Assembly (NCBI GenBank): GCA_902538915.1
Contig: CACBGZ010000002.1
Location: 27,329-91,328, forward strand
From: an uncultured Pelagibacteraceae bacterium
GTDB taxonomy: Bacteria; Pseudomonadota; Alphaproteobacteria; Pelagibacterales; Pelagibacteraceae
Direction: 5' to 3'
Length of the DNA stretch: 64,000 nt
The notes beneath the pieces are model-generated. The model was not told the DNA's origin. It was given only the letters and a program-made list of their open reading frames with translations, and ran no database searches. Position 1 is the stretch's first letter. Each line of letters starts with the position of its first letter. A program made the translations under genes and the position numbers. Shown here piece after piece: positions 1 through 64,000 of the stretch.

Positions 1-1664
1 ATTCTATTTTTAAAATTATCAACTGAGTATGGGGGATTTGCTACAATTATATCAAACACTTGATTATTTTGATCGCTCTTTTCAGATTTTAATAATTTTT
101 TATAATCATGGTTATAGAATGGAAGTAAACCATCGGTGCAAAAAGTATTTGCATCACCATCTCCATTGAGAAATGAATTTACTTTTGTTGTTTTTGCTAG
201 TCTGTAATCTTTTTCAATTGCATAAACATATTCATTGCACCATTTATAATTCTTTTTATTCTGAGTGAAATTATCAACAGCAGTTTTTCCTCCCTCAATC
301 TCTTTAATGTTTAACTCATCAATTACTTTTTGAATTAATGAAATCATTTCAGTAATAAAATGACCACTACCTGATGCATAATCAATTACATAAGGTAAGA
401 AATTTATATCCTTATTTTTATTCTTATTTTTAATAATATTTTCAATAGGAATACTATTACAAATAAAAGATGCTAAAGGTATTGGCGTAAAAAATTGTCC
501 AGATTCTTGTTTAATCCCTGTATCTAAAATTTTTTCAAAAAAGTCACCAAGATATTGATGCTTTGTACTGTATTTAAGTTTATAAGTTTGTAAAAGTTGA
601 ACAATTGATTTTACAATAAATGCATTTTCTTCAAAAGTTTTTTTGTTAAAAATTTCTTTGAATTCAAATTCATTAGAAACAATTGATGTATTTTCATTTA
701 ATTTAAGGTACTTTTTGAAGCTATTTAAATTCTTAAAATCATCTTCAATTAAATTATTTTTACTATCAAAAATATCAACATTTAAATAATTTTTTGTGCC
801 TTTTATATAAAGATCTTTTAATCTTTTAATAAACGAAGTGTAGTCGTCACTTTCTAACCACTGAAAATCTAAAGATTTTTTAAAGTTTTGATCCTCATCA
901 AAAATTTTACAAATAAATAAATTAAAAATCTTATTAAATGCATTTGTTTTATCAGAAACAATATTCCTCCTTAATATTTCAGCAAATTGGTTAAAAATGT
1001 AACCACCATCATCTGAATTTATATCCCTTAAATCACTATAGTCTAATCTTTCTATACCTAGTTCGTAAGGTTTTTTACCCTCTTCAAATAAACCTTTAGA
1101 TATAAAAATTTTGTCCCATTTTTCGTATAAATCTTTCAAATTTTTTGAGGATGACATTTCTTTGGTTGGAAGAAAATAATCGTATTGTCTTTGAATAGTG
1201 TCTTTTTCAAATTTTGATGTATAAATAGAAACAATCTTAGTATCTTTTTCATTTAAAAAATAACTGAGTAATTGGTTTTTCTTCCAATCAGTTGTTGTTT
1301 TTTCTTTTGAATTATTAAACTCTTTACCAAAAGTCTTACAATCAATTAAGGCCCAAGATTTTTTTTTATTGTCTAAAATTTGTACATCACAATAACCAGC
1401 GCCAGCATTATGCCCAAGAGAAAAAGGTTTTTCTAAAACTATATTCTCACTGTTATAGCCAATATTTAGTAGTTTAATTACAAATTCTAAAACAACTAAA
1501 TTTTCCTGTTTTTCTTTTAAATCATTTATTGTCTTTCGGTGAATTTTTATATCACCATAATCAATTACGAAATCTTCTGAAACATATATTTTATTTTTTC
1601 CTTTTGAGAATAAATAAGAATTCTCTTTTTCTTTAAAATTTAATAAAGATAAATATTTTTTCAT
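1..1664 (-). CDS. Nuclease-methyltransferase restriction-modification protein, N6-adenine type (partial, C-terminus beyond window)
   Basis: This gene is missing from the ORF track because it runs off the left edge; I translated it from ATG at 1664 and the frame stays open for about 554 codons. The N-terminal part carries a PD-(D/E)xK-like nuclease signature (CDVQI, then ALIDCK). The middle has the N6-methyltransferase helical-region motif QESGQFFTP and the SAM-binding motif IDYASGSGHF. The catalytic NPPY motif (IIVANPPYSVDNF) is at about residue 543, just before the edge. A nuclease plus an N6-adenine methylase in one chain fits Type IIG or a single-chain Type I-like enzyme. The target-recognition domain would lie beyond the window, so type and specificity cannot be judged. 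It sits next to a tRNA fragment, which suggests an acquired island. Confidence 0.85.
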   Translation of the reverse strand, partial: MKKYLSLLNFKEKENSYLFSKGKNKIYVSEDFVIDYGDIKIHRKTINDLKEKQENLVVLEFVIKLLNIGYNSENIVLEKPFSLGHNAGAGYCDVQILDNKKKSWALIDCKTFGKEFNNSKEKTTTDWKKNQLLSYFLNEKDTKIVSIYTSKFEKDTIQRQYDYFLPTKEMSSSKNLKDLYEKWDKIFISKGLFEEGKKPYELGIERLDYSDLRDINSDDGGYIFNQFAEILRRNIVSDKTNAFNKIFNLFICKIFDEDQNFKKSLDFQWLESDDYTSFIKRLKDLYIKGTKNYLNVDIFDSKNNLIEDDFKNLNSFKKYLKLNENTSIVSNEFEFKEIFNKKTFEENAFIVKSIVQLLQTYKLKYSTKHQYLGDFFEKILDTGIKQESGQFFTPIPLASFICNSIPIENIIKNKNKNKDINFLPYVIDYASGSGHFITEMISLIQKVIDELNIKEIEGGKTAVDNFTQNKKNYKWCNEYVYAIEKDYRLAKTTKVNSFLNGDGDANTFCTDGLLPFYNHDYKKLLKSEKSDQNNQVFDIIVANPPYSVDNFKNR

Positions 1665-1667
1665 TTA

Positions 1668-1733
1668 TTAACCATATATTTTTATCCCTACAGCTTCTAG
1701 TGTACTTCTAGTTTGAGAGAATTTACTAACCAT
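1668..1733 (-). other. Possible 21-codon leader ORF directly before the RM gene
   Basis: An ATG at 1733 opens a 21-residue frame (starts MVSKFSQTRS, ends GIKIYG) closed by TAATAA immediately before the RM start codon, and in the same frame as it. The same frame stays open upstream to about 1817 without another clear start. No Shine-Dalgarno is visible. It may be a coupled leader peptide, the tail of an eroded gene, or chance. Confidence 0.25.
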
Positions 1734-1836
1734 ATTTTTCAATAAAAATAAGTGTGAGTTTTTAAAAGTGTAAGATTTTGTGATTTTAAGATTGTATGAG
1801 ACTACCAGAGACTAACTAAATTGTGAATCCTCTGCC

Positions 1837-1875
1837 TTTTAAGTCCTTTGTGTCTACCAATTTCACCACGAGGGC
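1837..1875 (-). pseudogene. 5' half of tRNA-Leu(UAA), ends at the anticodon loop
   Basis: On the minus strand the bases read GCCCTCG, then TGGTGAAATTGGTAGACAC, AAGGA and CTTAAAA. That is a normal tRNA-Leu acceptor strand, D-arm, 5' anticodon stem and loop with anticodon TAA. The 3' anticodon stem, variable arm, T-arm and acceptor 3' strand are absent; unrelated sequence (GGCAGAGGATT) follows at once. No T-loop motif occurs in the 170 bases before the RM gene. The break at the anticodon loop is where tyrosine recombinases often cross over, so this may mark an island edge. The rest of the 305-base gene-free stretch 1665-1969 shows nothing else beyond the small ORF. Confidence 0.7.
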
Positions 1876-1969
1876 ATCTGTTATTTTCATGAGTGTTTAT
1901 GCTAATATTTATAATTTAACAAGATGAATAAGTAAATTTTTTTATACTACTAATTATCATTAGTATAAA

Positions 1970-2662
1970 TTATAAATTGTAAACTTTTGCCAATATCTCT
2001 CTTTTTTCATAATCATTAACTCGACCCAAAATATCAAAAAAAATAATTTTTAACGCATTCTTATAATGTTGAGATTTTTTTTCATTTCCTACATTGGTAA
2101 AATTAAATGAAGAAAGTTTAATTTCTGACTCATTAGGTATTGAAGAAATTTTAATAAATGCTTTTCCATTCATTATATGACTACTCAAAATTAAAAAATT
2201 TATATCCCTTACCTTTTTAGGCCAGACTTTGTCAGGCGTCTTACTATTAAGCTTTTCTGCTATACCAATATTGTCCTGAAAAGTGACTTCAATTTTTTCT
2301 TTTTTTTCAATCTCAGACGCAATTTTTTTTTCAATAATTTCTAAATAGAATTCTGGGTTTTCTATTTTTAACTCATTAATTATAACGAGACTTTTAAAAA
2401 GATATGAATTCAAGTCTAAATTAAAAAAAATTTTATCTGCTTTAAAAGTGTTATTATAAAATTTAGTATTATTATTACGTACTTTTAGTCCATATACAGT
2501 TATTGAACCTGGAAAATTATATTTAAATTCATCAAAATTTATCTCTCTTTCTAACCAATTAGATAATTTATAATAAACATATTTCTCTACAATTTTTTCA
2601 TTAAAAGATATTGTTAAAATTAAGAAAAACACAGTAACAAAAAACCAGTTTATTTTTTTCAT
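1970..2662 (-). CDS. Membrane-anchored AsmA/YhdP-like periplasmic protein
   Basis: This 230-residue protein has an uncleaved-looking N-terminal membrane segment (residues 4-20). A region then resembles the N-terminal part of AsmA/YhdP/TamB-type proteins (YYKLSNWLEREINFDEF, followed by the 'GLKVRNNN' and 'LNSYLFKSLVIINELKIENPEF' strands). These families sit in the inner membrane and project a beta-groove into the periplasm for lipid traffic. The protein is much shorter than most relatives, so it is a minimal member or an N-terminal-only form. The family call rests on pattern recognition and is tentative. It is a single gene with no close same-strand neighbour. Confidence 0.5.
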   Translation of the reverse strand: MKKINWFFVTVFFLILTISFNEKIVEKYVYYKLSNWLEREINFDEFKYNFPGSITVYGLKVRNNNTKFYNNTFKADKIFFNLDLNSYLFKSLVIINELKIENPEFYLEIIEKKIASEIEKKEKIEVTFQDNIGIAEKLNSKTPDKVWPKKVRDINFLILSSHIMNGKAFIKISSIPNESEIKLSSFNFTNVGNEKKSQHYKNALKIIFFDILGRVNDYEKREILAKVYNL

Positions 2663-2842
2663 ACCTAATAATTTAAATTATAACAGAATGAATTTTATAA
2701 ATATTTTTCACAACAATTAATCATTAATTCCTCATAAAAATTAGAGAAATGAGTGTTAAAATTTAAAACATTACAGTTGAAATGTCTAGGTAGGACAAAA
2801 TTCATGATGAATAAATATCTCAAATAATTATGATAATATTTA

Positions 2843-3052
2843 ATGAAAAAAAATATTGTTAAATCTCACTTAAAAAAAAAGTACCAGGCAAAGCTTGCTT
2901 TATCAATCAGCCTATTTATTGTGCTTTTAACTGCAACTGGATACCTCTTTAATTCTAAAGAAGTAATTTTTCTATTCTATATTTCTTGTTTTGTATTTTT
3001 TTACAATTTGGTAATCCAATTTTTATTAGAAAGGTTTGATATTAAATCATGA
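2843..3052 (+). CDS. Small two-TM membrane protein, unknown
   Basis: A 69-residue protein with a basic N-terminus (MKKNIVKSHLKKKY) and two hydrophobic segments at about residues 18-35 and 42-62. It matches no family I recognise. Its stop overlaps the start of the next small gene (ATGA), so the two are probably translated together. The 180 bases upstream hold no visible gene. Confidence 0.55.
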   Translation: MKKNIVKSHLKKKYQAKLALSISLFIVLLTATGYLFNSKEVIFLFYISCFVFFYNLVIQFLLERFDIKS

Positions 3053-3180
3053 TAAAAACACTTGTTAAATTAAAGATATTAAAATTAATACTAATTGGTG
3101 GGGTATCAACTGCCTATGTTTTTAAAAAATACTGTGATGAAAAAAATGAAGTTAAAAGTAAAAAAGAAAAAAACTTTTAA
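3049..3180 (+). CDS. Small single-TM protein, 43 residues, unknown
   Basis: Too short for the ORF track. The ATG overlaps the stop of the preceding gene in an ATGA junction, which argues for translational coupling. The product starts MIKTLVKLKILKLILIGGVS, has one short hydrophobic segment (about residues 9-25) and a highly charged, lysine-rich tail. Its stop overlaps by 4 bases the 3' end of the convergent DUF4149 gene. No function can be assigned. Confidence 0.45.
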   Translation: MIKTLVKLKILKLILIGGVSTAYVFKKYCDEKNEVKSKKEKNF

Positions 3181-3566
3181 ATTAAAAGAAATACCAAACA
3201 AATCATTTGGACAAAATTAATTACTACAGATATAAAGTGTGAATATTTAAATTTCTTATCCTGTTTTTCGTCTCTATATTTATTAATTAATGGCATTAAT
3301 AAATAGTTTGATGTGGCGAATAAGATTGTGATCAATAAGATTAGATAAAAATCGATACCTAATTTACTTAAAAATAAAAATGTTAGTAGGACAACAAAGC
3401 TAATCGCTAGATTAACATTATAGTAAAAAGGAAATATTCGTCTAATAAACTTTCGAGCATTATCTTCATCTAGAGTAGTGAATACTACTGGAGCAATCAC
3501 AAACGAGAAAAATAACATTATCCCTAAAATCATTGCTATTAAATAAATACTAAGTTGTTCAATCAT
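3177..3566 (-). CDS. DUF4149-like integral membrane protein
   Basis: A 129-residue, four-helix membrane protein. The pattern 'MLFFSFVIAPVVFTTLDEDNARKFIRRIFPFYY' in helix 1 and its loop matches the DUF4149 (TMEM205-like) family, in which a small residue-rich first helix is followed by F-P-x-Y/F. Function is unknown in bacteria. Full length for the family. It stands alone, convergent with the two small + strand genes. Confidence 0.65.
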   Translation of the reverse strand: MIEQLSIYLIAMILGIMLFFSFVIAPVVFTTLDEDNARKFIRRIFPFYYNVNLAISFVVLLTFLFLSKLGIDFYLILLITILFATSNYLLMPLINKYRDEKQDKKFKYSHFISVVINFVQMICLVFLLI

Positions 3567-3636
3567 AATTTAATTTTCAATTGAATTTTCTTCTTTCATT
3601 ATTATTAGTCTTCCATGATGAGCAGTATTAAATCTT

Positions 3637-4617
3637 TTAATCTCTATCATAAACTTTTTCTCTCCAAATAGATCTTTTTTCCTCAAGGTGGATATTCTCA
3701 TCTTTTTTCTTTGTGTGCCTGATATTCGTTTCAAATGATAAAGAAGAAGGAAGTAGCTGATAATTTTTATCTATAAAATTTAATATAGACGAATAGGACG
3801 GATAAAAGTCTTTTTTTTCGTCAAAATTACTAAATTTCTTGTATTTTCTTGAAAATAAACCATTGCCATCATCATAAAATCTTTCTGTGGTTAAACCATA
3901 TTTTTCATAAGGATAATAATTTAGATCATCTTTATTTATATGATTTACCCAACTGGCATAAGTCCAATATTCACCAAAAGAACCATATATATTTGCAGCT
4001 TTTATTACTAACTCAATCCAATTTTGATCTGATTTGAAATGATCTTTAAATTTTAACTTAAGACTTTTTAAATACTTTTTATTAAAAACCATATGATGTG
4101 AAGTAAATGTTCCTCTGACGTCCTCAACAGGATTTATTTCCAATATATTGGTAATTAAATTTTTCCATGAATTTAAAATATCTTGATTTCCATATGATTT
4201 ATCCTGTAATAAAGCAAACTTTTCCTTTTTTTTATCAAGTATAGGCCATGATCTTACTGGTAATAAATCTGCATCCCATATTAAAAAAACATCGTCTAAT
4301 TCATCTATAATATCACTAGCTCCTAATTTAATAATCTGTTGATACAACCATCCAGGAGAGTAATTAGGTTTGTTTTGAGTAATTTGAGAAACGATATCTT
4401 TTTTTGTTAAACCATATTTATTTAAAAAAAAATTATCCTCATCCAGCAATGTTAAATTTTCAATATCCCAAGAATTAGATTTATCTTTAAAAATTTTTAT
4501 CTCATGATCCGATGTTACGACATAAATTTGTTTAGGTTTATATTTTTGAGAAATTCCCTCGAGAACTGATCTTGTACTCCAATTCACATGGTGAATTGGA
4601 ATCACAAATTGGTACAT
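3637..4617 (-). CDS. DUF6492-like glycosyltransferase (GT-A fold)
   Basis: This 326-residue protein starts YQFVIPIHHVNW and contains 'VFLIWDADLLPVR', a DAD metal/nucleotide-sugar motif in the position expected for GT-A glycosyltransferases. The segment 'RGTFTSHHMVFNKKYLKSL' and the later 'GSFGEYWTYASWV' match the DUF6492 family, which is found in capsule and polysaccharide loci. There is no signal peptide or TM segment, so it is cytoplasmic. It begins only 4 bases after the sugar phosphate cyclase gene, so the two form one transcription unit; the donor or acceptor may be the cyclase product (inference). Confidence 0.7.
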   Translation of the reverse strand: MYQFVIPIHHVNWSTRSVLEGISQKYKPKQIYVVTSDHEIKIFKDKSNSWDIENLTLLDEDNFFLNKYGLTKKDIVSQITQNKPNYSPGWLYQQIIKLGASDIIDELDDVFLIWDADLLPVRSWPILDKKKEKFALLQDKSYGNQDILNSWKNLITNILEINPVEDVRGTFTSHHMVFNKKYLKSLKLKFKDHFKSDQNWIELVIKAANIYGSFGEYWTYASWVNHINKDDLNYYPYEKYGLTTERFYDDGNGLFSRKYKKFSNFDEKKDFYPSYSSILNFIDKNYQLLPSSLSFETNIRHTKKKDENIHLEEKRSIWREKVYDRD

Positions 4618-4621
4618 TTTA

Positions 4622-6247
4622 TTAATTTAATTTCGCTTCTTTTTCTATATTTTCATCTGCTTTAAAAACAGTGACTGGATCTTCAAGACCTGCGTCTGAA
4701 CAAAGAGGTTCAACACCCAATCCTTTTCTAGGGTATTTTAAAACTACTTGTTTATATTCTTGTATGATTTCTTTTAATTCAGGTTTTGTTAAATCATTAA
4801 TATATTTACATTTTCCGATAGCAATTGGAACTGGAATAGCTAGGTTGCCTCCTCTTTTTTGAAGTATCTTATCAAAACCTTCATTCATGCATTTTTCGTC
4901 TAACAATATGTCATGCCATAAACTTAATTCATATTCACTAAATAATTTTAAAATTCTATGCAAATCTTTTTCACTTAACCAGCCTCTTTTATAAGACATA
5001 AAAGAGCTTAAGGTCATTTCAACACTAATGGCATGACCATGTAATAATCCTGCTTTAAGTTCAAAGTTTGCACTTAATCCATGGCCAAATGCATGATCTC
5101 TGATGCTGTGAACTTCGTGTAAATTATCATATTCACTCTCAACATAGCTCTTTAAAGACAGTCCAATAATTTTTTTTGATTTAGATACTATTTCATCTTG
5201 AGAATTACAATTTATTGTACCAAAGTGAGTTTTCATCAAATCAAGTCCTGTATCCTCAAGTAAAGTAAATAATTCTTCGTCTCTAATAACTGCCATTTTA
5301 TGAATTTCCGCAATCCCGTGTCTAACCCAAGAAGTTTTTAAACTTTTAAAGAATGATCGATCAGATATATTTAGCACTGGAGCATGAAAAGAGCCTAAGA
5401 GGTTTTTAAATCCACCAGCATCACAACATGATCTTGGACTGGGTCCACTATCTATTGCACTAACAACTGATGTTGATAACATTATATACGGAGTACTTCG
5501 ATGATAAATAGATGCAGCAAAAGCTCCAATATCTCCAATAACTCCTCCTCCAACTATTAAAATAGGTTCATTTCTATTTACACCTAATTTTCTAAAATCC
5601 TCTACTATTTTTTCCACATTTTTAATATGCTTATCAACCTCCATAGCTCTATAAACCAATTTCTCTAATATAATAGAATGATGATTAAAATAATTTTCGA
5701 TTTTTAATCCATAGTTATCCTCAATATTTTGATCTATTAAACAAACACATCTTCCAAATGATTTGTAATTATCTCTTAAGAGGTGATTATCGACATTTAA
5801 GGTGTCCTCTTCCACTTTAATTGAAGTAAATGTATTCAAGTTCATTGTTGCTTCTATTTGTTGATAATCATTCGAGCTAACAACATGTCCATTTGAATTT
5901 CTATAACTGGAAGTTGGATACAAAGCTAAGGGATTTTTCTGCTCATAATTTAAAATAAGCTGTTTATAAAAATCATGTTTGGAGCTATTAAGTAAATTTG
6001 AAATTAATTTAGAGTTTCCAAACTCTGTATCGCTAATACTTGAAGATAAAAAATTTAAATTTTTTGATAAATTTTTATTAAAGGGTAAAACTAAATGTGA
6101 AAGTTCAAGAAAAAATCTTTCAGTTGTTAAATTTAGAGAAGTTTTTAAAATTCTTAAATGAGGTAGTGAGGAAATAGCATTTAATTTTGAAAACTCATTT
6201 GCTATTCTTTCATCATAGGGATTTATTTCTGTAAGATCTATCAACAA
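4622..6247 (-). CDS. Sugar phosphate cyclase (DHQ synthase superfamily, EEVS/DDGS-like) with extra N-terminal domain
   Basis: The protein has 541 residues, against about 360-420 for ordinary cyclases. Residues from about 140 carry the superfamily fold: the NAD-binding GGGVIGD (233-239), then IYHRSTPYIML, the metal ligand Glu in RHGIAEIHKM, and His ligands in DHAFGHG and LLHGHAISVEM. 'RSTPYI', 'LLGSFHAP' and 'HGHA' resemble 2-epi-5-epi-valiolone or desmethyl-4-deoxygadusol synthases more than 3-dehydroquinate synthase. The family converts sugar 7-phosphates or DAHP to cyclitols. The first 140 residues match nothing I know. The annotated start is TTG; the frame is open upstream to 6316 with no ATG, and an ATT at 6298 is another possible start. 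The substrate is not predictable. Confidence 0.7.
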   Translation of the reverse strand: MLIDLTEINPYDERIANEFSKLNAISSLPHLRILKTSLNLTTERFFLELSHLVLPFNKNLSKNLNFLSSSISDTEFGNSKLISNLLNSSKHDFYKQLILNYEQKNPLALYPTSSYRNSNGHVVSSNDYQQIEATMNLNTFTSIKVEEDTLNVDNHLLRDNYKSFGRCVCLIDQNIEDNYGLKIENYFNHHSIILEKLVYRAMEVDKHIKNVEKIVEDFRKLGVNRNEPILIVGGGVIGDIGAFAASIYHRSTPYIMLSTSVVSAIDSGPSPRSCCDAGGFKNLLGSFHAPVLNISDRSFFKSLKTSWVRHGIAEIHKMAVIRDEELFTLLEDTGLDLMKTHFGTINCNSQDEIVSKSKKIIGLSLKSYVESEYDNLHEVHSIRDHAFGHGLSANFELKAGLLHGHAISVEMTLSSFMSYKRGWLSEKDLHRILKLFSEYELSLWHDILLDEKCMNEGFDKILQKRGGNLAIPVPIAIGKCKYINDLTKPELKEIIQEYKQVVLKYPRKGLGVEPLCSDAGLEDPVTVFKADENIEKEAKLN

Positions 6248-6489
6248 ATTTTCAAAATAATTGTTATTTACAAAATTTTCTATTAAATCTTTATTAATTA
6301 CAAAATTTTTTTTTACCTAAAATAAAATGTTCTGAAAATTTATTAATCGAACTTAAAATCACAAATCTTATTTAAAATATATAAAATTTTAGTCAAACTG
6401 CACTATGTCTCATGTTTGTATATCTCAACTCACAAATTCGTCCTCTACTAGAAATTATTAATAGTTAATAATATTTTGATTGATTAGTA

Positions 6490-7683
6490 TTACTCTTTTA
6501 CACTACCAGCTGTTAGACCACTGACTAAATATTTTTCAAAATATATGAAAATAAAAAGTACAGGTAAAGTTACAATTACTGAACCTGCCATTAAGTATTG
6601 ACGCGGTGTTTCTGCATCCCCGCTTAGATATTGAATGGCTCTTGATAAGGTAAATGATTTAGGACTATCCAAAAACATCAAAGAAAAAAGGAATTCATTC
6701 CAAGCAATCATAAATACATAAAGTGCAACGGATGCAATAGCTGGCAAACTTAAAGGAATAATAATCTTTAAAATTATGCCAAACCAATTTTGACCATCCA
6801 TAATACCGGCATCTTCAATTTCTTTTGGAATACTTTTAAAATAACCTTGCAACATATAAATAGCAACCGGCAAGGTTGTGGCCGTATAAACAATCAATAG
6901 ACCAAAGATTGAGTTTCTTAATCCCAGTTGACTAAACACAGTATATAAAGGGATCACTAAAACAATAGCTGGAAACATGTAAATAATTAAGATCGAAGTT
7001 GATAAAAAGTTTTTGCCAAAGAAATTTAATCTAGCAACAGCATAAGCCGCTGGTATTGCAAATAACAATGTGACAATAACAGTTCCGATAGAAACTACTG
7101 AGCTAATTAAGATGTATCTGCCAAAATTATAAGTTTCAAAGATTACAAAATAAGATTTGAATAACTCAGTTAAACTTTTTGTGAAATCAAGACTAAAGTC
7201 TAAAGGATTAACTAATAAAGCTATTTGAGTTTTAAAACTTGTAACCAACATAATGTAAAACGGAAATAAGATTACAAATGCAAAGAAAACAATGCCAAAT
7301 AAAGTGATAAAATCAAAAATAATTTTTTCAGATATAAAATCTTCCTTTAGAGATTGGATACTGTATTTCTTGAGTTTGTTGGTAAAAAATAAAGTAATTA
7401 AGAAAACTCCAAGAATATACCATAATGGAGATGCTTCATTTAAGTAAAAATATAAAATTGAAGATATAAATGATAATGAAAAAATCTTTATTAAGTGATT
7501 AATCTTATTACCAATTAAGACAAATGCTAAAGATAATAGAATACCAATCAAAAAAATAGGAGTGACGTTTAGATTGGTAAAACTTAAACCTTGCAGTGTA
7601 GCCATGATTTTCCAAATTGACAAAATACATGTCAGAAAAAAAGATGAAATGATCAAAAAAATTGCAAGAGATTTAAATCTCAT
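6490..7683 (-). CDS. Carbohydrate ABC importer permease, MalG-like, with N-terminal TM extension
   Basis: A binding-protein-dependent inner-membrane permease. The EAA-loop motif appears as 'EIEDAGIMDGQNWFGIILKIIIPLSLP', typical of the MalG/UgpE type. I chose ATG 7683 (MRFKSLAIF) over the track start because AGAGGG lies 5 bases upstream. The core (about residue 110 onward) is normal length, but about 100 residues with three or four additional hydrophobic segments precede it. It overlaps the MalF-like gene upstream by a few bases. With its neighbours it forms a CUT1-type sugar or glycoside importer; by context the cargo may be glucosylglycerate (inference). Confidence 0.88.
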   Translation of the reverse strand: MRFKSLAIFLIISSFFLTCILSIWKIMATLQGLSFTNLNVTPIFLIGILLSLAFVLIGNKINHLIKIFSLSFISSILYFYLNEASPLWYILGVFLITLFFTNKLKKYSIQSLKEDFISEKIIFDFITLFGIVFFAFVILFPFYIMLVTSFKTQIALLVNPLDFSLDFTKSLTELFKSYFVIFETYNFGRYILISSVVSIGTVIVTLLFAIPAAYAVARLNFFGKNFLSTSILIIYMFPAIVLVIPLYTVFSQLGLRNSIFGLLIVYTATTLPVAIYMLQGYFKSIPKEIEDAGIMDGQNWFGIILKIIIPLSLPAIASVALYVFMIAWNEFLFSLMFLDSPKSFTLSRAIQYLSGDAETPRQYLMAGSVIVTLPVLFIFIYFEKYLVSGLTAGSVKE

Positions 7684-8932
7684 TAGCCCTCTTTCCAATT
7701 AATCTGAAATAAATAATCATAAAACTTAGAAGTAACATGACAATAACTATTGAAACAGCAGAGCCCATCCCAATATCTGATACTGCAAAGCCTTGTTGAT
7801 AAACATTGATAGGTAAAGTTCTTGTACCTGATGCCCCACCGGTTAATAAAAAAATATCTTCAAATTTATTAAAGTTCCAAATAAACCTAATCATGAATAA
7901 AATTGAGATGATGGCTGTAATTTGAGGCAGTGTAATATGGATAAATTTTTGAATTGGACTTGCTCCATCAACTTCCGCTGCTTCATACAAACTTTGTGGT
8001 ATTGCTTGTAATCTTGCTAAAATAAAGAGAAAAGCGAGTGGGAAATAGCGCCAAATTTCAAAAAAGATAACTGTCGTTAATGCCAACCTTAATTTAAATT
8101 CAAATCCTAAAATACTCATTGTTATGTATTTTTGGCCTAATAAATTTATTGGTTGTTCAATAATATTAAAATTCACTAATAATGCATTTAAAGTTCCACT
8201 ATTAGGATCCAATAATAAAGTCCAAGTATAAGCTAAAGCAACTACAGGGCCTACATAAGGAAAAAGTAAAATACCTCGCATATAGGTTCGACCTTGAATG
8301 TTTTGATTAACTAATTGTGCTGCCAAAATTCCAAAGATAATTGCACCTACTGTGCCAAAAAAAGTGAAGTAAAATGTTGTTAAAAGTAATTCAACAAAAT
8401 TATTTTCATAAAAAACTTTTTTAAAATTTTCTAAAGTAAAATTTGTAGTCAGTAGTGGATTATCTGCTTTCCCACTTAAAATTGGTTTTTGAGATTTAAT
8501 TATTTTTTTGTCAATTATTTCACCATTGTTACTCTGAATAATTATCTCAAAATTTTCTCTATATTTTGCCTGCCAATTGCCAAAATTACAAACGATCTTT
8601 TTGGATTGAAAATTACATCTTGGATCAAGATTAATTGGTGAAACATTTGTAGGAAGTTTATCTTGAAACTGTACATTTCTTATTTCTTGAATTAACGAAC
8701 TATTTCGTAATTTATAAATAATTTTTAATTCTGATTGATTTTCTGGAATTGATTTAACAATTTTCTTTGCTCTAGGTTCTGGAATTCTAATATCTTTTAA
8801 TTCAATGTCTTTGAAACTAATCCAAACATTGGCAAATATGGGAAATAATACAATAGCAAAAACTAATAGAACTGCAGGTAAAACTAAAGTGAAAGCAGTT
8901 CTTTTTTCTAATTTTGATAATGAAACACTCAT
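7673..8932 (-). CDS. Carbohydrate ABC importer permease, MalF-like, with DUF11-like periplasmic insert
   Basis: A 419-residue permease. The EAA loop reads 'YEAAEVDGASPIQKFIHITLPQ', diagnostic of CUT1 MalF/UgpA permeases. After TM1 (about residues 12-35) there is an insert of about 110 residues before TM2. It includes 'LPTNVSPINLDPRCNFQSKK' followed by 'VCNFGNWQAKY', the strand-and-Cys pattern of DUF11-like Ig/prealbumin domains. Enterobacterial MalF also has a periplasmic domain at this point (P2) that docks the binding protein, but of a different fold. A hairpin separates it from the binding-protein gene upstream. Confidence 0.88.
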   Translation of the reverse strand: MSVSLSKLEKRTAFTLVLPAVLLVFAIVLFPIFANVWISFKDIELKDIRIPEPRAKKIVKSIPENQSELKIIYKLRNSSLIQEIRNVQFQDKLPTNVSPINLDPRCNFQSKKIVCNFGNWQAKYRENFEIIIQSNNGEIIDKKIIKSQKPILSGKADNPLLTTNFTLENFKKVFYENNFVELLLTTFYFTFFGTVGAIIFGILAAQLVNQNIQGRTYMRGILLFPYVGPVVALAYTWTLLLDPNSGTLNALLVNFNIIEQPINLLGQKYITMSILGFEFKLRLALTTVIFFEIWRYFPLAFLFILARLQAIPQSLYEAAEVDGASPIQKFIHITLPQITAIISILFMIRFIWNFNKFEDIFLLTGGASGTRTLPINVYQQGFAVSDIGMGSAVSIVIVMLLLSFMIIYFRLIGKRANEI

Positions 8933-8933
8933 A

Positions 8934-8963
8934 ATAAAAAGCGGATAATAAAATATTATCCGC
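8934..8963 (-). terminator. Intra-operon hairpin with T-tract between binding protein and permease
   Basis: On the minus strand GCGGATAATA and TATTATCCGC form a 10-bp perfect stem with a 3-base loop, followed directly by TTTTTATT. It lies between the binding-protein stop and the MalF-like start. Such partial terminators commonly leave the binding protein more abundant than the membrane subunits. Confidence 0.75.
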
Positions 8964-8981
8964 TCTTTATAAATTTATTAT

Positions 8982-10310
8982 TTAAAACTTAGCTAATTCA
9001 GCGTTAATTCTCTTAACCGCTTCATCAACTGAGATTTGATCATCAATATATTCTCTAGTGATTCTGTTTAAGAATTGAGAGTTAATGATCTTTGATGCTC
9101 GAGATAGTTCACCTTCTTTAACACCCCATCTGTTTGCAGTATCTAGACCTGCAACGATGTTATCAATAACATCTGCAGAATAAAGATCAGTTAAAGGAGC
9201 TTTTCTATCAACACCTACTGGTAATTTACTCCAAGCTTTAGTGTAAGCACTAGGATCACTCTTATTTCCTCTTCTTACTGGAAATTTTCCCTCTGGAGCA
9301 ATTCCTAATGTAGCCGTATATCCTTCACTCATAGAATACTCTATGAATTTTTTAGCTTCATCAGTGTCTGCATCCGCAGTTATTCCAAAATATCTTACAT
9401 CTGCCCAAGCAGCTCCTTTTCTATTGTTAGGTCCACTAAAATTTGTGATGAAACCTGTTTTAGAAGCTAACTCTGATGATGTTGGATCACTGTTTATTGT
9501 AGGCGGAGCAGAGTCTCTTAAACCTGCTAATTCATCCATAATAAATGGTGACCAAATAATCATTGGTGTTTTGCCAGCAAAGTATAAAGCTCTTGATTGT
9601 TTCCAGAATAATTCTCCTGGAGGACTAGCTTTAGCGATTACTTTATAAAATTCTAAAGAATTCTTTAAAGCTTTCCCTTGCTTTTTAGTTCCACCTTTTT
9701 TAACAAAATTAACTCCATTAGCTAAAAGTACATGCTCAAGCACTTGGCTCATAAAGTTTTCATCTGTTTTTGTGGCAGCTACAAAGCCAAACATGTCATT
9801 ACTTGATAATGCGTTAACTGCTTTAACTATGTTTGCATATGAAGTTGGTGGCTCTAAACCAGCTGCAGCAAATAGATCTTTTCTATAAACAACCATTTGT
9901 GTCCAGCCATCAACTGGTACAGCTGCAATTTTTCCACCCTTCTTAGCCATATTTAATGCACCCGGCGCAAATGTTTTCTTACCTAAGGATTTAACTACAG
10001 CGTTATTTGCATCTACATCTAATATGCCTGCTTCTGCCCATGGTAAAACATATTGTAGAGTGTGATAAATTACATCTGGCAGATCTCCCGCTGCTGCTGC
10101 TGCAGTAGCTCTTGTGCCAAGATCTTTTTCTTCAATAGGAATGACTTCAACTTTGATGCCTGTTTTAGCTTCAAAAGCTTTTGCCATCTCCTCTTGTTTT
10201 GCCATTCTTGCTGGTTGGACCTCTGTAGTCCAAAATTTAATATCTGCAAAACTAGTGTTAGAAATTAGAAATACTAGAGCAAATATATTAATTATGATTT
10301 TTCTAATCAT
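8982..10310 (-). CDS. Carbohydrate ABC importer periplasmic binding protein
   Basis: A 442-residue extracellular solute-binding protein family 1 member. The Sec signal peptide (MIRKIIINIFALVFLISNTSFA) precedes the mature 'DIKFWTTEVQPARMAKQEEMAKAFEAKTGIKVEV', typical of sugar-binding cluster B/D proteins. GAGGGGGAAC gives a strong ribosome site before ATG 10310. It is the first gene of the minus-strand importer operon, facing the ATPase/enzyme operon across a 139-base divergent promoter region. Ligand identity is inferred only from context (glucosylglycerate or a related glucoside). Confidence 0.88.
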   Translation of the reverse strand: MIRKIIINIFALVFLISNTSFADIKFWTTEVQPARMAKQEEMAKAFEAKTGIKVEVIPIEEKDLGTRATAAAAAGDLPDVIYHTLQYVLPWAEAGILDVDANNAVVKSLGKKTFAPGALNMAKKGGKIAAVPVDGWTQMVVYRKDLFAAAGLEPPTSYANIVKAVNALSSNDMFGFVAATKTDENFMSQVLEHVLLANGVNFVKKGGTKKQGKALKNSLEFYKVIAKASPPGELFWKQSRALYFAGKTPMIIWSPFIMDELAGLRDSAPPTINSDPTSSELASKTGFITNFSGPNNRKGAAWADVRYFGITADADTDEAKKFIEYSMSEGYTATLGIAPEGKFPVRRGNKSDPSAYTKAWSKLPVGVDRKAPLTDLYSADVIDNIVAGLDTANRWGVKEGELSRASKIINSQFLNRITREYIDDQISVDEAVKRINAELAKF

Positions 10311-10449
10311 ACGTTCCCCCTCTTATATTGTTCCTCTCTGATATTTGATTTTATCTGATGCTCGCGATTTTTTCATTGCGATAAATCTAGCAGTGTAATA
10401 AATTTTTAACAACACCAATGATTAGTCAAAATCCTTTTAAATCTCACAA
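10311..10449. promoter_or_regulatory. Divergent promoter region of the solute locus
   Basis: The 139 bases between the oppositely oriented binding-protein and ATPase genes must hold both promoters. They contain TCGCGA and two direct copies of GCGAT (10366-10382, 'GCGATTTTTTCATTGCGAT'), which stand out in this AT-rich context and could be a regulator site. No regulator gene is adjacent and no exact consensus was recognised. Confidence 0.35.
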
Positions 10450-11502
10450 ATGTCAAAAATTATTATTAAAAATTTAGAGAAATCTTTTGGTAATAATAAA
10501 GTCATTGATAATTTTAACATAGACATAAAAGATCAAGAATTTATTGTATTAGTAGGTCCGTCTGGTTGTGGAAAATCAACTTTATTAAGGATGATATCTG
10601 GACTAGAAAGTATTGACGAGGGAGAAATTTTTTTAGACGGTAAATTAATTAATAATTTAATTCCCTCTAAACGTAAAATCGCAATGGTCTTTCAATCCTA
10701 CGCTTTATATCCGCACATGAATGTTTACGAAAATATGTCTTTTGGATTAAAGATGGAAAAAATTCCAAAAGATGAGATTAACAAAAAAGTAAACCAAGCA
10801 GCTAATATACTTCAAATTCAAGATTTACTTGAAAGAAAACCAAAACAGCTTTCTGGAGGTCAAAAACAAAGGGTCGCGATTGGTAGAGCGATAACGAGAA
10901 GCCCTAAAGTTTTTTTATTTGATGAGCCCTTATCTAATCTTGATGCAGCTTTAAGATCAGAAATGAGAGTTGAAATATCTAAACTTCATAAAAAAATCAA
11001 TTCGAACATGATTTATGTAACTCACGACCAAGTCGAAGCAATGACATTAGCTGATAGAATAGTGGTCTTAAATAAAGGAATTATTGAACAATTTGGAACG
11101 CCTAATGATATTTATACAAATCCAAACAATATTTTTGTAGCTGAATTTATTGGATCTCCAAAAATGAACATTCTAAAAGTTGAAAAAAAACAAATTATTA
11201 ATTCAAACACTTTAAATTTGTTCAATAATAATATTAATTTTAGTAATCACATTTTTAAAGATGAAATTTATCTTGGTATAAGACCTGAAGATATAAGTCT
11301 TAGAGATGATCATGAGATTAAATTAGAGGTGAAAATAGAACATACAGAGAATTTAGGATTTGAAAAAATTATTCATACAAAAATTTCTGATAATGAAATC
11401 GTAATTAAATCTTCTGAAAACGTAAACAAACACTCCCTAAAAATTTCTTTCTCAAAAGATAAAGTGTTATTTTTTGACAAATCTAAAAATAGGATGAGAT
11501 AG
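10450..11502 (+). CDS. ABC importer ATPase, MalK/UgpC-like
   Basis: A 350-residue ATPase with Walker [11 protein letters not shown]-loop '[13 protein letters not shown]', signature LSGGQKQR, Walker B VFLFDEP and the H-loop '[10 protein letters not shown]'. The C-terminal region ('[10 protein letters not shown]', then '[10 protein letters not shown]') is the MalK-type TOBE/regulatory domain, slightly short. It energises the two permeases encoded divergently; splitting the ATPase from its permeases across a divergent promoter is unusual but clear here. It is followed after 5 bases by the phosphatase gene. Confidence 0.9.
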
Positions 11503-11507
11503 ATCCG

Positions 11508-12314
11508 TTGAGAAAAAAATTTTCACTTATTATTTTTACTGATCTTGATGGCTCACTACTACATAGGGAAACCTTTAAATTTGATCCAATTAAAGATTAC
11601 ATTAAAAATCTTGTCGAAAGTGGAATAATTATAATCCCAAATTCTAGTAAAACTGAAAAAGAAATAGATAAATTCAATGAAGAACTAGGTATTAAACTTC
11701 CATATATTTCAGAGAATGGATCCTCGATACATGGATTAAATTTAATTAATTCTAATTTTCCTAATAAGATTATTCTTAGCAGAGAAAAAGAGGAGTTATT
11801 AAAAGTATTTGAGTCAAAAGTACCAGAAAATATAATAAATAAATGTCTCTTAATTTCAAAACTAGACAAAAAAAAACAGGAAAAAATATTTGGCCAGAAA
11901 GATACAAAACTTAAAGATGTTTTAGATAGAAAATATACTTTACCTTTTTTATTTACTGGAGAAAAAAAAGAGAAAAATAGATTATTAAAAATTTTAAATG
12001 CTAACTCATTAACGCTACAGGAAGGTGGACGTGTTTCAAATCTTTGTGACAATGTTGATAAAGTAAAATCTATGAACAAAGTTATTAGAATTTTAAAAAA
12101 AACCGAGGATAAAATAAAAACAATTGCAGTTGGTGATAATTATAATGATTTAGATATGCTTAAAAATAGTGATGTCCCTTGTTTAGTATTCAATGATCAA
12201 TTTAAACTTGATCAAATTAATATTGCTAATCTTGTATTTTCTAATCAGCCATCTCCAGAGGGCTGGGCTGATGTGATTAAAATGGCTCTAGCTAAATTAA
12301 ATTATAATGTCTAA
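11508..12314 (+). CDS. HAD phosphatase, mannosyl/glucosyl-3-phosphoglycerate phosphatase type
   Basis: A 268-residue HAD-IIB protein. Motif I is FTDLDGSLL (nucleophile and general acid Asp), motif II 'IIPNSSKTEKEI' and motif IV GDNYNDLDML. The sequence resembles the MPGP (YedP) group, which removes the phosphate from mannosyl- or glucosyl-3-phosphoglycerate. The next gene is the matching synthase, so the expected product is glucosylglycerate. The start is TTG at 11508, five bases after the ATPase stop; no ATG fits. The antisense 160-aa ORF here is a shadow. Confidence 0.8.
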   Translation: MRKKFSLIIFTDLDGSLLHRETFKFDPIKDYIKNLVESGIIIIPNSSKTEKEIDKFNEELGIKLPYISENGSSIHGLNLINSNFPNKIILSREKEELLKVFESKVPENIINKCLLISKLDKKKQEKIFGQKDTKLKDVLDRKYTLPFLFTGEKKEKNRLLKILNANSLTLQEGGRVSNLCDNVDKVKSMNKVIRILKKTEDKIKTIAVGDNYNDLDMLKNSDVPCLVFNDQFKLDQINIANLVFSNQPSPEGWADVIKMALAKLNYNV

Positions 12315-12322
12315 ACTTTATT

Positions 12323-13543
12323 ATGAGTGAATTTTCTCAAAATGGAATAATTTCTACCCTACACGACTTTGGAACTAGATCTACAGCCGAAATTGAAAAA
12401 GACTTATTAAAATTTTCTAAAGAGAGAAAAATGGAATTAATTTTACCTTGTCTTTATTCAGAATTAGAGGGGAATGCTTTACCAAATATTGTAGAGGAAA
12501 TCAGCAAAACAAAATATTTAGATCATATTATAGTTGGTCTTGATAAGGCGAATGAAAAGCAAGCAAAAAAAGCCTGGAAGTTTTTTAAAAAATTAAAAAC
12601 ACCCTTTTCTTTATTATGGAATGATGGACCTGCATTAAAAAAACTTGATAAAGAATTAAAGAAAAAAGATCTTTCACCGAGCGAACTTGGCAAAGGAAGA
12701 AATGTTTGGTATTGCATAGGAATGTCTATAGCAAGAGACACAGCACGATCTGTTGCTCTTCACGATTGTGATATAAAAACTTACGATAGAAGAATGCTGG
12801 CAAAACTTTTTTATCCGGTTGTAAATCCTCTTTTTAACTTTGAATTTTGTAAAGGATATTATCCAAGAATTGCCAATGGAAAGATGAATGGTCGTGTTGC
12901 AAGATTATTAGTTTTTCCATTGTTAACAGCTTTAGAGAAGACAATTGGCGCAAGTGATTACTTAGAATTTATGAAGTCTTTTAAATATCCGTTAGCCGGA
13001 GAATTTTCATTTAGACGGAACGTTTTACCTGAATTAAGAATTTCATCGGATTGGGGTATTGAAGTTGGGATTTTATCTGAGATGCAAAGAAGCTTTTCTC
13101 CACAAAATATTTGTCAGGTAGATTTAGCTGATACTTATGATCACAAACACCAGATTTTATCTAGTGATGATGAGACCAAAGGTTTATCTAGAATGTCAAT
13201 TGATATTATTAAAACATTTATAAAAAAGTTAGCAACTCAAGGAAATACTTTCAGTAGAGAAAAGTTTAGATCTCTTAAAGCAACTTATTATAGATCAGCT
13301 TTAGATTTAATCGATATCTATAGAAGTGATGCTTACATGAATGGTCTAAAATTTGACTCTCATATTGAGGAAAAAGCTGTTGAATTATTTGCAGTTAATA
13401 TTATGAAAGCAGGTGAAGCTTTTATTCTTAATCCAATGGATACACCTTTTATACCTACGTGGAGTAGAGTTAAAAGTGCAATACCAGATTTTTTATCAAG
13501 ATTAAAAGAAGTTGTTAATGAAGATAACAAAAAATATTCTTAA
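12323..13543 (+). CDS. gpgS: Glucosyl-3-phosphoglycerate synthase (GT81)
   Basis: A 406-residue family 81 glycosyltransferase. 'LPCLYSELEGNALPNI' is the nucleotide-sugar binding start, GKGRNVW and 'ALHDCDIKTYDRR' (DCD, metal-binding) form the catalytic core, and 'PLAGEFSFRR' with 'SSDWGIEVGIL' complete the acceptor site. The family joins glucose from an NDP-glucose to 3-phosphoglycerate, the first step of glucosylglycerate synthesis, a compatible solute associated with salt and nitrogen limitation. It is 8 bases after the phosphatase gene, and its stop overlaps the start of the phosphorylase gene by one base. Confidence 0.85.
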   Translation: MSEFSQNGIISTLHDFGTRSTAEIEKDLLKFSKERKMELILPCLYSELEGNALPNIVEEISKTKYLDHIIVGLDKANEKQAKKAWKFFKKLKTPFSLLWNDGPALKKLDKELKKKDLSPSELGKGRNVWYCIGMSIARDTARSVALHDCDIKTYDRRMLAKLFYPVVNPLFNFEFCKGYYPRIANGKMNGRVARLLVFPLLTALEKTIGASDYLEFMKSFKYPLAGEFSFRRNVLPELRISSDWGIEVGILSEMQRSFSPQNICQVDLADTYDHKHQILSSDDETKGLSRMSIDIIKTFIKKLATQGNTFSREKFRSLKATYYRSALDLIDIYRSDAYMNGLKFDSHIEEKAVELFAVNIMKAGEAFILNPMDTPFIPTWSRVKSAIPDFLSRLKEVVNEDNKKYS

Positions 13544-15264
13544 TGATCATTCAAAAGGATCAAAAAAAAATTATATCTATACTAAAAAAAATCTATCGAC
13601 AGATTTTAACTAAACAAAATATAGATTTATTAAAAAATGAAATAGTGCAATTAATCGAAGACTTTAATAAAAAAAATCGATTAAATAAGATAAATATCTC
13701 TGAAAAAACTTCATTAATTATTAGCTATGGAGATAATATTTATTCAAGTCAATCAAGTTCAATGAAAATTTTTCAAAAATTTTTTCAAAAAAATTTAGAA
13801 AAATTATTTGATACAATTCATTTCTTGCCCTTTTATCCCTCAAGCAGCGATAGTGGTTTTGCCGTAAAGGACCATTACCAGATTGATAGAAAAATTGGAA
13901 ATTGGTCTGATTTAAAAAAAATTTCCAAATCAAAAAAAATTATGGCTGATGTGGTTATTAACCATGCTTCAGCGAGAGGTTTATGGTTTAAAAATTTTTT
14001 AAAAAGAAAAAGACCTGGTAAAGATTATTTTTTAACAGTTAACTCAAAGTTTAATACTTCTAAAGTAGTAAGGCCAAGAGACCACAAATTACTAAAAAAA
14101 ATTAAAATTTTTGAAAAAAATGATTATCTTTGGCGTACTTTTAGTCCAGATCAAATAGATCTAAATTTTAAAAATCCCTCTGTGTTGCTAAGATTTATTA
14201 AAATTATAATCCATCTTATTAATAATGGTGTTACAATTTTTAGACTAGATGCTATTGCTTATCTATGGAAACAAAATGACACTAAGTGTATTAATTTAAG
14301 TCAAACCCATGAAATCATTAAACTTTTAAGAGTTGTAACTAGTCTTCTTAATATACAAACATTAATTATTACAGAAACAAACTTACCTGAAAAAGAAAAT
14401 TTAAGTTACTTTGGAAAAAATAATGAGGCAAATTGGGTTTATAATTTTTCTCTGCCACCGTTGTTAATTCACGCATTCCTATTTGAAAATAGCTTATATT
14501 TAAATCAATGGAGCAGAAAACTTCCATCTACAAAGCACGGAAATTGTTATCTAAATTTTATAGCTTCTCATGACGGTATAGGTATTAGGCCTACTGAGGG
14601 AATACTTAACGAAAAAACATTAAGCAGTTTCCTAAAAAGGTTAAAAAAAAATGGATCAAAATTTTCTTACAGAAAAGTTCAAAATAAATCAAAAAAAGTA
14701 TACGAAGCTAATATTACGGTTTTTGATGCATTAAAAAAATCTGATTTTGATCCAAAAGGTTTGTTTTTTTTAGAAAGGTACATCTCTGCGCACGCTATAA
14801 TGATCTCTTTTGAGGGTGTCCCAGCGGTTTATTTCAATTCTTTATTTGGTAAATCCAATGATGAAGCAAAATATATAATTACTGGGAACAATAGAGACGT
14901 TAATAGGTATAAGTGGAATTTTAATAATATTACTACAAAGCTTAGGGATAAAAAATCTAAACAAAGTATTTTCTATCGAAATATTGGAGCTTTATTAAAA
15001 ATAAAAAGAAAACAAAAAGCTTTTCATCCCAATGCCTCAAGAATTAATATCAATTTAGGATCAAAAATATTTTGTTTTAAAAGAATAAGTAAAGATAAAA
15101 AACAATCAATTATTTGTATGACTAACTTATCATCAAAGATACAAACTCCAAATTTTAAAAAAATTGGTAATCATAGGGATCTGTTAAATTCAAATTTAAA
15201 ATTTAGAGAAGGAACCTCATTAATTTTAAAACCGTTCCAAACAGTATGGTTAACAAATAACTAA
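13543..15264 (+). CDS. GH13_18 phosphorylase, probable glucosylglycerate (or sucrose) phosphorylase
   Basis: A 573-residue GH13 enzyme. 'HFLPFYPSSSDSGFAVKDH' is the sucrose-phosphorylase-type strand 1-2 region. The nucleophile Asp is in FRLDAIAYLWK, the acid/base Glu in ITETNLPE, and the transition-state Asp in 'FIASHDGIGIRPTEGIL'. 'YNFSLPPLLIHAFL' is also typical. The SHDGIGxRP version of the last motif resembles glucosylglycerate phosphorylases rather than sucrose phosphorylases. Products would be glucose 1-phosphate and glycerate. Being in one operon with the synthase and phosphatase strengthens this reading, but substrate choice needs assay. Confidence 0.8.
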   Translation: MIIQKDQKKIISILKKIYRQILTKQNIDLLKNEIVQLIEDFNKKNRLNKINISEKTSLIISYGDNIYSSQSSSMKIFQKFFQKNLEKLFDTIHFLPFYPSSSDSGFAVKDHYQIDRKIGNWSDLKKISKSKKIMADVVINHASARGLWFKNFLKRKRPGKDYFLTVNSKFNTSKVVRPRDHKLLKKIKIFEKNDYLWRTFSPDQIDLNFKNPSVLLRFIKIIIHLINNGVTIFRLDAIAYLWKQNDTKCINLSQTHEIIKLLRVVTSLLNIQTLIITETNLPEKENLSYFGKNNEANWVYNFSLPPLLIHAFLFENSLYLNQWSRKLPSTKHGNCYLNFIASHDGIGIRPTEGILNEKTLSSFLKRLKKNGSKFSYRKVQNKSKKVYEANITVFDALKKSDFDPKGLFFLERYISAHAIMISFEGVPAVYFNSLFGKSNDEAKYIITGNNRDVNRYKWNFNNITTKLRDKKSKQSIFYRNIGALLKIKRKQKAFHPNASRININLGSKIFCFKRISKDKKQSIICMTNLSSKIQTPNFKKIGNHRDLLNSNLKFREGTSLILKPFQTVWLTNN

Positions 15265-15271
15265 AATTTTT

Positions 15272-15673
15272 TTAACCTACTAATGCCTTTTCGAGATACT
15301 TTTTATCTAAATCACAATCCTTGTAGCCACGCTTAACCACATTCAAATATCTTTCTGTTGGAAACCTAAATGGAGTTTTTTCAACCATTGTATAAGTCAT
15401 TACTTTTTTTCCATTATAATTAAAATAAAATTTTTTATAAAGAACCGGAAAATCTTCATAAATATCTAATTTCTTTTCATCACTTTTAGAAATTTCGAAT
15501 AATCCTCCTGGCACAACTGAATTTTTATTCGGCTCAATATCAGCTGCGCGGTATTTGCTCCTAAAAGTCAATCTGAAGTCTTTTAAATTTATCTTTTTGA
15601 GGAAGATGCTATCTTTACATCTTTTTTTCATTTGAAAATGATGAAGATTACTGCCGTAAGCAAAATAAAGCAT
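15272..15673 (-). CDS. Gamma-glutamylcyclotransferase-like (GGCT/AIG2 fold) protein
   Basis: A 133-residue protein beginning LYFAYGSNLHHFQM, the YGSNL substrate-binding loop of GGCT-fold enzymes. 'VVPGGLFEIS' and 'KLDIYEDFPVLYKKF' follow, where the Glu (YEDFP) is in the catalytic position. The family releases 5-oxoproline from gamma-glutamyl compounds. The stop is 7 bases from the convergent phosphorylase gene, and it abuts the cinA-like gene upstream (start immediately after that stop), so the two are cotranscribed. Confidence 0.75.
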   Translation of the reverse strand: MLYFAYGSNLHHFQMKKRCKDSIFLKKINLKDFRLTFRSKYRAADIEPNKNSVVPGGLFEISKSDEKKLDIYEDFPVLYKKFYFNYNGKKVMTYTMVEKTPFRFPTERYLNVVKRGYKDCDLDKKYLEKALVG

Positions 15674-16423
15674 CTAGCGATCTACGATTTCTATTTTTTT
15701 TTCTTTAATAAATTCTAAAATTTGAGAACTACAATTATCTATTTTAGATTGATTTTCAGATCTAAGAACAACCGACACTCCTAATTTTCCTGCATGAAAA
15801 AAAGGATAGCTACCAATTTCAACATCTTGATTTTGATTTTGAACTTGTTTTAGTGATTTTGCAATTTCACTTTCTACTGTTTTAAAATTTAATGTGTGAC
15901 TTAATATAGGTTCGCCTCCAACAATTTTATTTGTTAAGCCACCTAGCATAGATTTCATTATTGAGGGCACACCTGGCAAACAAAATACATTTTTTACACT
16001 AAATCCTGGAGCACCGCTTGTAGGATTTAAGATCAATTCAGCATTTTCAGGCATCCAAGCCATTCTTTGTCTACCTTCATTAAATTCACCAGGTTGATAG
16101 TAAGATTCTAAAATTTTAAATGCCTCTTTATGTACTTCATATTTTAAACCAAAAGTTTTAGCCACAGACTCAGCGGTAATATCATCGTGAGTAGGTCCTA
16201 TCCCACCAGTTGTAAAAACATAATTATTTTCATTTCTTAAAACACTAAGGGTATCAATAATAATTTTTTCAACATCAGGTATAACTCTTACCTCATTAAC
16301 TTTTACTCCAATTGAATTTAACCAAGTTGCTAAAGTACTAGTATTAGTATCTTGTGTTCGACCAGAAAGAATTTCATTACCTATAATTAGGATCGCAGCA
16401 TTTACTTTTGTGTTTTTTGTCAT
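15674..16423 (-). CDS. CinA N-terminal-like protein (MoaB/MoCF-biosynthesis fold)
   Basis: A 249-residue COG1058 protein: 'ILIIGNEILSGRTQDTNTS', 'VFTTGGIGPTHDDITAESVA' and 'SGAPGFSVKNVFCLPGVPS' are the conserved motifs of the molybdopterin-binding-like domain. In CinA this domain acts as an ADP-ribose or nucleotide pyrophosphatase. The C-terminal NMN amidase domain of full CinA is absent, as in several alphaproteobacteria. It is divergent from sfsA; the track's longer sfsA start would overlap it, which supports the shorter start there. Confidence 0.85.
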   Translation of the reverse strand: MTKNTKVNAAILIIGNEILSGRTQDTNTSTLATWLNSIGVKVNEVRVIPDVEKIIIDTLSVLRNENNYVFTTGGIGPTHDDITAESVAKTFGLKYEVHKEAFKILESYYQPGEFNEGRQRMAWMPENAELILNPTSGAPGFSVKNVFCLPGVPSIMKSMLGGLTNKIVGGEPILSHTLNFKTVESEIAKSLKQVQNQNQDVEIGSYPFFHAGKLGVSVVLRSENQSKIDNCSSQILEFIKEKKIEIVDR

Positions 16424-16443
16424 TTTATATGTATAATTTGAAA

Positions 16444-17142
16444 ATGAAATTTACCAAGTCTTTATTAAAAGGTAAACTAATCAAAAGATACAAGCGTTTT
16501 TTTGTTGATGTTCAATTAAATAAAGAAACTGTTACGGCTCATTGTCCAAATACTGGCTCTATGAAAGGCCTTCTAGATGAAGGTAATGAGGTTTATTTAC
16601 TTAAAAATGACGATCCAAAAAGAAAATTAAAATACGGCTTAGAAATTATTAAAGCTAAAAATAATTTAGTTGGAGTTAATACTCATATGGCTAACAAGAT
16701 TGTAAATCATGGATTATCGAATAATTTAATTAAAGAATTGAATAAAAATGACTCAATTAAATCTGAGGTTTTTTATAACAAAGAAACTAGATTTGATTTC
16801 TTAGTCGAGAAAAATAAGCAAAAAAGTTTTATTGAAGTTAAAAATGTAACCCTTTTTAGAGATAAAAAAACTGCTGAATTTCCTGATGCAATTACAACAA
16901 GAGGCTCTAAACATCTTCTTACCCTTATTGATGCCATAAAAAAAGGGTATAAAACATATTTAATATTCCTGGTTCAAATTCAAAATATGGAATATTTTAA
17001 AATAGCTAAAGATATTGATGATGAATACCATAAGAATTATTTGAAAGCTAAAAAAGCAGGTGTTAATTTTTTAGCTTATAGGTGTAAAATTAATTCAAAA
17101 GAAATTTTAATAGAAAAGAAATTAAAAATTATTAATGGCTGA
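16444..17142 (+). CDS. sfsA: SfsA family protein (sugar fermentation stimulation homologue)
   Basis: The motifs 'VTAHCPNTGSMKGLLDEGNEV', 'FLVEKNKQKSFIEVKNVTLF' (E-x-K nuclease-like) and 'FPDAITTRGSKHLLTL' identify SfsA, a family with an OB-like and a restriction-endonuclease-like domain. It was first described as a DNA-binding regulator of maltose genes, and its true activity is unsettled. I start at ATG 16444 (MKFTKSLLKGKLIKRYKRF), the usual family start; the track start at 16408 adds a non-conserved stretch that overlaps the divergent gene. It overlaps map by 8 bases. Confidence 0.88.
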   Translation: MKFTKSLLKGKLIKRYKRFFVDVQLNKETVTAHCPNTGSMKGLLDEGNEVYLLKNDDPKRKLKYGLEIIKAKNNLVGVNTHMANKIVNHGLSNNLIKELNKNDSIKSEVFYNKETRFDFLVEKNKQKSFIEVKNVTLFRDKKTAEFPDAITTRGSKHLLTLIDAIKKGYKTYLIFLVQIQNMEYFKIAKDIDDEYHKNYLKAKKAGVNFLAYRCKINSKEILIEKKLKIING

Positions 17143-17908
17143 TTATTCAGAAAAGTTTGAAAAGATGAGGATTGCTGGAAAGCTTGCTGCTCAAACACTT
17201 GATATGCTTACAGAAAATATCAAAGAAGGTATTTCAACAGCAAATATTGATAAACTTGGATACGAGTTCATAAGAGACAACGGTGGTTACTCTGCTCCTC
17301 AATACTATCGAGGATTTACTAAATCATTATGTACATCTCTTAATCATGTTGTTTGTCATGGTATACCTTCAGAAGATAGAATTTTGGAAGAAGGCGATGC
17401 AGTGAATGTTGATGTAACAGCTATAGTTAATGATTACTATGGGGATACAAGCAGAATGTTTTGCATTGGGAATACTTCTGTAAAGTTAAACAATCTTATT
17501 AATGCAACTTATGACTCAATGATGAAGGCTATTAAAATTTTAAAACCTGGAATTAAGATGGGAGACATAGGTTACGAAATTCAATCGAATGTTGAGGAAA
17601 AAGGTTTTTCTGTGGTAAGAGATTTTTGTGGACACGGAATCGGTTCTGTTTTTCATGAGCCACCAAATGTTTTACACTATGGCAAAAAAAACACTGGTAT
17701 GGAATTAAAGCCTGGAATGACTTTTACAATAGAACCTATGATTAACGAAGGTAAATTTGATACAAAATTGCTTAATGATGGTTGGACCGCAGTTACTAAA
17801 GATAAATCTTTATCTGCACAATTTGAACATACAGTAGGAATTACAGAAAATGGTTATGAAATCTTTACAGAATCTGCTAAAGGTTATTCAAAGCCCCCAT
17901 ACTTATAA
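17135..17908 (+). CDS. map: Type I methionine aminopeptidase
   Basis: The cytosolic metalloprotease that removes initiator Met. Metal ligands are visible in order: D in 'NVDVTAIVNDYYGDTSRMF' (two Asp), H in 'CGHGIGSVFHEPPNVLHYG', E in FTIEPMI and E in 'SAQFEHTVGITE'. At 257 residues it is a standard short type Ia enzyme. It overlaps sfsA and is followed after 3 bases by purB, so it is in a tight housekeeping operon. Confidence 0.95.
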   Translation: MADYSEKFEKMRIAGKLAAQTLDMLTENIKEGISTANIDKLGYEFIRDNGGYSAPQYYRGFTKSLCTSLNHVVCHGIPSEDRILEEGDAVNVDVTAIVNDYYGDTSRMFCIGNTSVKLNNLINATYDSMMKAIKILKPGIKMGDIGYEIQSNVEEKGFSVVRDFCGHGIGSVFHEPPNVLHYGKKNTGMELKPGMTFTIEPMINEGKFDTKLLNDGWTAVTKDKSLSAQFEHTVGITENGYEIFTESAKGYSKPPYL

Positions 17909-17911
17909 TTA

Positions 17912-19204
17912 ATGATAAAAAGATACTCAAGAAAAGAACTCACTGATATTTGGTCAGAGGAAAATAAATATAAAATCTGGCTAGATGTTGAGATTGCGGC
18001 AGCTCAAGCAATGGAAAAGCTAGGTCAAATACCAAAAGGTGTATCATCAGTTGTCAGAAAAAAAGCAAGAATTAATGTCAAAAGAATTCATCAAATTGAA
18101 AATCAAGTAAAACATGATGTAATTGCTTTTTTAACTTCGCTTACTGAAAAAGCAGGAATTAAAGCAAGATATCTTCATCAAGGCATGACTTCATCTGATG
18201 TTTTAGATACAAGTTATAATATTCAACTAGTTCAATCAGGAAAAATAATCCTTAAAGACCTAGACCAAATTTTAAAAGTTCTAAAAAAACAAGCAAAAAA
18301 ATACAAATTCACACCTTGTATGGGAAGAAGTCATGGAATTCATGCTGAACCAATTACATTTGGTTTAAAACTTGCATCTTTTTATGAGGAATTTAAAAGA
18401 AATAAAAAAAGATTAATAAGTGCAATAGATGAAGTATCAACATGTGCAATATCAGGTGCTGTTGGAACTTTTGCAAACATTCATCCAAATGTTGAAAAAC
18501 ATGTTGCCAAAAAACTTAATCTAAAAATTGAACCAATTTCAACTCAAGTAATCCCCAGGGATAGACATGCTTTCTATTTCTCAGTTTTAGGAATTATCGC
18601 TGGTTCGATAGAGCGAGCTGCTACTGAGATAAGACATCTTCAAAGAACAGAGGTTTATGAGATGCAAGAATTTTTTTCAAAAAATCAAAAAGGTTCTTCT
18701 GCTATGCCTCATAAAAAAAATCCAATCTTGAGTGAAAATTTAACAGGTCTTGCAAGAATGATAAGAAGCGCAGTTGTTCCTGCGTTAGAAAATATAGCTT
18801 TATGGCATGAAAGAGATATTTCTCACTCAAGTGTAGAGAGAAATATTGGCCCAGATGCCAACATCACTCTAGATTTTGCGTTGGTTAGATTGTCAAATAT
18901 TTTAGACAATATGGTTGTTTATCCAAATAAAATGCTTGAGAATTTAAATATCACAAAGGGTTTAATTTTTTCTCAAGAATTGATGCTTGAGCTTACGAAA
19001 ACTGGTTTAACTAGAGAAAAATCTTATAAAATGGTTCAAACATATTCAAAAAGATGTTTTTCTGAAAATCTAAATTTGTATGAAGCTATTCAATCGGATA
19101 AATATATAACAAGTAAAATCTCGTCAAAAAGATTAAGATCTATTTTTAGTTACTCTAAGCATTTTAAGAATATAAATTTAATTTTTAGAAGAGTATTTAA
19201 ATAA
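17912..19204 (+). CDS. purB: Adenylosuccinate lyase
   Basis: A 430-residue fumarase/aspartase superfamily enzyme that cleaves SAICAR and adenylosuccinate in purine synthesis. '[15 protein letters not shown]', the catalytic His region '[17 protein letters not shown]' and the flexible signature loop [12 protein letters not shown] are all intact. It starts the purB-purC-purS-purQ-purL run and overlaps purC by one base (TAATG). Length is normal. Confidence 0.97.
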
Positions 19205-19989
19205 TGAAAAAAGGAAAAAAATTATACGAGGGTAAAGCAAAGATTATTTATGCAACACAAGATAAAAATTTGGTGATACAATATTTTAAAGATGACGCTA
19301 CAGCGTTTAATAACCAAAAAAAATCTACAATCGAGGGAAAAGGAGTTTTAAATAATAGAATTTCAGAACATATTCTCTCAAATCTCTCACAAATAGGAAT
19401 CAAAAATCACTTAGTCAAAAGATTAAATATGCGTGAACAAATAATAAAGTTTGTTGAAATTTTGCCAATCGAATTTGTCGTCAGAAATGTTGCTACTGGT
19501 TCGTTAACCAAAAGACTTGGTATAGAAGATGGAACTGTTCTCAAAGAACCCTTAATTGAGTATTGCTTGAAAGACGACAAACTTGGAGATCCATTGATAG
19601 CTGAAGAGCATATTTATGCTTTTGAATGGGCAACAAAAAAAGAAATAGATAAAGTTAAAAAAATGATACTAAGAATAAACGATTTCATGATTGGTATGTT
19701 TAGAGGAGTTGGTATTAACCTTATTGATTTCAAATTAGAATTTGGAAGAATAAAAATTAATGGAAAAAATGAAATAATTCTAGCTGATGAAATAAGTCCA
19801 GATACTTGTAGATTGTGGGACTCAATAACTGACAAAAAACTCGATAAAGATAGATTTAGAAAAGATTTAGGAGGATTAATACCTGCTTACACTGAAGTTG
19901 CTAAAAGATTAGGGATATTGCATGAACAGTCTAATATATCTGCTGTGAATGTAACAAAATTATCATCCGTAAAGAAAAAAAATAAATGA
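19204..19989 (+). CDS. purC: SAICAR synthetase
   Basis: This ligase joins CAIR and aspartate using ATP. '[12 protein letters not shown]' is the N-terminal ATP-binding motif, and '[10 protein letters not shown]' and '[15 protein letters not shown]' are the conserved substrate and metal motifs. At 261 residues it is slightly long at the C-terminus (a Ser/Lys-rich tail). It overlaps purS by 4 bases. Confidence 0.97.
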
Positions 19990-20228
19990 AAATATCTGCA
20001 ATAATAACATTAAAAAAAGATGTTTTAGATCCCCAAGGAAAAGTAATACATCAAACTTTGGAAGGTATGAATTTTAAAAATGTTAATGAGGTCAGACAAG
20101 GAAAATATTTTGAAATTGATGTTAACGAAAATGATCCAAAAAAAGCTAAAGAGATTGTAGAAGATATGTGTGAGAAACTTTTGGCTAATCTTGTCATTGA
20201 AAATTATAAAATTATTGAGATACAATAA
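19986..20228 (+). CDS. purS: FGAM synthase subunit PurS
   Basis: The 80-residue bridging subunit of the three-part formylglycinamide ribonucleotide amidotransferase (PurL-PurQ-PurS). The motif '[21 protein letters not shown]' followed by '[14 protein letters not shown]' is characteristic. It lies between purC and purQ with a 4-base overlap and a 3-base gap. Confidence 0.95.
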
Positions 20229-20231
20229 TTA

Positions 20232-20915
20232 ATGAAATCATCAGTAATTACCTTTCCTGGTTCAAATTGCGATAGAGATATGGATGTTGCTTTAAAAAAG
20301 TTTGGTTTTAAAAATAAAATGATTTGGCATAACGATAATGAATTACCTAAAAGTGATTTAGTCGTTTTACCAGGTGGGTTCTCATATGGGGATTACCTGC
20401 GTTGTGGTAGTGTTGCTTCTAAATCTAAAATTATGCAATCAGTAATTAATTTTGCTAAATCAGGAGGTTTAGTAATGGGTATTTGCAACGGTTTTCAAAT
20501 ATTAGTTGAAACTGGTCTGGTCCCAGGAGTTTTATTAAGAAATAAATATTTAGAATTTATTTGTAAGAACGTATTTGTAAAAATTGACAATAAAGACAAT
20601 CCTTACTTCAAAAATCTTGAAAAAGATATTTTTGAACTTCACATTGCACACAACGAGGGAAACTATTTTTGTACTGAAGACCAATTAAAAGAAATTAAAG
20701 ATAATAATCAGGTAGCAATCTATTATTGTAACAATGATGGCAAAATAGAGGAAGAATTTAATCCAAATGGTTCAATTAAAAATATTGCTGGAATTTTAAA
20801 TAAAGAAAAAAATGTATTAGGAATGATGCCTCACCCTGAGCGAATGATTGACAGTTGTTTATCTGGTGAAGATGGTTCCTTATTTTTTAAAAACCTTCTT
20901 AATAATATTAAATAA
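20232..20915 (+). CDS. purQ: FGAM synthase glutaminase subunit PurQ
   Basis: A class I glutamine amidotransferase that supplies ammonia to PurL. The nucleophile Cys lies in MGICNGFQ, the catalytic His/Glu in MMPHPERM, and '[13 protein letters not shown]' is the oxyanion region. Its 227 residues are typical. It overlaps purL by one base. Confidence 0.96.
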
Positions 20916-23104
20916 TGCAAGTAAATGAAAAATTAGCGGTAGAACATGGACTTAAAGTTGAAGAATACAAACTTATTTGTAAATTACTTAAAAGAACTCC
21001 CAATCTTACAGAGCTTGGCATATTTTCAGCCATGTGGAACGAGCATTGCTCGTATAAATCCTCTAGACTTCATTTAAAGAAATTACCCACTAAAGGAAAA
21101 AAAGTTATTCAGGGACCTGGTGAAAACGCTGGGGTAATTGATATTGAAGATGGGGATGCAATTGTTTTCAAAATTGAAAGTCATAATCATCCCTCTTTCA
21201 TTGAGCCTTATCAAGGAGCAGCAACTGGAGTAGGTGGAATAATGAGAGATGTATTTACAATGGGAGCAAGACCAATAGCAAACTTAAACTCTATTCATTT
21301 TGGATCTACACAACATAAAAAAACTAAAAATTTATTGAGAGGTGTGGTTCATGGTATTGGAGGGTACGGAAATTGTATGGGTGTTCCTACTATTGGAGGT
21401 CAAACTTGTTTTGATAGATCATACAATGGAAACATTTTAGTTAATGCAATGACTTTAGGATTAGTTAAAAAAAATAAAATTTTTTATTCTAAGGCAGCAG
21501 GGCTTAATAAGCCTGTCATATATGTTGGTTCTAAAACTGGAAGAGATGGCATCCACGGTGCTAGTATGGCATCAGCAAGCTTTGATGATAAAATTGAGGA
21601 AAAAAAACCTACCGTGCAAGTGGGAGACCCTTTCACAGAAAAACTTTTATTAGAAGCTTGCTTAGAACTAATGGCGGGAGACTCTATAATAGCTATTCAA
21701 GACATGGGGGCTGCTGGATTGACATCATCTAGTATTGAAATGGCGTCTAAGGGTAAATTAGGAATTGAAATTAATTTAGATAAAGTTCCTTGCAGAGAAA
21801 CCAAAATGACACCATATGAAATCATGTTATCTGAAAGCCAGGAAAGAATGCTAATTGTATTAGAAAATGGAAAAGAAAATTTAGCCAAAAAAATATTTGA
21901 TAAATGGGGTTTAGATTTTGCAGTTATTGGAAAAACCACAAATACAAAAAATATAGAACTATTTTTTAACTCAGAACAAGTGGCAAAAATACCTATTAAT
22001 ATACTAGTAGAAAATTCCCCAATGTATGATCGTAAATGGAAAAAAACAAAATTACCAAAAAAAAATAAAATTCAAAAAAAAGACCTTAAAAATTTAAAAA
22101 TTTTAGACATTTTAAAAAAGATGATATCAAATCCAAATGTATGTAGCAAAAAATGGATATGGGAACAATATGATCACACTGTAATGGGTGATACAATTCA
22201 AAAACCTGGGGGTAATTCTGGTGTTGTTAGGGTTCATGGAACAAACAAAGCCGTAGCCGCAGCTGTAGACTCTTCTGCAGTTTATTGTTGGGCTCATCCA
22301 CTTACTGGTGGAAAACAAATAGTGTGCGAAAGTTGGAGAAACTTAATTTCTGTTGGCGCTAAACCTGTGGCAATTACAAATTGTCTTAATTTTGGAAGCC
22401 CTGAAAAAGAGGAAAATATGGGTGAGTTTGTTGAATGCGTTGAAGGTATTGGCGAGGCTTCAAAATACTTAGCTTTTCCTGTGGTCTCAGGAAATGTTTC
22501 TTTTTACAATCAAACTAAGGAAATTGGAATTAAACCAACTCCTGTAATAGGTGGAGTGGGATTAATAAAAGATTACACTAAAATGATTACGATGAATTTT
22601 AAGAGTGAGGGAAACCTGGTTTTGGTCATAGGTAAAACAGAGGGTCATTTAGATCAAAGTTTATTTGCTAGAACAATTTTAGATGAAAAAAATGGTCCAC
22701 CTCCTGAGATAAACTTGTTTAATGAAAAAAATAATGGCGAAACTATTTTAAAATTAATTGAGGATAACTATATAAAAAGTGCGCATGATGTATCTTTAGG
22801 AGGAATTTTAATGGGAGTTTCAAAAATGTGTATTGAGGGAAATATAGGGATTGAGATAAAAAAACCTAATTCGTTATTAAATGAATTTGAATACTTTTTT
22901 AGCGAAGACCAAGGAAGATACATTATAGAAATTTCAAAATCTGATATAAAAAAGGTAACCAGTATTTTAGAAAAAAACGCAGTTCATTATGATGAAATTG
23001 GAACATTAGTTGGAAAATCAGTAAGTTTTAATGAAAAGACAATTGTTCCAGTTGACGAATTAAAGTCATACAATAATAATTGGTTAAAAGATTATATGAG
23101 ATAA
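20915..23104 (+). CDS. purL: FGAM synthase subunit PurL (small type)
   Basis: The 729-residue ATP-dependent subunit of the form that needs separate PurS and PurQ, both encoded just upstream. '[16 protein letters not shown]', '[25 protein letters not shown]' and '[10 protein letters not shown]' are hallmark segments. There is no frameshift or missing block. A truncated bolA follows 4 bases later. Confidence 0.97.
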
Positions 23105-23108
23105 TAAA

Positions 23109-23261
23109 ATGGCGATGGATTTAAAAGAAATTGAAAGGTTAATAAAGGAAGCATTTTCGGATGCCACTGTTGAAATACAAGATTTAGCTGGTGATGGTAA
23201 TCATTATTCAGCAACAGTTACTTCGTCAAAATTTTCTGGTAAAAGTAAGATTGAACAATAA
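23109..23261 (+). CDS. Truncated BolA family protein (50 residues)
   Basis: Too short for the ORF track. ATG 23109 gives MAMDLKEIERLIKEAF, then 'VEIQDLAGDGNHYSATVTSS' and 'FSGKSKIEQ' and stops. BolA proteins of this type continue for about 28 more residues (a helix and the conserved C-terminal 'LHALAL' segment with the iron-sulfur-ligand His). Here the stop TAA overlaps the ATG of the monothiol glutaredoxin gene (TAATG). BolA and CGFS glutaredoxins normally form a [2Fe-2S] complex, so the partner gene is in place but this BolA lacks its C-terminal half. It may be a decayed or a functional minimal form. Confidence 0.75.
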   Translation: MAMDLKEIERLIKEAFSDATVEIQDLAGDGNHYSATVTSSKFSGKSKIEQ

Positions 23262-23596
23262 TGGATGAACAAGTAAAATCTTTAATACAAAATCACATAG
23301 ACAATAATGAGGTTTGTTTGTTTATGAAAGGAACCCCTGATGCTCCTCAATGTGGATTTTCGATGGCAGTTGCAAATATACTCAAAATTCTTGAAGTAAA
23401 TTACAAAGGTATTAATGTTTTGGAAGATCAATCTTTAAGGGATGGTATAAAAACTTTTAGTGATTGGCCAACAATACCGCAGCTCTATATTAAAAAAGAA
23501 TTTGTCGGTGGTTGTGACATTGTTAAAGAAATGTATGCAAGCGGAGAACTTGCAAAGCTCTTTGGGGACAAAAATATTCAGTATAAAAAGTCTTAA
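23261..23596 (+). CDS. grxD: Monothiol glutaredoxin (Grx4/GrxD type)
   Basis: This 111-residue protein carries the CGFS active site in 'MKGTPDAPQCGFSMAVANIL' and the glutathione-binding 'WPTIPQLYIKKEFVGGCDIV'. The family binds a bridging [2Fe-2S] cluster with BolA and works in iron-sulfur delivery. It is translationally coupled to the truncated bolA upstream. Its stop overlaps by 4 bases the stop of the convergent autotransporter gene. Confidence 0.95.
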   Translation: MDEQVKSLIQNHIDNNEVCLFMKGTPDAPQCGFSMAVANILKILEVNYKGINVLEDQSLRDGIKTFSDWPTIPQLYIKKEFVGGCDIVKEMYASGELAKLFGDKNIQYKKS

Positions 23597-26040
23597 AACT
23601 TGTTAACAACTTCTATTTTTGCACCGTAATTATCTATTTCGCTTAATAAATCATAGTTTGAACTTAATTTTATATCAAAACCGTTTATGACTCGATTATA
23701 ATTAATCTGTGCAGTTTCATTTTCCAACTCTAAAACAAACTCTTCATTCCTATGAGTAACATATCCAGTTAACAAATATAAAGTATCACTATGACTATTC
23801 TTAGTTTGAAATCTCTCATAAAAAAACATCATTGAAAGACCTGTATCATTTAATATATCAAAACCAATTTTGCCTTTAATACTCTCATCGTCTTCTTGAT
23901 CAATAGATTTAGTATATTTTGTGTTAGGATCTGACACATAATTTAAAGAAACATCGGAACTTGGACTAAGATCATAACCAAGGTCTAAAGCCATAGAGGG
24001 TCTTAAAATGTAATCCTCTTTTAAAATTTCATTACTTATAATAAAACCTCCAGATATTCCTAACGTTTCAACAGTTTGTTTGTCGTACTGAAGAGCATTA
24101 ATTCCTTTTTCACTATAATCATCTAAAGTTGTATGACTAATATCTAGTTTAAAGTTTGGGGATATATCTCTATTTTTTTTTTTGAAAGTATTTATATAAT
24201 GCAAGGACCCAAAAACTTGATTTCCGTTTCTATCACCATTTAAAGTATTGTTGCCATCTTTTCTTATATTTTTGAAATCGAGTCTACTTAATCCTAAAAT
24301 TCCTTCTAAATATTTATTTTTTCCAATGTTGAGTGTTCTATAAGTTGAAAAACTGTATGCATCAATATCTGTAGATGTACCCTTATTACCCACATCTACA
24401 TCCTCGTCGGTATAAGTAATAGTGTAACCTTGTACAGTTTTTTCGTCAGTTTTCTTATCAAATCCTAATGTTATTGCTTTTGAAGAAATATCCTTTCTTG
24501 ATGAATTTTTAGTGCTACCAACTCCTCCAACACTCACACTACCCTCACTCCAAAATAACCATCTTTCTTTTATATTTTTTTGAGGTTTGTTATAATTGAC
24601 TGACTGAAAAAGTATTTCTGAAATTTTTTCTAATTTAGGATCAACAAAATTTAGATTAATACTTTGAGGTTTTAAATCTTCTTCCAAGCTATAACCTCTT
24701 ATCCAATTAAGTCTGTTGAAAATTGGGCTGATTACATGTGAAAGTATTTTTTTAGGTGCACTAGTTTGAGCTTCGATCAATCCTACTACATCTTTATTAT
24801 TCAATGGATTTGATCTTGTGGTTCCAGTTGAAAAATTATATGTGGTTGTATCGTCACTTGGTATCCCAGCGTAATTATTTCTTGAAATATCTATGATTGC
24901 AGTTGCATCTATCTGAACGTAATAATCTGAATTTATCTCTAAATCAGATGATGGGTTTAAAGTTATTTGAGTATTGCTTGATAAAGTTGCATCAGTTGCA
25001 ACATTAAAAGTTTGCACAACGCTGTTATCACTAGCTTTTTTTAAAGTAATATTTCCACTTCCAATTTTAATAATTTCACTGAAATTCAAAACTATATTTG
25101 TAGAACAATCTACATCTGTTTCATTATCACTTGGTGAAGATGAACTTAATGTTGGGGCAGTTCCTGGAAAATCATCTTTATCCCAAGTAGGGCTATTAAT
25201 AAGTGTTCCATCATTATTATTTACCTCTCCAAATAATGTGGATGAGCCTGTTCCATTATTTTCACCATTTACTTCGTCATCCATTGACCAATACTCACTT
25301 AAAGATCCTGATGAGGTATAATCACCATAGTTCTCACCTGCATACAAAGTTTCTCCTCCATTATACAATTGTACTATTTCTGCTGCAGAGAGTGTTGAAC
25401 TCCATATAGCCACCTCATCTATTTTGCCGTTAAAATGATATTTTACTCTATTGTCAGCATCATTTGGAATGTGAGGATATTTGTTAGTTCTACCAGCCCC
25501 TATGTACAATCTTTGATTTGTATTTTCAACAATTGGAACTTTACCATTATTGTCAGCAACTAATGCAACACCATCAACATAAAGTTTCATTACGTTAGTA
25601 GATTCTTGAAATGTAACGGTCTGCATTTGCCAGGTTCCTATATTTATGTCTGTGCTGGAATTCACTTGTGCCCAGGTATCATCATCAGCTCCATCACCTG
25701 CCCAAAAAGACCATTCTTCATCAGCTGCTATATAAACCATAAAGCCACCTCCTTCATCTCCATTAATCGTGTCTGTTCGAGATGTCACTGATGACTGAAA
25801 ATCACTTGAAGCTCCTGTTTTAACCCAAACGTTTACTGAAAAATCACCAGTTGGATTCATTGACGCGTCAAAAGGAAAGTCTACATAATTTGTTGAGCCA
25901 TCAAAACTTAATGAATAATCAGCTGAAAAAGTATGATTTTGTAAATCAAAAAAAGAAACTAAAAGTAAAATTATAAAATTATTTTTGTATTTACGAAAAT
26001 ATTTAAAATATAAATTTGAAAAAAATTTCATTTTATTCAA
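23593..26040 (-). CDS. Autotransporter-like surface protein with LamG and Ig-like domains
   Basis: An 815-residue protein. A signal peptide with a basic extended start ends near residue 40 (NHTFSA-DYSL). Residues about 40-235 are a LamG/concanavalin-A-like domain ('YSLSFDGSTNYVDFPFDAS' to 'GKIDEVAIWSSTLSAAEI'). About 290-405 is a Big_5/SwmB Ig-like domain ('SPSDNETDVDCSTNIVLNF' onward). About 500-815 is a beta-barrel of alternating strands ending in a C-terminal Phe (KIEVVNKF), as needed for BAM-mediated insertion. LamG domains often bind glycans, so adhesion or polysaccharide recognition is possible. The protein is large for this compact genome. Confidence 0.75.
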   Translation of the reverse strand: MNKMKFFSNLYFKYFRKYKNNFIILLLVSFFDLQNHTFSADYSLSFDGSTNYVDFPFDASMNPTGDFSVNVWVKTGASSDFQSSVTSRTDTINGDEGGGFMVYIAADEEWSFWAGDGADDDTWAQVNSSTDINIGTWQMQTVTFQESTNVMKLYVDGVALVADNNGKVPIVENTNQRLYIGAGRTNKYPHIPNDADNRVKYHFNGKIDEVAIWSSTLSAAEIVQLYNGGETLYAGENYGDYTSSGSLSEYWSMDDEVNGENNGTGSSTLFGEVNNNDGTLINSPTWDKDDFPGTAPTLSSSSPSDNETDVDCSTNIVLNFSEIIKIGSGNITLKKASDNSVVQTFNVATDATLSSNTQITLNPSSDLEINSDYYVQIDATAIIDISRNNYAGIPSDDTTTYNFSTGTTRSNPLNNKDVVGLIEAQTSAPKKILSHVISPIFNRLNWIRGYSLEEDLKPQSINLNFVDPKLEKISEILFQSVNYNKPQKNIKERWLFWSEGSVSVGGVGSTKNSSRKDISSKAITLGFDKKTDEKTVQGYTITYTDEDVDVGNKGTSTDIDAYSFSTYRTLNIGKNKYLEGILGLSRLDFKNIRKDGNNTLNGDRNGNQVFGSLHYINTFKKKNRDISPNFKLDISHTTLDDYSEKGINALQYDKQTVETLGISGGFIISNEILKEDYILRPSMALDLGYDLSPSSDVSLNYVSDPNTKYTKSIDQEDDESIKGKIGFDILNDTGLSMMFFYERFQTKNSHSDTLYLLTGYVTHRNEEFVLELENETAQINYNRVINGFDIKLSSNYDLLSEIDNYGAKIEVVNKF

Positions 26041-26086
26041 ACATAAACTAAAAATATAAATTTTTAATTAATATTTTTTTAACAAT

Positions 26087-26704
26087 CTATCTAGAATAAT
26101 ACTCGATTACCAAATTAGGTTCCATAACGATTGGATAAGGAACCTCTTCAAATTTAGGGATTCTTACAAATTTAAGTTTTTTATTTTTTTCATCCATTTG
26201 AATATATTCAGGGATTTCTCTCTCTTTATTTGCCATAGCTATATCTATAATAGCTAGCTGTTTTGATTTGTCCTTAATCTCAATTGAGTCTTCCTCTTTT
26301 ACTAAGTAACTAGAAATGTTTACTCTTTTACCATTAACCTTAACATGTCCGTGATTAATTAATTGTCTTGCAGAAAAAATAGTAGTTGCAAATTTTGCTC
26401 TATAAATAATTGCATCTAATCTTCTTTCTAATAAACCTATTAAATTTTCACCGGTATCACCTCTTTGCATACTTGCTTTTTTATAAATATTTCTAAATTG
26501 TCTCTCGTTAATATTACCATAATAAGCTTTGAGTTTTTGTTTAGCTTGTAATTGAATTCCATAATCTGAGGGCTTAGAAGTTTTTGTTTGACCATGTTGA
26601 CCCGGGCCATATGCTCTTGTGTTAAATGGACTTTTGGGCCTTCCCCATAAGTTAACTTTTAATCTTCTATCAATTTTATGTTTAGAGTTTAATCTTTTTG
26701 TCAT
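26087..26704 (-). CDS. rpsD: Small-subunit ribosomal protein S4
   Basis: This 205-residue protein has '[20 protein letters not shown]' and the S4 domain '[40 protein letters not shown]'. It nucleates 30S assembly. It is a lone gene here rather than in a ribosomal operon, as in many alphaproteobacteria. The 46 bases downstream hold no clear terminator. Confidence 0.97.
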
Positions 26705-26744
26705 TTAGTAAAGGGTCTTATAAACTTACTCATTATTTTGTCAA

Positions 26745-27458
26745 TCAGCGTTTTTTACCAAGACTTGCAAATACACTTGATAAAATACGAGTTTCTTTAT
26801 CTGAAAGTTCCATTCTATAAAAAATATTTCTTAAATTCTCAAGCATTATAGGTTTTTTCTCTTTTGGTTTAAAAAAGTTTATTTCGTTGAGATTATTTAG
26901 ACATAAATTAATCATAGATTGAATTTCTTTTTTTGAGGCTTTCTTTACCTTTTTGGATTTTTTAAACTGGTTTGATTTAAAGCTTAATAAACTTGATATA
27001 AATTGTGCAATAATAATAAGGCTGTGAGATAAATTCAAAGATTTAAAATTAATATTTGTTGGAATTTGTAAAGTGTAATTTGCATAACTAACTTCTTTAT
27101 TTGATAAACCTGATGCTTCTGAGCCAAATAAAAATCCAATTTTTTTTCTAAAATCTATTTTTTTTAAACCCTCAAGATTAATATGTTTCACATTTTTGTT
27201 TCTAAATCTTGCAGATGTAGCAATCAATATATCAATATCTCCCAAGGAACTTTCTAAATTATTAAATACTTTACTTTTTTTTATAATATCTTTTGCCCCA
27301 ACGGATGTCGCTAATATCTTATCATTAGGAAAAATAGGTTTTGGATCAATCAGATAGAGCTTTTGAAAATTAAAATTCTTTAATGCTCTTGCGCAAGCAC
27401 CAATATTTTCTGAAAGCTGAGGTTTGTGTAAAATAAATGTAACTTTGTTTTTGTTCAT
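26745..27458 (-). CDS. TrmJ-like SpoU-family RNA 2'-O-methyltransferase
   Basis: A 237-residue SPOUT protein. 'VTFILHKPQLSENIGACARAL' is motif 1 (N-Asn/Arg), 'FLFGSEASGLSNKEV' motif 2 and 'LNLSHSLIIIAQ' motif 3, together making the SAM-binding knot. The arrangement fits TrmJ, which modifies position 32 of tRNAs. The C-terminal helical region ('MELSDKETRILSSVF') is also TrmJ-like. It begins one base from the DUF1989 gene and is probably cotranscribed with it. Confidence 0.8.
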   Translation of the reverse strand: MNKNKVTFILHKPQLSENIGACARALKNFNFQKLYLIDPKPIFPNDKILATSVGAKDIIKKSKVFNNLESSLGDIDILIATSARFRNKNVKHINLEGLKKIDFRKKIGFLFGSEASGLSNKEVSYANYTLQIPTNINFKSLNLSHSLIIIAQFISSLLSFKSNQFKKSKKVKKASKKEIQSMINLCLNNLNEINFFKPKEKKPIMLENLRNIFYRMELSDKETRILSSVFASLGKKR

Positions 27459-28319
27459 TTATTTGATGCCGTGATTTCTATTATAATTTGACAATTTAGA
27501 TGAATTAATTCCTTTTAGAAATTTTTGATCAACATCCCATATTGAAACCTTTAACGGATAACACTTTGCAACATCAGATGAATGCTCTGATCCACAGTCT
27601 CCACCTGGGCAAGCAGATAAAGCTCCTAATAAATCTGTTTCTGCAAAAAATTCTAAATAATCACCAGGTCTTACTGGACTTGACTTCATAAAATATTGCT
27701 TAGTGTCATTAGTAAAACCAGTAAGCATGAATACATTTAGTACATCATGTACAATTTTTTCTGCGTCATCTAATTTGACATTTTTTTCTTTAACTAAAGC
27801 TCTTGTCAAATTTGAGTGACAACAATAATGATAATCGTTGTTTGATGTTAGCTTATACGTATAAGGATCACATCTAGTACCAATGACATCATGAACCGAG
27901 CCCCCATCTTTATCATAACCATACCAATCTAATGTATCCCACGTAATTGTAGCTAATGATCTTAAATATGGAAAACTGCTGAACATTTTATCTCCAACTG
28001 AAATATGTGTTCCATATAGAGCTCTAGTTTTTCCTGAATAAAATTTTTCATTTAAATTATCGGCTTGAAATAAGTTTAAATCTCCAACTTGTGGTCCTTC
28101 AACACTTTCAATTCTAAAAAAATTACCTGATTTGACATTAAAAGTTTTAGCATCTCTTGGAGGAACAATAACTTGATCGATTTGTTTAATATGTTTTCTC
28201 GCTTCATGTAATATTTCAAGATTATTATTTATGCTTTCATTTGGATAACAAACTACAGGCTCTGCTCCTACTCTACTTTTGATATCAGTAGGTTTCATAG
28301 AGAACTTCTTAATTTTCAT
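27459..28319 (-). CDS. DUF1989 family protein (urea carboxylase-associated type)
   Basis: A 286-residue protein with 'PPRDAKTFNVKSGNFFRI', 'GPQVGDLNLFQAD', 'GTRCDPYTY' and 'ACPGGDCGSEHSSDVAKCYPL', the Cys-rich signature of DUF1989/UAAP proteins. Those are linked to urea or guanidine-type metabolism in other genomes, but no urea carboxylase is in this window. It sits one base after citramalate synthase and one base before the trmJ-like gene, so it belongs to a tight cysS-cimA-DUF1989-trmJ unit. The reaction is unknown. Confidence 0.75.
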   Translation of the reverse strand: MKIKKFSMKPTDIKSRVGAEPVVCYPNESINNNLEILHEARKHIKQIDQVIVPPRDAKTFNVKSGNFFRIESVEGPQVGDLNLFQADNLNEKFYSGKTRALYGTHISVGDKMFSSFPYLRSLATITWDTLDWYGYDKDGGSVHDVIGTRCDPYTYKLTSNNDYHYCCHSNLTRALVKEKNVKLDDAEKIVHDVLNVFMLTGFTNDTKQYFMKSSPVRPGDYLEFFAETDLLGALSACPGGDCGSEHSSDVAKCYPLKVSIWDVDQKFLKGINSSKLSNYNRNHGIK

Positions 28320-29921
28320 TTATTTACTTGCAGGTGCTTTATCCTTAAATAACTTAAAATCTAAACTATCGATAAGAGCTTTAAACGATGCATCAATTAT
28401 GTTCGGAGATACGCCAATAGTAAACCAATTTTTTCCTTGAGAGTCTGTGCTTTCAATAGATACTCTTGTAGTAGCTTCAGTTCCTGTATTTAAAATTCTT
28501 ACCTTATAGTCAACTAGTTTTAAATCTTTTAAATATTCAGAGTATTTTTCTAACTTAGTAACATTATTTCTTATAGCGTTGTCTAAAGCATGAACGGGTC
28601 CATTACCTTCACCTTCACAGACTATTTGCTCACCATCAACTTCTAATTTTGCTTTTGCTTTTGAAACTATTTTATCTTGATCGTTTTTTGAAACTGAAAC
28701 GTCGTATTCTTTTATTGAGATATATCTTGGAATTTCTCCCATTACTCTTCTTGCCAGTAACTCAAAAGATGCGTCGGCTCCATCATAACTGTAACCAATG
28801 AACTCTCTATCTTTAACTTCTTCTAATAGTTTTTTAACCTTAGGATCATTTTCCTGAATATCGATTCCAATAGTTTTAAGTCTAGACAAGATATTTGATT
28901 TACCTGACTGATCAGAAACAACTATATTTCTGTTATTACCAACTTCTTCAGGATTAATGTGCTCATAAGTTTTAGGATCTTTTTGAACAGCAGATACATG
29001 TAAACCGCCTTTATGTGAAAACGCAGCAGCACCAACATATGGTAAATGCTTATTCGGTTTTCTGTTAAGTATCTCATCAAGCAACCTTGAACATTGCGTA
29101 ATATGTTTGATATTTTTTTCTTTAATACTTATTTCAAATTTATCTGATAACTCTTTCTTAAGATGAAAAGTTGGAATAATTGACATTAAATTAGCATTAC
29201 CGCATCTTTCACCTAAGCCATTTATAGTGCCTTGAATTTGTCTCGCTCCTGATAAGACAGCTGCTATTGAGTTTGCAACAGCGTTACCAGTATCATTATG
29301 TGCATGAATACCTAAATTTTCACCAGGTATGTGTTCAGAAACTTCTTTTACTATCTTAGTTACTTCATGAGGAAGTGTGCCGCCATTAGTATCGCATAGA
29401 ACTATCCATTTAGCTCCGTTATCATAAGCAGCTTTGATACAAGCTAAAGCATATTCAGGGTTTGCCTTGTAGCCATCAAAGAAGTGTTCTGCATCAAACA
29501 TGAACTCTTTATTATTTTTTACAAAATGCTTTGTTGTTTCTTTTATGTTTTCTAAATTTTCCTCTTTAGATATTCCTAAAGCAACATCGACATGAAAATC
29601 CCAAGACTTTCCAACTAAACAAACAGATTTAGTATTAGAATTTAAAATTGCTGACAAACCTGGATCATTTTCAGCACTTCGTCCCGCTTTTTTTGTCATA
29701 CCAAAAGCGGTAAAGGTAGAGTTCTTTAAATCTAAACCTTTCTGAAAAAATTCTGTATCAGACGGATTAGCACCTGGCCAACCACCTTCGATGTAATCTA
29801 CACCAAGATCATCTAAAGCATGCGCAATTTTTGCTTTTTCATCAATTGAAAAATGCACACCTTGAGTTTGCGCTCCATCTCTAAGTGTTGTGTCAAATAT
29901 GTATAATCTTTCTTTACTCAT
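28320..29921 (-). CDS. cimA: (R)-citramalate synthase
   Basis: A 533-residue LeuA-like enzyme. 'IFDTTLRDGAQTQGVHFS' is the catalytic HMGL-like start, and 'LGIHAHNDTGNAVANSIAAV' and 'NGLGERCGNANL' are metal and substrate motifs. The C-terminal regulatory LeuA dimer domain ('VHALDNAIRNNVTKLEKY', 'TEATTRVSIE') is present. The family condenses pyruvate and acetyl-CoA to citramalate, giving a threonine-independent route to isoleucine. It overlaps cysS by 4 bases. Confidence 0.9.
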   Translation of the reverse strand: MSKERLYIFDTTLRDGAQTQGVHFSIDEKAKIAHALDDLGVDYIEGGWPGANPSDTEFFQKGLDLKNSTFTAFGMTKKAGRSAENDPGLSAILNSNTKSVCLVGKSWDFHVDVALGISKEENLENIKETTKHFVKNNKEFMFDAEHFFDGYKANPEYALACIKAAYDNGAKWIVLCDTNGGTLPHEVTKIVKEVSEHIPGENLGIHAHNDTGNAVANSIAAVLSGARQIQGTINGLGERCGNANLMSIIPTFHLKKELSDKFEISIKEKNIKHITQCSRLLDEILNRKPNKHLPYVGAAAFSHKGGLHVSAVQKDPKTYEHINPEEVGNNRNIVVSDQSGKSNILSRLKTIGIDIQENDPKVKKLLEEVKDREFIGYSYDGADASFELLARRVMGEIPRYISIKEYDVSVSKNDQDKIVSKAKAKLEVDGEQIVCEGEGNGPVHALDNAIRNNVTKLEKYSEYLKDLKLVDYKVRILNTGTEATTRVSIESTDSQGKNWFTIGVSPNIIDASFKALIDSLDFKLFKDKAPASK

Positions 29922-31279
29922 TTAATTTTCCACAGTGTTTTACCATCTTTATCTTCTATTAAAACACCTTTGTGTAACAACTCATTTCTAATTTTATCAG
30001 CTAATTCATAATCTTTATTATCTCTCGCTAGATTTCTTTCTTCAATTTTTTTTAAAATATCTTTTTCAGAAAGTTTTAAATTTTGTTTCTTAAAATTATC
30101 CCATTCCTCTTTAGACTGACACAATAGACCAATAAATTTACAAGCAGTTGTAAATTTTTGTTTTTTTTCTTGATTACCATCTTTAGCTTTATCATAAAGT
30201 TTATGTAATACAGCAATATATCCTGGTGTATTTAGGTCATCGTATAAGGGTTTTAAGTCATCATCTTCTATCAAAATCTTTTCTTTAACGGGCGTATAAC
30301 AATTATACCATTTGTTAATAGTTTTTTCACAATTATCCATAAGTTTTTCGTTCCAGTCGAGAGGCTGACTATAATGAGAGCTAATTAATGCCAGCCTTAA
30401 AACTTGACCATTAAATTTTTTTTTAAACTCACTTATCTTTAAAATATTTCCTTGTGATTTAGCCATTTTTTCTTTTGACATTGTGATGAAATTATTATGC
30501 ACCCAATAATTTGCAAATTTTTTTGTTTTATTGGCGCATACCGACTGTGCTATCTCATTTTCATGATGTGGAAATATTAAGTCTCTACCCCCACCATGAA
30601 TGTCAAACGTATTTCCAAGATATTTTTTTGACATTGCTGAACATTCTAAATGCCAACCCGGTCTTCCCTTGCCCCAGGGCGAGTCCCATGAAGGCTCATT
30701 ATTTATGGATGGTTTCCATAATACAAAGTCCTCTGGACTTTGCTTTTTATCTGATGGTTCGATTCTTGAACCTGCAATCAAATCATCAATATTTTTATTT
30801 GATAGCTTCCCATAATCCTCAAATTTTTTTACCTTAAAATATACATGTTTTTCATTTTCATAGGCAAATTGACCTTTGATTAATTCATTTATCATATCAA
30901 TCATTAATTCAATATTTTCTGTAGCCTTAGGTTCATAAGTTGGGGGTTCACAATTTAAATAATTACAATCCTCATGAAACTTTTTTGTAACATTAGTAGT
31001 CAATTCAGTTATAGAAATTTTTTTTTCTTCAGATGACTTGATAATTTTATCGTCAATATCTGTAATATTACGCACGTAGGTAACAGATTTATGTCCGTAC
31101 TTGCATTTTAATAACTTAAATAAAATATCAAAAACTATTAAAGGTCTTGCATTTCCAATATGTGGATCATCATAAACAGTAGGACCACAAACATACATTC
31201 CAATATTTTTTGGATCAATCGGATTAAATTTTTCTTTTTTATTTCCTAAACTATTAGATAAGAATATATCTTGATTCAT
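29918..31279 (-). CDS. cysS: Cysteinyl-tRNA synthetase
   Basis: A 453-residue class I synthetase. 'MYVCGPTVYDDPHIGNARPL' contains the zinc-binding Cys and the HIGN motif, 'PGWHLECSAMS' holds another zinc ligand, and KMAKSQGN is the KMSKS variant. The length is normal. It abuts nadE upstream (start one base after that stop) and overlaps cimA. Confidence 0.96.
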   Translation of the reverse strand: MNQDIFLSNSLGNKKEKFNPIDPKNIGMYVCGPTVYDDPHIGNARPLIVFDILFKLLKCKYGHKSVTYVRNITDIDDKIIKSSEEKKISITELTTNVTKKFHEDCNYLNCEPPTYEPKATENIELMIDMINELIKGQFAYENEKHVYFKVKKFEDYGKLSNKNIDDLIAGSRIEPSDKKQSPEDFVLWKPSINNEPSWDSPWGKGRPGWHLECSAMSKKYLGNTFDIHGGGRDLIFPHHENEIAQSVCANKTKKFANYWVHNNFITMSKEKMAKSQGNILKISEFKKKFNGQVLRLALISSHYSQPLDWNEKLMDNCEKTINKWYNCYTPVKEKILIEDDDLKPLYDDLNTPGYIAVLHKLYDKAKDGNQEKKQKFTTACKFIGLLCQSKEEWDNFKKQNLKLSEKDILKKIEERNLARDNKDYELADKIRNELLHKGVLIEDKDGKTLWKIK

Positions 31280-32938
31280 TTAGTTCCAATTTCTAAATCC
31301 ACTTGTAAGCGGAAATCTTCTATCTCTACCGAAAGCTTTTGATGTTACCTTTGGTCCAGGTGCTGCTTGAAACCTTTTATATTCAGATCTAGCTAATAAT
31401 TGAGCTGTTTTTTCAACAATTTTTCTTTCAAAACCTTTTGATATAATCTCTTCTACTGAAATTTCTCTTTCTACTAAACCTTTTAAAATTTCATCTAAGA
31501 TTTCATACTCTGGCAAGTTATCAGTATCTTTTTGGTTTTCTTTTAATTCAGCTGTCGGAGCCTTAGTAATTATATTATCAGGAATAACTTTTCCTTTAGG
31601 TCCTTTAAATAACTCAGAAAAATTTTCATTTCTCCACTTACATAACTTAAAAACATCTGTTTTCCATACATCTTTGATAGGGGCAAAACCTCCACACATA
31701 TCACCATACAATGTTGAATACCCAACGGCATACTCGGATTTATTACCAGTTGCAAGTACCATGTAACCATATCTGTTTGACAGGGCCATAAGCAATAATC
31801 CTCTTAACCTTGATTGAATATTTTCCTCTGTAACACCAGGTGAAAAATTTTTCCCATTAAATTTTCCTAAAGTTTTATCAATAATTTTCATGGCTTCATT
31901 TATTTCTAAATTAGAAAATTTAATTTTCAAAAAATTAGCAGTATCATTTGCGTCATTTAAACTCTCTTTTCCTGTAAAAGGGCTTGGAAGCATAATAGCT
32001 TGCACTTTTTCAGGTCCAAAAGCATCAGTTGCTATTGCTGCAACAAGAGCAGAGTCAATTCCACCAGATAAACCTAAAACAACACCAGAAAATTTATTAT
32101 TATTAACATAATCCCTTAATCCAAGAACTAGAGCTTTATACAGTCTCTCTATATCAGAGGTATTTTTATTTAGATTTCCACTACCAACCCATTTTTCATT
32201 TTGTTTTTCAAAATTTATAAATGAAACTTCCTCTTTAAACTCTGAGGAACAAAAAAATTTATTTCCATCATGATTTAAAGCAAAAGAAGAACCATCAAAT
32301 ATTAGCTCATCTTGTCCGCCTGTTCTATTAAGGTAAATTAGTGGAAGTTCAGTTTCTTTTACTCGCGATAAAGCTATACGCTCTCTTTCAAAACTCTTAG
32401 TAATGGTAAATGGCGATGCATTTATTGCAATAATAATCTCTGCTCCAGATTTTGATAGTTTTTCGAGAACTGTTTTTTCCCAAATATCTTCACAAATTGG
32501 TAATCCGAACTTAATATTTTTTATGTCCGCACAATCCTCCAATTTACCTTGAGTGAATATTCTTTGTTCGTCAAAAACTCCAGTATTTGGAAGTTCAAAT
32601 TTATCTTTAATTGCAACTATTCTACCGTTTTCGACAACATAAACTGAATTTTTTATTGATATCTTATCTTTTCTGGGTGCCCCAAATATCAATGCTGATT
32701 TTCTATCTTTTGTAATTTCTACAAGTCTTTTTATTTCACTTTCAACTAAATTTAAAAAATCCTCTCTTAAAACTAAATCATCTATAGGGTATCCAGAAAC
32801 ATAAAGTTCTGGTGCAACTAATAAATCGACATCACTATCTAATTTTGATCTGATAGTTATTAATTTATTTACATTACCAGTAACATCACCCACTAAAGGA
32901 TTTAATTGTGCTAGTGCAATTTTTAGTTTTTTAGTCAT
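31280..32938 (-). CDS. nadE: Glutamine-dependent NAD+ synthetase
   Basis: A 552-residue two-domain enzyme. The N-terminal nitrilase-type glutaminase has its catalytic triad (E in 'LLVAPELYVSGYP', K in 'IKDKFELPN', C in 'GLPICEDIW'). The C-terminal synthetase has the ATP P-loop GLSGGIDSAL and 'ATGNKSEYAVGYSTLYGD'. It makes NAD+ from deamido-NAD+. No frame damage. It leads a four-gene unit running to the trmJ-like gene. Confidence 0.96.
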   Translation of the reverse strand: MTKKLKIALAQLNPLVGDVTGNVNKLITIRSKLDSDVDLLVAPELYVSGYPIDDLVLREDFLNLVESEIKRLVEITKDRKSALIFGAPRKDKISIKNSVYVVENGRIVAIKDKFELPNTGVFDEQRIFTQGKLEDCADIKNIKFGLPICEDIWEKTVLEKLSKSGAEIIIAINASPFTITKSFERERIALSRVKETELPLIYLNRTGGQDELIFDGSSFALNHDGNKFFCSSEFKEEVSFINFEKQNEKWVGSGNLNKNTSDIERLYKALVLGLRDYVNNNKFSGVVLGLSGGIDSALVAAIATDAFGPEKVQAIMLPSPFTGKESLNDANDTANFLKIKFSNLEINEAMKIIDKTLGKFNGKNFSPGVTEENIQSRLRGLLLMALSNRYGYMVLATGNKSEYAVGYSTLYGDMCGGFAPIKDVWKTDVFKLCKWRNENFSELFKGPKGKVIPDNIITKAPTAELKENQKDTDNLPEYEILDEILKGLVEREISVEEIISKGFERKIVEKTAQLLARSEYKRFQAAPGPKVTSKAFGRDRRFPLTSGFRNWN

Positions 32939-33019
32939 TTTTAAGATATAGTCACTTTTAATTAATATTGTATAGAATTAATAGTCATACTTAATAAGCC
33001 AATTCAATTAAATAAGCTT

Positions 33020-34405
33020 TTAAGAAGCTGCTTTAATAATGTTTTTTGCGTAATTAGAGTTTTTCTTAATTTCATCTGAAATTAAAAAAGCCATTTCTAG
33101 TGCTTGGTCTGAATTAAGTCTTGGATCACAATGAGTATGATATCTACTTGATAAATCTGCATCAGATATTTTTCTTGCTCCACCTGTGCATTCAGTCACA
33201 TCTTGTCCAGTCATTTCTACATGTAATCCACCAGCATATGTTCCCTCTGATTGGTGTATACCAAAAACGTTTTTAACTTCTGCAACAACATTATTAAATG
33301 GTCTAGTTTTAAAACCAGTGGTTGATACAATAGTGTTACCATGCATAGGATCGCAAGACCAAATAACATTTAAACCCTCTTTTTTTATACCTCTAATTAA
33401 TTTTGGTAAAAACTTCTCTACATTCTGATGACCGAATCGGGAAATTAAAGTTATTTTACCTTTTTCATTTTTCGGATTTAAAACTTCGCAAATTTTTGCA
33501 ATTTCATCTGGTTTAGATGTTGGACCACATTTAATACCTATCGGGTTTTCAATACCTTTACAAAATTCAACATGACCCCCATCAAGTTGTCTTGTTCTAT
33601 CACCAATCCAAACGAAGTGAGCCGACGTATCATGATATTCTCCAGTGGTTGAGTCTACTCTAGTCATGCTTTCCTCAAAAGGTAGGTGCAAGGCTTCATG
33701 TGAAGTCCAAAAATTAACTGTGTATAATCTATTATTGAAGTCTGAAGTTATTCCACAAGCTTCCATAAAAGCTAGAGCATCAGCAATTTTATCCTCTAAG
33801 TCCTTAAACTTTTTAGCCTGGGGGCTTTTTTTAATATAATCTAAATTCCATAAATGAACTTTATTTAGATCTGCAAATCCACCTTTTGAAAATGCTCTTA
33901 ATAAGTTAAGTGTAGATGCTGATTGAGAATAAGCTTTAAACATTCTTTTTGGATCTGGTCGTCTGGCTTTCTCATTAAAATCGATTGCGTTAATGTTATC
34001 TCCTAAATAACTTGGTAATTCTTTATCACCTTGTTTTTCTGTGGGCGCACTTCTAGGTTTTGAAAATTGTCCAGCAATTCTTCCAAGTTTAACAACTGGT
34101 AGTGATGCTGAATAAGTTAATATTAAAGACATTTGAAGGATAACTTTAAAAGTATCTCTGATATTGTCCGGATGAAACTCTGCAAAACTTTCAGCACAGT
34201 CTCCTCCTTGTAGAAGGAATGCTTTACCATCAACAACTTTGGCTAATTGTTCTTTTAGGTGCCTAGTCTCGCCTGCAAAAACAAGAGGAGGAAAAGTTTT
34301 AAGTTTATTTAAAACAGTATTCAATTCCTTCTCGTCATCATACGTGGGTATGTGTTTGACAGGAAATTTTCTCCAGCTATTTACTTTCCAATTTTTCATA
34401 TTCAA
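33020..34405 (-). CDS. Class II DAHP synthase (first step of shikimate pathway)
   Basis: A 461-residue plant/actinobacterial-type (class II) 3-deoxy-D-arabino-heptulosonate 7-phosphate synthase. 'PPLVFAGETRHLKEQLA', 'FLLQGGDCAESF', 'VKLGRIAGQFSKPRS' and 'VIWSCDPMHGNT' mark the PEP, metal and E4P sites. The 'ECTGGARKISDADLSSRYHTHCDPRLN' end is also typical. It condenses PEP and erythrose 4-phosphate; DAHP is also a possible substrate for sugar phosphate cyclases such as the 4.6-kb gene. Confidence 0.93.
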   Translation of the reverse strand: MNMKNWKVNSWRKFPVKHIPTYDDEKELNTVLNKLKTFPPLVFAGETRHLKEQLAKVVDGKAFLLQGGDCAESFAEFHPDNIRDTFKVILQMSLILTYSASLPVVKLGRIAGQFSKPRSAPTEKQGDKELPSYLGDNINAIDFNEKARRPDPKRMFKAYSQSASTLNLLRAFSKGGFADLNKVHLWNLDYIKKSPQAKKFKDLEDKIADALAFMEACGITSDFNNRLYTVNFWTSHEALHLPFEESMTRVDSTTGEYHDTSAHFVWIGDRTRQLDGGHVEFCKGIENPIGIKCGPTSKPDEIAKICEVLNPKNEKGKITLISRFGHQNVEKFLPKLIRGIKKEGLNVIWSCDPMHGNTIVSTTGFKTRPFNNVVAEVKNVFGIHQSEGTYAGGLHVEMTGQDVTECTGGARKISDADLSSRYHTHCDPRLNSDQALEMAFLISDEIKKNSNYAKNIIKAAS

Positions 34406-34434
34406 CTCAAGATTGTTGTAGCAGAGTTTCTATA

Positions 34435-36255
34435 TTATTCAACGGTTACAGATTTGGCTAAATTTCTAGGCTTATCTATATCATAACCTTTTTTTAATGC
34501 TGAATAATAAGCGAGTTTTTGTAATGGCACTGTTAAAAGAAAAGGTAAAAGATCTGCATTTGTAGTTTCAACCTCAATCGTTTCCCAAATATTTTCTGAA
34601 ATAATTTCATCTTTACTTTTATTTGTTATCAATAAAACTTTCGCACCTCTGGCAATTACTTCCTGCATGTTAGAAATAGTTTTTTTATAGTAATCATCCC
34701 TAGGGGCTAGAACAACTACTGGCATACCCTCCTCGATGAGTGCTAACGGCCCATGTTTCATTTCACCGGCAGGATAACCTTCTGCGTGGATATAAGATAA
34801 TTCTTTAAGCTTCAATGCCCCTTCAAGTGCAATCGGATAAGAAAAGCCTCTGCCTAAAAACATTGATCCTTTTGCCTCATTAAAAGTTTTGGATATTGTT
34901 TGAATTTTATTATCAGTTAATAAAGTCTGTTGGACTAAATCGGGCAACTCTTTTAAATCTTTGAGTTTTTTATTGAATAATTCTCTCTTGAGATCCTTTC
35001 TCAAAAAACCAAGTTTTAAGGCTAATAAATAAAGTATCAAAATTTGTCCTAAAAAAGCTTTAGTCGAAGCAACACCAATTTCAATGCCACAATGAATTGG
35101 CAATACAAATTCTGAGTCTCTTGCAATTGAGCTTTCAATAACATTAACTACTGAACATGTCTTCATTTCTTTAGATTTGCATAAGCTTAATGCTGCATAA
35201 GTATCAGCCGTTTCACCAGATTGAGAGACAAATACATATAAAGTATCTTTTTTAAATCTATTTTTTCTATATCTAAACTCTGAAGCTATATCGACATTAA
35301 CATTTAAAGTTGTTAGTTCTTCAAACCAATACTTTGCCATCAAGCATGAATGATAAGCTGTACCACAACCTATTAATGTAATTGTTGAAATTTCATTTAT
35401 TTTCCACGGAAAGTTGAAGATATTAATATCATTATTTGATGTATCTAAGTACTCCTTAATTCCATTTTTTAGAGTAGTTGGTTGTTCCTCTATCTCCTTT
35501 GCCATGAAATGTTTATAATCACCTTTGTCATATTTTTCTTCTTCAGATGACAGTTCTAAAACTTTTTTATTTATCTTTATTCCGTCTTCATTAAAAAATT
35601 CTACGTGATCTTTTTTAATTACACAAAATTCTCCATCACTTAAGTAAGTTATTTTATTGGTCATTGATTTAAGTGCATAGGAGTCTGAACCTAGATAATT
35701 TTCATTTGGACCATAACCCACAGCCAAGGGTGATCCTCTTCTAGCTCCAATAATTAAATCTGGTTGATCTTTAAATATAATTCCTAAAGCAAAACTGCCA
35801 TGAAGAGATTTTAAAGTTTTTGTAATTGAGTTAATAATATTTTCTGTTTTTAAATTCTCTGTAATTAAATGAACGATTACTTCAGTATCTGTTTGTGATT
35901 TAAATTTATGTCCCTTACTAACCAGAAATTTTTTTAACAACGTAGAATTTTCAATTATACCATTGTGAACAACCGAGACATTTTGAGAAGAGTGAGGGTG
36001 AGCATTTATACTATTAGGAAGACCATGCGTCGCCCATCTTACATGTCCGATCCCAATCGTACCAACCATATTTTGAACTACAGAATTTTTTTCAAGATTA
36101 TCAACTCTGCCCTCTAATTTAACTTCATTGATAGATCCAGCAGAAAGAGTTGCGATACCTGCTGAGTCATAGCCTCTATATTCCAATTTCTTAAGAGAAT
36201 TTATAATTGAAGCAGAAACCGGTTTCTTGCTGTTGATACCAATAATTCCACACAT
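34435..36255 (-). CDS. glmS: Glucosamine-6-phosphate synthase
   Basis: A 606-residue enzyme. The N-terminal Cys (MCGIIGI) is the glutaminase nucleophile, 'GIGHVRWATHG' follows, and two SIS isomerase domains carry 'LIGCGTAYHSCLMAKYW' and 'FLGRGFSYPIALEGALKLKE', ending in the conserved PRNLAKSVTVE. It turns fructose 6-phosphate and glutamine into GlcN-6-P for peptidoglycan and LPS. It lies 2 bases after the glmU-like gene, so two steps of UDP-GlcNAc synthesis are cotranscribed. Confidence 0.97.
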   Translation of the reverse strand: MCGIIGINSKKPVSASIINSLKKLEYRGYDSAGIATLSAGSINEVKLEGRVDNLEKNSVVQNMVGTIGIGHVRWATHGLPNSINAHPHSSQNVSVVHNGIIENSTLLKKFLVSKGHKFKSQTDTEVIVHLITENLKTENIINSITKTLKSLHGSFALGIIFKDQPDLIIGARRGSPLAVGYGPNENYLGSDSYALKSMTNKITYLSDGEFCVIKKDHVEFFNEDGIKINKKVLELSSEEEKYDKGDYKHFMAKEIEEQPTTLKNGIKEYLDTSNNDINIFNFPWKINEISTITLIGCGTAYHSCLMAKYWFEELTTLNVNVDIASEFRYRKNRFKKDTLYVFVSQSGETADTYAALSLCKSKEMKTCSVVNVIESSIARDSEFVLPIHCGIEIGVASTKAFLGQILILYLLALKLGFLRKDLKRELFNKKLKDLKELPDLVQQTLLTDNKIQTISKTFNEAKGSMFLGRGFSYPIALEGALKLKELSYIHAEGYPAGEMKHGPLALIEEGMPVVVLAPRDDYYKKTISNMQEVIARGAKVLLITNKSKDEIISENIWETIEVETTNADLLPFLLTVPLQKLAYYSALKKGYDIDKPRNLAKSVTVE

Positions 36256-36257
36256 AT

Positions 36258-36881
36258 TTATTTTTTCTTTCTTTTATAATTTTTAATTTCTGATTGTAAA
36301 GTTCGTGTAAGGGCTAGTGTCTTATTATTTACATTCTTTGTTATTACTGAACCTGCACCAACAACGCTATTTTTACCTATTGTAATTGGAGCAACTAATG
36401 CTGAATTTGATCCAACAAAAGCATTATCTTTTATAATCGTTTTATTTTTTTTAATTCCATCATAATTACATGTAATAGTTCCTGCTCCGACATTAACTGA
36501 CTTACCTATAGTGCTATCACCGATATATGATAAGTGATTTGCTTTAGATTTTTGTCCTAGTGTAGATTTTTTTATTTCAACAAAATTACCAACTTTAGAT
36601 CCTTTTTTTAAAGTTGTGCCAGGTCTTATTCGTGCATAAGGACCAATCTCAACACTGTTCTCAATTTTACAATTTTCAAGATGTGAAAAAGATTTAATAA
36701 CAACATTATTACCAATTTTAACTCTTGACCCAATCACAACATAGGGTTCAATAATTACACTTTTTCCAATTTTTGTATCATTTGAAAAAAAAATGGTTTC
36801 AGGTCCTGACATTTTAACACCCAATTTTAAAAACTTTTTTCTAAGTGTGTCTTGTTGCTTTTGTGAATTTGTTTGTTTCAT
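36258..36881 (-). CDS. glmU: Stand-alone GlmU acetyltransferase domain
   Basis: A 207-residue left-handed beta-helix acyltransferase. 'GPYARIRPGTTL', 'GNFVEIKKSTLGQKSKANHLSYIGD' (containing the catalytic His), 'GAGTITCNYDGIKK' and 'FVGSNSALVAPITIG' match the C-terminal half of GlmU, which acetylates GlcN-1-P. The first residues (QQDTLRKKFLKLGVKM) correspond to the interdomain linker, and the roughly 230-residue uridylyltransferase domain is absent. The open frame does not extend upstream, so a separate uridylyltransferase must be encoded elsewhere. Confidence 0.85.
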   Translation of the reverse strand: MKQTNSQKQQDTLRKKFLKLGVKMSGPETIFFSNDTKIGKSVIIEPYVVIGSRVKIGNNVVIKSFSHLENCKIENSVEIGPYARIRPGTTLKKGSKVGNFVEIKKSTLGQKSKANHLSYIGDSTIGKSVNVGAGTITCNYDGIKKNKTIIKDNAFVGSNSALVAPITIGKNSVVGAGSVITKNVNNKTLALTRTLQSEIKNYKRKKK

Positions 36882-36946
36882 CTAGGAAATTCTTTATATT
36901 AAGTATATATCTTTCTTAATTCACAAATTATTTCTTAAAAATACTT

Positions 36947-37636
36947 TTGATAATGAGCCAACAATATACAATTCTTTTTGATTTAGATGGTACTTTAGTA
37001 GATACAGCGCCAGATTTAATGCGTGCTCATAATCATGTCATGAAAAAATTTGGGTATCCTACAAAATCTACAGAGGAAATAAGAAATTTGGTTGGTCAAG
37101 GTGCGGGGGCTATGCTTGGTAGATCTATTTGGGGACAAGCTAAAAAAGAATTTGGCAAAGTTCAGGATAAAAATGTTAAAGAAGCAATGGTTAAAGATTT
37201 TGTGGACTTTTATGGTAAAAATATTGTCAATGAGAGTACATTAATTAACGGTGTTAAAGATTTTTTAATTTGGGCCAAAGAAAAAAATATATCAATGGCT
37301 GTTTGTACAAATAAACAAGAACATCTAGCAGTTGATCTATTAAAAAAAATTGGTATTTACGACTTTTTTGAGTATGTTGCTGGACACAACACTTTTGATT
37401 ATTGCAAACCAGATCCAAGACACCTAACCTCAGTCATAGAAATATTAAATGGAGATATAAAAAAAAGCTTGATGATTGGTGATAGTGAAACAGACGCTAA
37501 TGCTGCTAAAGACGCTGGAATACCAGTTATTCTACTAGAAGACGGATATACAGAAAAAAAAATAACAGAAATTTATCACAATCACTTAATAAAAGACTTT
37601 GTAGGTATTGAAAAAATTGTATCAAAATATCTTTAA
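36947..37636 (+). CDS. gph: Phosphoglycolate phosphatase-like HAD hydrolase
   Basis: A 229-residue HAD-IA protein. Motif I is LFDLDGTLVDTAPDL, motif II 'MAVCTNKQEHLAVDLL' and motif IV 'MIGDSETDANAAKDAGIPVI'; 'CKPDPRHL' supplies the Lys. It fits the Gph/GmhB-like group that removes 2-phosphoglycolate; substrate range in HAD enzymes is broad. Divergent from glmU. Confidence 0.82.
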   Translation: MIMSQQYTILFDLDGTLVDTAPDLMRAHNHVMKKFGYPTKSTEEIRNLVGQGAGAMLGRSIWGQAKKEFGKVQDKNVKEAMVKDFVDFYGKNIVNESTLINGVKDFLIWAKEKNISMAVCTNKQEHLAVDLLKKIGIYDFFEYVAGHNTFDYCKPDPRHLTSVIEILNGDIKKSLMIGDSETDANAAKDAGIPVILLEDGYTEKKITEIYHNHLIKDFVGIEKIVSKYL

Positions 37637-37690
37637 GATTGATTATTTTTTTTTAACTATTAAAAACTAAATCGTAAATAAGGAGTTTTT

Positions 37691-39193
37691 TTGATAGTTC
37701 ATAATGTGAAAGTTTATCCATCCAAAATCCATCTACCGAAAAAAAAACAGCTTGCCTGGAAGTTAGCTGAAATAGCAGCCGATAATGCAAAACTTAACAA
37801 GGATTGTGTTGAGATGGTTATTAATAGAATAATCGATAATGCATCTGTAGCGATAGCATCATTGAATAGAAGACCAGTAATTTCGTCTAGGGACATGGCA
37901 TTAAAACATTCTAGAAAAAATGGAGCCACATTATTTGGTGTAAATAGCAAGCTAAAGTTTGATTGTGAATGGGCGGCATGGTCAAACGGTACAGCCGTAA
38001 GAGAACTAGATTTTCATGATACTTTTTTAGCAGCTGACTATAGTCATCCTGGAGATAATATACCTCCACTTATAAGTGTTGCTCAACAAAATAAAAAAAG
38101 TGGTTTAGATCTTTTAAAAGGAATCATCACTGCATATGAAGTTCAAGTAAATTTAGTAAAAGGAATTTGTTTGCATAAGCATAAAGTTGATCACATTGCC
38201 CATTTAGGTCCAAGTGTTGCCGCTGGATTAGGAACAATGCTTAAATTAAACATTGAAACTATTTATCAAGCTATTCAGCAAGCGTTGCACACAACTATTT
38301 CTACCAGACAATCAAGAAAGGGTGAAATATCAAGTTGGAAAGCTTATGCTCCAGCTCATGCAGGAAAACTTGCGATAGAAGCTGTAGACAGAGTCATGAG
38401 AGGTGAAGGTGCCCCAAGTCCAATTTATGAGGGTGAAGACAGTGTAATAGCAAGAATTTTAGATGGAAAAAAAGCTTTGTATAAAGTCCCTTTGCCTAAA
38501 AAAGGTGAAACCAAAAAAGCAATATTAGAAACGTATACAAAAGAATATTCAGCTGAATATCAATCTCAAGCTTTAATAGATTTAGCAAAGAAACTAAGAA
38601 AAAAAATAGATAATTTAAGTCAAATAAAAAAAATAGATATTTATACAAGTCATCACACCCATTACGTAATTGGAACAGGCGCAAATGATCCTCAAAAAAT
38701 GGATCCAAATGCAAGCAGAGAAACTTTAGATCACTCAATTATGTACATATTTGCTGTCGCTTTAGAGGACGGTAATTGGCATCATATAAAGTCTTATACG
38801 AAAGCTAGGGCGAAAAGGAAAAGCACCTTAAAAATTTGGAGATCAATTAAAACACACGAGGATAAAAAATGGACTAAAAAGTATCACAATCCAAACCCTA
38901 AAAAAAAGTCATTCGGTGCTAAAGTTGTTATTACTCTAAAAAATGGAAAAAAAATATCAGAGCAACAAGATAGAGCGGATGCACATCCCTATGGATCTCG
39001 ACCATTTAAAAGACTAAACTATATAAACAAATTTTTAACTTTAACAGAGAATATTATCGATAAAAAAGAGAGTGATAGGTTTTTAAAAACTGTTCAAAAC
39101 TTAAAAAAATTAAAATCTGGTCAACTAGATAAGCTCAATATTGAGATAAAAAGAAATAAAATTAAAAAAAATCTAAAGAAAGGTATTTTCTAA
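37691..39193 (+). CDS. prpD: 2-methylcitrate dehydratase (MmgE/PrpD family)
   Basis: A 500-residue PrpD protein. '[15 protein letters not shown]', '[35 protein letters not shown]' and '[31 protein letters not shown]' are family hallmarks. It dehydrates 2-methylcitrate in propionate breakdown. The start is TTG: TAAGGAG ends five bases before it and no ATG fits. It overlaps prpB by one base. Confidence 0.93.
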
Positions 39194-40089
39194 TGCATTT
39201 TGTTGAAAAAGAGCCTCCACAAAAAAGAATGGATTTGGATGATAAACTTAAATCTAATAAAATTTTAAGAGTTCCTGGAGCATATAACCCTCTGACTGCT
39301 AAATTAATTGAAGAAATAGGCTATGATGCGGTTTATGTCTCTGGCGGTGTGATGGCTAATGATCTTGGTTTTCCAGATATTGGATTAACCACATTACAAG
39401 ATGTGAGCACTAGATCATATTTAATTTCAAGAGTTACAAATTTACCTACAATCGTTGACATAGATACAGGTTTTAAATCTTGTAAAGAAACCATTGAAAC
39501 TTTTGAGCAATTTGGGATTTCAGCTGTACATTTAGAGGATCAAATTGAAAGGAAAAGATGTGGTCATCTTGATAATAAAGAATTAATTTCGACTGATGCA
39601 ATGGTTAAAAAAATTAAAGAATGTGTCTCTGCAAAAAAAGATAAAAATTTTAAAATCATTGCTAGATCAGATGCAAAAAGTGTTGAGGGGATCGATAAGA
39701 TGATAGAGAGATGTAAAGCATACATCGATGCTGGAGCCGAAATAGTTTTTCCAGAAGCATTAAGTGATGAAAAAGATTTTGAGAAAGTTAGAAAAGAATT
39801 GTCTTGCTATTTATTGGCGAATATGACCGAATTCGGTAAATCAAAATTATTTAATTATAAAGAATTAGAGCAATTAGGTTACAACATAGTGATTTATCCT
39901 GTTACTACTCAACGGTTGGCTATGAAAAATGTTGAGGATGGGTTGAGAGACATTTATGCAAATGGACATCAAAATAATATTATTGATAAAATGCAAACGA
40001 GAAAAAGATTATATGAGCTTGTTGACTACGAAAAATATAATAGTTTAGACGAAAAAATATATAATTTTAGTACTGAAGGACATGAGTAA
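39193..40089 (+). CDS. prpB: 2-methylisocitrate lyase
   Basis: A 298-residue isocitrate-lyase-superfamily enzyme. 'VPGAYNPLTAKLIEEIGYDAVYVSGG' is the start, 'IVDIDTGF' holds the metal-binding Asp, and 'AVHLEDQIERKRCGHLDNKEL' carries the catalytic Cys (KRCGH). It yields pyruvate and succinate. Overlaps both neighbours by one base. Confidence 0.95.
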   Translation: MHFVEKEPPQKRMDLDDKLKSNKILRVPGAYNPLTAKLIEEIGYDAVYVSGGVMANDLGFPDIGLTTLQDVSTRSYLISRVTNLPTIVDIDTGFKSCKETIETFEQFGISAVHLEDQIERKRCGHLDNKELISTDAMVKKIKECVSAKKDKNFKIIARSDAKSVEGIDKMIERCKAYIDAGAEIVFPEALSDEKDFEKVRKELSCYLLANMTEFGKSKLFNYKELEQLGYNIVIYPVTTQRLAMKNVEDGLRDIYANGHQNNIIDKMQTRKRLYELVDYEKYNSLDEKIYNFSTEGHE

Positions 40090-41213
40090 TGAGTGATGAT
40101 ATAAAAAAAGGTCTACTTGGAATTGTAGTTGATGAAACAGAAGTTTCAAAAGTCATGCCTGAAATTAATTCTCTCACTTATAGAGGATACGCTGCTCAAG
40201 ATTTGTGTGCTAAATGTAAATTTGAGGAAGTAGCATATCTAATTCTAAATGGAGAGCTTCCAAATAAAAAACAATTAAAAAATTTTGAAAAGCAAGAAAG
40301 AAAGGAGAGGAAATTATCTAAAACTTTACTTGAAGATATCAAAAAATTTCCAAAAAAAGCTCATCCTATGGATGTAGCAAGAACAGCTGTGAGTATAATG
40401 GGGCTTGAGGATAAAGAGACAAAAGACAATTCACCAAAAGCTAACATGCGGAAAGTGATGCGAATTTTCGCAAGAATGCCTGTGGCTCTTGCAGCTTTTT
40501 ATAGATCAAGAAAAGGTAAAAAAATTATTCCTCCAAAAAGTAATTTATCCTTTTCGGAGAATTTTTTTCATATGTGTTTTGGTAAAGTGCCTAATAAAGA
40601 TATTGTAAAAGCTTTTGATGTATCTTTAATTCTTTATGCCGAACATAGTTTTAATGTCTCAACTTTTACAGCAAGAACAATTACCAGCAGTTTGTCAGAT
40701 ATTCATGGTGCAATCACTGGGGCAATTGCAAGTTTAAAAGGTCCATTACACGGCGGTGCGAATGAAGAGGTGATGCATATGATGAATAAAATTAAAAAGC
40801 CAGAAAATGCTCTTAAATGGATTAATAAAGCACTTGATAATAAAGATGTTGTTATGGGATTTGGCCATAGAGTTTACAAAAGTGGAGACTCAAGAGTGCC
40901 AACTATGAGAGAGTATTTTGGCAAAGTAGCAAAAATTAAAAAAGATAAAAAATTTGAAAAAATTTACGACATTGTTGAAAAAGTGATGATCGACAGGAAA
41001 AACATTTACCCCAACGTTGATTATCCGACTGGACCTACTTACCATTTGATGGGTTTCGACACTGATTTTTTTACACCTATTTTTGTGATATCAAGAATAA
41101 CTGGTTGGTCAGCTCATATAATCGAACAACACGCTGCAAATAAACTTATTAGACCACTTGCTAGTTATAAAGGTAGTCAACATCGTAAAGTGGTTCGATT
41201 AAACCAAAGATAA
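40089..41213 (+). CDS. prpC: 2-methylcitrate synthase (citrate synthase family)
   Basis: A 374-residue citrate-synthase-fold protein. Catalytic residues are seen in 'LYAEHSFNVSTFTAR' (His), 'MGFGHRVYKSGDSRVP' (His) and 'NVDYPTGPTYHLMGF' (Asp). Its place behind prpD and prpB supports propionyl-CoA plus oxaloacetate as substrates. It is last in the operon and converges on an ABC-2 permease gene with a 9-base gap and no visible terminator. Confidence 0.92.
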   Translation: MSDDIKKGLLGIVVDETEVSKVMPEINSLTYRGYAAQDLCAKCKFEEVAYLILNGELPNKKQLKNFEKQERKERKLSKTLLEDIKKFPKKAHPMDVARTAVSIMGLEDKETKDNSPKANMRKVMRIFARMPVALAAFYRSRKGKKIIPPKSNLSFSENFFHMCFGKVPNKDIVKAFDVSLILYAEHSFNVSTFTARTITSSLSDIHGAITGAIASLKGPLHGGANEEVMHMMNKIKKPENALKWINKALDNKDVVMGFGHRVYKSGDSRVPTMREYFGKVAKIKKDKKFEKIYDIVEKVMIDRKNIYPNVDYPTGPTYHLMGFDTDFFTPIFVISRITGWSAHIIEQHAANKLIRPLASYKGSQHRKVVRLNQR

Positions 41214-41222
41214 AGTAATTAT

Positions 41223-41990
41223 TTATGATTTAATGTTGTAACCTTTTTTCAAAAGTATTGTTACGACCATCACACAAATCACTAAAAACGAAATCATTGT
41301 CCCAATACTAATCCAAATATTAAAGTCTGACACTCCATAAAATGAAAATCTTAATCCGTTAATCAAATAAACTACAGGATTAAAGTATGTAACCATTTGC
41401 CAGAATTCTGGCAACATATCTAACGAATATAAACTTCCACCTAAGAAGACCATCGGTGTAATCACCAAAGAGGGTATGATAGACATTTGTTCAAAATTTG
41501 TGCTCATCAAACCAATTAAAAATCCAAATAATGCAAAAGTAAATGAAACTAGAATTAACAAAAAAATCATTAATAATGGATGCTTAACTTCAACATCAAC
41601 AAAAAACATCGATGTTATAAATATCATTACACCTACAATTAATGTTTTAGTTGCTCCAGCTCCCACGAAAGCCAAAACTACTTCAAAGGTGGAAATAGGT
41701 GCAGCTAAAATTTCATAAATTGTTCCATTAAATTTAGGAAAAAAAATTCCAAAAGATGTATTACTGATTGATTGTGTTAGTAAAGTTAACATTAATAAAC
41801 CAGGAACAATATATGATCCATAACTTATGCCATCAATTTTTTGAACATATCCTCCAATTACTGAACCAAAAACAATAAAATATAATGATGTAGATAAAAC
41901 AGGTGATAATAGTGATTGAGTTAAGGTTCTTCTAAACCGATCCATTTCATGTAAATAAATAGCTTTCAACGCTTGAAAATTAAATTTCAT
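41223..41990 (-). CDS. ABC-2 type exporter permease, YadH-like
   Basis: A 255-residue protein with six hydrophobic segments and the ABC-2 signature region ('[38 protein letters not shown]'). '[22 protein letters not shown]' at the start is very similar in pattern to YadH. The cargo is unknown. It overlaps the ATPase gene upstream by 11 bases, so the two subunits are coupled. Confidence 0.85.
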
Positions 41991-42915
41991 TGTTCTCCCT
42001 TACTAATGATACGAATATTTTTTCAAGATTACTTTGCTCAGTTTTAAGGTCTCTGAGTTTCAAGCCAGCATCTTTAATATCTTGTAATAAATTTGTTATA
42101 CCAGTTTGCTTTTCGTGAAGATTGTAAGTGTAAATTAATGACATTTTGTTAACACCAAAATTTAGACTATATTTGCTTAGAGTATCAGGTATTTTTATAA
42201 TATCATCTTGCAATTCAATAGTTAAAGTTTTTTGACCCATCTTTTTTAACAATTCTTTTTTTTCTTCAACAACGATGATTTCACCTTGATTTATAACACC
42301 AACTCTATCAGCTATAGCTTCTGCTTCCTCAATGTAATGAGTGGTTAAAATAATTGTCACTCCTGTCTCTCTTAAAGATTCAACGACCTTCCACATTTCC
42401 TGTCTTAATTCTACGTCTACACCAGCCGTTGGTTCATCTAAAAATAGTATTTGTGGTTCATGAGATAGGGCTTTTGCAATTAAAACTCTCCTTTTCATTC
42501 CACCTGATAACTGACGGAGAATTCGATCCTTTTTATCCCATAAACTTAACTGTTTTAAAACTTTTTCAATATGAGCAGGATCTGGTTTTTTTCCGTATAA
42601 ACCTCTTGAATAAGATACATTATTAAAAACTGTTTCAAATTGCTCTAAAGTTAATTCTTGAGGAACTAAACCAATTCTAGATCTTGTTTCTCTGTAATCA
42701 TCAATAATATCGAAACCTTCTACAGCGATTTCACCACAGGTAGGTTTTACAATACCACAAATAATGTTAATCAAAGTAGTTTTGCCAGCTCCATTTGGAC
42801 CTAGCATTGCAAAAATTTCACCTTTTTTAATATTAAGATTAATATTTTTTAAGGCAGTTAAACCATTTTTATAAACTTTCGAGAGATTATTAATCGCAAT
42901 TTGATTGTCTAGCAT
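41980..42915 (-). CDS. ABC-2 type exporter ATPase, YadG-like
   Basis: A 311-residue ATPase with Walker [10 protein letters not shown], signature 'LSGGMKRR', Walker B '[11 protein letters not shown]' and H-loop '[18 protein letters not shown]'. The C-terminal extension ('[18 protein letters not shown]' onward) is the usual drug-exporter type tail. It pairs with the downstream permease; the substrate is unknown. Confidence 0.9.
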
Positions 42916-42961
42916 GAAGTCAGATATATAACTATTAATTCACTTAATACAATCTTGTATA

Positions 42962-44401
42962 TTAAAACCTTTTAGCTTTAAGAACTAAGAATGGTAAAAA
43001 AGTTGCAATTATAAAAGATAAAAATAACAAAGACTGTGACACAATAGGTGCAAATAATTCTTTAGACAACATAACACCAACTAATAAGCTTTTTGAAAAA
43101 TCAGGAGCTGGAAACATTAAAAATCCCCCTATTAATCCAGCAAAAATTGAAACATAAGCAGTTTTTTCATTTATGTGCTTATTATAAAAACTATAAAAGA
43201 CCGTTAAGACAAATGCACAACAAAATAAGTCAGCCAATAAAAAAAGATATAATATATCAAATCCTTTTGATGCAATAATAAAAGATATAAGAGATAAAAA
43301 TAATATTATGTATTTTGAAAAATTTAGACTTTTCTTTTTATCTAGATTAAAAGCTGCATTTCCATCAACTACAATAAGGCTTGATATTGCATTTACTAAA
43401 GTATCAACGGTGGAAATAGTAAGCGCTAAACCTAGTACAATCACAAAAAAAGATAAAAATTTTGTCTGTTCTTTTAAAAGTAATGTGAAAAATCCAAGAT
43501 CAGGGCGAGTAGTTGGGTCTAATGAAAAGGCGACCATTCCTGTAAAACCCATAAAAAAAACTACTGGTACGATAATAAAAAATGAAATTACTAAACTTTT
43601 TTTTAAAGTTTCAAAATTTTTTGCTGCATACACTCTCTGCCAATTACCTTGGTGAAATAAATTTGTTGCAGCAACGGCAATAAAAAAAGTCAAACCTGCT
43701 GTATAACTGGGCACATATGACAAACTTAAAAGTTGAGGATTTTTTTCTTTTACAAAGTCTATTGAAAAGTCAGATCCTATGAAAATGTTAATATATATTA
43801 AAGAGATCAATAATAAAATTCCAATAACTATCATTTGAATATTATCTGTGAATATCGATGCTCTTAATCCTCCATATAATGTATAGACAAGTGTAGATAT
43901 CAATACAATCAATGCTGTTACCCAAAGTTCTGTTCCAGAAATATAATTAATCAAAACTGCTACCGCAGTAACCTCTGCGCATAAAAAGATAAACATGTAA
44001 AATATTGTTAATAACAAAATAAGTTTGAATAAACTTTTTCCGAACTTTTTTCTCATAAACTCTATTAATGAAGATCCTCTAGGAAGTTCTTTTCTAATTT
44101 TTTTTCCAAGATATATTAAAAAAAACATTGGAAAAGCAGTTCCCAAAGAGTATCCAATAACAGCGCCTATACCTCCCCAAGTTGCTGCTGAGGCTGGTCC
44201 AAACAAAATCCATGCTCCTAAAGCAGATGCAGTTAAACTAGTAGTTAATGAGAAAACACCTATATTTCTATTAGCTGTAAGATAGTTATTTAATCCTTGA
44301 TATTTATTTGAATTATATAGACCCAAAATTACAAATATAAGACTAATAGTTATTACTAATATTAAAGATGTGGATTGTGTTAAAAAATATGTCTTTTCCA
44401 T
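42962..44401 (-). CDS. thiV: Sodium:solute symporter ThiV, thiamin-precursor uptake
   Basis: A 479-residue SSS-family transporter with about 13 membrane segments. 'GAWILFGPASAATWGGIGAVIGYSLGTAFPMFF' and 'YTLYGGLRASIFTDNIQMIVIGILL' are SSS motifs. A TPP riboswitch lies directly before its ATG, so it answers to thiamin pyrophosphate. SAR11 strains are known to need thiamin's pyrimidine precursor, and ThiV, a TPP-riboswitch-linked SSS protein, is the proposed importer. Exact cargo is not fixed by sequence. Confidence 0.88.
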   Translation of the reverse strand: MEKTYFLTQSTSLILVITISLIFVILGLYNSNKYQGLNNYLTANRNIGVFSLTTSLTASALGAWILFGPASAATWGGIGAVIGYSLGTAFPMFFLIYLGKKIRKELPRGSSLIEFMRKKFGKSLFKLILLLTIFYMFIFLCAEVTAVAVLINYISGTELWVTALIVLISTLVYTLYGGLRASIFTDNIQMIVIGILLLISLIYINIFIGSDFSIDFVKEKNPQLLSLSYVPSYTAGLTFFIAVAATNLFHQGNWQRVYAAKNFETLKKSLVISFFIIVPVVFFMGFTGMVAFSLDPTTRPDLGFFTLLLKEQTKFLSFFVIVLGLALTISTVDTLVNAISSLIVVDGNAAFNLDKKKSLNFSKYIILFLSLISFIIASKGFDILYLFLLADLFCCAFVLTVFYSFYNKHINEKTAYVSIFAGLIGGFLMFPAPDFSKSLLVGVMLSKELFAPIVSQSLLFLSFIIATFLPFLVLKAKRF

Positions 44402-44407
44402 TTTTTT

Positions 44408-44470
44408 CCCTTTCTGAATTACCGGACAGGTTCAAAGGGTTTATTCTCAGTCTATTCAGACACCCCTTAA
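44408..44470 (-). promoter_or_regulatory. TPP riboswitch controlling thiV
   Basis: On the minus strand the conserved THI-box segments appear in order: AAGGGGTGTC, ACTGAGA, ACCCTTTGAACCTG, then CCGGTAATTC. The P3 arm is short. The aptamer ends in AGAAAGGG, 7 bases before the thiV ATG, so the ribosome site is part of the 3' strand. This points to translational control rather than a terminator switch. Confidence 0.93.
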
Positions 44471-44478
44471 AATTATAA

Positions 44479-44766
44479 TTATACTTTGTTATCCATTATT
44501 TCAATCATACACTTAGTTGCATACTCTCTCCATTCTGTTGAGCTTTTACCTTTAAGACTATCTAAGTGATCTCGGTTATTTTTTATATCATTTTTATGCT
44601 TGATTTTATCTTCCTCATCTAAATTTGACTCCATTTTTGTCAAATTAGTTTCCATGGCTTTTATCCAATTATTTCCTAATTCTACACACTTTTTATCGTC
44701 TTTTTCATCACAGATCTGTTTAAAAAAATTAAAGATAACTTCATCAGTTTTTACAGGATTTTTCAT
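44479..44766 (-). CDS. Hypothetical 95-residue charged helical protein
   Basis: A soluble, highly charged protein with no signal peptide: MKNPVKTDEVIFNFFKQICD, two short Cys-containing stretches (ICDEKDDKKC) and a predicted helical body. The ATG follows a TTAAG gap. It ends just upstream of the thiV riboswitch. I do not recognise a family. Confidence 0.6.
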   Translation of the reverse strand: MKNPVKTDEVIFNFFKQICDEKDDKKCVELGNNWIKAMETNLTKMESNLDEEDKIKHKNDIKNNRDHLDSLKGKSSTEWREYATKCMIEIMDNKV

Positions 44767-44776
44767 TTAAGAAATA

Positions 44777-44956
44777 TTATTTATTAAAACAATTATTAAC
44801 TAAAATTGCCATTAAAATCCAAATTACAAAAACTTCACCGTTTGTGAAGGAATAATCTGCTCCAGCAAAACCAGCAACAATATTTATAGCATAAATAATT
44901 ATTGTAGAAATTACTAAGCTAAAAATTAAATTAATTAATCCAGTTACATATTTCAT
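44777..44956 (-). CDS. Small two-TM membrane protein, 59 residues, unknown
   Basis: One residue below the ORF-track cut-off. ATG 44956 opens MKYVTGLINLIFSLVISTII and ends VNNCFNK. Hydrophobic segments span about residues 6-30 and 42-54 with a short loop (GADYSFTNGE) between. It is on the same strand as, and 10 bases before, the 95-residue gene. The even use of codons and the two clean TM segments suggest a real gene; function unknown. Confidence 0.5.
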   Translation of the reverse strand: MKYVTGLINLIFSLVISTIIIYAINIVAGFAGADYSFTNGEVFVIWILMAILVNNCFNK

Positions 44957-45044
44957 ATTTAAAGATTAACTATATTTCTGTTTAAAGCAAATTTAAAATT
45001 TCTATTTATAACTGATGATTTTTTAAGATGCGCGAATATTATAA

Positions 45045-45295
45045 AAATACCAGGTTGTATTCAAACATTTTATTTTAATTTTAATTAAATATATTCCTTG
45101 AATACAACCTACTTAGAACTTATTTTTTTACTAAGGAGGTTATTCAAATGAATCAAAAGCCACCTGAAACTTAGCTGGGTAGCTACATATCAAAACAACA
45201 ATATAAGAAAAAAATCCACTTGGATTTAAAAGCCAAAAAGGCGATATAGAGGAGCTCTTTTGGTAACTGAGCTAAAAGAGCGAACCTCTAACAAA
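45045..45295 (+). ncRNA. Candidate structured RNA / regulatory leader in a gene-free stretch
   Basis: The 345-base stretch 44957-45301 has no ordinary gene, but several inverted repeats on one strand. A 13-bp perfect repeat joins AGGTTGTATTCAA (45052-45064) to TTGAATACAACCT (45098-45110). Then come TAGCT-GGGT-AGCTA (45172-45185), AAATCC-ACTT-GGATTT (45212-45227), a weak GCC-AAAAA-GGC, and a long arm AGAGG-A-GCTCTTTT / AAAAGAGC-GAA-CCTCT (45248-45289). A possible -10 (TATTAT, 45037-45042) lies just before. AAGGAGGT at 45133 is the full anti-16S complement. Strand is inferred from this site. It does not match tmRNA, 6S, SRP RNA or RNase P by eye. Confidence 0.45.
45133..45174 (+). other. Perfect Shine-Dalgarno with an 8-codon ORF
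   Basis: AAGGAGGT, a 7-base spacer and ATG (45148) start an ORF of only eight codons, MNQKPPET, then TAG. In frame after the TAG there are 24 more open codons (from LGSYISKQQYKKK) to a second TAG at 45247. ATTCA-AA-TGAAT flanks the start codon, and ACCT in codons 5-6 could pair with AGGT of the ribosome site. This may be a leader peptide, a switchable start, or a gene broken by one stop. Confidence 0.4.
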
Positions 45296-45301
45296 AAAGA
45301 T

Positions 45302-45778
45302 TTAATGTGGTGCTCTAAACTTGCTATGACATGCTTTACAATTTGACCACATAAATTTACCTAAGACACTTCTAACATCTTTAACATCATCCGAAGTTTC
45401 AATAATTTTTGTAAGCTGTATCATATCATTTGATGATTTAGTCATCAGGGCATTGAACTCGTCTTTATTTTCCCAAATAATTGGTAGAGCCTGTGTTTTA
45501 AATCCCTCTTTAGTATTTTCAGGAAAATATTTAATTAGTGTTTTGTAATTTTCGCTCATTTCAATCATTAAAGTTTTTGCTTCGTCAAACTCACCTTTAA
45601 TTGCAAAATCGTTAGCTTTTTTTGCAATTCTATAGTTTTTACTAAAAAGAGCTTTTCTTCCTTTAATTATCTCTTCAACTGAAAGATCAAGTTCAGAATT
45701 TGCCGGTAAAGATAAAGTAACGAAAATTGAAATAAAGAAAATATACTTTAATATAATAATATTATATTTTAATATCAT
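45302..45778 (-). CDS. Cytochrome c' family periplasmic haem protein
   Basis: A 158-residue protein. A signal peptide with a hydrophobic core (KYIFFISIFVTLSLPANS) precedes a four-helix domain that ends in the haem motif CKACH near the C-terminus (SNCKACHSKFRAPH), the arrangement of cytochrome c' (c-prime). Members bind NO or act in electron transfer in the periplasm. Its ATG directly abuts the ATG of the divergent cytochrome b561 gene (CATATG), with no leader. The pair suggests a joint redox role. Confidence 0.85.
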   Translation of the reverse strand: MILKYNIIILKYIFFISIFVTLSLPANSELDLSVEEIIKGRKALFSKNYRIAKKANDFAIKGEFDEAKTLMIEMSENYKTLIKYFPENTKEGFKTQALPIIWENKDEFNALMTKSSNDMIQLTKIIETSDDVKDVRSVLGKFMWSNCKACHSKFRAPH

Positions 45779-46306
45779 ATGAGACTTACAAATAGCTTAA
45801 CAGAATACGGCTTCATTTCCAAAGTATTTCATTGGTTAAGTGCCGCAGTCTTGATAATTCAAATTCCCCTAGGTTTCTATTTAGTTGATATGGATTTTAG
45901 TGATAAAAGGTTAACTGTTGAAAGTATCCATGTAACTCTTGGTTTAAGTATATTTTATCTAATTTTATTTAGACTTTTATACAAAACATTAAATCCAACA
46001 CCTCGACTACAAAATAGTCTTTTTCCTGGACAAAAGATTATTGCAAAACTAAATCACATCTTTTTATATGTTTCAATTTTAGCAATAACTATATCTGGTG
46101 CTTTGAAAAAATTATTCAATGGAGAAGAACTTGATATGTTTTTTTTTAAACTTGAAATTAAAGATAATTTTGAATTAGCAGAAATCTTTTATGAAATTCA
46201 TATTGTTGGGAATTATACATTAATAGCTCTTATATCATTACATATTTTCGCAGTCATAGTTCATAAACTTTTATTTAAAGAAAATTTACTAAAGAAAATT
46301 TTATAA
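45779..46306 (+). CDS. Cytochrome b561 (prokaryotic type)
   Basis: A 175-residue, four-helix di-haem membrane protein. Haem-ligand His are in 'KVFHWLSAAVLIIQIPLGFYL' (helix 1), 'ESIHVTLGLSIFYLILFRLLY' (helix 2) and 'YEIHIVGNYTLIALISLHIFAVIVHKLLF' (helices 3-4). It likely passes electrons between quinone and a periplasmic partner such as the adjacent cytochrome c'. There is no Shine-Dalgarno and no room for a leader, so the transcript may be leaderless. Confidence 0.88.
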   Translation: MRLTNSLTEYGFISKVFHWLSAAVLIIQIPLGFYLVDMDFSDKRLTVESIHVTLGLSIFYLILFRLLYKTLNPTPRLQNSLFPGQKIIAKLNHIFLYVSILAITISGALKKLFNGEELDMFFFKLEIKDNFELAEIFYEIHIVGNYTLIALISLHIFAVIVHKLLFKENLLKKIL

Positions 46307-47011
46307 AATAATACAAATTAATTTATCTTTAAATCTTAAAATATCTTTGTATTTCAATTCAATTTCTTGAACTCCAAAATCTAATTGTTTATTCGAAAAA
46401 GTTAATAGGATTGAAATATATCTACTTTTAATCATCCTTAGATATTCTTTTTTTTGAACCTTTACATCAAAAAAAAATTTTTTTTTTTTCCTATAGGGAT
46501 ATAGCTTTGTGATAATCTTTAATATCTCCTTATCTCTTTTAAGTGATTGCTCTAGTCTATTTTTCATTAATTTAAAGGTTGGAATTTCGTTTTTATTTGT
46601 TTCAAGGGTAAATATCAAAATTTTACCTTTCAAATTTAACTTTTTTTTTAACAATCTTAATAATCTTTTGATTTCTGCTAGTTTCATTAAATGAATTGTT
46701 TGTTTTATCAAAATTAAATCAAATTTTTGATTATCAGTTGTGGAGTAATTTAAAGCATCTATTCTTTTAAAATTTATTCGTTTATCTCTATTTTTGTGGT
46801 TAACAATATCTATACCTAAAGGTTTTATTTTAAGCTTAAGCTTTGAGTTTAAAGCACCTAGTATCTTACCCCGACCGCAGCCAATATCTAAAATTTTTGA
46901 ATTAGAATTTAGATTAAAATTTTTTATTAAAAAACTATTGAATGAATTAATATATTTTTGAGAAGATAGCCAAGTTTTATTATCCCAATTTTTAATGACA
47001 ACTGATGCCAT
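46301..47011 (-). CDS. Class I SAM-dependent methyltransferase
   Basis: A 236-residue Rossmann-fold protein: motif I is ILDIGCGRGKILGAL, the acidic loop 'PLGIDIVNH', and 'FDLILIKQTIHLM' is the motif III/IV region. The substrate cannot be told. Very lysine-rich middle (KKKKFFFDVKVQKKE) with a run of nine T bases on the + strand. It overlaps the DUF4396 gene upstream by 20 bases. Confidence 0.72.
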   Translation of the reverse strand: MASVVIKNWDNKTWLSSQKYINSFNSFLIKNFNLNSNSKILDIGCGRGKILGALNSKLKLKIKPLGIDIVNHKNRDKRINFKRIDALNYSTTDNQKFDLILIKQTIHLMKLAEIKRLLRLLKKKLNLKGKILIFTLETNKNEIPTFKLMKNRLEQSLKRDKEILKIITKLYPYRKKKKFFFDVKVQKKEYLRMIKSRYISILLTFSNKQLDFGVQEIELKYKDILRFKDKLICIIL

Positions 47012-47429
47012 ACTTTTTCAATCTCCAATAATTATATGGCCAAGGTGTAAGAAATCCAACTATTAGCATCAACGGTACAACCCACCATGTTAATATTGCA
47101 CCACCTGTCAAAAAGTAATCTGTTAAATTCATTGCAACTTCCATGCTTATCATTGAAATAAAACTCATACCAAGTGCTGTTCTAAGAGCATTATTAAAAC
47201 TAAAATTTTGCTTAATTAAAATTATTGTCTCAAGAATAATACTAGTAATTAAACCATTGATTATTGCTAAAATCATTATCCCTAATACTGGAAATGGTAT
47301 TTTCGTTAATTGGAAATACAAGATCGTTCCAAAATCTCCTATGGCGCAACCAAGTAAACACCAAGCTGTATTCCTAGCACTTTGTTTCCAAGTATTTAAA
47401 CAACGCCAGTCAAATGTAGTAGATTCCAT
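46992..47429 (-). CDS. DUF4396-like membrane protein
   Basis: A 145-residue protein with four hydrophobic segments. 'ARNTAWCLLGCAIGDFGTILYF' and 'MSFISMISMEVAMNLTDYFL' plus 'WWVVPLMLIVGFLTPWPYNYWRLKKYG' followed by a terminal CH match the DUF4396 family. Met- and His-rich helices of this kind have suggested metal handling, but this is not proved. It is divergent from the persulfide dioxygenase gene with a 22-base gap. Confidence 0.7.
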   Translation of the reverse strand: MESTTFDWRCLNTWKQSARNTAWCLLGCAIGDFGTILYFQLTKIPFPVLGIMILAIINGLITSIILETIILIKQNFSFNNALRTALGMSFISMISMEVAMNLTDYFLTGGAILTWWVVPLMLIVGFLTPWPYNYWRLKKYGISCH

Positions 47430-47451
47430 ATTTATGTGATAATATTTATTT

Positions 47452-48132
47452 ATGATTTTTAAACAAGTTTTCGATAAAAAATCTAGTACCTACACTTACA
47501 TAATTGCCTCAGCAAAAGGAAGAGAGGCTTTAATCATAGACCCTGTTTTAGAAAATGTTGAGGACTATATAAAAATACTCAATCAATTAAATCTAAAATT
47601 AGTAAAGGTGATAGATACTCACATACATGCTGACCATGTAACTGGTGCGGGAAAATTAAGAGACAAAACAAAATGCGTAACTATTATGGGTGAGCATACC
47701 CCAACTGATGCTGTTGAAGTAAAAGTCAAAGATGATGAAATAATTAAATTAGATAAACTAAATTTCAGAGCAATTTATACACCAGGACATACATCTGATA
47801 GTTTTTGTTTTCTTATGGATAAATATTTATTTTCTGGAGACACATTACTTATCAATGGTACCGGCAGAACTGATTTTCAAAATGGTAGCTCTACAGATGC
47901 ATATAACTCAATTTTTAATAGGCTCTTAAAACTTCCTGATGATACACTTTTATACCCTGCTCATGATTATAAGGGTGAAACTGTCAGTACCATTGGTAAA
48001 GAAAAAAGATCAAATCCGAGATTACAAGTTAGTAATGTGGATGAGTATATTGAAATTATGAACAATCTAGACCTTAAGAAGCCAGAAAAAATTGATTATA
48101 ATGTTGCAAGTAATCTTAGGTTAGGAATTTAA
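47452..48132 (+). CDS. MBL-fold persulfide dioxygenase, ETHE1-like
   Basis: A 226-residue metallo-beta-lactamase-fold protein. The metal motif THIHADH, 'TPGHTSDSFCFLM', 'FSGDTLLINGTGRTDFQNG' and 'LYPAHDYKG' match ETHE1/SdoA enzymes, which use one Fe to oxidise glutathione persulfide to sulfite. No rhodanese domain is fused. The GTGRTDFQ segment separates it from glyoxalase II. Its stop overlaps the convergent thioredoxin-like gene by 4 bases. Confidence 0.87.
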   Translation: MIFKQVFDKKSSTYTYIIASAKGREALIIDPVLENVEDYIKILNQLNLKLVKVIDTHIHADHVTGAGKLRDKTKCVTIMGEHTPTDAVEVKVKDDEIIKLDKLNFRAIYTPGHTSDSFCFLMDKYLFSGDTLLINGTGRTDFQNGSSTDAYNSIFNRLLKLPDDTLLYPAHDYKGETVSTIGKEKRSNPRLQVSNVDEYIEIMNNLDLKKPEKIDYNVASNLRLGI

Positions 48133-48524
48133 ATCTTTATTGAGGATTTAATGGCCTCATAAATTAGGTCTTCAGTTGTTTCACCCACACTTCTGTATAT
48201 TTCTTTATTGTCTTTAAATATCAATAGCGTGGTTTGAAATTGGACTTTTAAAAGATTAGCAATTTCTTTATTTGTTACGTCGAAAGCAAAGTACTCAATA
48301 TTATCAAATTTTATGTCCGATAAACCACCGTCTTTTTTAGCTGTTTTCAAGATTTTCATTTGTCCTGCACAAGACGAACAATATTTAATCCAGGAGCTTA
48401 CAATTACAACTTTACCTTCTGATTGTGCTTTATCAAATAATCTTTTATCAAAAGTCGTTTCTTTGTCTAATGCAATGGCGTTTAGTGTGAATAAACAAAA
48501 TATTAATATGAAAAATTTTTTCAT
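48129..48524 (-). CDS. Secreted thioredoxin-fold protein with CSSC motif
   Basis: A 131-residue protein with a signal peptide (MKKFFILIFCLFTLNAIA). The thioredoxin-like domain carries SWIKYCSSCAGQMK, in the DsbD-gamma/TlpA position, followed by 'YFAFDVTNKEIANLLKVQFQTTLLIF'. It probably acts as a periplasmic thiol-disulfide reductase or in cytochrome c maturation; a c-type cytochrome is encoded nearby. No membrane partner is adjacent. Confidence 0.75.
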   Translation of the reverse strand: MKKFFILIFCLFTLNAIALDKETTFDKRLFDKAQSEGKVVIVSSWIKYCSSCAGQMKILKTAKKDGGLSDIKFDNIEYFAFDVTNKEIANLLKVQFQTTLLIFKDNKEIYRSVGETTEDLIYEAIKSSIKI

Positions 48525-48530
48525 AAGGCT

Positions 48531-48845
48531 TTATATAACAAAAATTAGAAACCAGTAAGAAGCTAAACCTGAAAATATTGTCGCAATGATACTTCTTGAA
48601 AATATTCCAATTACTACAGCTATTATAGCTGCGATTATTTTTGGATTATCGTCAAACTGAAATAATCCTACATCATTGATAAAAATTGCAGGAAAAATTA
48701 TTGCTGGAAATATTGCAGATGGTACAAAAGATAATATTTCTCTTATTCTAGCATTAAACATTTCTTTTTTAATTAAAGCAATCATAGTAAATCTTGTGAA
48801 ATAAGTGATTAGTCCACAATATATTATTAAGGTCCAATTACTCAT
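48531..48845 (-). CDS. azlD: AzlD-like branched-chain amino acid exporter subunit
   Basis: A 104-residue protein with about four short membrane segments: 'LITYFTRFTMIALIKKEM', 'VPSAIFPAIIFPAIF', and an 'AIIAVVIGIFSRSIIATIFSGLASYW' end, typical of AzlD. It forms a two-part exporter with AzlC; the genes overlap by 8 bases. Confidence 0.85.
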   Translation of the reverse strand: MSNWTLIIYCGLITYFTRFTMIALIKKEMFNARIREILSFVPSAIFPAIIFPAIFINDVGLFQFDDNPKIIAAIIAVVIGIFSRSIIATIFSGLASYWFLIFVI

Positions 48846-49533
48846 TTGATTTAGTCATTTTCGTTAAAATGATTGCTGAAAGTAATCCGATTAATGCAGC
48901 AACAATTACATAAGCTTTAAATGGAATTATATTATAGCCGAAAGTAGCAACAAGTCCTGAAACAATTATTACAAATACATTTACAAATTTTCTAAAGTCA
49001 TTAATTAGTAATGCTAAAAAAGTTAATGGGATTGCAAAACTTAATCCAAGTTTTTCAGGAATAGCAGCACCTAGTATAATTCCTAAAAAAGTTGTTGATT
49101 GCCATATTATCCAACAAGTTGCGCCTCCACCAACTAAATGAAAGTATTTATTTTCATTTTTATTCTTTTTGAAATATTCATTTGATCTAGCAAATGCCTG
49201 GTCAATTAAAAAATACGAGATAATAATTTTCCAAATTAATTTTAAATCTGACAAATGTTCAGAAACAACAGCCCCATAAAGTAAGTGTCTTGAGTTCACG
49301 GCTCCTACTGAGCTTATAATCACCAAAGAAGAGGCACCACCTGAAAATAATTGTAAAAGAACTATTTGAGATGCTCCTCCGAATATAATTAAAGACATAC
49401 CCATTGTTTCCAAAGGTGTAAATCCAACATCAATAGCTAGAACACCAAATATTAAACCAAAAGGCACCACAGGAATCATTAGTGGACTTACATCAATTAC
49501 GCCTTTTAGAAATATCTTTAACTTACCATTCAT
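48838..49533 (-). CDS. azlC: AzlC-like branched-chain amino acid exporter subunit
   Basis: A 231-residue membrane protein. 'PLMIPVVPFGLIFGVLAIDVGFTPLETMGMSLIIFGGASQIVLLQL' and 'VNSRHLLYGAVVSEHL' are the AzlC signature. It works with AzlD to export branched-chain or other neutral amino acids. It is 19 bases from the iron ABC ATPase gene and could share its transcript. Confidence 0.88.
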   Translation of the reverse strand: MNGKLKIFLKGVIDVSPLMIPVVPFGLIFGVLAIDVGFTPLETMGMSLIIFGGASQIVLLQLFSGGASSLVIISSVGAVNSRHLLYGAVVSEHLSDLKLIWKIIISYFLIDQAFARSNEYFKKNKNENKYFHLVGGGATCWIIWQSTTFLGIILGAAIPEKLGLSFAIPLTFLALLINDFRKFVNVFVIIVSGLVATFGYNIIPFKAYVIVAALIGLLSAIILTKMTKSNE

Positions 49534-49552
49534 TTTATTATAGAGGCTTTTA

Positions 49553-50614
49553 TTAGAAGCAAACTATATGATCAATATGAATTGGTCTTTTTATGCCGAA
49601 TTTTTCATCTACTTCATGTTGATGAATATGATGAGAGTGAACAAATACAGGAATGAGAGTATTATTGGGAGTTTTGAGAGTATAAATAAAGTTAGTTCCT
49701 CTAAATTTTCTATCAATCACTTCAAATTTTAAATTGCTTGTATCATCGTGATGTAAGTCTTCTGGTTGAATTAAAAGCTTTACACTAGATCCTATCGGGA
49801 ATGGTTTGACAAAATTACCGGTGATTGTTCCAAGATCTTTATTTTCAAGACTTTTGGGGCTTGTAACTTCTGCAGGAATTAAAATTCCTCTATTTAAAAA
49901 ATTAACTACCTCTACCGAATTTGGTAAATGGTAAACATTATAAGGATCATCAAATTGTTTAAGCTCTTGATTTAAAATTATTCCACATTTTGATCCCAAG
50001 TAAAATGCTTCATAAGAATCATGGGTAACTATAATTGTTGTTATCTTTGAATTTTTAAGTATTTTTTTTAACTTTTCTTGTATCTCCTCTTTAAAACTTT
50101 GATCTACATTCGACAATGGTTCATCTAAAAGTAACAAATCAGGCTTAGTTATAAGAGATCTTGCGAGTGAAGCTCTTTGAGCTTCGCCAGCACTTATTTC
50201 ATGGGGAAATTTATTCAGTATGTGAGAAATATCTAATAAGTTAATTAATTCCTCAAAATTTATTGATTTGTCTTTTTTGATCTCATTTCTTTCAGCTCCT
50301 AATAAAATATTCTTTTTAACTGTGTAGTGTGGAAATAAACTGTTTTCCTGAAAAGCCAAGGATATGTTTCTTTTCTCTGGTTCGATATTAATATTTTCTG
50401 AGGACAAAGTTTTTCCTTTGAGCGCGATTGAACCTTTATTTATATTTTCCAAACCTGCAATAGTTCTCAAAATTGTCGTTTTGCCAATACCTGAGGGTCC
50501 CAATAAACATATGATGTCCCCTTCTTTTTCTATAGAAAAGGAAACATTCTTTACCTTAACTTTATTTCCGATCTTAAAGTCAACGTTTTTAATTTCAAAA
50601 AAATTATCACTCAT
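49553..50614 (-). CDS. fbpC: Fe(III) ABC importer ATPase
   Basis: A 353-residue ATPase with Walker A GPSGIGKTT, signature 'ISAGEAQRASLARSL' (a variant of LSGGQ), Walker B LLLDEPLSNVD and 'IIVTHDSYEAFYLG'. The C-terminal TOBE-type domain ('GSSVKLLIQPEDLHHD') is seen in FbpC/PotA relatives. It overlaps fbpB by 8 bases. The signature begins ISAGEAQR, where the usual second Gly of LSGGQ is Ala-Gly, common in FbpC. Confidence 0.88.
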   Translation of the reverse strand: MSDNFFEIKNVDFKIGNKVKVKNVSFSIEKEGDIICLLGPSGIGKTTILRTIAGLENINKGSIALKGKTLSSENINIEPEKRNISLAFQENSLFPHYTVKKNILLGAERNEIKKDKSINFEELINLLDISHILNKFPHEISAGEAQRASLARSLITKPDLLLLDEPLSNVDQSFKEEIQEKLKKILKNSKITTIIVTHDSYEAFYLGSKCGIILNQELKQFDDPYNVYHLPNSVEVVNFLNRGILIPAEVTSPKSLENKDLGTITGNFVKPFPIGSSVKLLIQPEDLHHDDTSNLKFEVIDRKFRGTNFIYTLKTPNNTLIPVFVHSHHIHQHEVDEKFGIKRPIHIDHIVCF

Positions 50615-52226
50615 TATTTTCTCTTAAAATATATTTTGATGTTACTATAATAAATAAACTAGCGATTAAAATTAAAAATAAGGAAGGTACTGCTGCAGCT
50701 TCTAATAAATCTTCAGATGCAGAGATATATGCGGTGGTAGCAAAGGTTTCAAAATTAAAAGGTCTTAAAATAAGAGTTATTGGTAATTCCCTAATTATTT
50801 CTAAAGAGATAAGTATGATAATGAACAAAAGGGAATTTCTTAAAAAAGGTATGTGAATATTTGTAAAAGTTTTTCTTTTTGAATAGCCAAGTAAGTAAGC
50901 ACTCTCATCGACAGAAATATTCATCTTTTCATATCCTGATTTTATTCCATTAAAAGCTAATGAATAAAATCTGATAAAGTAAACTAAAACTAATCCAAAC
51001 ACAGATCCTATAAATATTTTTTTGATTGAAGAAAAGCCAAATGATTTAATTATACTATCGTCGAACCAAGCTATAAAAGTAATGAAAGCAATTGCTAAAA
51101 TCACTCCAGGTATAGCATAGCCTGAAATTGATAATGTAGATAAAAAATTGAGAGTTTTATTATTTGAAACTCTATTGCCATAATTTGATATTAAAGAAAA
51201 TATTATCAAAACTAAACTAGATAATAAAACTAAGTACAAAGTATTCAAAACTAAATTAGTTATTTCTAAATCAAACAAATTTTCAGGAAATTTTATTGTC
51301 CAGTAAAGCATCTGACTTAGTGGAAATAAAAAACTCACAAAAAAAATAAAAAAACAAAAGATAAAAGCTAAAAAAGCATTAATTCCAAAGAGTTTTATTT
51401 TTACTTTTTGTTTAAGTCCACCTTTCGAATTAAAGTGATATTTAGCCCTTCTTCTAGATAAATTTTCTAAAATAAATAATGAAAATATAAATAATAATAA
51501 AAAAAAAGATATTCGATTAGCAAAAGCTAAATCATCAAAATAAATCCAAGAGTTGTAGATACCTGTAGTCAAAGTATTTATTGAGAAAAAATCAACGGCG
51601 CCGAACTCTGCTAAAGTTTCCATTGCTACCAAAGATAAACCTGCAACTATGGCCGGTCTTGCTGCGGGCAATATTACTTTAAAAAAAGATTTAAATCTTG
51701 AAAAGCCTAGATTTTTACCAAGATCAATTAAATTTTGTGACTGATATAAAAATGATGCTCTAGTAAGTATATATACATATGCATATAAAGAGAAAGATAT
51801 TGATAATATAGCTCCAAACATACCATCAAATTTAGGAATATTTTTATTATAATTTGCCTCGCCAAATAAGTTTTTTAAAATTGTAAATGCAGTTCCATAA
51901 TTTTCAAAGAAAGCAGTTAAAGAATAAGCATAAATGTAAGGTGGGACTGCAAAAGATAATATCAATGCCCATTTAAAAAATTCACTTCCTGGAAATCTAT
52001 AGAAAGACACTAAGTAAGCTGCACCAGTACCGATAATAAATGTAAGTAATAAAACTGATAACAAAAGGGTGAGTGAATTAAAAATATATTCAACTAGAAA
52101 AGTATTCTTTAATATTTCATAATAATTAGAGGTGGTTTCAAAAAAACTTGCAAACACAGTTATTACTGGAATTAGTACTATAAAAGAAATTAAAAAAGAC
52201 GAAACAAACCAACTATTGAATTTCAT
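50607..52226 (-). CDS. fbpB: Fe(III) ABC importer permease (fused two-domain)
   Basis: This protein of about 539 residues contains two BPD permease domains, each with an EAA-type loop ('LGKNLGFSRFKSFFKVILPAARPAIVAG' and 'LLGYSKRKTFTNIHIPFL'), as in FbpB/SfuB. I use ATG 52226 (MKFNSWFVSSFLISFIVLI). The track start at 52271 lies within the attenuator hairpin tail and adds a non-family stretch. Twelve hydrophobic segments are visible. Confidence 0.9.
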   Translation of the reverse strand: MKFNSWFVSSFLISFIVLIPVITVFASFFETTSNYYEILKNTFLVEYIFNSLTLLLSVLLLTFIIGTGAAYLVSFYRFPGSEFFKWALILSFAVPPYIYAYSLTAFFENYGTAFTILKNLFGEANYNKNIPKFDGMFGAILSISFSLYAYVYILTRASFLYQSQNLIDLGKNLGFSRFKSFFKVILPAARPAIVAGLSLVAMETLAEFGAVDFFSINTLTTGIYNSWIYFDDLAFANRISFFLLLFIFSLFILENLSRRRAKYHFNSKGGLKQKVKIKLFGINAFLAFIFCFFIFFVSFLFPLSQMLYWTIKFPENLFDLEITNLVLNTLYLVLLSSLVLIIFSLISNYGNRVSNNKTLNFLSTLSISGYAIPGVILAIAFITFIAWFDDSIIKSFGFSSIKKIFIGSVFGLVLVYFIRFYSLAFNGIKSGYEKMNISVDESAYLLGYSKRKTFTNIHIPFLRNSLLFIIILISLEIIRELPITLILRPFNFETFATTAYISASEDLLEAAAVPSLFLILIASLFIIVTSKYILRENNE

Positions 52227-52249
52227 ATTATAATCCGCCTTATGAACAT

Positions 52250-52296
52250 GAAAAAAGTAAAGTGTCCACAATTAACTTTCGCTAACAGTGGACACT
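52250..52296 (-). terminator. Strong intra-operon hairpin between the small Cys protein gene and fbpB
   Basis: On the minus strand AGTGTCCAC ... GTGGACACT make a 9-bp stem with an inner TTAGC-GAAA-GTTAA arm closed by a GNRA loop, followed by TTTACTTTTTT. It would reduce read-through into the permease and ATPase genes so that the binding protein is most abundant. Confidence 0.8.
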
Positions 52297-52307
52297 ATTT
52301 AAGAAAA

Positions 52308-52481
52308 TCAAAAATTAAATACTTTTAGGATATGCGGAACCTCCTCAGTCTTAATCTCTGACATTTTTCTATTATTTACCCTTTCATTGATTTTTTTACA
52401 CTCCTTTAAACATGGGGAACATGCAACGGAAGATTTATTTAAATCAACTTCAGAAATAAATTTTTTTTTTTCTTTCACCAT
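52308..52481 (-). CDS. Small Cys-motif protein in the iron operon, unknown
   Basis: About 57 residues from ATG 52481 (MVKEKKKFISEVDLNKSSVA), chosen because it follows the fbpA stop by 2 bases; the track start overlaps fbpA. The core CSPCLKEC (C-x2-C-x3-C) could bind Fe, Zn or a cluster. There is no TM or signal segment. It lies between fbpA and the hairpin, so it is expressed at the level of the binding protein. I know no family for it. Confidence 0.6.
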   Translation of the reverse strand: MVKEKKKFISEVDLNKSSVACSPCLKECKKINERVNNRKMSEIKTEEVPHILKVFNF

Positions 52482-52483
52482 AG

Positions 52484-53512
52484 TTACTTCCAACCAGCAG
52501 CTGTCATTACCTCTACTGCAGCAGCTTGATTTTTTCCATAAGAAGCTAGTTTAGTTTTCATATCTTGTTTGAAATCTAATCCTAGGTTATTAACTACTAA
52601 TGGACTTGGTGAAACACCATCAATCATTGGAAACTCAAAAGTATTATTTGTAAAATGCTCCTGAGAGTCTGGAGTTAATAAAAACTCTACAAGTTTGATC
52701 GCGTTAGCTTTATTTGGCGCACCTTTTACCAAAGCTGCACAACTAACATTCATGTGCGTTCCTCTATCATTTTGATTAGGGAAAAAAGCCTTAACTTTTT
52801 TAGCTGCTTCTTGTTGTTCTGCACCTTTTTTTCCAGATAACATTAGAGCTAAATAGTATGTGTTAGCCACTGCAATATCTGCTTCACCAGCAGCCACTGC
52901 CATTATTTGAGCTCTGTCATTACCGGTTGGTGTTCTAGCCATGTTAGCAACAACTCCTTCAGCCCACGCAGCTGTTGCAGCTTTTCCGTTGTTTTTTATC
53001 AATGATGCTACAAGAGATTTGTTGTAAATGTTGCTAGATTTTCTAATTACTAATCTACCTTTCCATTTAGGATCAGCTAGACCTTCGTAAGTCATTCCAG
53101 ATAATTCAGCACCAGTTACTCTTTCAGGTGAATAATAAATTATTCTTGCTCTTTTTGCGATTCCAACCCACTTGCTTGTTCTGAAGGTTTTTGGAACAGC
53201 TGACTTAATAGCAGGAGATGTTAAACCGCCTTGAAGTGTGCCTTTTGCATCCATAGCACCACATCTTCCAGCATCTGCTGTTATATAAAGATCAGCAGAA
53301 GAATCTGCACCTTCACTAATTATTCTTTTCTCTAAGGCACCTGATTTTCCATTAATTAAATTTACTTTTATTCCAGTTAAATTTGTAAACTTGGAATAAA
53401 GTTCTGCGTCTGCTTTGTAATGTCTTGCATTAAAAACGCTAACTTCATTTGCGATAGAAAAAGTTGATACAAATAAAGATGTTATTAAAGCAAAAATAGT
53501 TACTTTTTTCAT
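52484..53512 (-). CDS. fbpA: Fe(III) ABC importer binding protein
   Basis: A periplasmic iron-binding protein (about 342 residues). I start at ATG 53512 (MKKVTIFALITSLFVSTF, a signal peptide cut near SIANEV), eight bases after CGGAGAA; the track start adds seven residues before it. 'VFNARHYKADAELYSKFTNLTGIKV' and 'GGLTSPAIKSAVPKTFRTSKWVGIAKRARIIYYSP' are FbpA/FutA features, and the paired Tyr (NTYYLALM) are the usual iron ligands. A Fur-like box lies upstream. First gene of the operon. Confidence 0.92.
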   Translation of the reverse strand: MKKVTIFALITSLFVSTFSIANEVSVFNARHYKADAELYSKFTNLTGIKVNLINGKSGALEKRIISEGADSSADLYITADAGRCGAMDAKGTLQGGLTSPAIKSAVPKTFRTSKWVGIAKRARIIYYSPERVTGAELSGMTYEGLADPKWKGRLVIRKSSNIYNKSLVASLIKNNGKAATAAWAEGVVANMARTPTGNDRAQIMAVAAGEADIAVANTYYLALMLSGKKGAEQQEAAKKVKAFFPNQNDRGTHMNVSCAALVKGAPNKANAIKLVEFLLTPDSQEHFTNNTFEFPMIDGVSPSPLVVNNLGLDFKQDMKTKLASYGKNQAAAVEVMTAAGWK

Positions 53513-53545
53513 TCGTTCTCCGTTTCTCCGCAATATTTAGTTGAA

Positions 53546-53580
53546 AATGATAACTATTCTCAATGATAATGATAATCAAT
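53546..53580 (-). promoter_or_regulatory. Fur-like operator in the fbpA promoter
   Basis: The bases TGATAATGATAATCA (53564-53578) closely match the Fur consensus core (GATAATGATAATCATTATC type), and a second weaker half (TGATAACTATTCTCA) lies beside it. The element is 35-70 bases before the fbpA ATG, over the likely promoter. It fits iron repression of fbpA, the small Cys gene, fbpB and fbpC. Confidence 0.75.
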
Positions 53581-53634
53581 CGCAACAATGTCGCACATGC
53601 GTAATTTTAAAGAATTAACTCAAAAATTGAATGA

Positions 53635-54525
53635 TTAAGCTTCCCAGTCGCCTATTTTACTAAATAAAAAGTTTCTAAATGCTTGAACTCTAGCTGTATT
53701 TTTTAAGGATTGAGGATACACAAAATGAGCTTCTGTAATTGGGCCTTCAGATTTGGGTAACACCTTAATAACTTTATTCGAATCACTAACTAAATACTCA
53801 GGTAATGCTGCTAAACCAACTCCAGACTCAACAGCTAAGAGTAAACCCATAACACTGTTAACCTTCATTATAGTTTTTCTTTTTTTGCCATCATGCATAC
53901 CAAGTTTTAAAGCCCAATCTGGGTTATAAACCGGAGAAGGTGCTCCCTTTCCGAATGAGATAAATTTATGTTTGTTTAAATCTCCAATGGTTTTAGGCAT
54001 TCCGTTTTTTTCAAGGTATTTATTTGAACCATAAATATAGTATTTAATATCAACTAATTTTTTTTGAATGTAATTAAGCTGTTTAGGTCTTCTCATAAAA
54101 ATACCTATATCTGCTTGTCTTGTGCTCAAATCTAATTCTTTATCATCAAATACAAGTTCGATCTCTATTTCTGGATGAAGTCTCATGAATTCTTGTATTC
54201 TAGGAGTTAACCAATGAGTACCAAAACTTCTAACAGTGGTGATAGTTAATTTACCAGTAGGTTTATTTTTTTGATCACCTAATGAAGTTTCAACCTCTTT
54301 TAACTTGCTAATTACCTCATGTGCAGTTTTGAAAACATACTCACCATTTTCTGTAAGTGTTAATCCCCTTGCGTGCCTTTCAAATAATTGAACTTTCAAA
54401 TCTTGTTCAAGGGATTGTATTTGTCTGCTTATAGCTGACTGACTTAGATTTAAATTGACAGTTGCACTAGTAAAACTACCAGCTTCTGCAACGGCATGAA
54501 AGATTTTTAATTTATCCCAATCCAT
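53635..54525 (-). CDS. LysR-type transcriptional regulator
   Basis: A 296-residue protein. The N-terminal winged helix ('MDWDKLKIFHAVAEAGSFTSATVNLNLSQSAISRQIQSLEQDL') is a standard LysR reader head; the rest is the effector domain. Its start overlaps by one base the stop of the acuI-like gene, so it is in the folE-acuI-lysR unit and may sense a pathway intermediate or act on the divergent region. Ligand unknown. Confidence 0.92.
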   Translation of the reverse strand: MDWDKLKIFHAVAEAGSFTSATVNLNLSQSAISRQIQSLEQDLKVQLFERHARGLTLTENGEYVFKTAHEVISKLKEVETSLGDQKNKPTGKLTITTVRSFGTHWLTPRIQEFMRLHPEIEIELVFDDKELDLSTRQADIGIFMRRPKQLNYIQKKLVDIKYYIYGSNKYLEKNGMPKTIGDLNKHKFISFGKGAPSPVYNPDWALKLGMHDGKKRKTIMKVNSVMGLLLAVESGVGLAALPEYLVSDSNKVIKVLPKSEGPITEAHFVYPQSLKNTARVQAFRNFLFSKIGDWEA

Positions 54526-55526
54526 TATTTGTTTAAATCAATTAAAACTCTTCCGGTGATCTCACCTTTAAGTATTTTAGGATAAGTTTCAATCAATTCC
54601 TCTAAACTTATTGTTTGAATAGACTTTTCTAGTAAATCAAAATCAATTAAATTAGCTGCTTCTCCCCAAATAAATTCTCTTCTTTTAATACTGCAGTTTG
54701 CAGAGTCCATGCCCCAAAGTTTTATACCTCTTAACATAAACGGAATAACATTGGTGTTAAGTTCATTTGTACTTGCATTACCACAAACTGCTATAATACC
54801 TGTTGGATTTGTTTGCACTATTGCGTTAGCTAAAATTTTTCCACCAACAGTATCAACGACCCCATCCCATAAGCCTTTATCAATTAATTTTGGATCTTTA
54901 TCAAATTCAGCGCGATTTATAACGTTTTTTGCACCAAGTGATTTCAAATACTCTGTTTTTGAATCTTTTCCAGAAACAGCTGTAACCTCATAACCCATTT
55001 TATTTAAAATCATCACAGCAACACTTCCTACACCGCCTGTTGCTCCTGTGACTAAAACATTTTTTACTTTTTCACCAAGTAACAACTCTTCTCTTGCTTT
55101 TATAGCGAATGCTGCCATTAAAGATGTGAAACCTGCAGTACCTAAAGTCATAGCTTGTTTGCTTGTTAAGTTTTTTGGTTTTTTTACTAAGAAATCTCCA
55201 TTGACTTTCGCAATTTGTGAGTATCCACCATAAAATATTTCTCCAACCCTAAATCCTGTCAAAATTATCTCATCACCTTCCTTAAATTTTGAATTTTGAC
55301 TTTCAATTACAGTTCCTGAGAAATCGATACCAGGGATGTGGGGAAACTCTTTTACTAACCGCCCACCATTTTTTAAAATCATGCCATCTTTAAAATTTAA
55401 GTCTGAAAAATCTACTTTGACTGTAACATCCCCATGTTTTAAGAAGCTTTTATCGATAGATTTTACTTCTCTTATAAATTCTTCACCTTTTTGATCTAAA
55501 ACTAATGCTTTAAATTGATTAGACAC
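54525..55526 (-). CDS. acuI: Acryloyl-CoA reductase / YhdH-family MDR oxidoreductase
   Basis: A 333-residue zinc-free medium-chain dehydrogenase. 'DLNFKDGMILKNGGRLVKEFPHIPGIDFSGTV' and 'LGTAGFTSLMAAFAI' plus the NADPH motif 'VTGATGGVGSVAVMIL' match AcuI/YhdH. AcuI reduces acryloyl-CoA from DMSP breakdown to propionyl-CoA, which the prpDBC genes of this window could use. The symbol is the likely one, since YhdH relatives with other substrates exist. Confidence 0.82.
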   Translation of the reverse strand: MSNQFKALVLDQKGEEFIREVKSIDKSFLKHGDVTVKVDFSDLNFKDGMILKNGGRLVKEFPHIPGIDFSGTVIESQNSKFKEGDEIILTGFRVGEIFYGGYSQIAKVNGDFLVKKPKNLTSKQAMTLGTAGFTSLMAAFAIKAREELLLGEKVKNVLVTGATGGVGSVAVMILNKMGYEVTAVSGKDSKTEYLKSLGAKNVINRAEFDKDPKLIDKGLWDGVVDTVGGKILANAIVQTNPTGIIAVCGNASTNELNTNVIPFMLRGIKLWGMDSANCSIKRREFIWGEAANLIDFDLLEKSIQTISLEELIETYPKILKGEITGRVLIDLNK

Positions 55527-55527
55527 T

Positions 55528-56142
55528 TTATTCTTTTGAAATACTTATAAATCTTAGATATCTATTTTGATAACTTAGATCATCTTTAAATTGACCTAAA
55601 TAATAATTTGTAACAGTTGTAGCTTGCTCTTTTTTAATGCCTCTCATGGTCATACATTGATGAGTTGAATCTATTGTAACAGCTACTCCTTTGGCATCTA
55701 AAGACTGCATAAGGGTATTCGCAATTTGCATAGTAAGTCTCTCTTGTGTTTGAAGTCTTTTAGAGAATACTTCAACAACTCTAGCTAATTTACTTAAGCC
55801 AACCACTCTGTCTTTAGGAATGTATGCAACATGTGCTTTTCCTATGATAGGTGCCATATGGTGTTCACAATGACTTTGTACGGAAATATTTTTTTGGATA
55901 ACCATATCATCATAACCATCAACATCTCCAAATGTTTTATCTAAAATTTGATTAGGATCCTCATTGTATCCTTTAAAATACTCCTTAAAGGCTTTAACTA
56001 CTCTTTTTGGAGTTTCCAATAAGCCCTCTCTGTTTGGATCTTCACCCATCCAAGCTAAGATTGTTTTAAAAGCCTCCTCAGCTTCTTTATCTGAGATTTT
56101 ATTTATCTGTTTATTGATATCTGTATCTTTAACAAGTTTCAT
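55528..56142 (-). CDS. folE: GTP cyclohydrolase I
   Basis: A 204-residue enzyme that opens GTP for folate synthesis. Zinc and catalytic residues are in 'VQSHCEHHMAPIIGKAHVAYIP' and 'THQCMTMRGI', with 'KLARVVEVFSKRLQTQERLT' between. Its stop is one base from the acuI start, so the two are cotranscribed. Divergent from hisI. Confidence 0.96.
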   Translation of the reverse strand: MKLVKDTDINKQINKISDKEAEEAFKTILAWMGEDPNREGLLETPKRVVKAFKEYFKGYNEDPNQILDKTFGDVDGYDDMVIQKNISVQSHCEHHMAPIIGKAHVAYIPKDRVVGLSKLARVVEVFSKRLQTQERLTMQIANTLMQSLDAKGVAVTIDSTHQCMTMRGIKKEQATTVTNYYLGQFKDDLSYQNRYLRFISISKE

Positions 56143-56218
56143 GCAGAGTTTTATACCTATATTTTGTTAATTTTAAAATATTTAAAATACAGCTATATGT
56201 GCTACATAATAACTGTAT

Positions 56219-56686
56219 ATGTTCAAAAAAAGAGAAAATGTAGTCGAAATCGAAGAAGGCAATCTTCTATCTCCAAAATTTGATAATGACGGACTTATTC
56301 CAGTTATCACAATGTGTGCAAAAACAAAAGAGATTTTAATGCACGGCTATATGAATGTTGAGGCGCTAAAAAAAACAATTGAAACAAAAGAGGCTCATTA
56401 TTTTAGTCGGTCAAGAAATTCTATCTGGCACAAAGGAAAAACAAGCGGTTTTACTCAAAAAGTAAATGAAATAAGAATTGACGATGATCAAGATTCTATA
56501 TGGTTAACTGTAGATATTGGTGATGGTGCAAGTTGTCATGTCGGTTATAGATCATGTTTTTATAGATCAATTCCCTTAGGACCTATCGATAATGGACGTA
56601 AAGTTGAAATGAAATTTTTAGAAAAAGAAAAAAAGTTTGATCCAGAAAAAGTTTATAAAGGTCAACCAAATCCCACTAAGATATAA
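56219..56686 (+). CDS. hisI: Phosphoribosyl-AMP cyclohydrolase
   Basis: A 155-residue histidine-synthesis enzyme. 'LMHGYMNVEALKKTIETKEAHYFSRSRNSIWHKGKTSG' and the zinc-binding Cys segment 'GDGASCHVGYRSCFYRSI' are diagnostic. No HisE domain is fused. It is a stand-alone copy away from other his genes. The 2OG-oxygenase gene follows 5 bases later. Confidence 0.95.
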   Translation: MFKKRENVVEIEEGNLLSPKFDNDGLIPVITMCAKTKEILMHGYMNVEALKKTIETKEAHYFSRSRNSIWHKGKTSGFTQKVNEIRIDDDQDSIWLTVDIGDGASCHVGYRSCFYRSIPLGPIDNGRKVEMKFLEKEKKFDPEKVYKGQPNPTKI

Positions 56687-56691
56687 GACTT

Positions 56692-57300
56692 ATGAAAGTG
56701 TTAAGCCCTTTTGGCCCTAAGATTGCTATAGTCAAAATTCCAAAAAAAATTATAAATAATATCAATTTTGAAGTAGATAAAATTATAGGTGATAAAAAGA
56801 GATTAAAAAAAAGTGATTACTCAAATAAATTGGTTGGTCAAGTGATGCAAGAAATAAAATTAGATAATAAATTTATCAAAAAGAATCTTTTAAAATTTGT
56901 TAAAGATAATATCAAGAAATATATAAAACAAAGTTCAAAAAGAAATGTTAAAAGGATAAATCTTAAAAGTCTTTGGGTAGTGAGACAGTTTAAAAATGAG
57001 TATAATCCAATTCATTTTCATAGTGGTAATATTTCAGGTGTTGGTTATTTAAAAATACCCAAAAATATTACTAAAAGTAAAAAAAGACTTAAAACAAATG
57101 GAACTATAGATTTTATCCATGGCTCAAAATCATTTTTAAATGATAGTTTATTTAATCATAATCCGAAAGTTGGTGATATGATTTTATTTCCAAACAATTT
57201 AATGCATACCGCTTACCCTTTTAAAAGAGAGGGAGAGCGAAGATCTTTTTCTTTTAATGTAGATATTGATAAAAAAACATTAGATATTTTTAATGGATAA
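56692..57300 (+). CDS. Putative 2OG-Fe(II) oxygenase
   Basis: A 202-residue double-stranded beta-helix type protein. 'YNPIHFHSGNISGVGYLKIPK' and 'GDMILFPNNLMHTAYPFKREGERRSFSFNV' give the HxH...H and Arg of the TIGR02466/2OG-FeII_Oxy_5 group. Possible prolyl or peptide hydroxylase; the substrate is unknown. It overlaps the DUF2237 gene by 8 bases. Confidence 0.75.
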   Translation: MKVLSPFGPKIAIVKIPKKIINNINFEVDKIIGDKKRLKKSDYSNKLVGQVMQEIKLDNKFIKKNLLKFVKDNIKKYIKQSSKRNVKRINLKSLWVVRQFKNEYNPIHFHSGNISGVGYLKIPKNITKSKKRLKTNGTIDFIHGSKSFLNDSLFNHNPKVGDMILFPNNLMHTAYPFKREGERRSFSFNVDIDKKTLDIFNG

Positions 57301-57667
57301 AATTCAAAAAAACGTTTTAGGTGAGGATTTAGAGCTTTGTTCTAATAACCCTTTAACTGGTTGGTATAGAGATGGGTGTTGCAATACCGATGAAAATGAT
57401 CATGGTTTGCATACTGTTTGTGCAAAAGTAACTACAGAATTTTTAGAATGGTGTAAAAATGCTGGTAATGATTTAATTACACCTCACCCTGAATTTGGAT
57501 TTCCAGGACTTAAAGATGGTGATGGTTGGTGTGTTTGTGCAACTTGGTATGCAAGAGCTGTAGAAGCTGGAAAAGGTTGTCCTATTTATCTAAAGAGTAC
57601 TCATGAAAATACTTTAAAATTACTTCCAATTGAAACATTAAAAAAATTTGCAATAGATTTGTCTTAA
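57293..57667 (+). CDS. DUF2237 family protein
   Basis: A 124-residue protein, LGEDLELCSNNPLTGWYRDG, 'CCNTDENDHGLHTVCAKVTTEFL', 'GNDLITPHPEFGFPGLKDGDGWCVCATWY', a textbook DUF2237 sequence (Cys-rich, conserved across proteobacteria, function unknown). Its stop directly abuts the stop of the convergent ETF-QO gene, leaving no room for a terminator. Confidence 0.9.
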   Translation: MDKIQKNVLGEDLELCSNNPLTGWYRDGCCNTDENDHGLHTVCAKVTTEFLEWCKNAGNDLITPHPEFGFPGLKDGDGWCVCATWYARAVEAGKGCPIYLKSTHENTLKLLPIETLKKFAIDLS

Positions 57668-59287
57668 TTACATGTTCCCATACCTTGGTCCACCTCCACC
57701 TTCAGGTGTAACCCAAGTAATATTTTGTGATGGTTCTTTGATATCGCAAGTTTTACAGTGAATACAATTTTGAGAATTAATTACAAATTTATTAATATTA
57801 TTTTCTGTTTGAACCTCATAAACACCTGCTGGACAATATCTTTGGGCAGGCTCATCATATTTTTCTAAAGTATAGTTAATGGGTAAATTTGGATCCTTCA
57901 ACTTCAAGTGAACTGGTTGATTATCTGCATGATTAGTGCCTGTTAGATAAACAGAGCTTGTTTTATCAAAAGTAAGAATATTATCTGGTTTAGGATAATC
58001 AATTTTGGGCATCTCTTTAGCTGATTTTAATGTCTGATGATCGGCATGTTTATGTCTTAATGTGAATGGAAGTTTGCCTCTAAACAGAATTTGGTCAATT
58101 CCTGTAAAAATAATCCCAAATATTAAACCCCAGCTAAAACTAGGTTTTACATTTCTAGCTTTATATAACTCATCATATAGCCAACTTTGTTTGAGCTTTT
58201 CCTCAAAATTAGACAAATCCTTGTCATTTTTGATGTGTTCATTAATTGCTTCAGCAGCTATTATTCCACTTTTCATAGCAGTATGAGAACCTTTTATTTT
58301 TGGCATATTTAATGTTCCAGCATCACATCCAATGAGTAATGCACCGGGCATAAACATTTTTGGTAAACTTTGGAAACCACCTTCAATCAATGCTCTTGCA
58401 CCATAAGAAATTCTTTTTCCTCCCTCTATCATTTTTTTTATGGCTGGATGAGTTTTAAATCTCTGAAATTCATCGAATGGCGATAAATGCGGATTTTTAT
58501 AATCTAATCCAATTACATATCCTAAAAAAATTTGTTTGTTTTCAGCATGATAGATAAAACTTCCACCATAAGTGTTGTTATCCAATGGCCAGCCAGCACT
58601 ATGTATAACTAGCCCTTCCTGATGATTTTTATCTTCTATTTCCCAAATTTCTTTAAAACCAATTCCATACTGTTGAGGATCTTTTCCTTTATCAAGTTCA
58701 AACTTTTTAATTAATTGTTTTCCTAAATGTCCCCTACATCCTTCAGCAAATACAGTAACCTTTCCTAACAATTCTATCCCAGGTTCAAAACTATCTTTTT
58801 TATTTCCATCTTTGTCTACTCCCATATCTTGAGTAGCCACACCTTTAACTGAACCGTCTTCATTATATAAAATTTCACTAGCGGGAAAACCTGGAAAAAT
58901 TTCGACACCTAAACTTTCCGCTTGTTCTGCTAACCACCTACACAAATTAGCAAGACTAATTATATAATTTTTATGGTTTTGTTGAACAGACGGTAATAAC
59001 CAAGTTGGCCAACTTAATGATTTTGTTTTACTTAAAAATAAAAATTTTTCTTTTGTAACTTTGGTTTTGATTGGTGCATTTAATTCTTTCCAGTTTGGAA
59101 ATAATTCATCGAGAGCTCTAGTTTCAAAAACATTTCCACTTAATATATGAGCACCAATTTCCGAAGCCTTTTCTAAAATACAAATGTTTAATTCTGAGTT
59201 TAATTGTTTTAATTTAATTGCAGTTGTTAATCCAGATGGACCACCACCTACAATAACAACATCATATTCCATTTTCTCTCTGGACAT
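57668..59287 (-). CDS. Electron-transfer flavoprotein:ubiquinone oxidoreductase
   Basis: A 539-residue ETF-QO. 'YDVVIVGGGPSGLTTAIKL' is the FAD fold, 'GCDAGTLNMPKIKGSHTAMKSGI' the quinone/FAD core, and the C-terminal 4Fe-4S Cys are in 'YCPAGVYEV' and 'NCIHCKTCDIKEPSQNITWVTPEGGGGP'. It passes electrons from EtfAB to ubiquinone at the inner membrane. EtfA and EtfB are encoded just upstream, with a 23-base gap. Confidence 0.95.
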   Translation of the reverse strand: MSREKMEYDVVIVGGGPSGLTTAIKLKQLNSELNICILEKASEIGAHILSGNVFETRALDELFPNWKELNAPIKTKVTKEKFLFLSKTKSLSWPTWLLPSVQQNHKNYIISLANLCRWLAEQAESLGVEIFPGFPASEILYNEDGSVKGVATQDMGVDKDGNKKDSFEPGIELLGKVTVFAEGCRGHLGKQLIKKFELDKGKDPQQYGIGFKEIWEIEDKNHQEGLVIHSAGWPLDNNTYGGSFIYHAENKQIFLGYVIGLDYKNPHLSPFDEFQRFKTHPAIKKMIEGGKRISYGARALIEGGFQSLPKMFMPGALLIGCDAGTLNMPKIKGSHTAMKSGIIAAEAINEHIKNDKDLSNFEEKLKQSWLYDELYKARNVKPSFSWGLIFGIIFTGIDQILFRGKLPFTLRHKHADHQTLKSAKEMPKIDYPKPDNILTFDKTSSVYLTGTNHADNQPVHLKLKDPNLPINYTLEKYDEPAQRYCPAGVYEVQTENNINKFVINSQNCIHCKTCDIKEPSQNITWVTPEGGGGPRYGNM

Positions 59288-59310
59288 AGAGTAATTTTTT
59301 ACAGATTATA

Positions 59311-60264
59311 TTATTTTTGTATAGTGTTTAATTTGTTCAATTCTTCCAAAAATTTTGGTAGTGCATCAAATAAATCTGCCTCTAAACCATAATCTGCAAC
59401 ACTAAAAATTGGAGCCTCGCCGTCCTTATTTATAGCAACAATTACTTTGCTCTCTTTCATTCCAGCTAAATGCTGAATAGCACCAGAAATTCCTACAGCA
59501 ATATATAGGTCTGGCACAACGACTTTGCCAGTTTGTCCAACTTGATGATCATTTGTTATATAACCTGCATCAACCGCAGCTCTCGAAGCACCGATAGCAG
59601 CATTAAGTTTATCTGCAACAGCAGTAATTAATTTGAAATTTTCACCACTTTGCATACCTCTGCCACCAGAAACAACTACTCTAGCCGTTCCCAATTCTGG
59701 TCTATCTGATTTGATTTCCTCTTTTTTTATAAATTTAGTAATTTCTGTTGCTTCAGCAGCATCACCATTTTGTATTTCAGCTGACCCACCAGATGTTGGA
59801 GCAGGGTCAAAAGATGTGGGTCTGATTGTTACACACTTTATTTTATCATTGCTTTTTACTGTTGCAAATGCATTACCCGCATAAATTGGTCTTTGAAATG
59901 TATCTTCAGATATTACTTTCGTAATATCACTAACCTGAGAAACATCTAATAGCGCTGCAACTCTTGGCATTAAGTTCTTTCCAAAAGTATTCGCTGAACA
60001 TACTATGTGAGAATAATTTCCAGAAAGTTTTATAATAACGGATGTGTAATTTTCTGCTAAATAATTTTCATAAATTGGATTATTCACATTTATAACCTTT
60101 TTAACATTAGGAACCTGAGAAATTGATTTAGCTACTTCTTCAGAATTTGATCCAATTACTAAAACATGAACATCTTCATTAATTTGTGATGCAGCAGAAA
60201 TTGCATTTAAAGTAAAAGGTTTAACTTCTTTATTGTTATGTTCTGCTATTAATAAAACTGACAT
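59311..60264 (-). CDS. etfA: Electron-transfer flavoprotein alpha subunit
   Basis: A 317-residue protein. 'VVSGGRGMQSGENFKLI' and 'AAVDAGYITNDHQVGQTGKVVVPDLYIAVGISGAIQHLAGM' are the FAD-binding signature of EtfA. The start overlaps the etfB stop by one base. With EtfB it carries electrons from flavin dehydrogenases to ETF-QO. Confidence 0.96.
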   Translation of the reverse strand: MSVLLIAEHNNKEVKPFTLNAISAASQINEDVHVLVIGSNSEEVAKSISQVPNVKKVINVNNPIYENYLAENYTSVIIKLSGNYSHIVCSANTFGKNLMPRVAALLDVSQVSDITKVISEDTFQRPIYAGNAFATVKSNDKIKCVTIRPTSFDPAPTSGGSAEIQNGDAAEATEITKFIKKEEIKSDRPELGTARVVVSGGRGMQSGENFKLITAVADKLNAAIGASRAAVDAGYITNDHQVGQTGKVVVPDLYIAVGISGAIQHLAGMKESKVIVAINKDGEAPIFSVADYGLEADLFDALPKFLEELNKLNTIQK

Positions 60265-61013
60265 TATATTACTTTAGCTTCATTTTTTAATTTTTGAACT
60301 AATTCTTCAACACTTGCGACTTTAATCCCAGCCTTTCTTTTTGGGGGCTCTTCTACTTTAATTTGTTCTATTCTTGATTTTACATCGACTCCAAGATCAC
60401 CAGCACTTATTTGTTCTATAGGTTTCTTCTTAGCCTTCATTATATTAGGTAAAGAGGCATATCTTGGTTCATTTAATCTTAAGTCACAAGTAACTATAGC
60501 AGGTACGTTCACCTCAATAGTCTCCAGTCCTTCATCGACCTCCCTAGTGACCTCTAAAGATTTTTCTTTTACTTCTATTTTTGATGCAAATGTTGCTTGT
60601 GGCCAATTTAATAGCGCAGCTAACATTTGACCGGTTTGATTACAATCATCATCAATAGCTTGTTTACCCATAAAAACTAGATCTGGCTTTTCTTTTTCAA
60701 CAATCTTTTTTAAAATTTTGGAAACCGCCAAAGGTTCTATTACCCCATCAACTTTTACTAAAATACCTCTATCAGCTCCAACAGCTAATGCTTTTCTTAC
60801 AGTCTCTTGTGCCTTTTCTTCTCCCACCGAAACTGCCACAACCTCTTTAGCTTTGCCTGCTTCTTTAATTTTTACTGCTTCCTCTATTGCATTATCATCT
60901 GGAGGATTTGTAGACATCTTAACATTGTCGGTAACTACCCCAGAGTTATCTTCTTTGACTCTTATTTGAACGTTATAATCAATAACTCTTTTGACTGCGA
61001 CTAGGATTTTCAT
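60264..61013 (-). CDS. etfB: Electron-transfer flavoprotein beta subunit
   Basis: A 249-residue protein with '[19 protein letters not shown]', '[19 protein letters not shown]' and '[25 protein letters not shown]', the AMP-binding EtfB pattern. It overlaps the preceding dehydrogenase gene by one base, so the dehydrogenase and its electron acceptor are coupled. Confidence 0.96.
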
Positions 61014-63445
61014 TAAGCTCTCAATAATTTATTTTCATTATCATAAGGGCTTTCTTCCAAAATTGTTGCCTCGTACATTTTTCCCAGTATATCAACTTTT
61101 AATTTTTCACCAACATTAGCTAAATCAGGTTTGACCATTGCTAGTGCGATTGATTTATCTAATCTAAAACCATACTCACCACCTGTAGCTCTTCCAACTA
61201 CTTTATTATCTTTATAAATTGGATTGTTTCCTAAAACATCCGAGTCTGTTGTATTATGAACTTCAAGAGTTACTAACTTATTATCAAAACCTTTTTCTCT
61301 CCATTTATTAAGCGCTTCTAAACCAATAAAGTTGCCTTTATTAGGGTGAACAAATTTATCTAAACCTGACTCATATGGAGAATATTCTATTGACAATTCT
61401 GTACCTACAAGTTTGTAAGATTTCTCAATTCTTAAACTATTCATCGCTCGTATACCAAAAGGTTTCAGTCCTAAGTCTTTACCAGCTTCAATCAACTTAT
61501 CAAAAATATGATTTTGATATTCAATTGGATGATGGAGTTCCCATCCTAACTCTCCGACAAAATTTACTCGCATTGCATTTACTGGTGCATATCCTACATT
61601 GACATTTTTAGCGGTAAGCCATTTAAAGTTTTCATTTGAAAAATCATCAGTTGAAACTTTCTGCATCAGTTCTCTTGCTTTTGGTCCCGCAACTACAAGA
61701 ACTCCAGTGCTATTTGTAAGATCCTCAAATATAACTGATCCATCCGTTGGCATCCATTTTTGGATCCAATCGTGATCTAATCTTAAATTTGCACCTGCTG
61801 ATACAAGATAGTAACTATTTTCTGCCTCTTTCATAATTGTAAATTCTGAATGCACACCGCCTTTTGTGTTAAGGGCATGGCATAAATTTATTCTACCGAT
61901 CTTTTTAGGTAGTTTATTTGCAACTAAATAATCTAAAAATTCCTCTGCTTTTGGACCTCTAATTCTACATTTTGCAAATGCAGTCATATCTAAAAGCCCT
62001 ACATTTTTTTTCACGTTTTCACATTCTCTTTTAATTGCATCAAACCATTTAGACCTTCTAAACGACCAATCATCTTTTTGTTCCATGCCATCAGTTGCAA
62101 AAAAATTTGGTCTTTCCCAACCAAATTTTTGACCAAAAACTGCTCCAAGTTCTTTCATTCTTTCGTAACAAGGTGATGTTCTAAGTGGTCTTGCAGCTGG
62201 TCTTTCTTCATCAGGGTAATGAACAATAAAAACGTGGCTGTATGCCTCCTCATTTTTTGCTTTCAAATAAGACTTAGTCGCGTAATTACCGTAACGTCTT
62301 GGCTCAACCCCAAGCATGTCAATTGTTGGTTCACCATCAATGATCCACTCTGCCAATTGCCAGCCTGCTCCACCCGCAGCAGTAATTCCAAAACTATGAC
62401 CTTCGTTAATCCAAAAGTTTTTTAATCCCCAGGCAGGACCAACTATCGGGTTTCCATCCGGAGTATAACAAATTGCCCCGTTGTAAACTTTTTTAACACC
62501 AACTTCACCAAATGCAGGCACACGATGTATTGCGCCTTCAATATGTGGGGCAAGTCTATCTAAATCTTCTTGAAATAATTCATACTCTGAATTTTTTGAT
62601 GGACCTTCAACATAACAGGCAGGAGCACCATCTTCATATGGGCCTAGAATTAATCCACCAGCTTCTTCTCTCATATACCATCTACTATCACTATCTCTTA
62701 AAACTCCCATCTCCGGTAGTCCCTCTTTTTTTCTTTTTTGAATTTCAGGATGAGGTTCAGTAACAATGTACTGATGCTCCACAGGTATAACTGGAATATC
62801 TAGTCCTACCATTTCTCCAGTTTGTCTGGCAAAATTACCTGAACAAGAAATCACATGCTCACATTCAATCGATCCTTTATCAGTTTCAACAATCCATCCA
62901 TCTTTTGTTTGTCTCATTGATAAGACAGTAGTATTACGATAAATTTCAGCTCCTCTATTTCTTGCCCCCGTTGCAAGAGCTTGTGTTAAATCTGCTGGTT
63001 GAATATATCCATCTTCTGGATGTTGAATGGCTCCAATTAAATCATCGGTATGGCACAAAGGCCAAATCTTTTTTACTTGTTGAGGTGTTAAAAATTTTAC
63101 ATCAACCCCTATAGTTTTTGCTACTCCTGCATACTGATGATATTCATCCATCCTGTCTTTCGTACTTGCAAGACGTATATTTGAAACAACGCTAAACCCA
63201 ACATTTTTACCTGTTTCCTCTTCTAGTGTTTTATAAAGATTAACAGCATATTTATGAAGCTGACCAACTGAATAACTCATATTAAATAGAGGCAATAGTC
63301 CAGCAGCATGCCAAGTTGAACCTGAAGTTAATTCTTTACGCTCAACTAAAACGACATCTGACCATCCTTTTTTTGCCAAATGGTATAGAGCACTAACACC
63401 AACAACTCCTCCACCAACTACAACTACTTTTGTTTTAGTTTTCAT
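61013..63445 (-). CDS. Dimethylglycine/sarcosine dehydrogenase-like FAD and GcvT protein
   Basis: An 810-residue protein. The FAD fold '[21 protein letters not shown]' is followed by '[16 protein letters not shown]', where the His is the covalent FAD link of DMGDH and sarcosine dehydrogenase. The second half (from about 430) is a GcvT/aminomethyltransferase domain for tetrahydrofolate ('[23 protein letters not shown]'). It should demethylate dimethylglycine or sarcosine and pass electrons to the EtfAB encoded just downstream. In SAR11 this would serve glycine betaine use; the exact amine is not certain. Confidence 0.88.
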
Positions 63446-63500
63446 AAAATGATTCCTACTAAATTTTTATTCATTTCGAAACAAAATTGTATAAATGATC

Positions 63501-63974
63501 TCAAATTGAACTTCCTAATGGTTCTGGACTTGATACCATTGTAGTTAACCAACAGTCCTTTAATGGTCCATCCTCTATAAATTTTTCAACTTGCCAATTG
63601 AATTTATGATAAATTTTTTCCTTATCTAGTATAATTACCTCAAACTGAACCCAGTCATCCCCTTTCCTAACTTGAGTAATAGTGTGACTTATATGATTTA
63701 TCATCATTTGGTAATTATTGCTTTTTAACATTTCTTTAAATCTATCAAGGGGACCTGTTGCTTGTTTATTCATTGGATGAGCAAAGTTCCAGGTTTGCTC
63801 AATTCCACTATCATTGAAAACTTCATTATTATTTTGAAGTCCTTGAAGTTGAATCTTCACAACCTCAGAAGGTTTAATATTACTATTTGGCTCAAGCAAT
63901 TCTGCATTTGAGGTCGAAATTGTGATAAAGAAAATTACTAAAAATTTAAATATTAATTGCTGTCTTTTGAACAT
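63501..63974 (-). CDS. DUF4864-like secreted protein
   Basis: A 157-residue protein with a signal peptide (KFLVIFFITISTSNAELL). The rest, 'VVKIQLQGLQNNNEVFNDSGIEQTWNFAHPMNKQATGPLDRFKEML', resembles the DUF4864 (cystatin/NTF2-like) family. No catalytic residues are evident. It is likely periplasmic and of unknown role. The 26 bases after its start, to the window end, show nothing. Confidence 0.6.
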   Translation of the reverse strand: MFKRQQLIFKFLVIFFITISTSNAELLEPNSNIKPSEVVKIQLQGLQNNNEVFNDSGIEQTWNFAHPMNKQATGPLDRFKEMLKSNNYQMMINHISHTITQVRKGDDWVQFEVIILDKEKIYHKFNWQVEKFIEDGPLKDCWLTTMVSSPEPLGSSI

Positions 63975-64000
63975 CTTTTAAGAATTTTTTTCTTTTTTTG

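Follow-up and report, generated by a model that had tools for sequence, protein, structure and literature searches.

Analysis of a 64,000-nucleotide stretch of a SAR11 assembly (G000; 0.95 Mb, 79% complete), referred to here as the window, identified a gene at 45131-45290 on the plus strand that is well supported as encoding an autonomous small RNA, with a predicted length of ∼160 nt and an uncertain 3′ end. The gene is laid out as a Shine-Dalgarno, a mini-ORF, an A-rich linker and three hairpins, a convergent neighbor lies just downstream, and covariance models R1/R2, with 100 copies aligned, describe it; copies occur in two genera. We consider it fairly probable that this RNA, with its own promoter, translated mini-ORF and three hairpins, works as an Hfq-free regulator gated by a ribosome pause at Pro-Pro-Asp/Glu; we infer its transcription, pausing and targets. 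No cells in the sea are more abundant than those of SAR11 bacteria, which have very few regulators, and a covariation-supported, undescribed RNA gene in cultured strains is a concrete candidate for post-transcriptional regulation in this group.

Divergent promoters and the predicted RNA start

The gene lies in a 345-bp spacer (44957-45301), the largest gene-free stretch of the window; a longer gap occurs only at 1-1969, the left window edge, where ORFs that extend beyond the window are uncalled. A sequence-only reading had drawn attention to this stretch and to a 13-bp perfect inverted repeat, a full Shine-Dalgarno, an 8-codon ORF and strong structure within it, and all of these observations held. 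The repeat consists of AGGTTGTATTCAA at 45052-45064 and TTGAATACAACCT at 45098-45110, complementary at 13 of 13 positions, and no further copies of its 12-mer were found in the window at 0 or 1 mismatch. Folded as RNA, the 251 nt reach -60.1 kcal/mol (z = -5.7; 0 of 200 shuffles equally low), an energy partly due to the inverted repeat, which is probably untranscribed. The same reading had supposed a single 250-base element with an RNA 5′ end near 45050; this view gave way to one of two separate parts, promoter DNA at 45036-45126 and an RNA gene at about 45131-45290, with the repeat providing two -35 sites.

Both arms of the repeat stand at a fixed spacing from a -10 box and are therefore most likely the -35 regions of two divergent promoters. 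On the minus strand (45036-45064), the -35 box TTGAAT (45064-45059) lies inside arm 1 and is followed, after a 17-nt spacer, by the -10 box TAATAT (45041-45036). On the plus strand (45098-45126), TTGAAT (45098-45103) lies inside arm 2 and is followed, again after 17 nt, by TATTTT (45121-45126). The pattern TAnnnT, which has a background frequency of 3.2%, was found exactly 17 nt from the TTGA of the arm in 100% of 135 copies on the minus strand. On the plus strand, 99% of the 77 copies with the inverted repeat have it at 17 nt, and the remaining 58 copies have it at either 16 or 17 nt. Arm 1 is near-invariant in 137 copies, whether arm 2 is complementary to it or not, and a free search found complementarity of arm 2, at 11/13 or more, in just 74 of these 137. 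The inverted repeat is not a conserved RNA hairpin, because arm 1 stays where arm 2 has lost complementarity; this interpretation was rejected with the complementarity of arm 2 gone in ∼40% of copies and arm 1 and both promoter boxes persisting.

We thus read 45036-45126 as DNA carrying two predicted divergent promoters, of which one serves the RNA and the other reads the opposite way. The promoter of the small RNA, putatively of the sigma-70 type, is supported by these boxes, and the predicted RNA start falls at about 45130-45134, at or just before the full Shine-Dalgarno. The minus-strand promoter points in the window toward a 59-aa gene (44956-44777), the protein of which matched no Pfam family. 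The sequence ACAACCT is identical after both TTGAAT boxes and suggests a common DNA-binding protein. A regulon of TTGAATACAACC sites was considered and rejected for the window, where a tolerance of 1 mismatch retrieves the two arms and nothing else. In one locus, L070, the promoter arms are 22 nt apart instead of 33, corresponding to about one helical turn lost.

The gene upstream is divergent in 63 copies and co-directional in 50. The minus-strand promoter is retained even in clades with a co-directional upstream gene, and an antisense transcript into the 3′ end of that gene is therefore predicted.

Occurrence and relation to described RNAs

Full or partial copies were found by DNA search in about 45 of 101 same-genus genomes. 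A pattern spanning the Shine-Dalgarno to the stop was searched in the genomes of 85,462 species, and among the matches listed, all were from Pelagibacteraceae or Pelagibacter/Pelagibacterales. A looser pattern, in which the reading frame, the last base of the second proline codon and the stop codon were left free, matched 111 of 297 Pelagibacterales genomes, once each and all in two genera, and the same pattern reversed as a control gave 0 matches in the 297 genomes. The covariance model first revealed the second genus, g233, with matches in 5/5 genomes (E 1e-7 to 1e-10). A class search outside the genus returned matches with E > 0.006, in which the anatomy was absent, and 0 matches were obtained in the viral contigs searched. 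The RNA is not universal, because even the covariance model found no match in six near-complete genomes from the genus of the window; about half of the near-complete Pelagibacterales genomes are without the motif. As judged from these searches, the RNA is single-copy, common but not universal, and restricted to Pelagibacter and one sister genus. The copies are phylogenetically related, so that all such counts overstate independence, and some copies were fetched with parts of the motif fixed.

A search of Rfam 15 gave 0 matches at gathering score in the window and eight homologous loci, and a lax search of the element returned chance matches only, below the gathering threshold. Elsewhere in the window, at 44390-44477 on the minus strand, a TPP riboswitch was identified that precedes the gene of a sodium:solute symporter (44401-42962; PF00474). 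It scored 52.2 bits (E 4.6e-10) and was missed by the default scan because this is just under the Rfam gathering score of 54.3. Genomes G412, G421 and G012, which we take to be those of HTCC1062, HTCC7211 and HIMB5, all carry a copy of the RNA. The HTCC1062 copy lies in spacer 762678-763012 of Table 1 of Meyer et al. 2009 (PMC2704228), and the G412 spacer reproduces the row exactly in its bounds (762678-763012), length (335), GC content (27.76%) and neighbors. That study screened spacers with more than 200 BLAST hits, and for this spacer it reports 76 hits and gives no motif (PMC2704228). The RNA matches none of the eight SAR11 motifs published there. As far as sequence comparison reaches, it belongs to no described class.

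The sequence-only reading had likewise seen no known RNA class, and it had proposed comparisons with Rfam and with published SAR11 candidates, a collection of homologs and an analysis of covariation. The comparisons upheld its view, copies were found in many other SAR11 genomes, and the hairpins covary far above controls, as described below. In the literature searched, no transcript evidence was found.

Hairpins, mini-ORF and neighboring genes

The predicted fold of the RNA into three conserved hairpins is well supported by compensatory changes. In hairpin A (45212-45227, plus strand; AAATCC-ACTT-GGATTT), 6/6 pairs are changed on both sides (alignment A4). The corresponding values are 2/3 pairs for hairpin B (45232-45242, plus strand; GCC-AAAAA-GGC, with GACC-GAAA-GGTC in the second genus) and 8/13 pairs for hairpin C (45248-45289, plus strand; AGAGG-A-GCTCTTTT...AAAAGAGC-GAA-CCTCT), which contains a conserved asymmetric internal loop. 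Across the 100 copies, standard pairs occupy 94.1% of pair cells, and 14/22 pairs are changed on both sides. Doubly changed cells number 198; shuffles give 53 ± 8 and slid controls no more than 30. When the second genus was included, 16 pairs and 127 doubly changed cells were counted, compared with 31 ± 4, and the covariation score was 0.398 versus 0.174. Fitting these alignments to the model favors structure; it is unlikely to be the sole cause of the covariation because of the slid controls and the very different second-genus sequences. Of the three or four further hairpins initially suspected, three therefore covary, and the fourth, around the Shine-Dalgarno, was rejected as inconsistent from copy to copy. 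In the sister genus (loci L191-L195), a further hairpin tends to be predicted immediately behind the stop of the mini-ORF.

The full Shine-Dalgarno AAGGAGGT is located at 45133-45140 on the plus strand, and GGAGG was present in every copy examined, including pattern-free finds. The mini-ORF ATGAATCAAAAGCCACCTGAAACTTAG at 45148-45174 on the plus strand (ATG AAT CAA AAG CCA CCT GAA ACT TAG; MNQKPPET*) is a real short ORF, and all 144 distinct copies read M-x(n)-P-P-[D/E]-T-stop in frame, with a single P in L050 alone. The stretch from the ATG to the Pro codons measures 3, 9, 12 or 15 nt, giving an ORF of 6-10 codons, and the N-terminal residues vary freely. Stop codons are TAG in 130 copies, TAA in 9 and TGA in 5, and variation is seen between CCA and CCG and between GAC and GAT. 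In the sister genus g233, MSPPET* with TGA is kept and the hairpin sequences differ. Translation of the mini-ORF is well supported by this pattern of conservation. The second proline codon is CCT in 144/144 copies versus a genomic 36%, and the stop is TAG in 90% of copies versus a genomic 10%, some of the copies having been fetched by a pattern that fixes CCT and TAR. No collection search demanded the reading frame, and a freer pattern and pattern-free finds give the same picture of the mini-ORF; in G706, the second proline codon is CCA. An RNA-level constraint most likely overlaps the peptide constraint here, because CCT and TAG are kept beyond amino-acid needs, and would partly explain the conservation.

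Apart from TGA stops, ACT-TAG and ACA-TAA are the only pairings at the ORF end, as noted for copies such as L048, L063 and L072, perhaps reflecting one clade event or an RNA-level link. Two other interpretations of the mini-ORF were rejected: sequestration of the Shine-Dalgarno by the CCACCT proline codons, for which the pairing probability exceeds 0.5 in 27% of copies only, and a longer protein running through the stop, the frame downstream of which is unconserved.

The excess of CCT and TAG, partly a matter of pattern choice and also seen with the freer pattern, and the bases after the stop, which are kept in Pelagibacter, would fit a non-coding structured RNA whose ribosome site is only a translated 5′ protector, the exact peptide being irrelevant. 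We regard this as unlikely, since the exchange of D and E, the three stop codons, the CCA/CCG and GAC/GAT variation and the length changes by whole codons indicate a selected peptide end. The C terminus PP[D/E]T, near-invariant in two genera, could also be that of a bioactive micropeptide (M...PPDT), the message of which would be stabilized by a structured 3′ untranslated region. However, such a peptide would be 6-10 residues long and free to vary in its first half, and the strong covariation and fixed position of the 3′ hairpins suggest more than a message, making this explanation distinctly improbable.

The nearest downstream gene, counted as an ORF of at least 60 codons, is convergent in 97/102 copies, with its stop at a median of 9 nt past hairpin C. 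These neighbors belong to at least eight unrelated families, which differ between clades. The one case tested with Pfam is a cytochrome c′, and from their sequences we read others as probable aminotransferase-like and methyltransferase-like proteins. The neighbor found in HTCC1062 (L072) agrees with the DUF952 annotation of SAR11_0785, a gene for which a 1.52-fold change is given at a late stage of iron limitation (PMC2864753).

Hairpin C adjoins the convergent stop codon and might thus be a terminator for the converging genes, with the rest of the element incidental. However, no consistent plus-strand T run was found after hairpin C (the longest within 20 nt is mostly 2-5, and the first 10 nt contain 3.8 T on average), and the conserved promoter, the ORF and the two other covarying hairpins would be left unexplained, so that a mere transcription boundary is very improbable. 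Hairpin C was also rejected as an intrinsic terminator, the hairpin being present and the U run lacking. The combination of Shine-Dalgarno, short ORF and hairpins has the anatomy of a cis-acting leader-peptide attenuator of a neighboring gene, and Pro-containing leader peptides such as MgtL exist (PMC6460261, PMC11282234). This explanation is nevertheless contradicted by the convergent orientation and unrelated families of the next genes, with a co-transcribed regulated ORF downstream absent; a cis leader is excluded for nearly all copies, and we consider an attenuator extremely improbable. A decayed short gene or chance structure, as the interruption of the ORF after 8 codons and the AT-rich genome might suggest, is of negligible probability given the stop after (P)P[D/E]T in 144/144 copies, an ORF length that varies without frame loss, the empty reversed control and the strong covariation. 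Among the alternatives first offered for this element, a structured small RNA with homologs therefore stands, and the RNA is neither a leader nor a broken gene because the downstream gene is convergent and the mini-ORF is kept in frame.

Proposed working and comparison with known systems

Pausing on the mini-ORF is suggested by work in Escherichia coli, in which EF-P-dependent pauses include PPD and PPE, the former having been observed in the pausing set alone (PMC4140641). PPD or PPE is present in 143/144 copies of the mini-ORF and PD in one. EF-P is encoded in 18/18 genomes, including genomes without the RNA, and Hfq (PF17209) was found in 0/18 Pelagibacteraceae genomes, of which 17 have a completeness of 90% or more; with EF-P everywhere and Hfq nowhere, both were rejected as correlates of RNA presence. 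We favor a regulatory RNA set by ribosome pausing because of the PPD/PPE pause motifs, the presence of EF-P in all 18 genomes and the position of the motif near the 5′ end.

In the proposed working, Pro-Pro-Asp/Glu would make the ribosome pause in an EF-P-type manner about 20-30 nt from the RNA 5′ end, and the paused ribosome would fill the whole 5′ part of the RNA. Ribosome occupancy would thereby make RNA stability or availability depend on the state of translation. The linker and hairpins would form the effector part, whose trans action on other RNAs or proteins would need no Hfq. Comparison of the copies supports an RNA that runs up to the stop codon of the convergent gene and so has nothing to control in cis. 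A further possibility, which we offer tentatively and regard as rather doubtful, is a free-standing ribosome-arrest RNA, the working form of which would be the RNA with a ribosome paused on the PP[D/E]T-stop mini-message. It would serve as a trans-acting translation sensor, responding to EF-P or to the supply of proline or aspartate/glutamate tRNA, in bacteria from which Hfq and most transcription regulators have been lost.

SgrS/SgrT and RNAIII/hld are small RNAs of dual function, each encoding a peptide as well. They resemble the SAR11 RNA in being independent small RNA genes with a translated short ORF and a structured remainder, and here an independent transcript is predicted from the fixed promoter spacing and the convergent neighbor. 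In contrast to these RNAs, the SAR11 peptide is much shorter, no Hfq is present in the genomes checked, and there is no known target. In ermC-type leader ORFs, a stalled ribosome stabilizes the RNA, and a ribosome pause near the 5′ end is similarly proposed here to protect the RNA. Unlike these leaders, the SAR11 RNA has no resistance gene downstream and a different pause motif, and its stabilization is a proposal only.

The locus is of the same kind as the candidates of Meyer et al. 2009 (PMC2704228), namely a GC-enriched intergenic spacer. When compared with leader-peptide attenuators, the element has, as judged by comparison of copies, the translated short ORF (144/144 in frame) and lacks the co-directional downstream gene. 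The mgtL-type proline leader peptides read by EF-P in Salmonella and E. coli (PMC6460261, PMC11282234) share with the SAR11 RNA a short ORF translated close to the 5′ end, proline and acidic codons, and hairpins downstream. In contrast to mgtL, the SAR11 RNA has consecutive Pro-Pro followed by D/E, T and stop, and it is a free-standing RNA gene without a downstream gene to control. If the proposed working is true, ribosome pausing would be used here outside its usual setting as the leader of the next gene.
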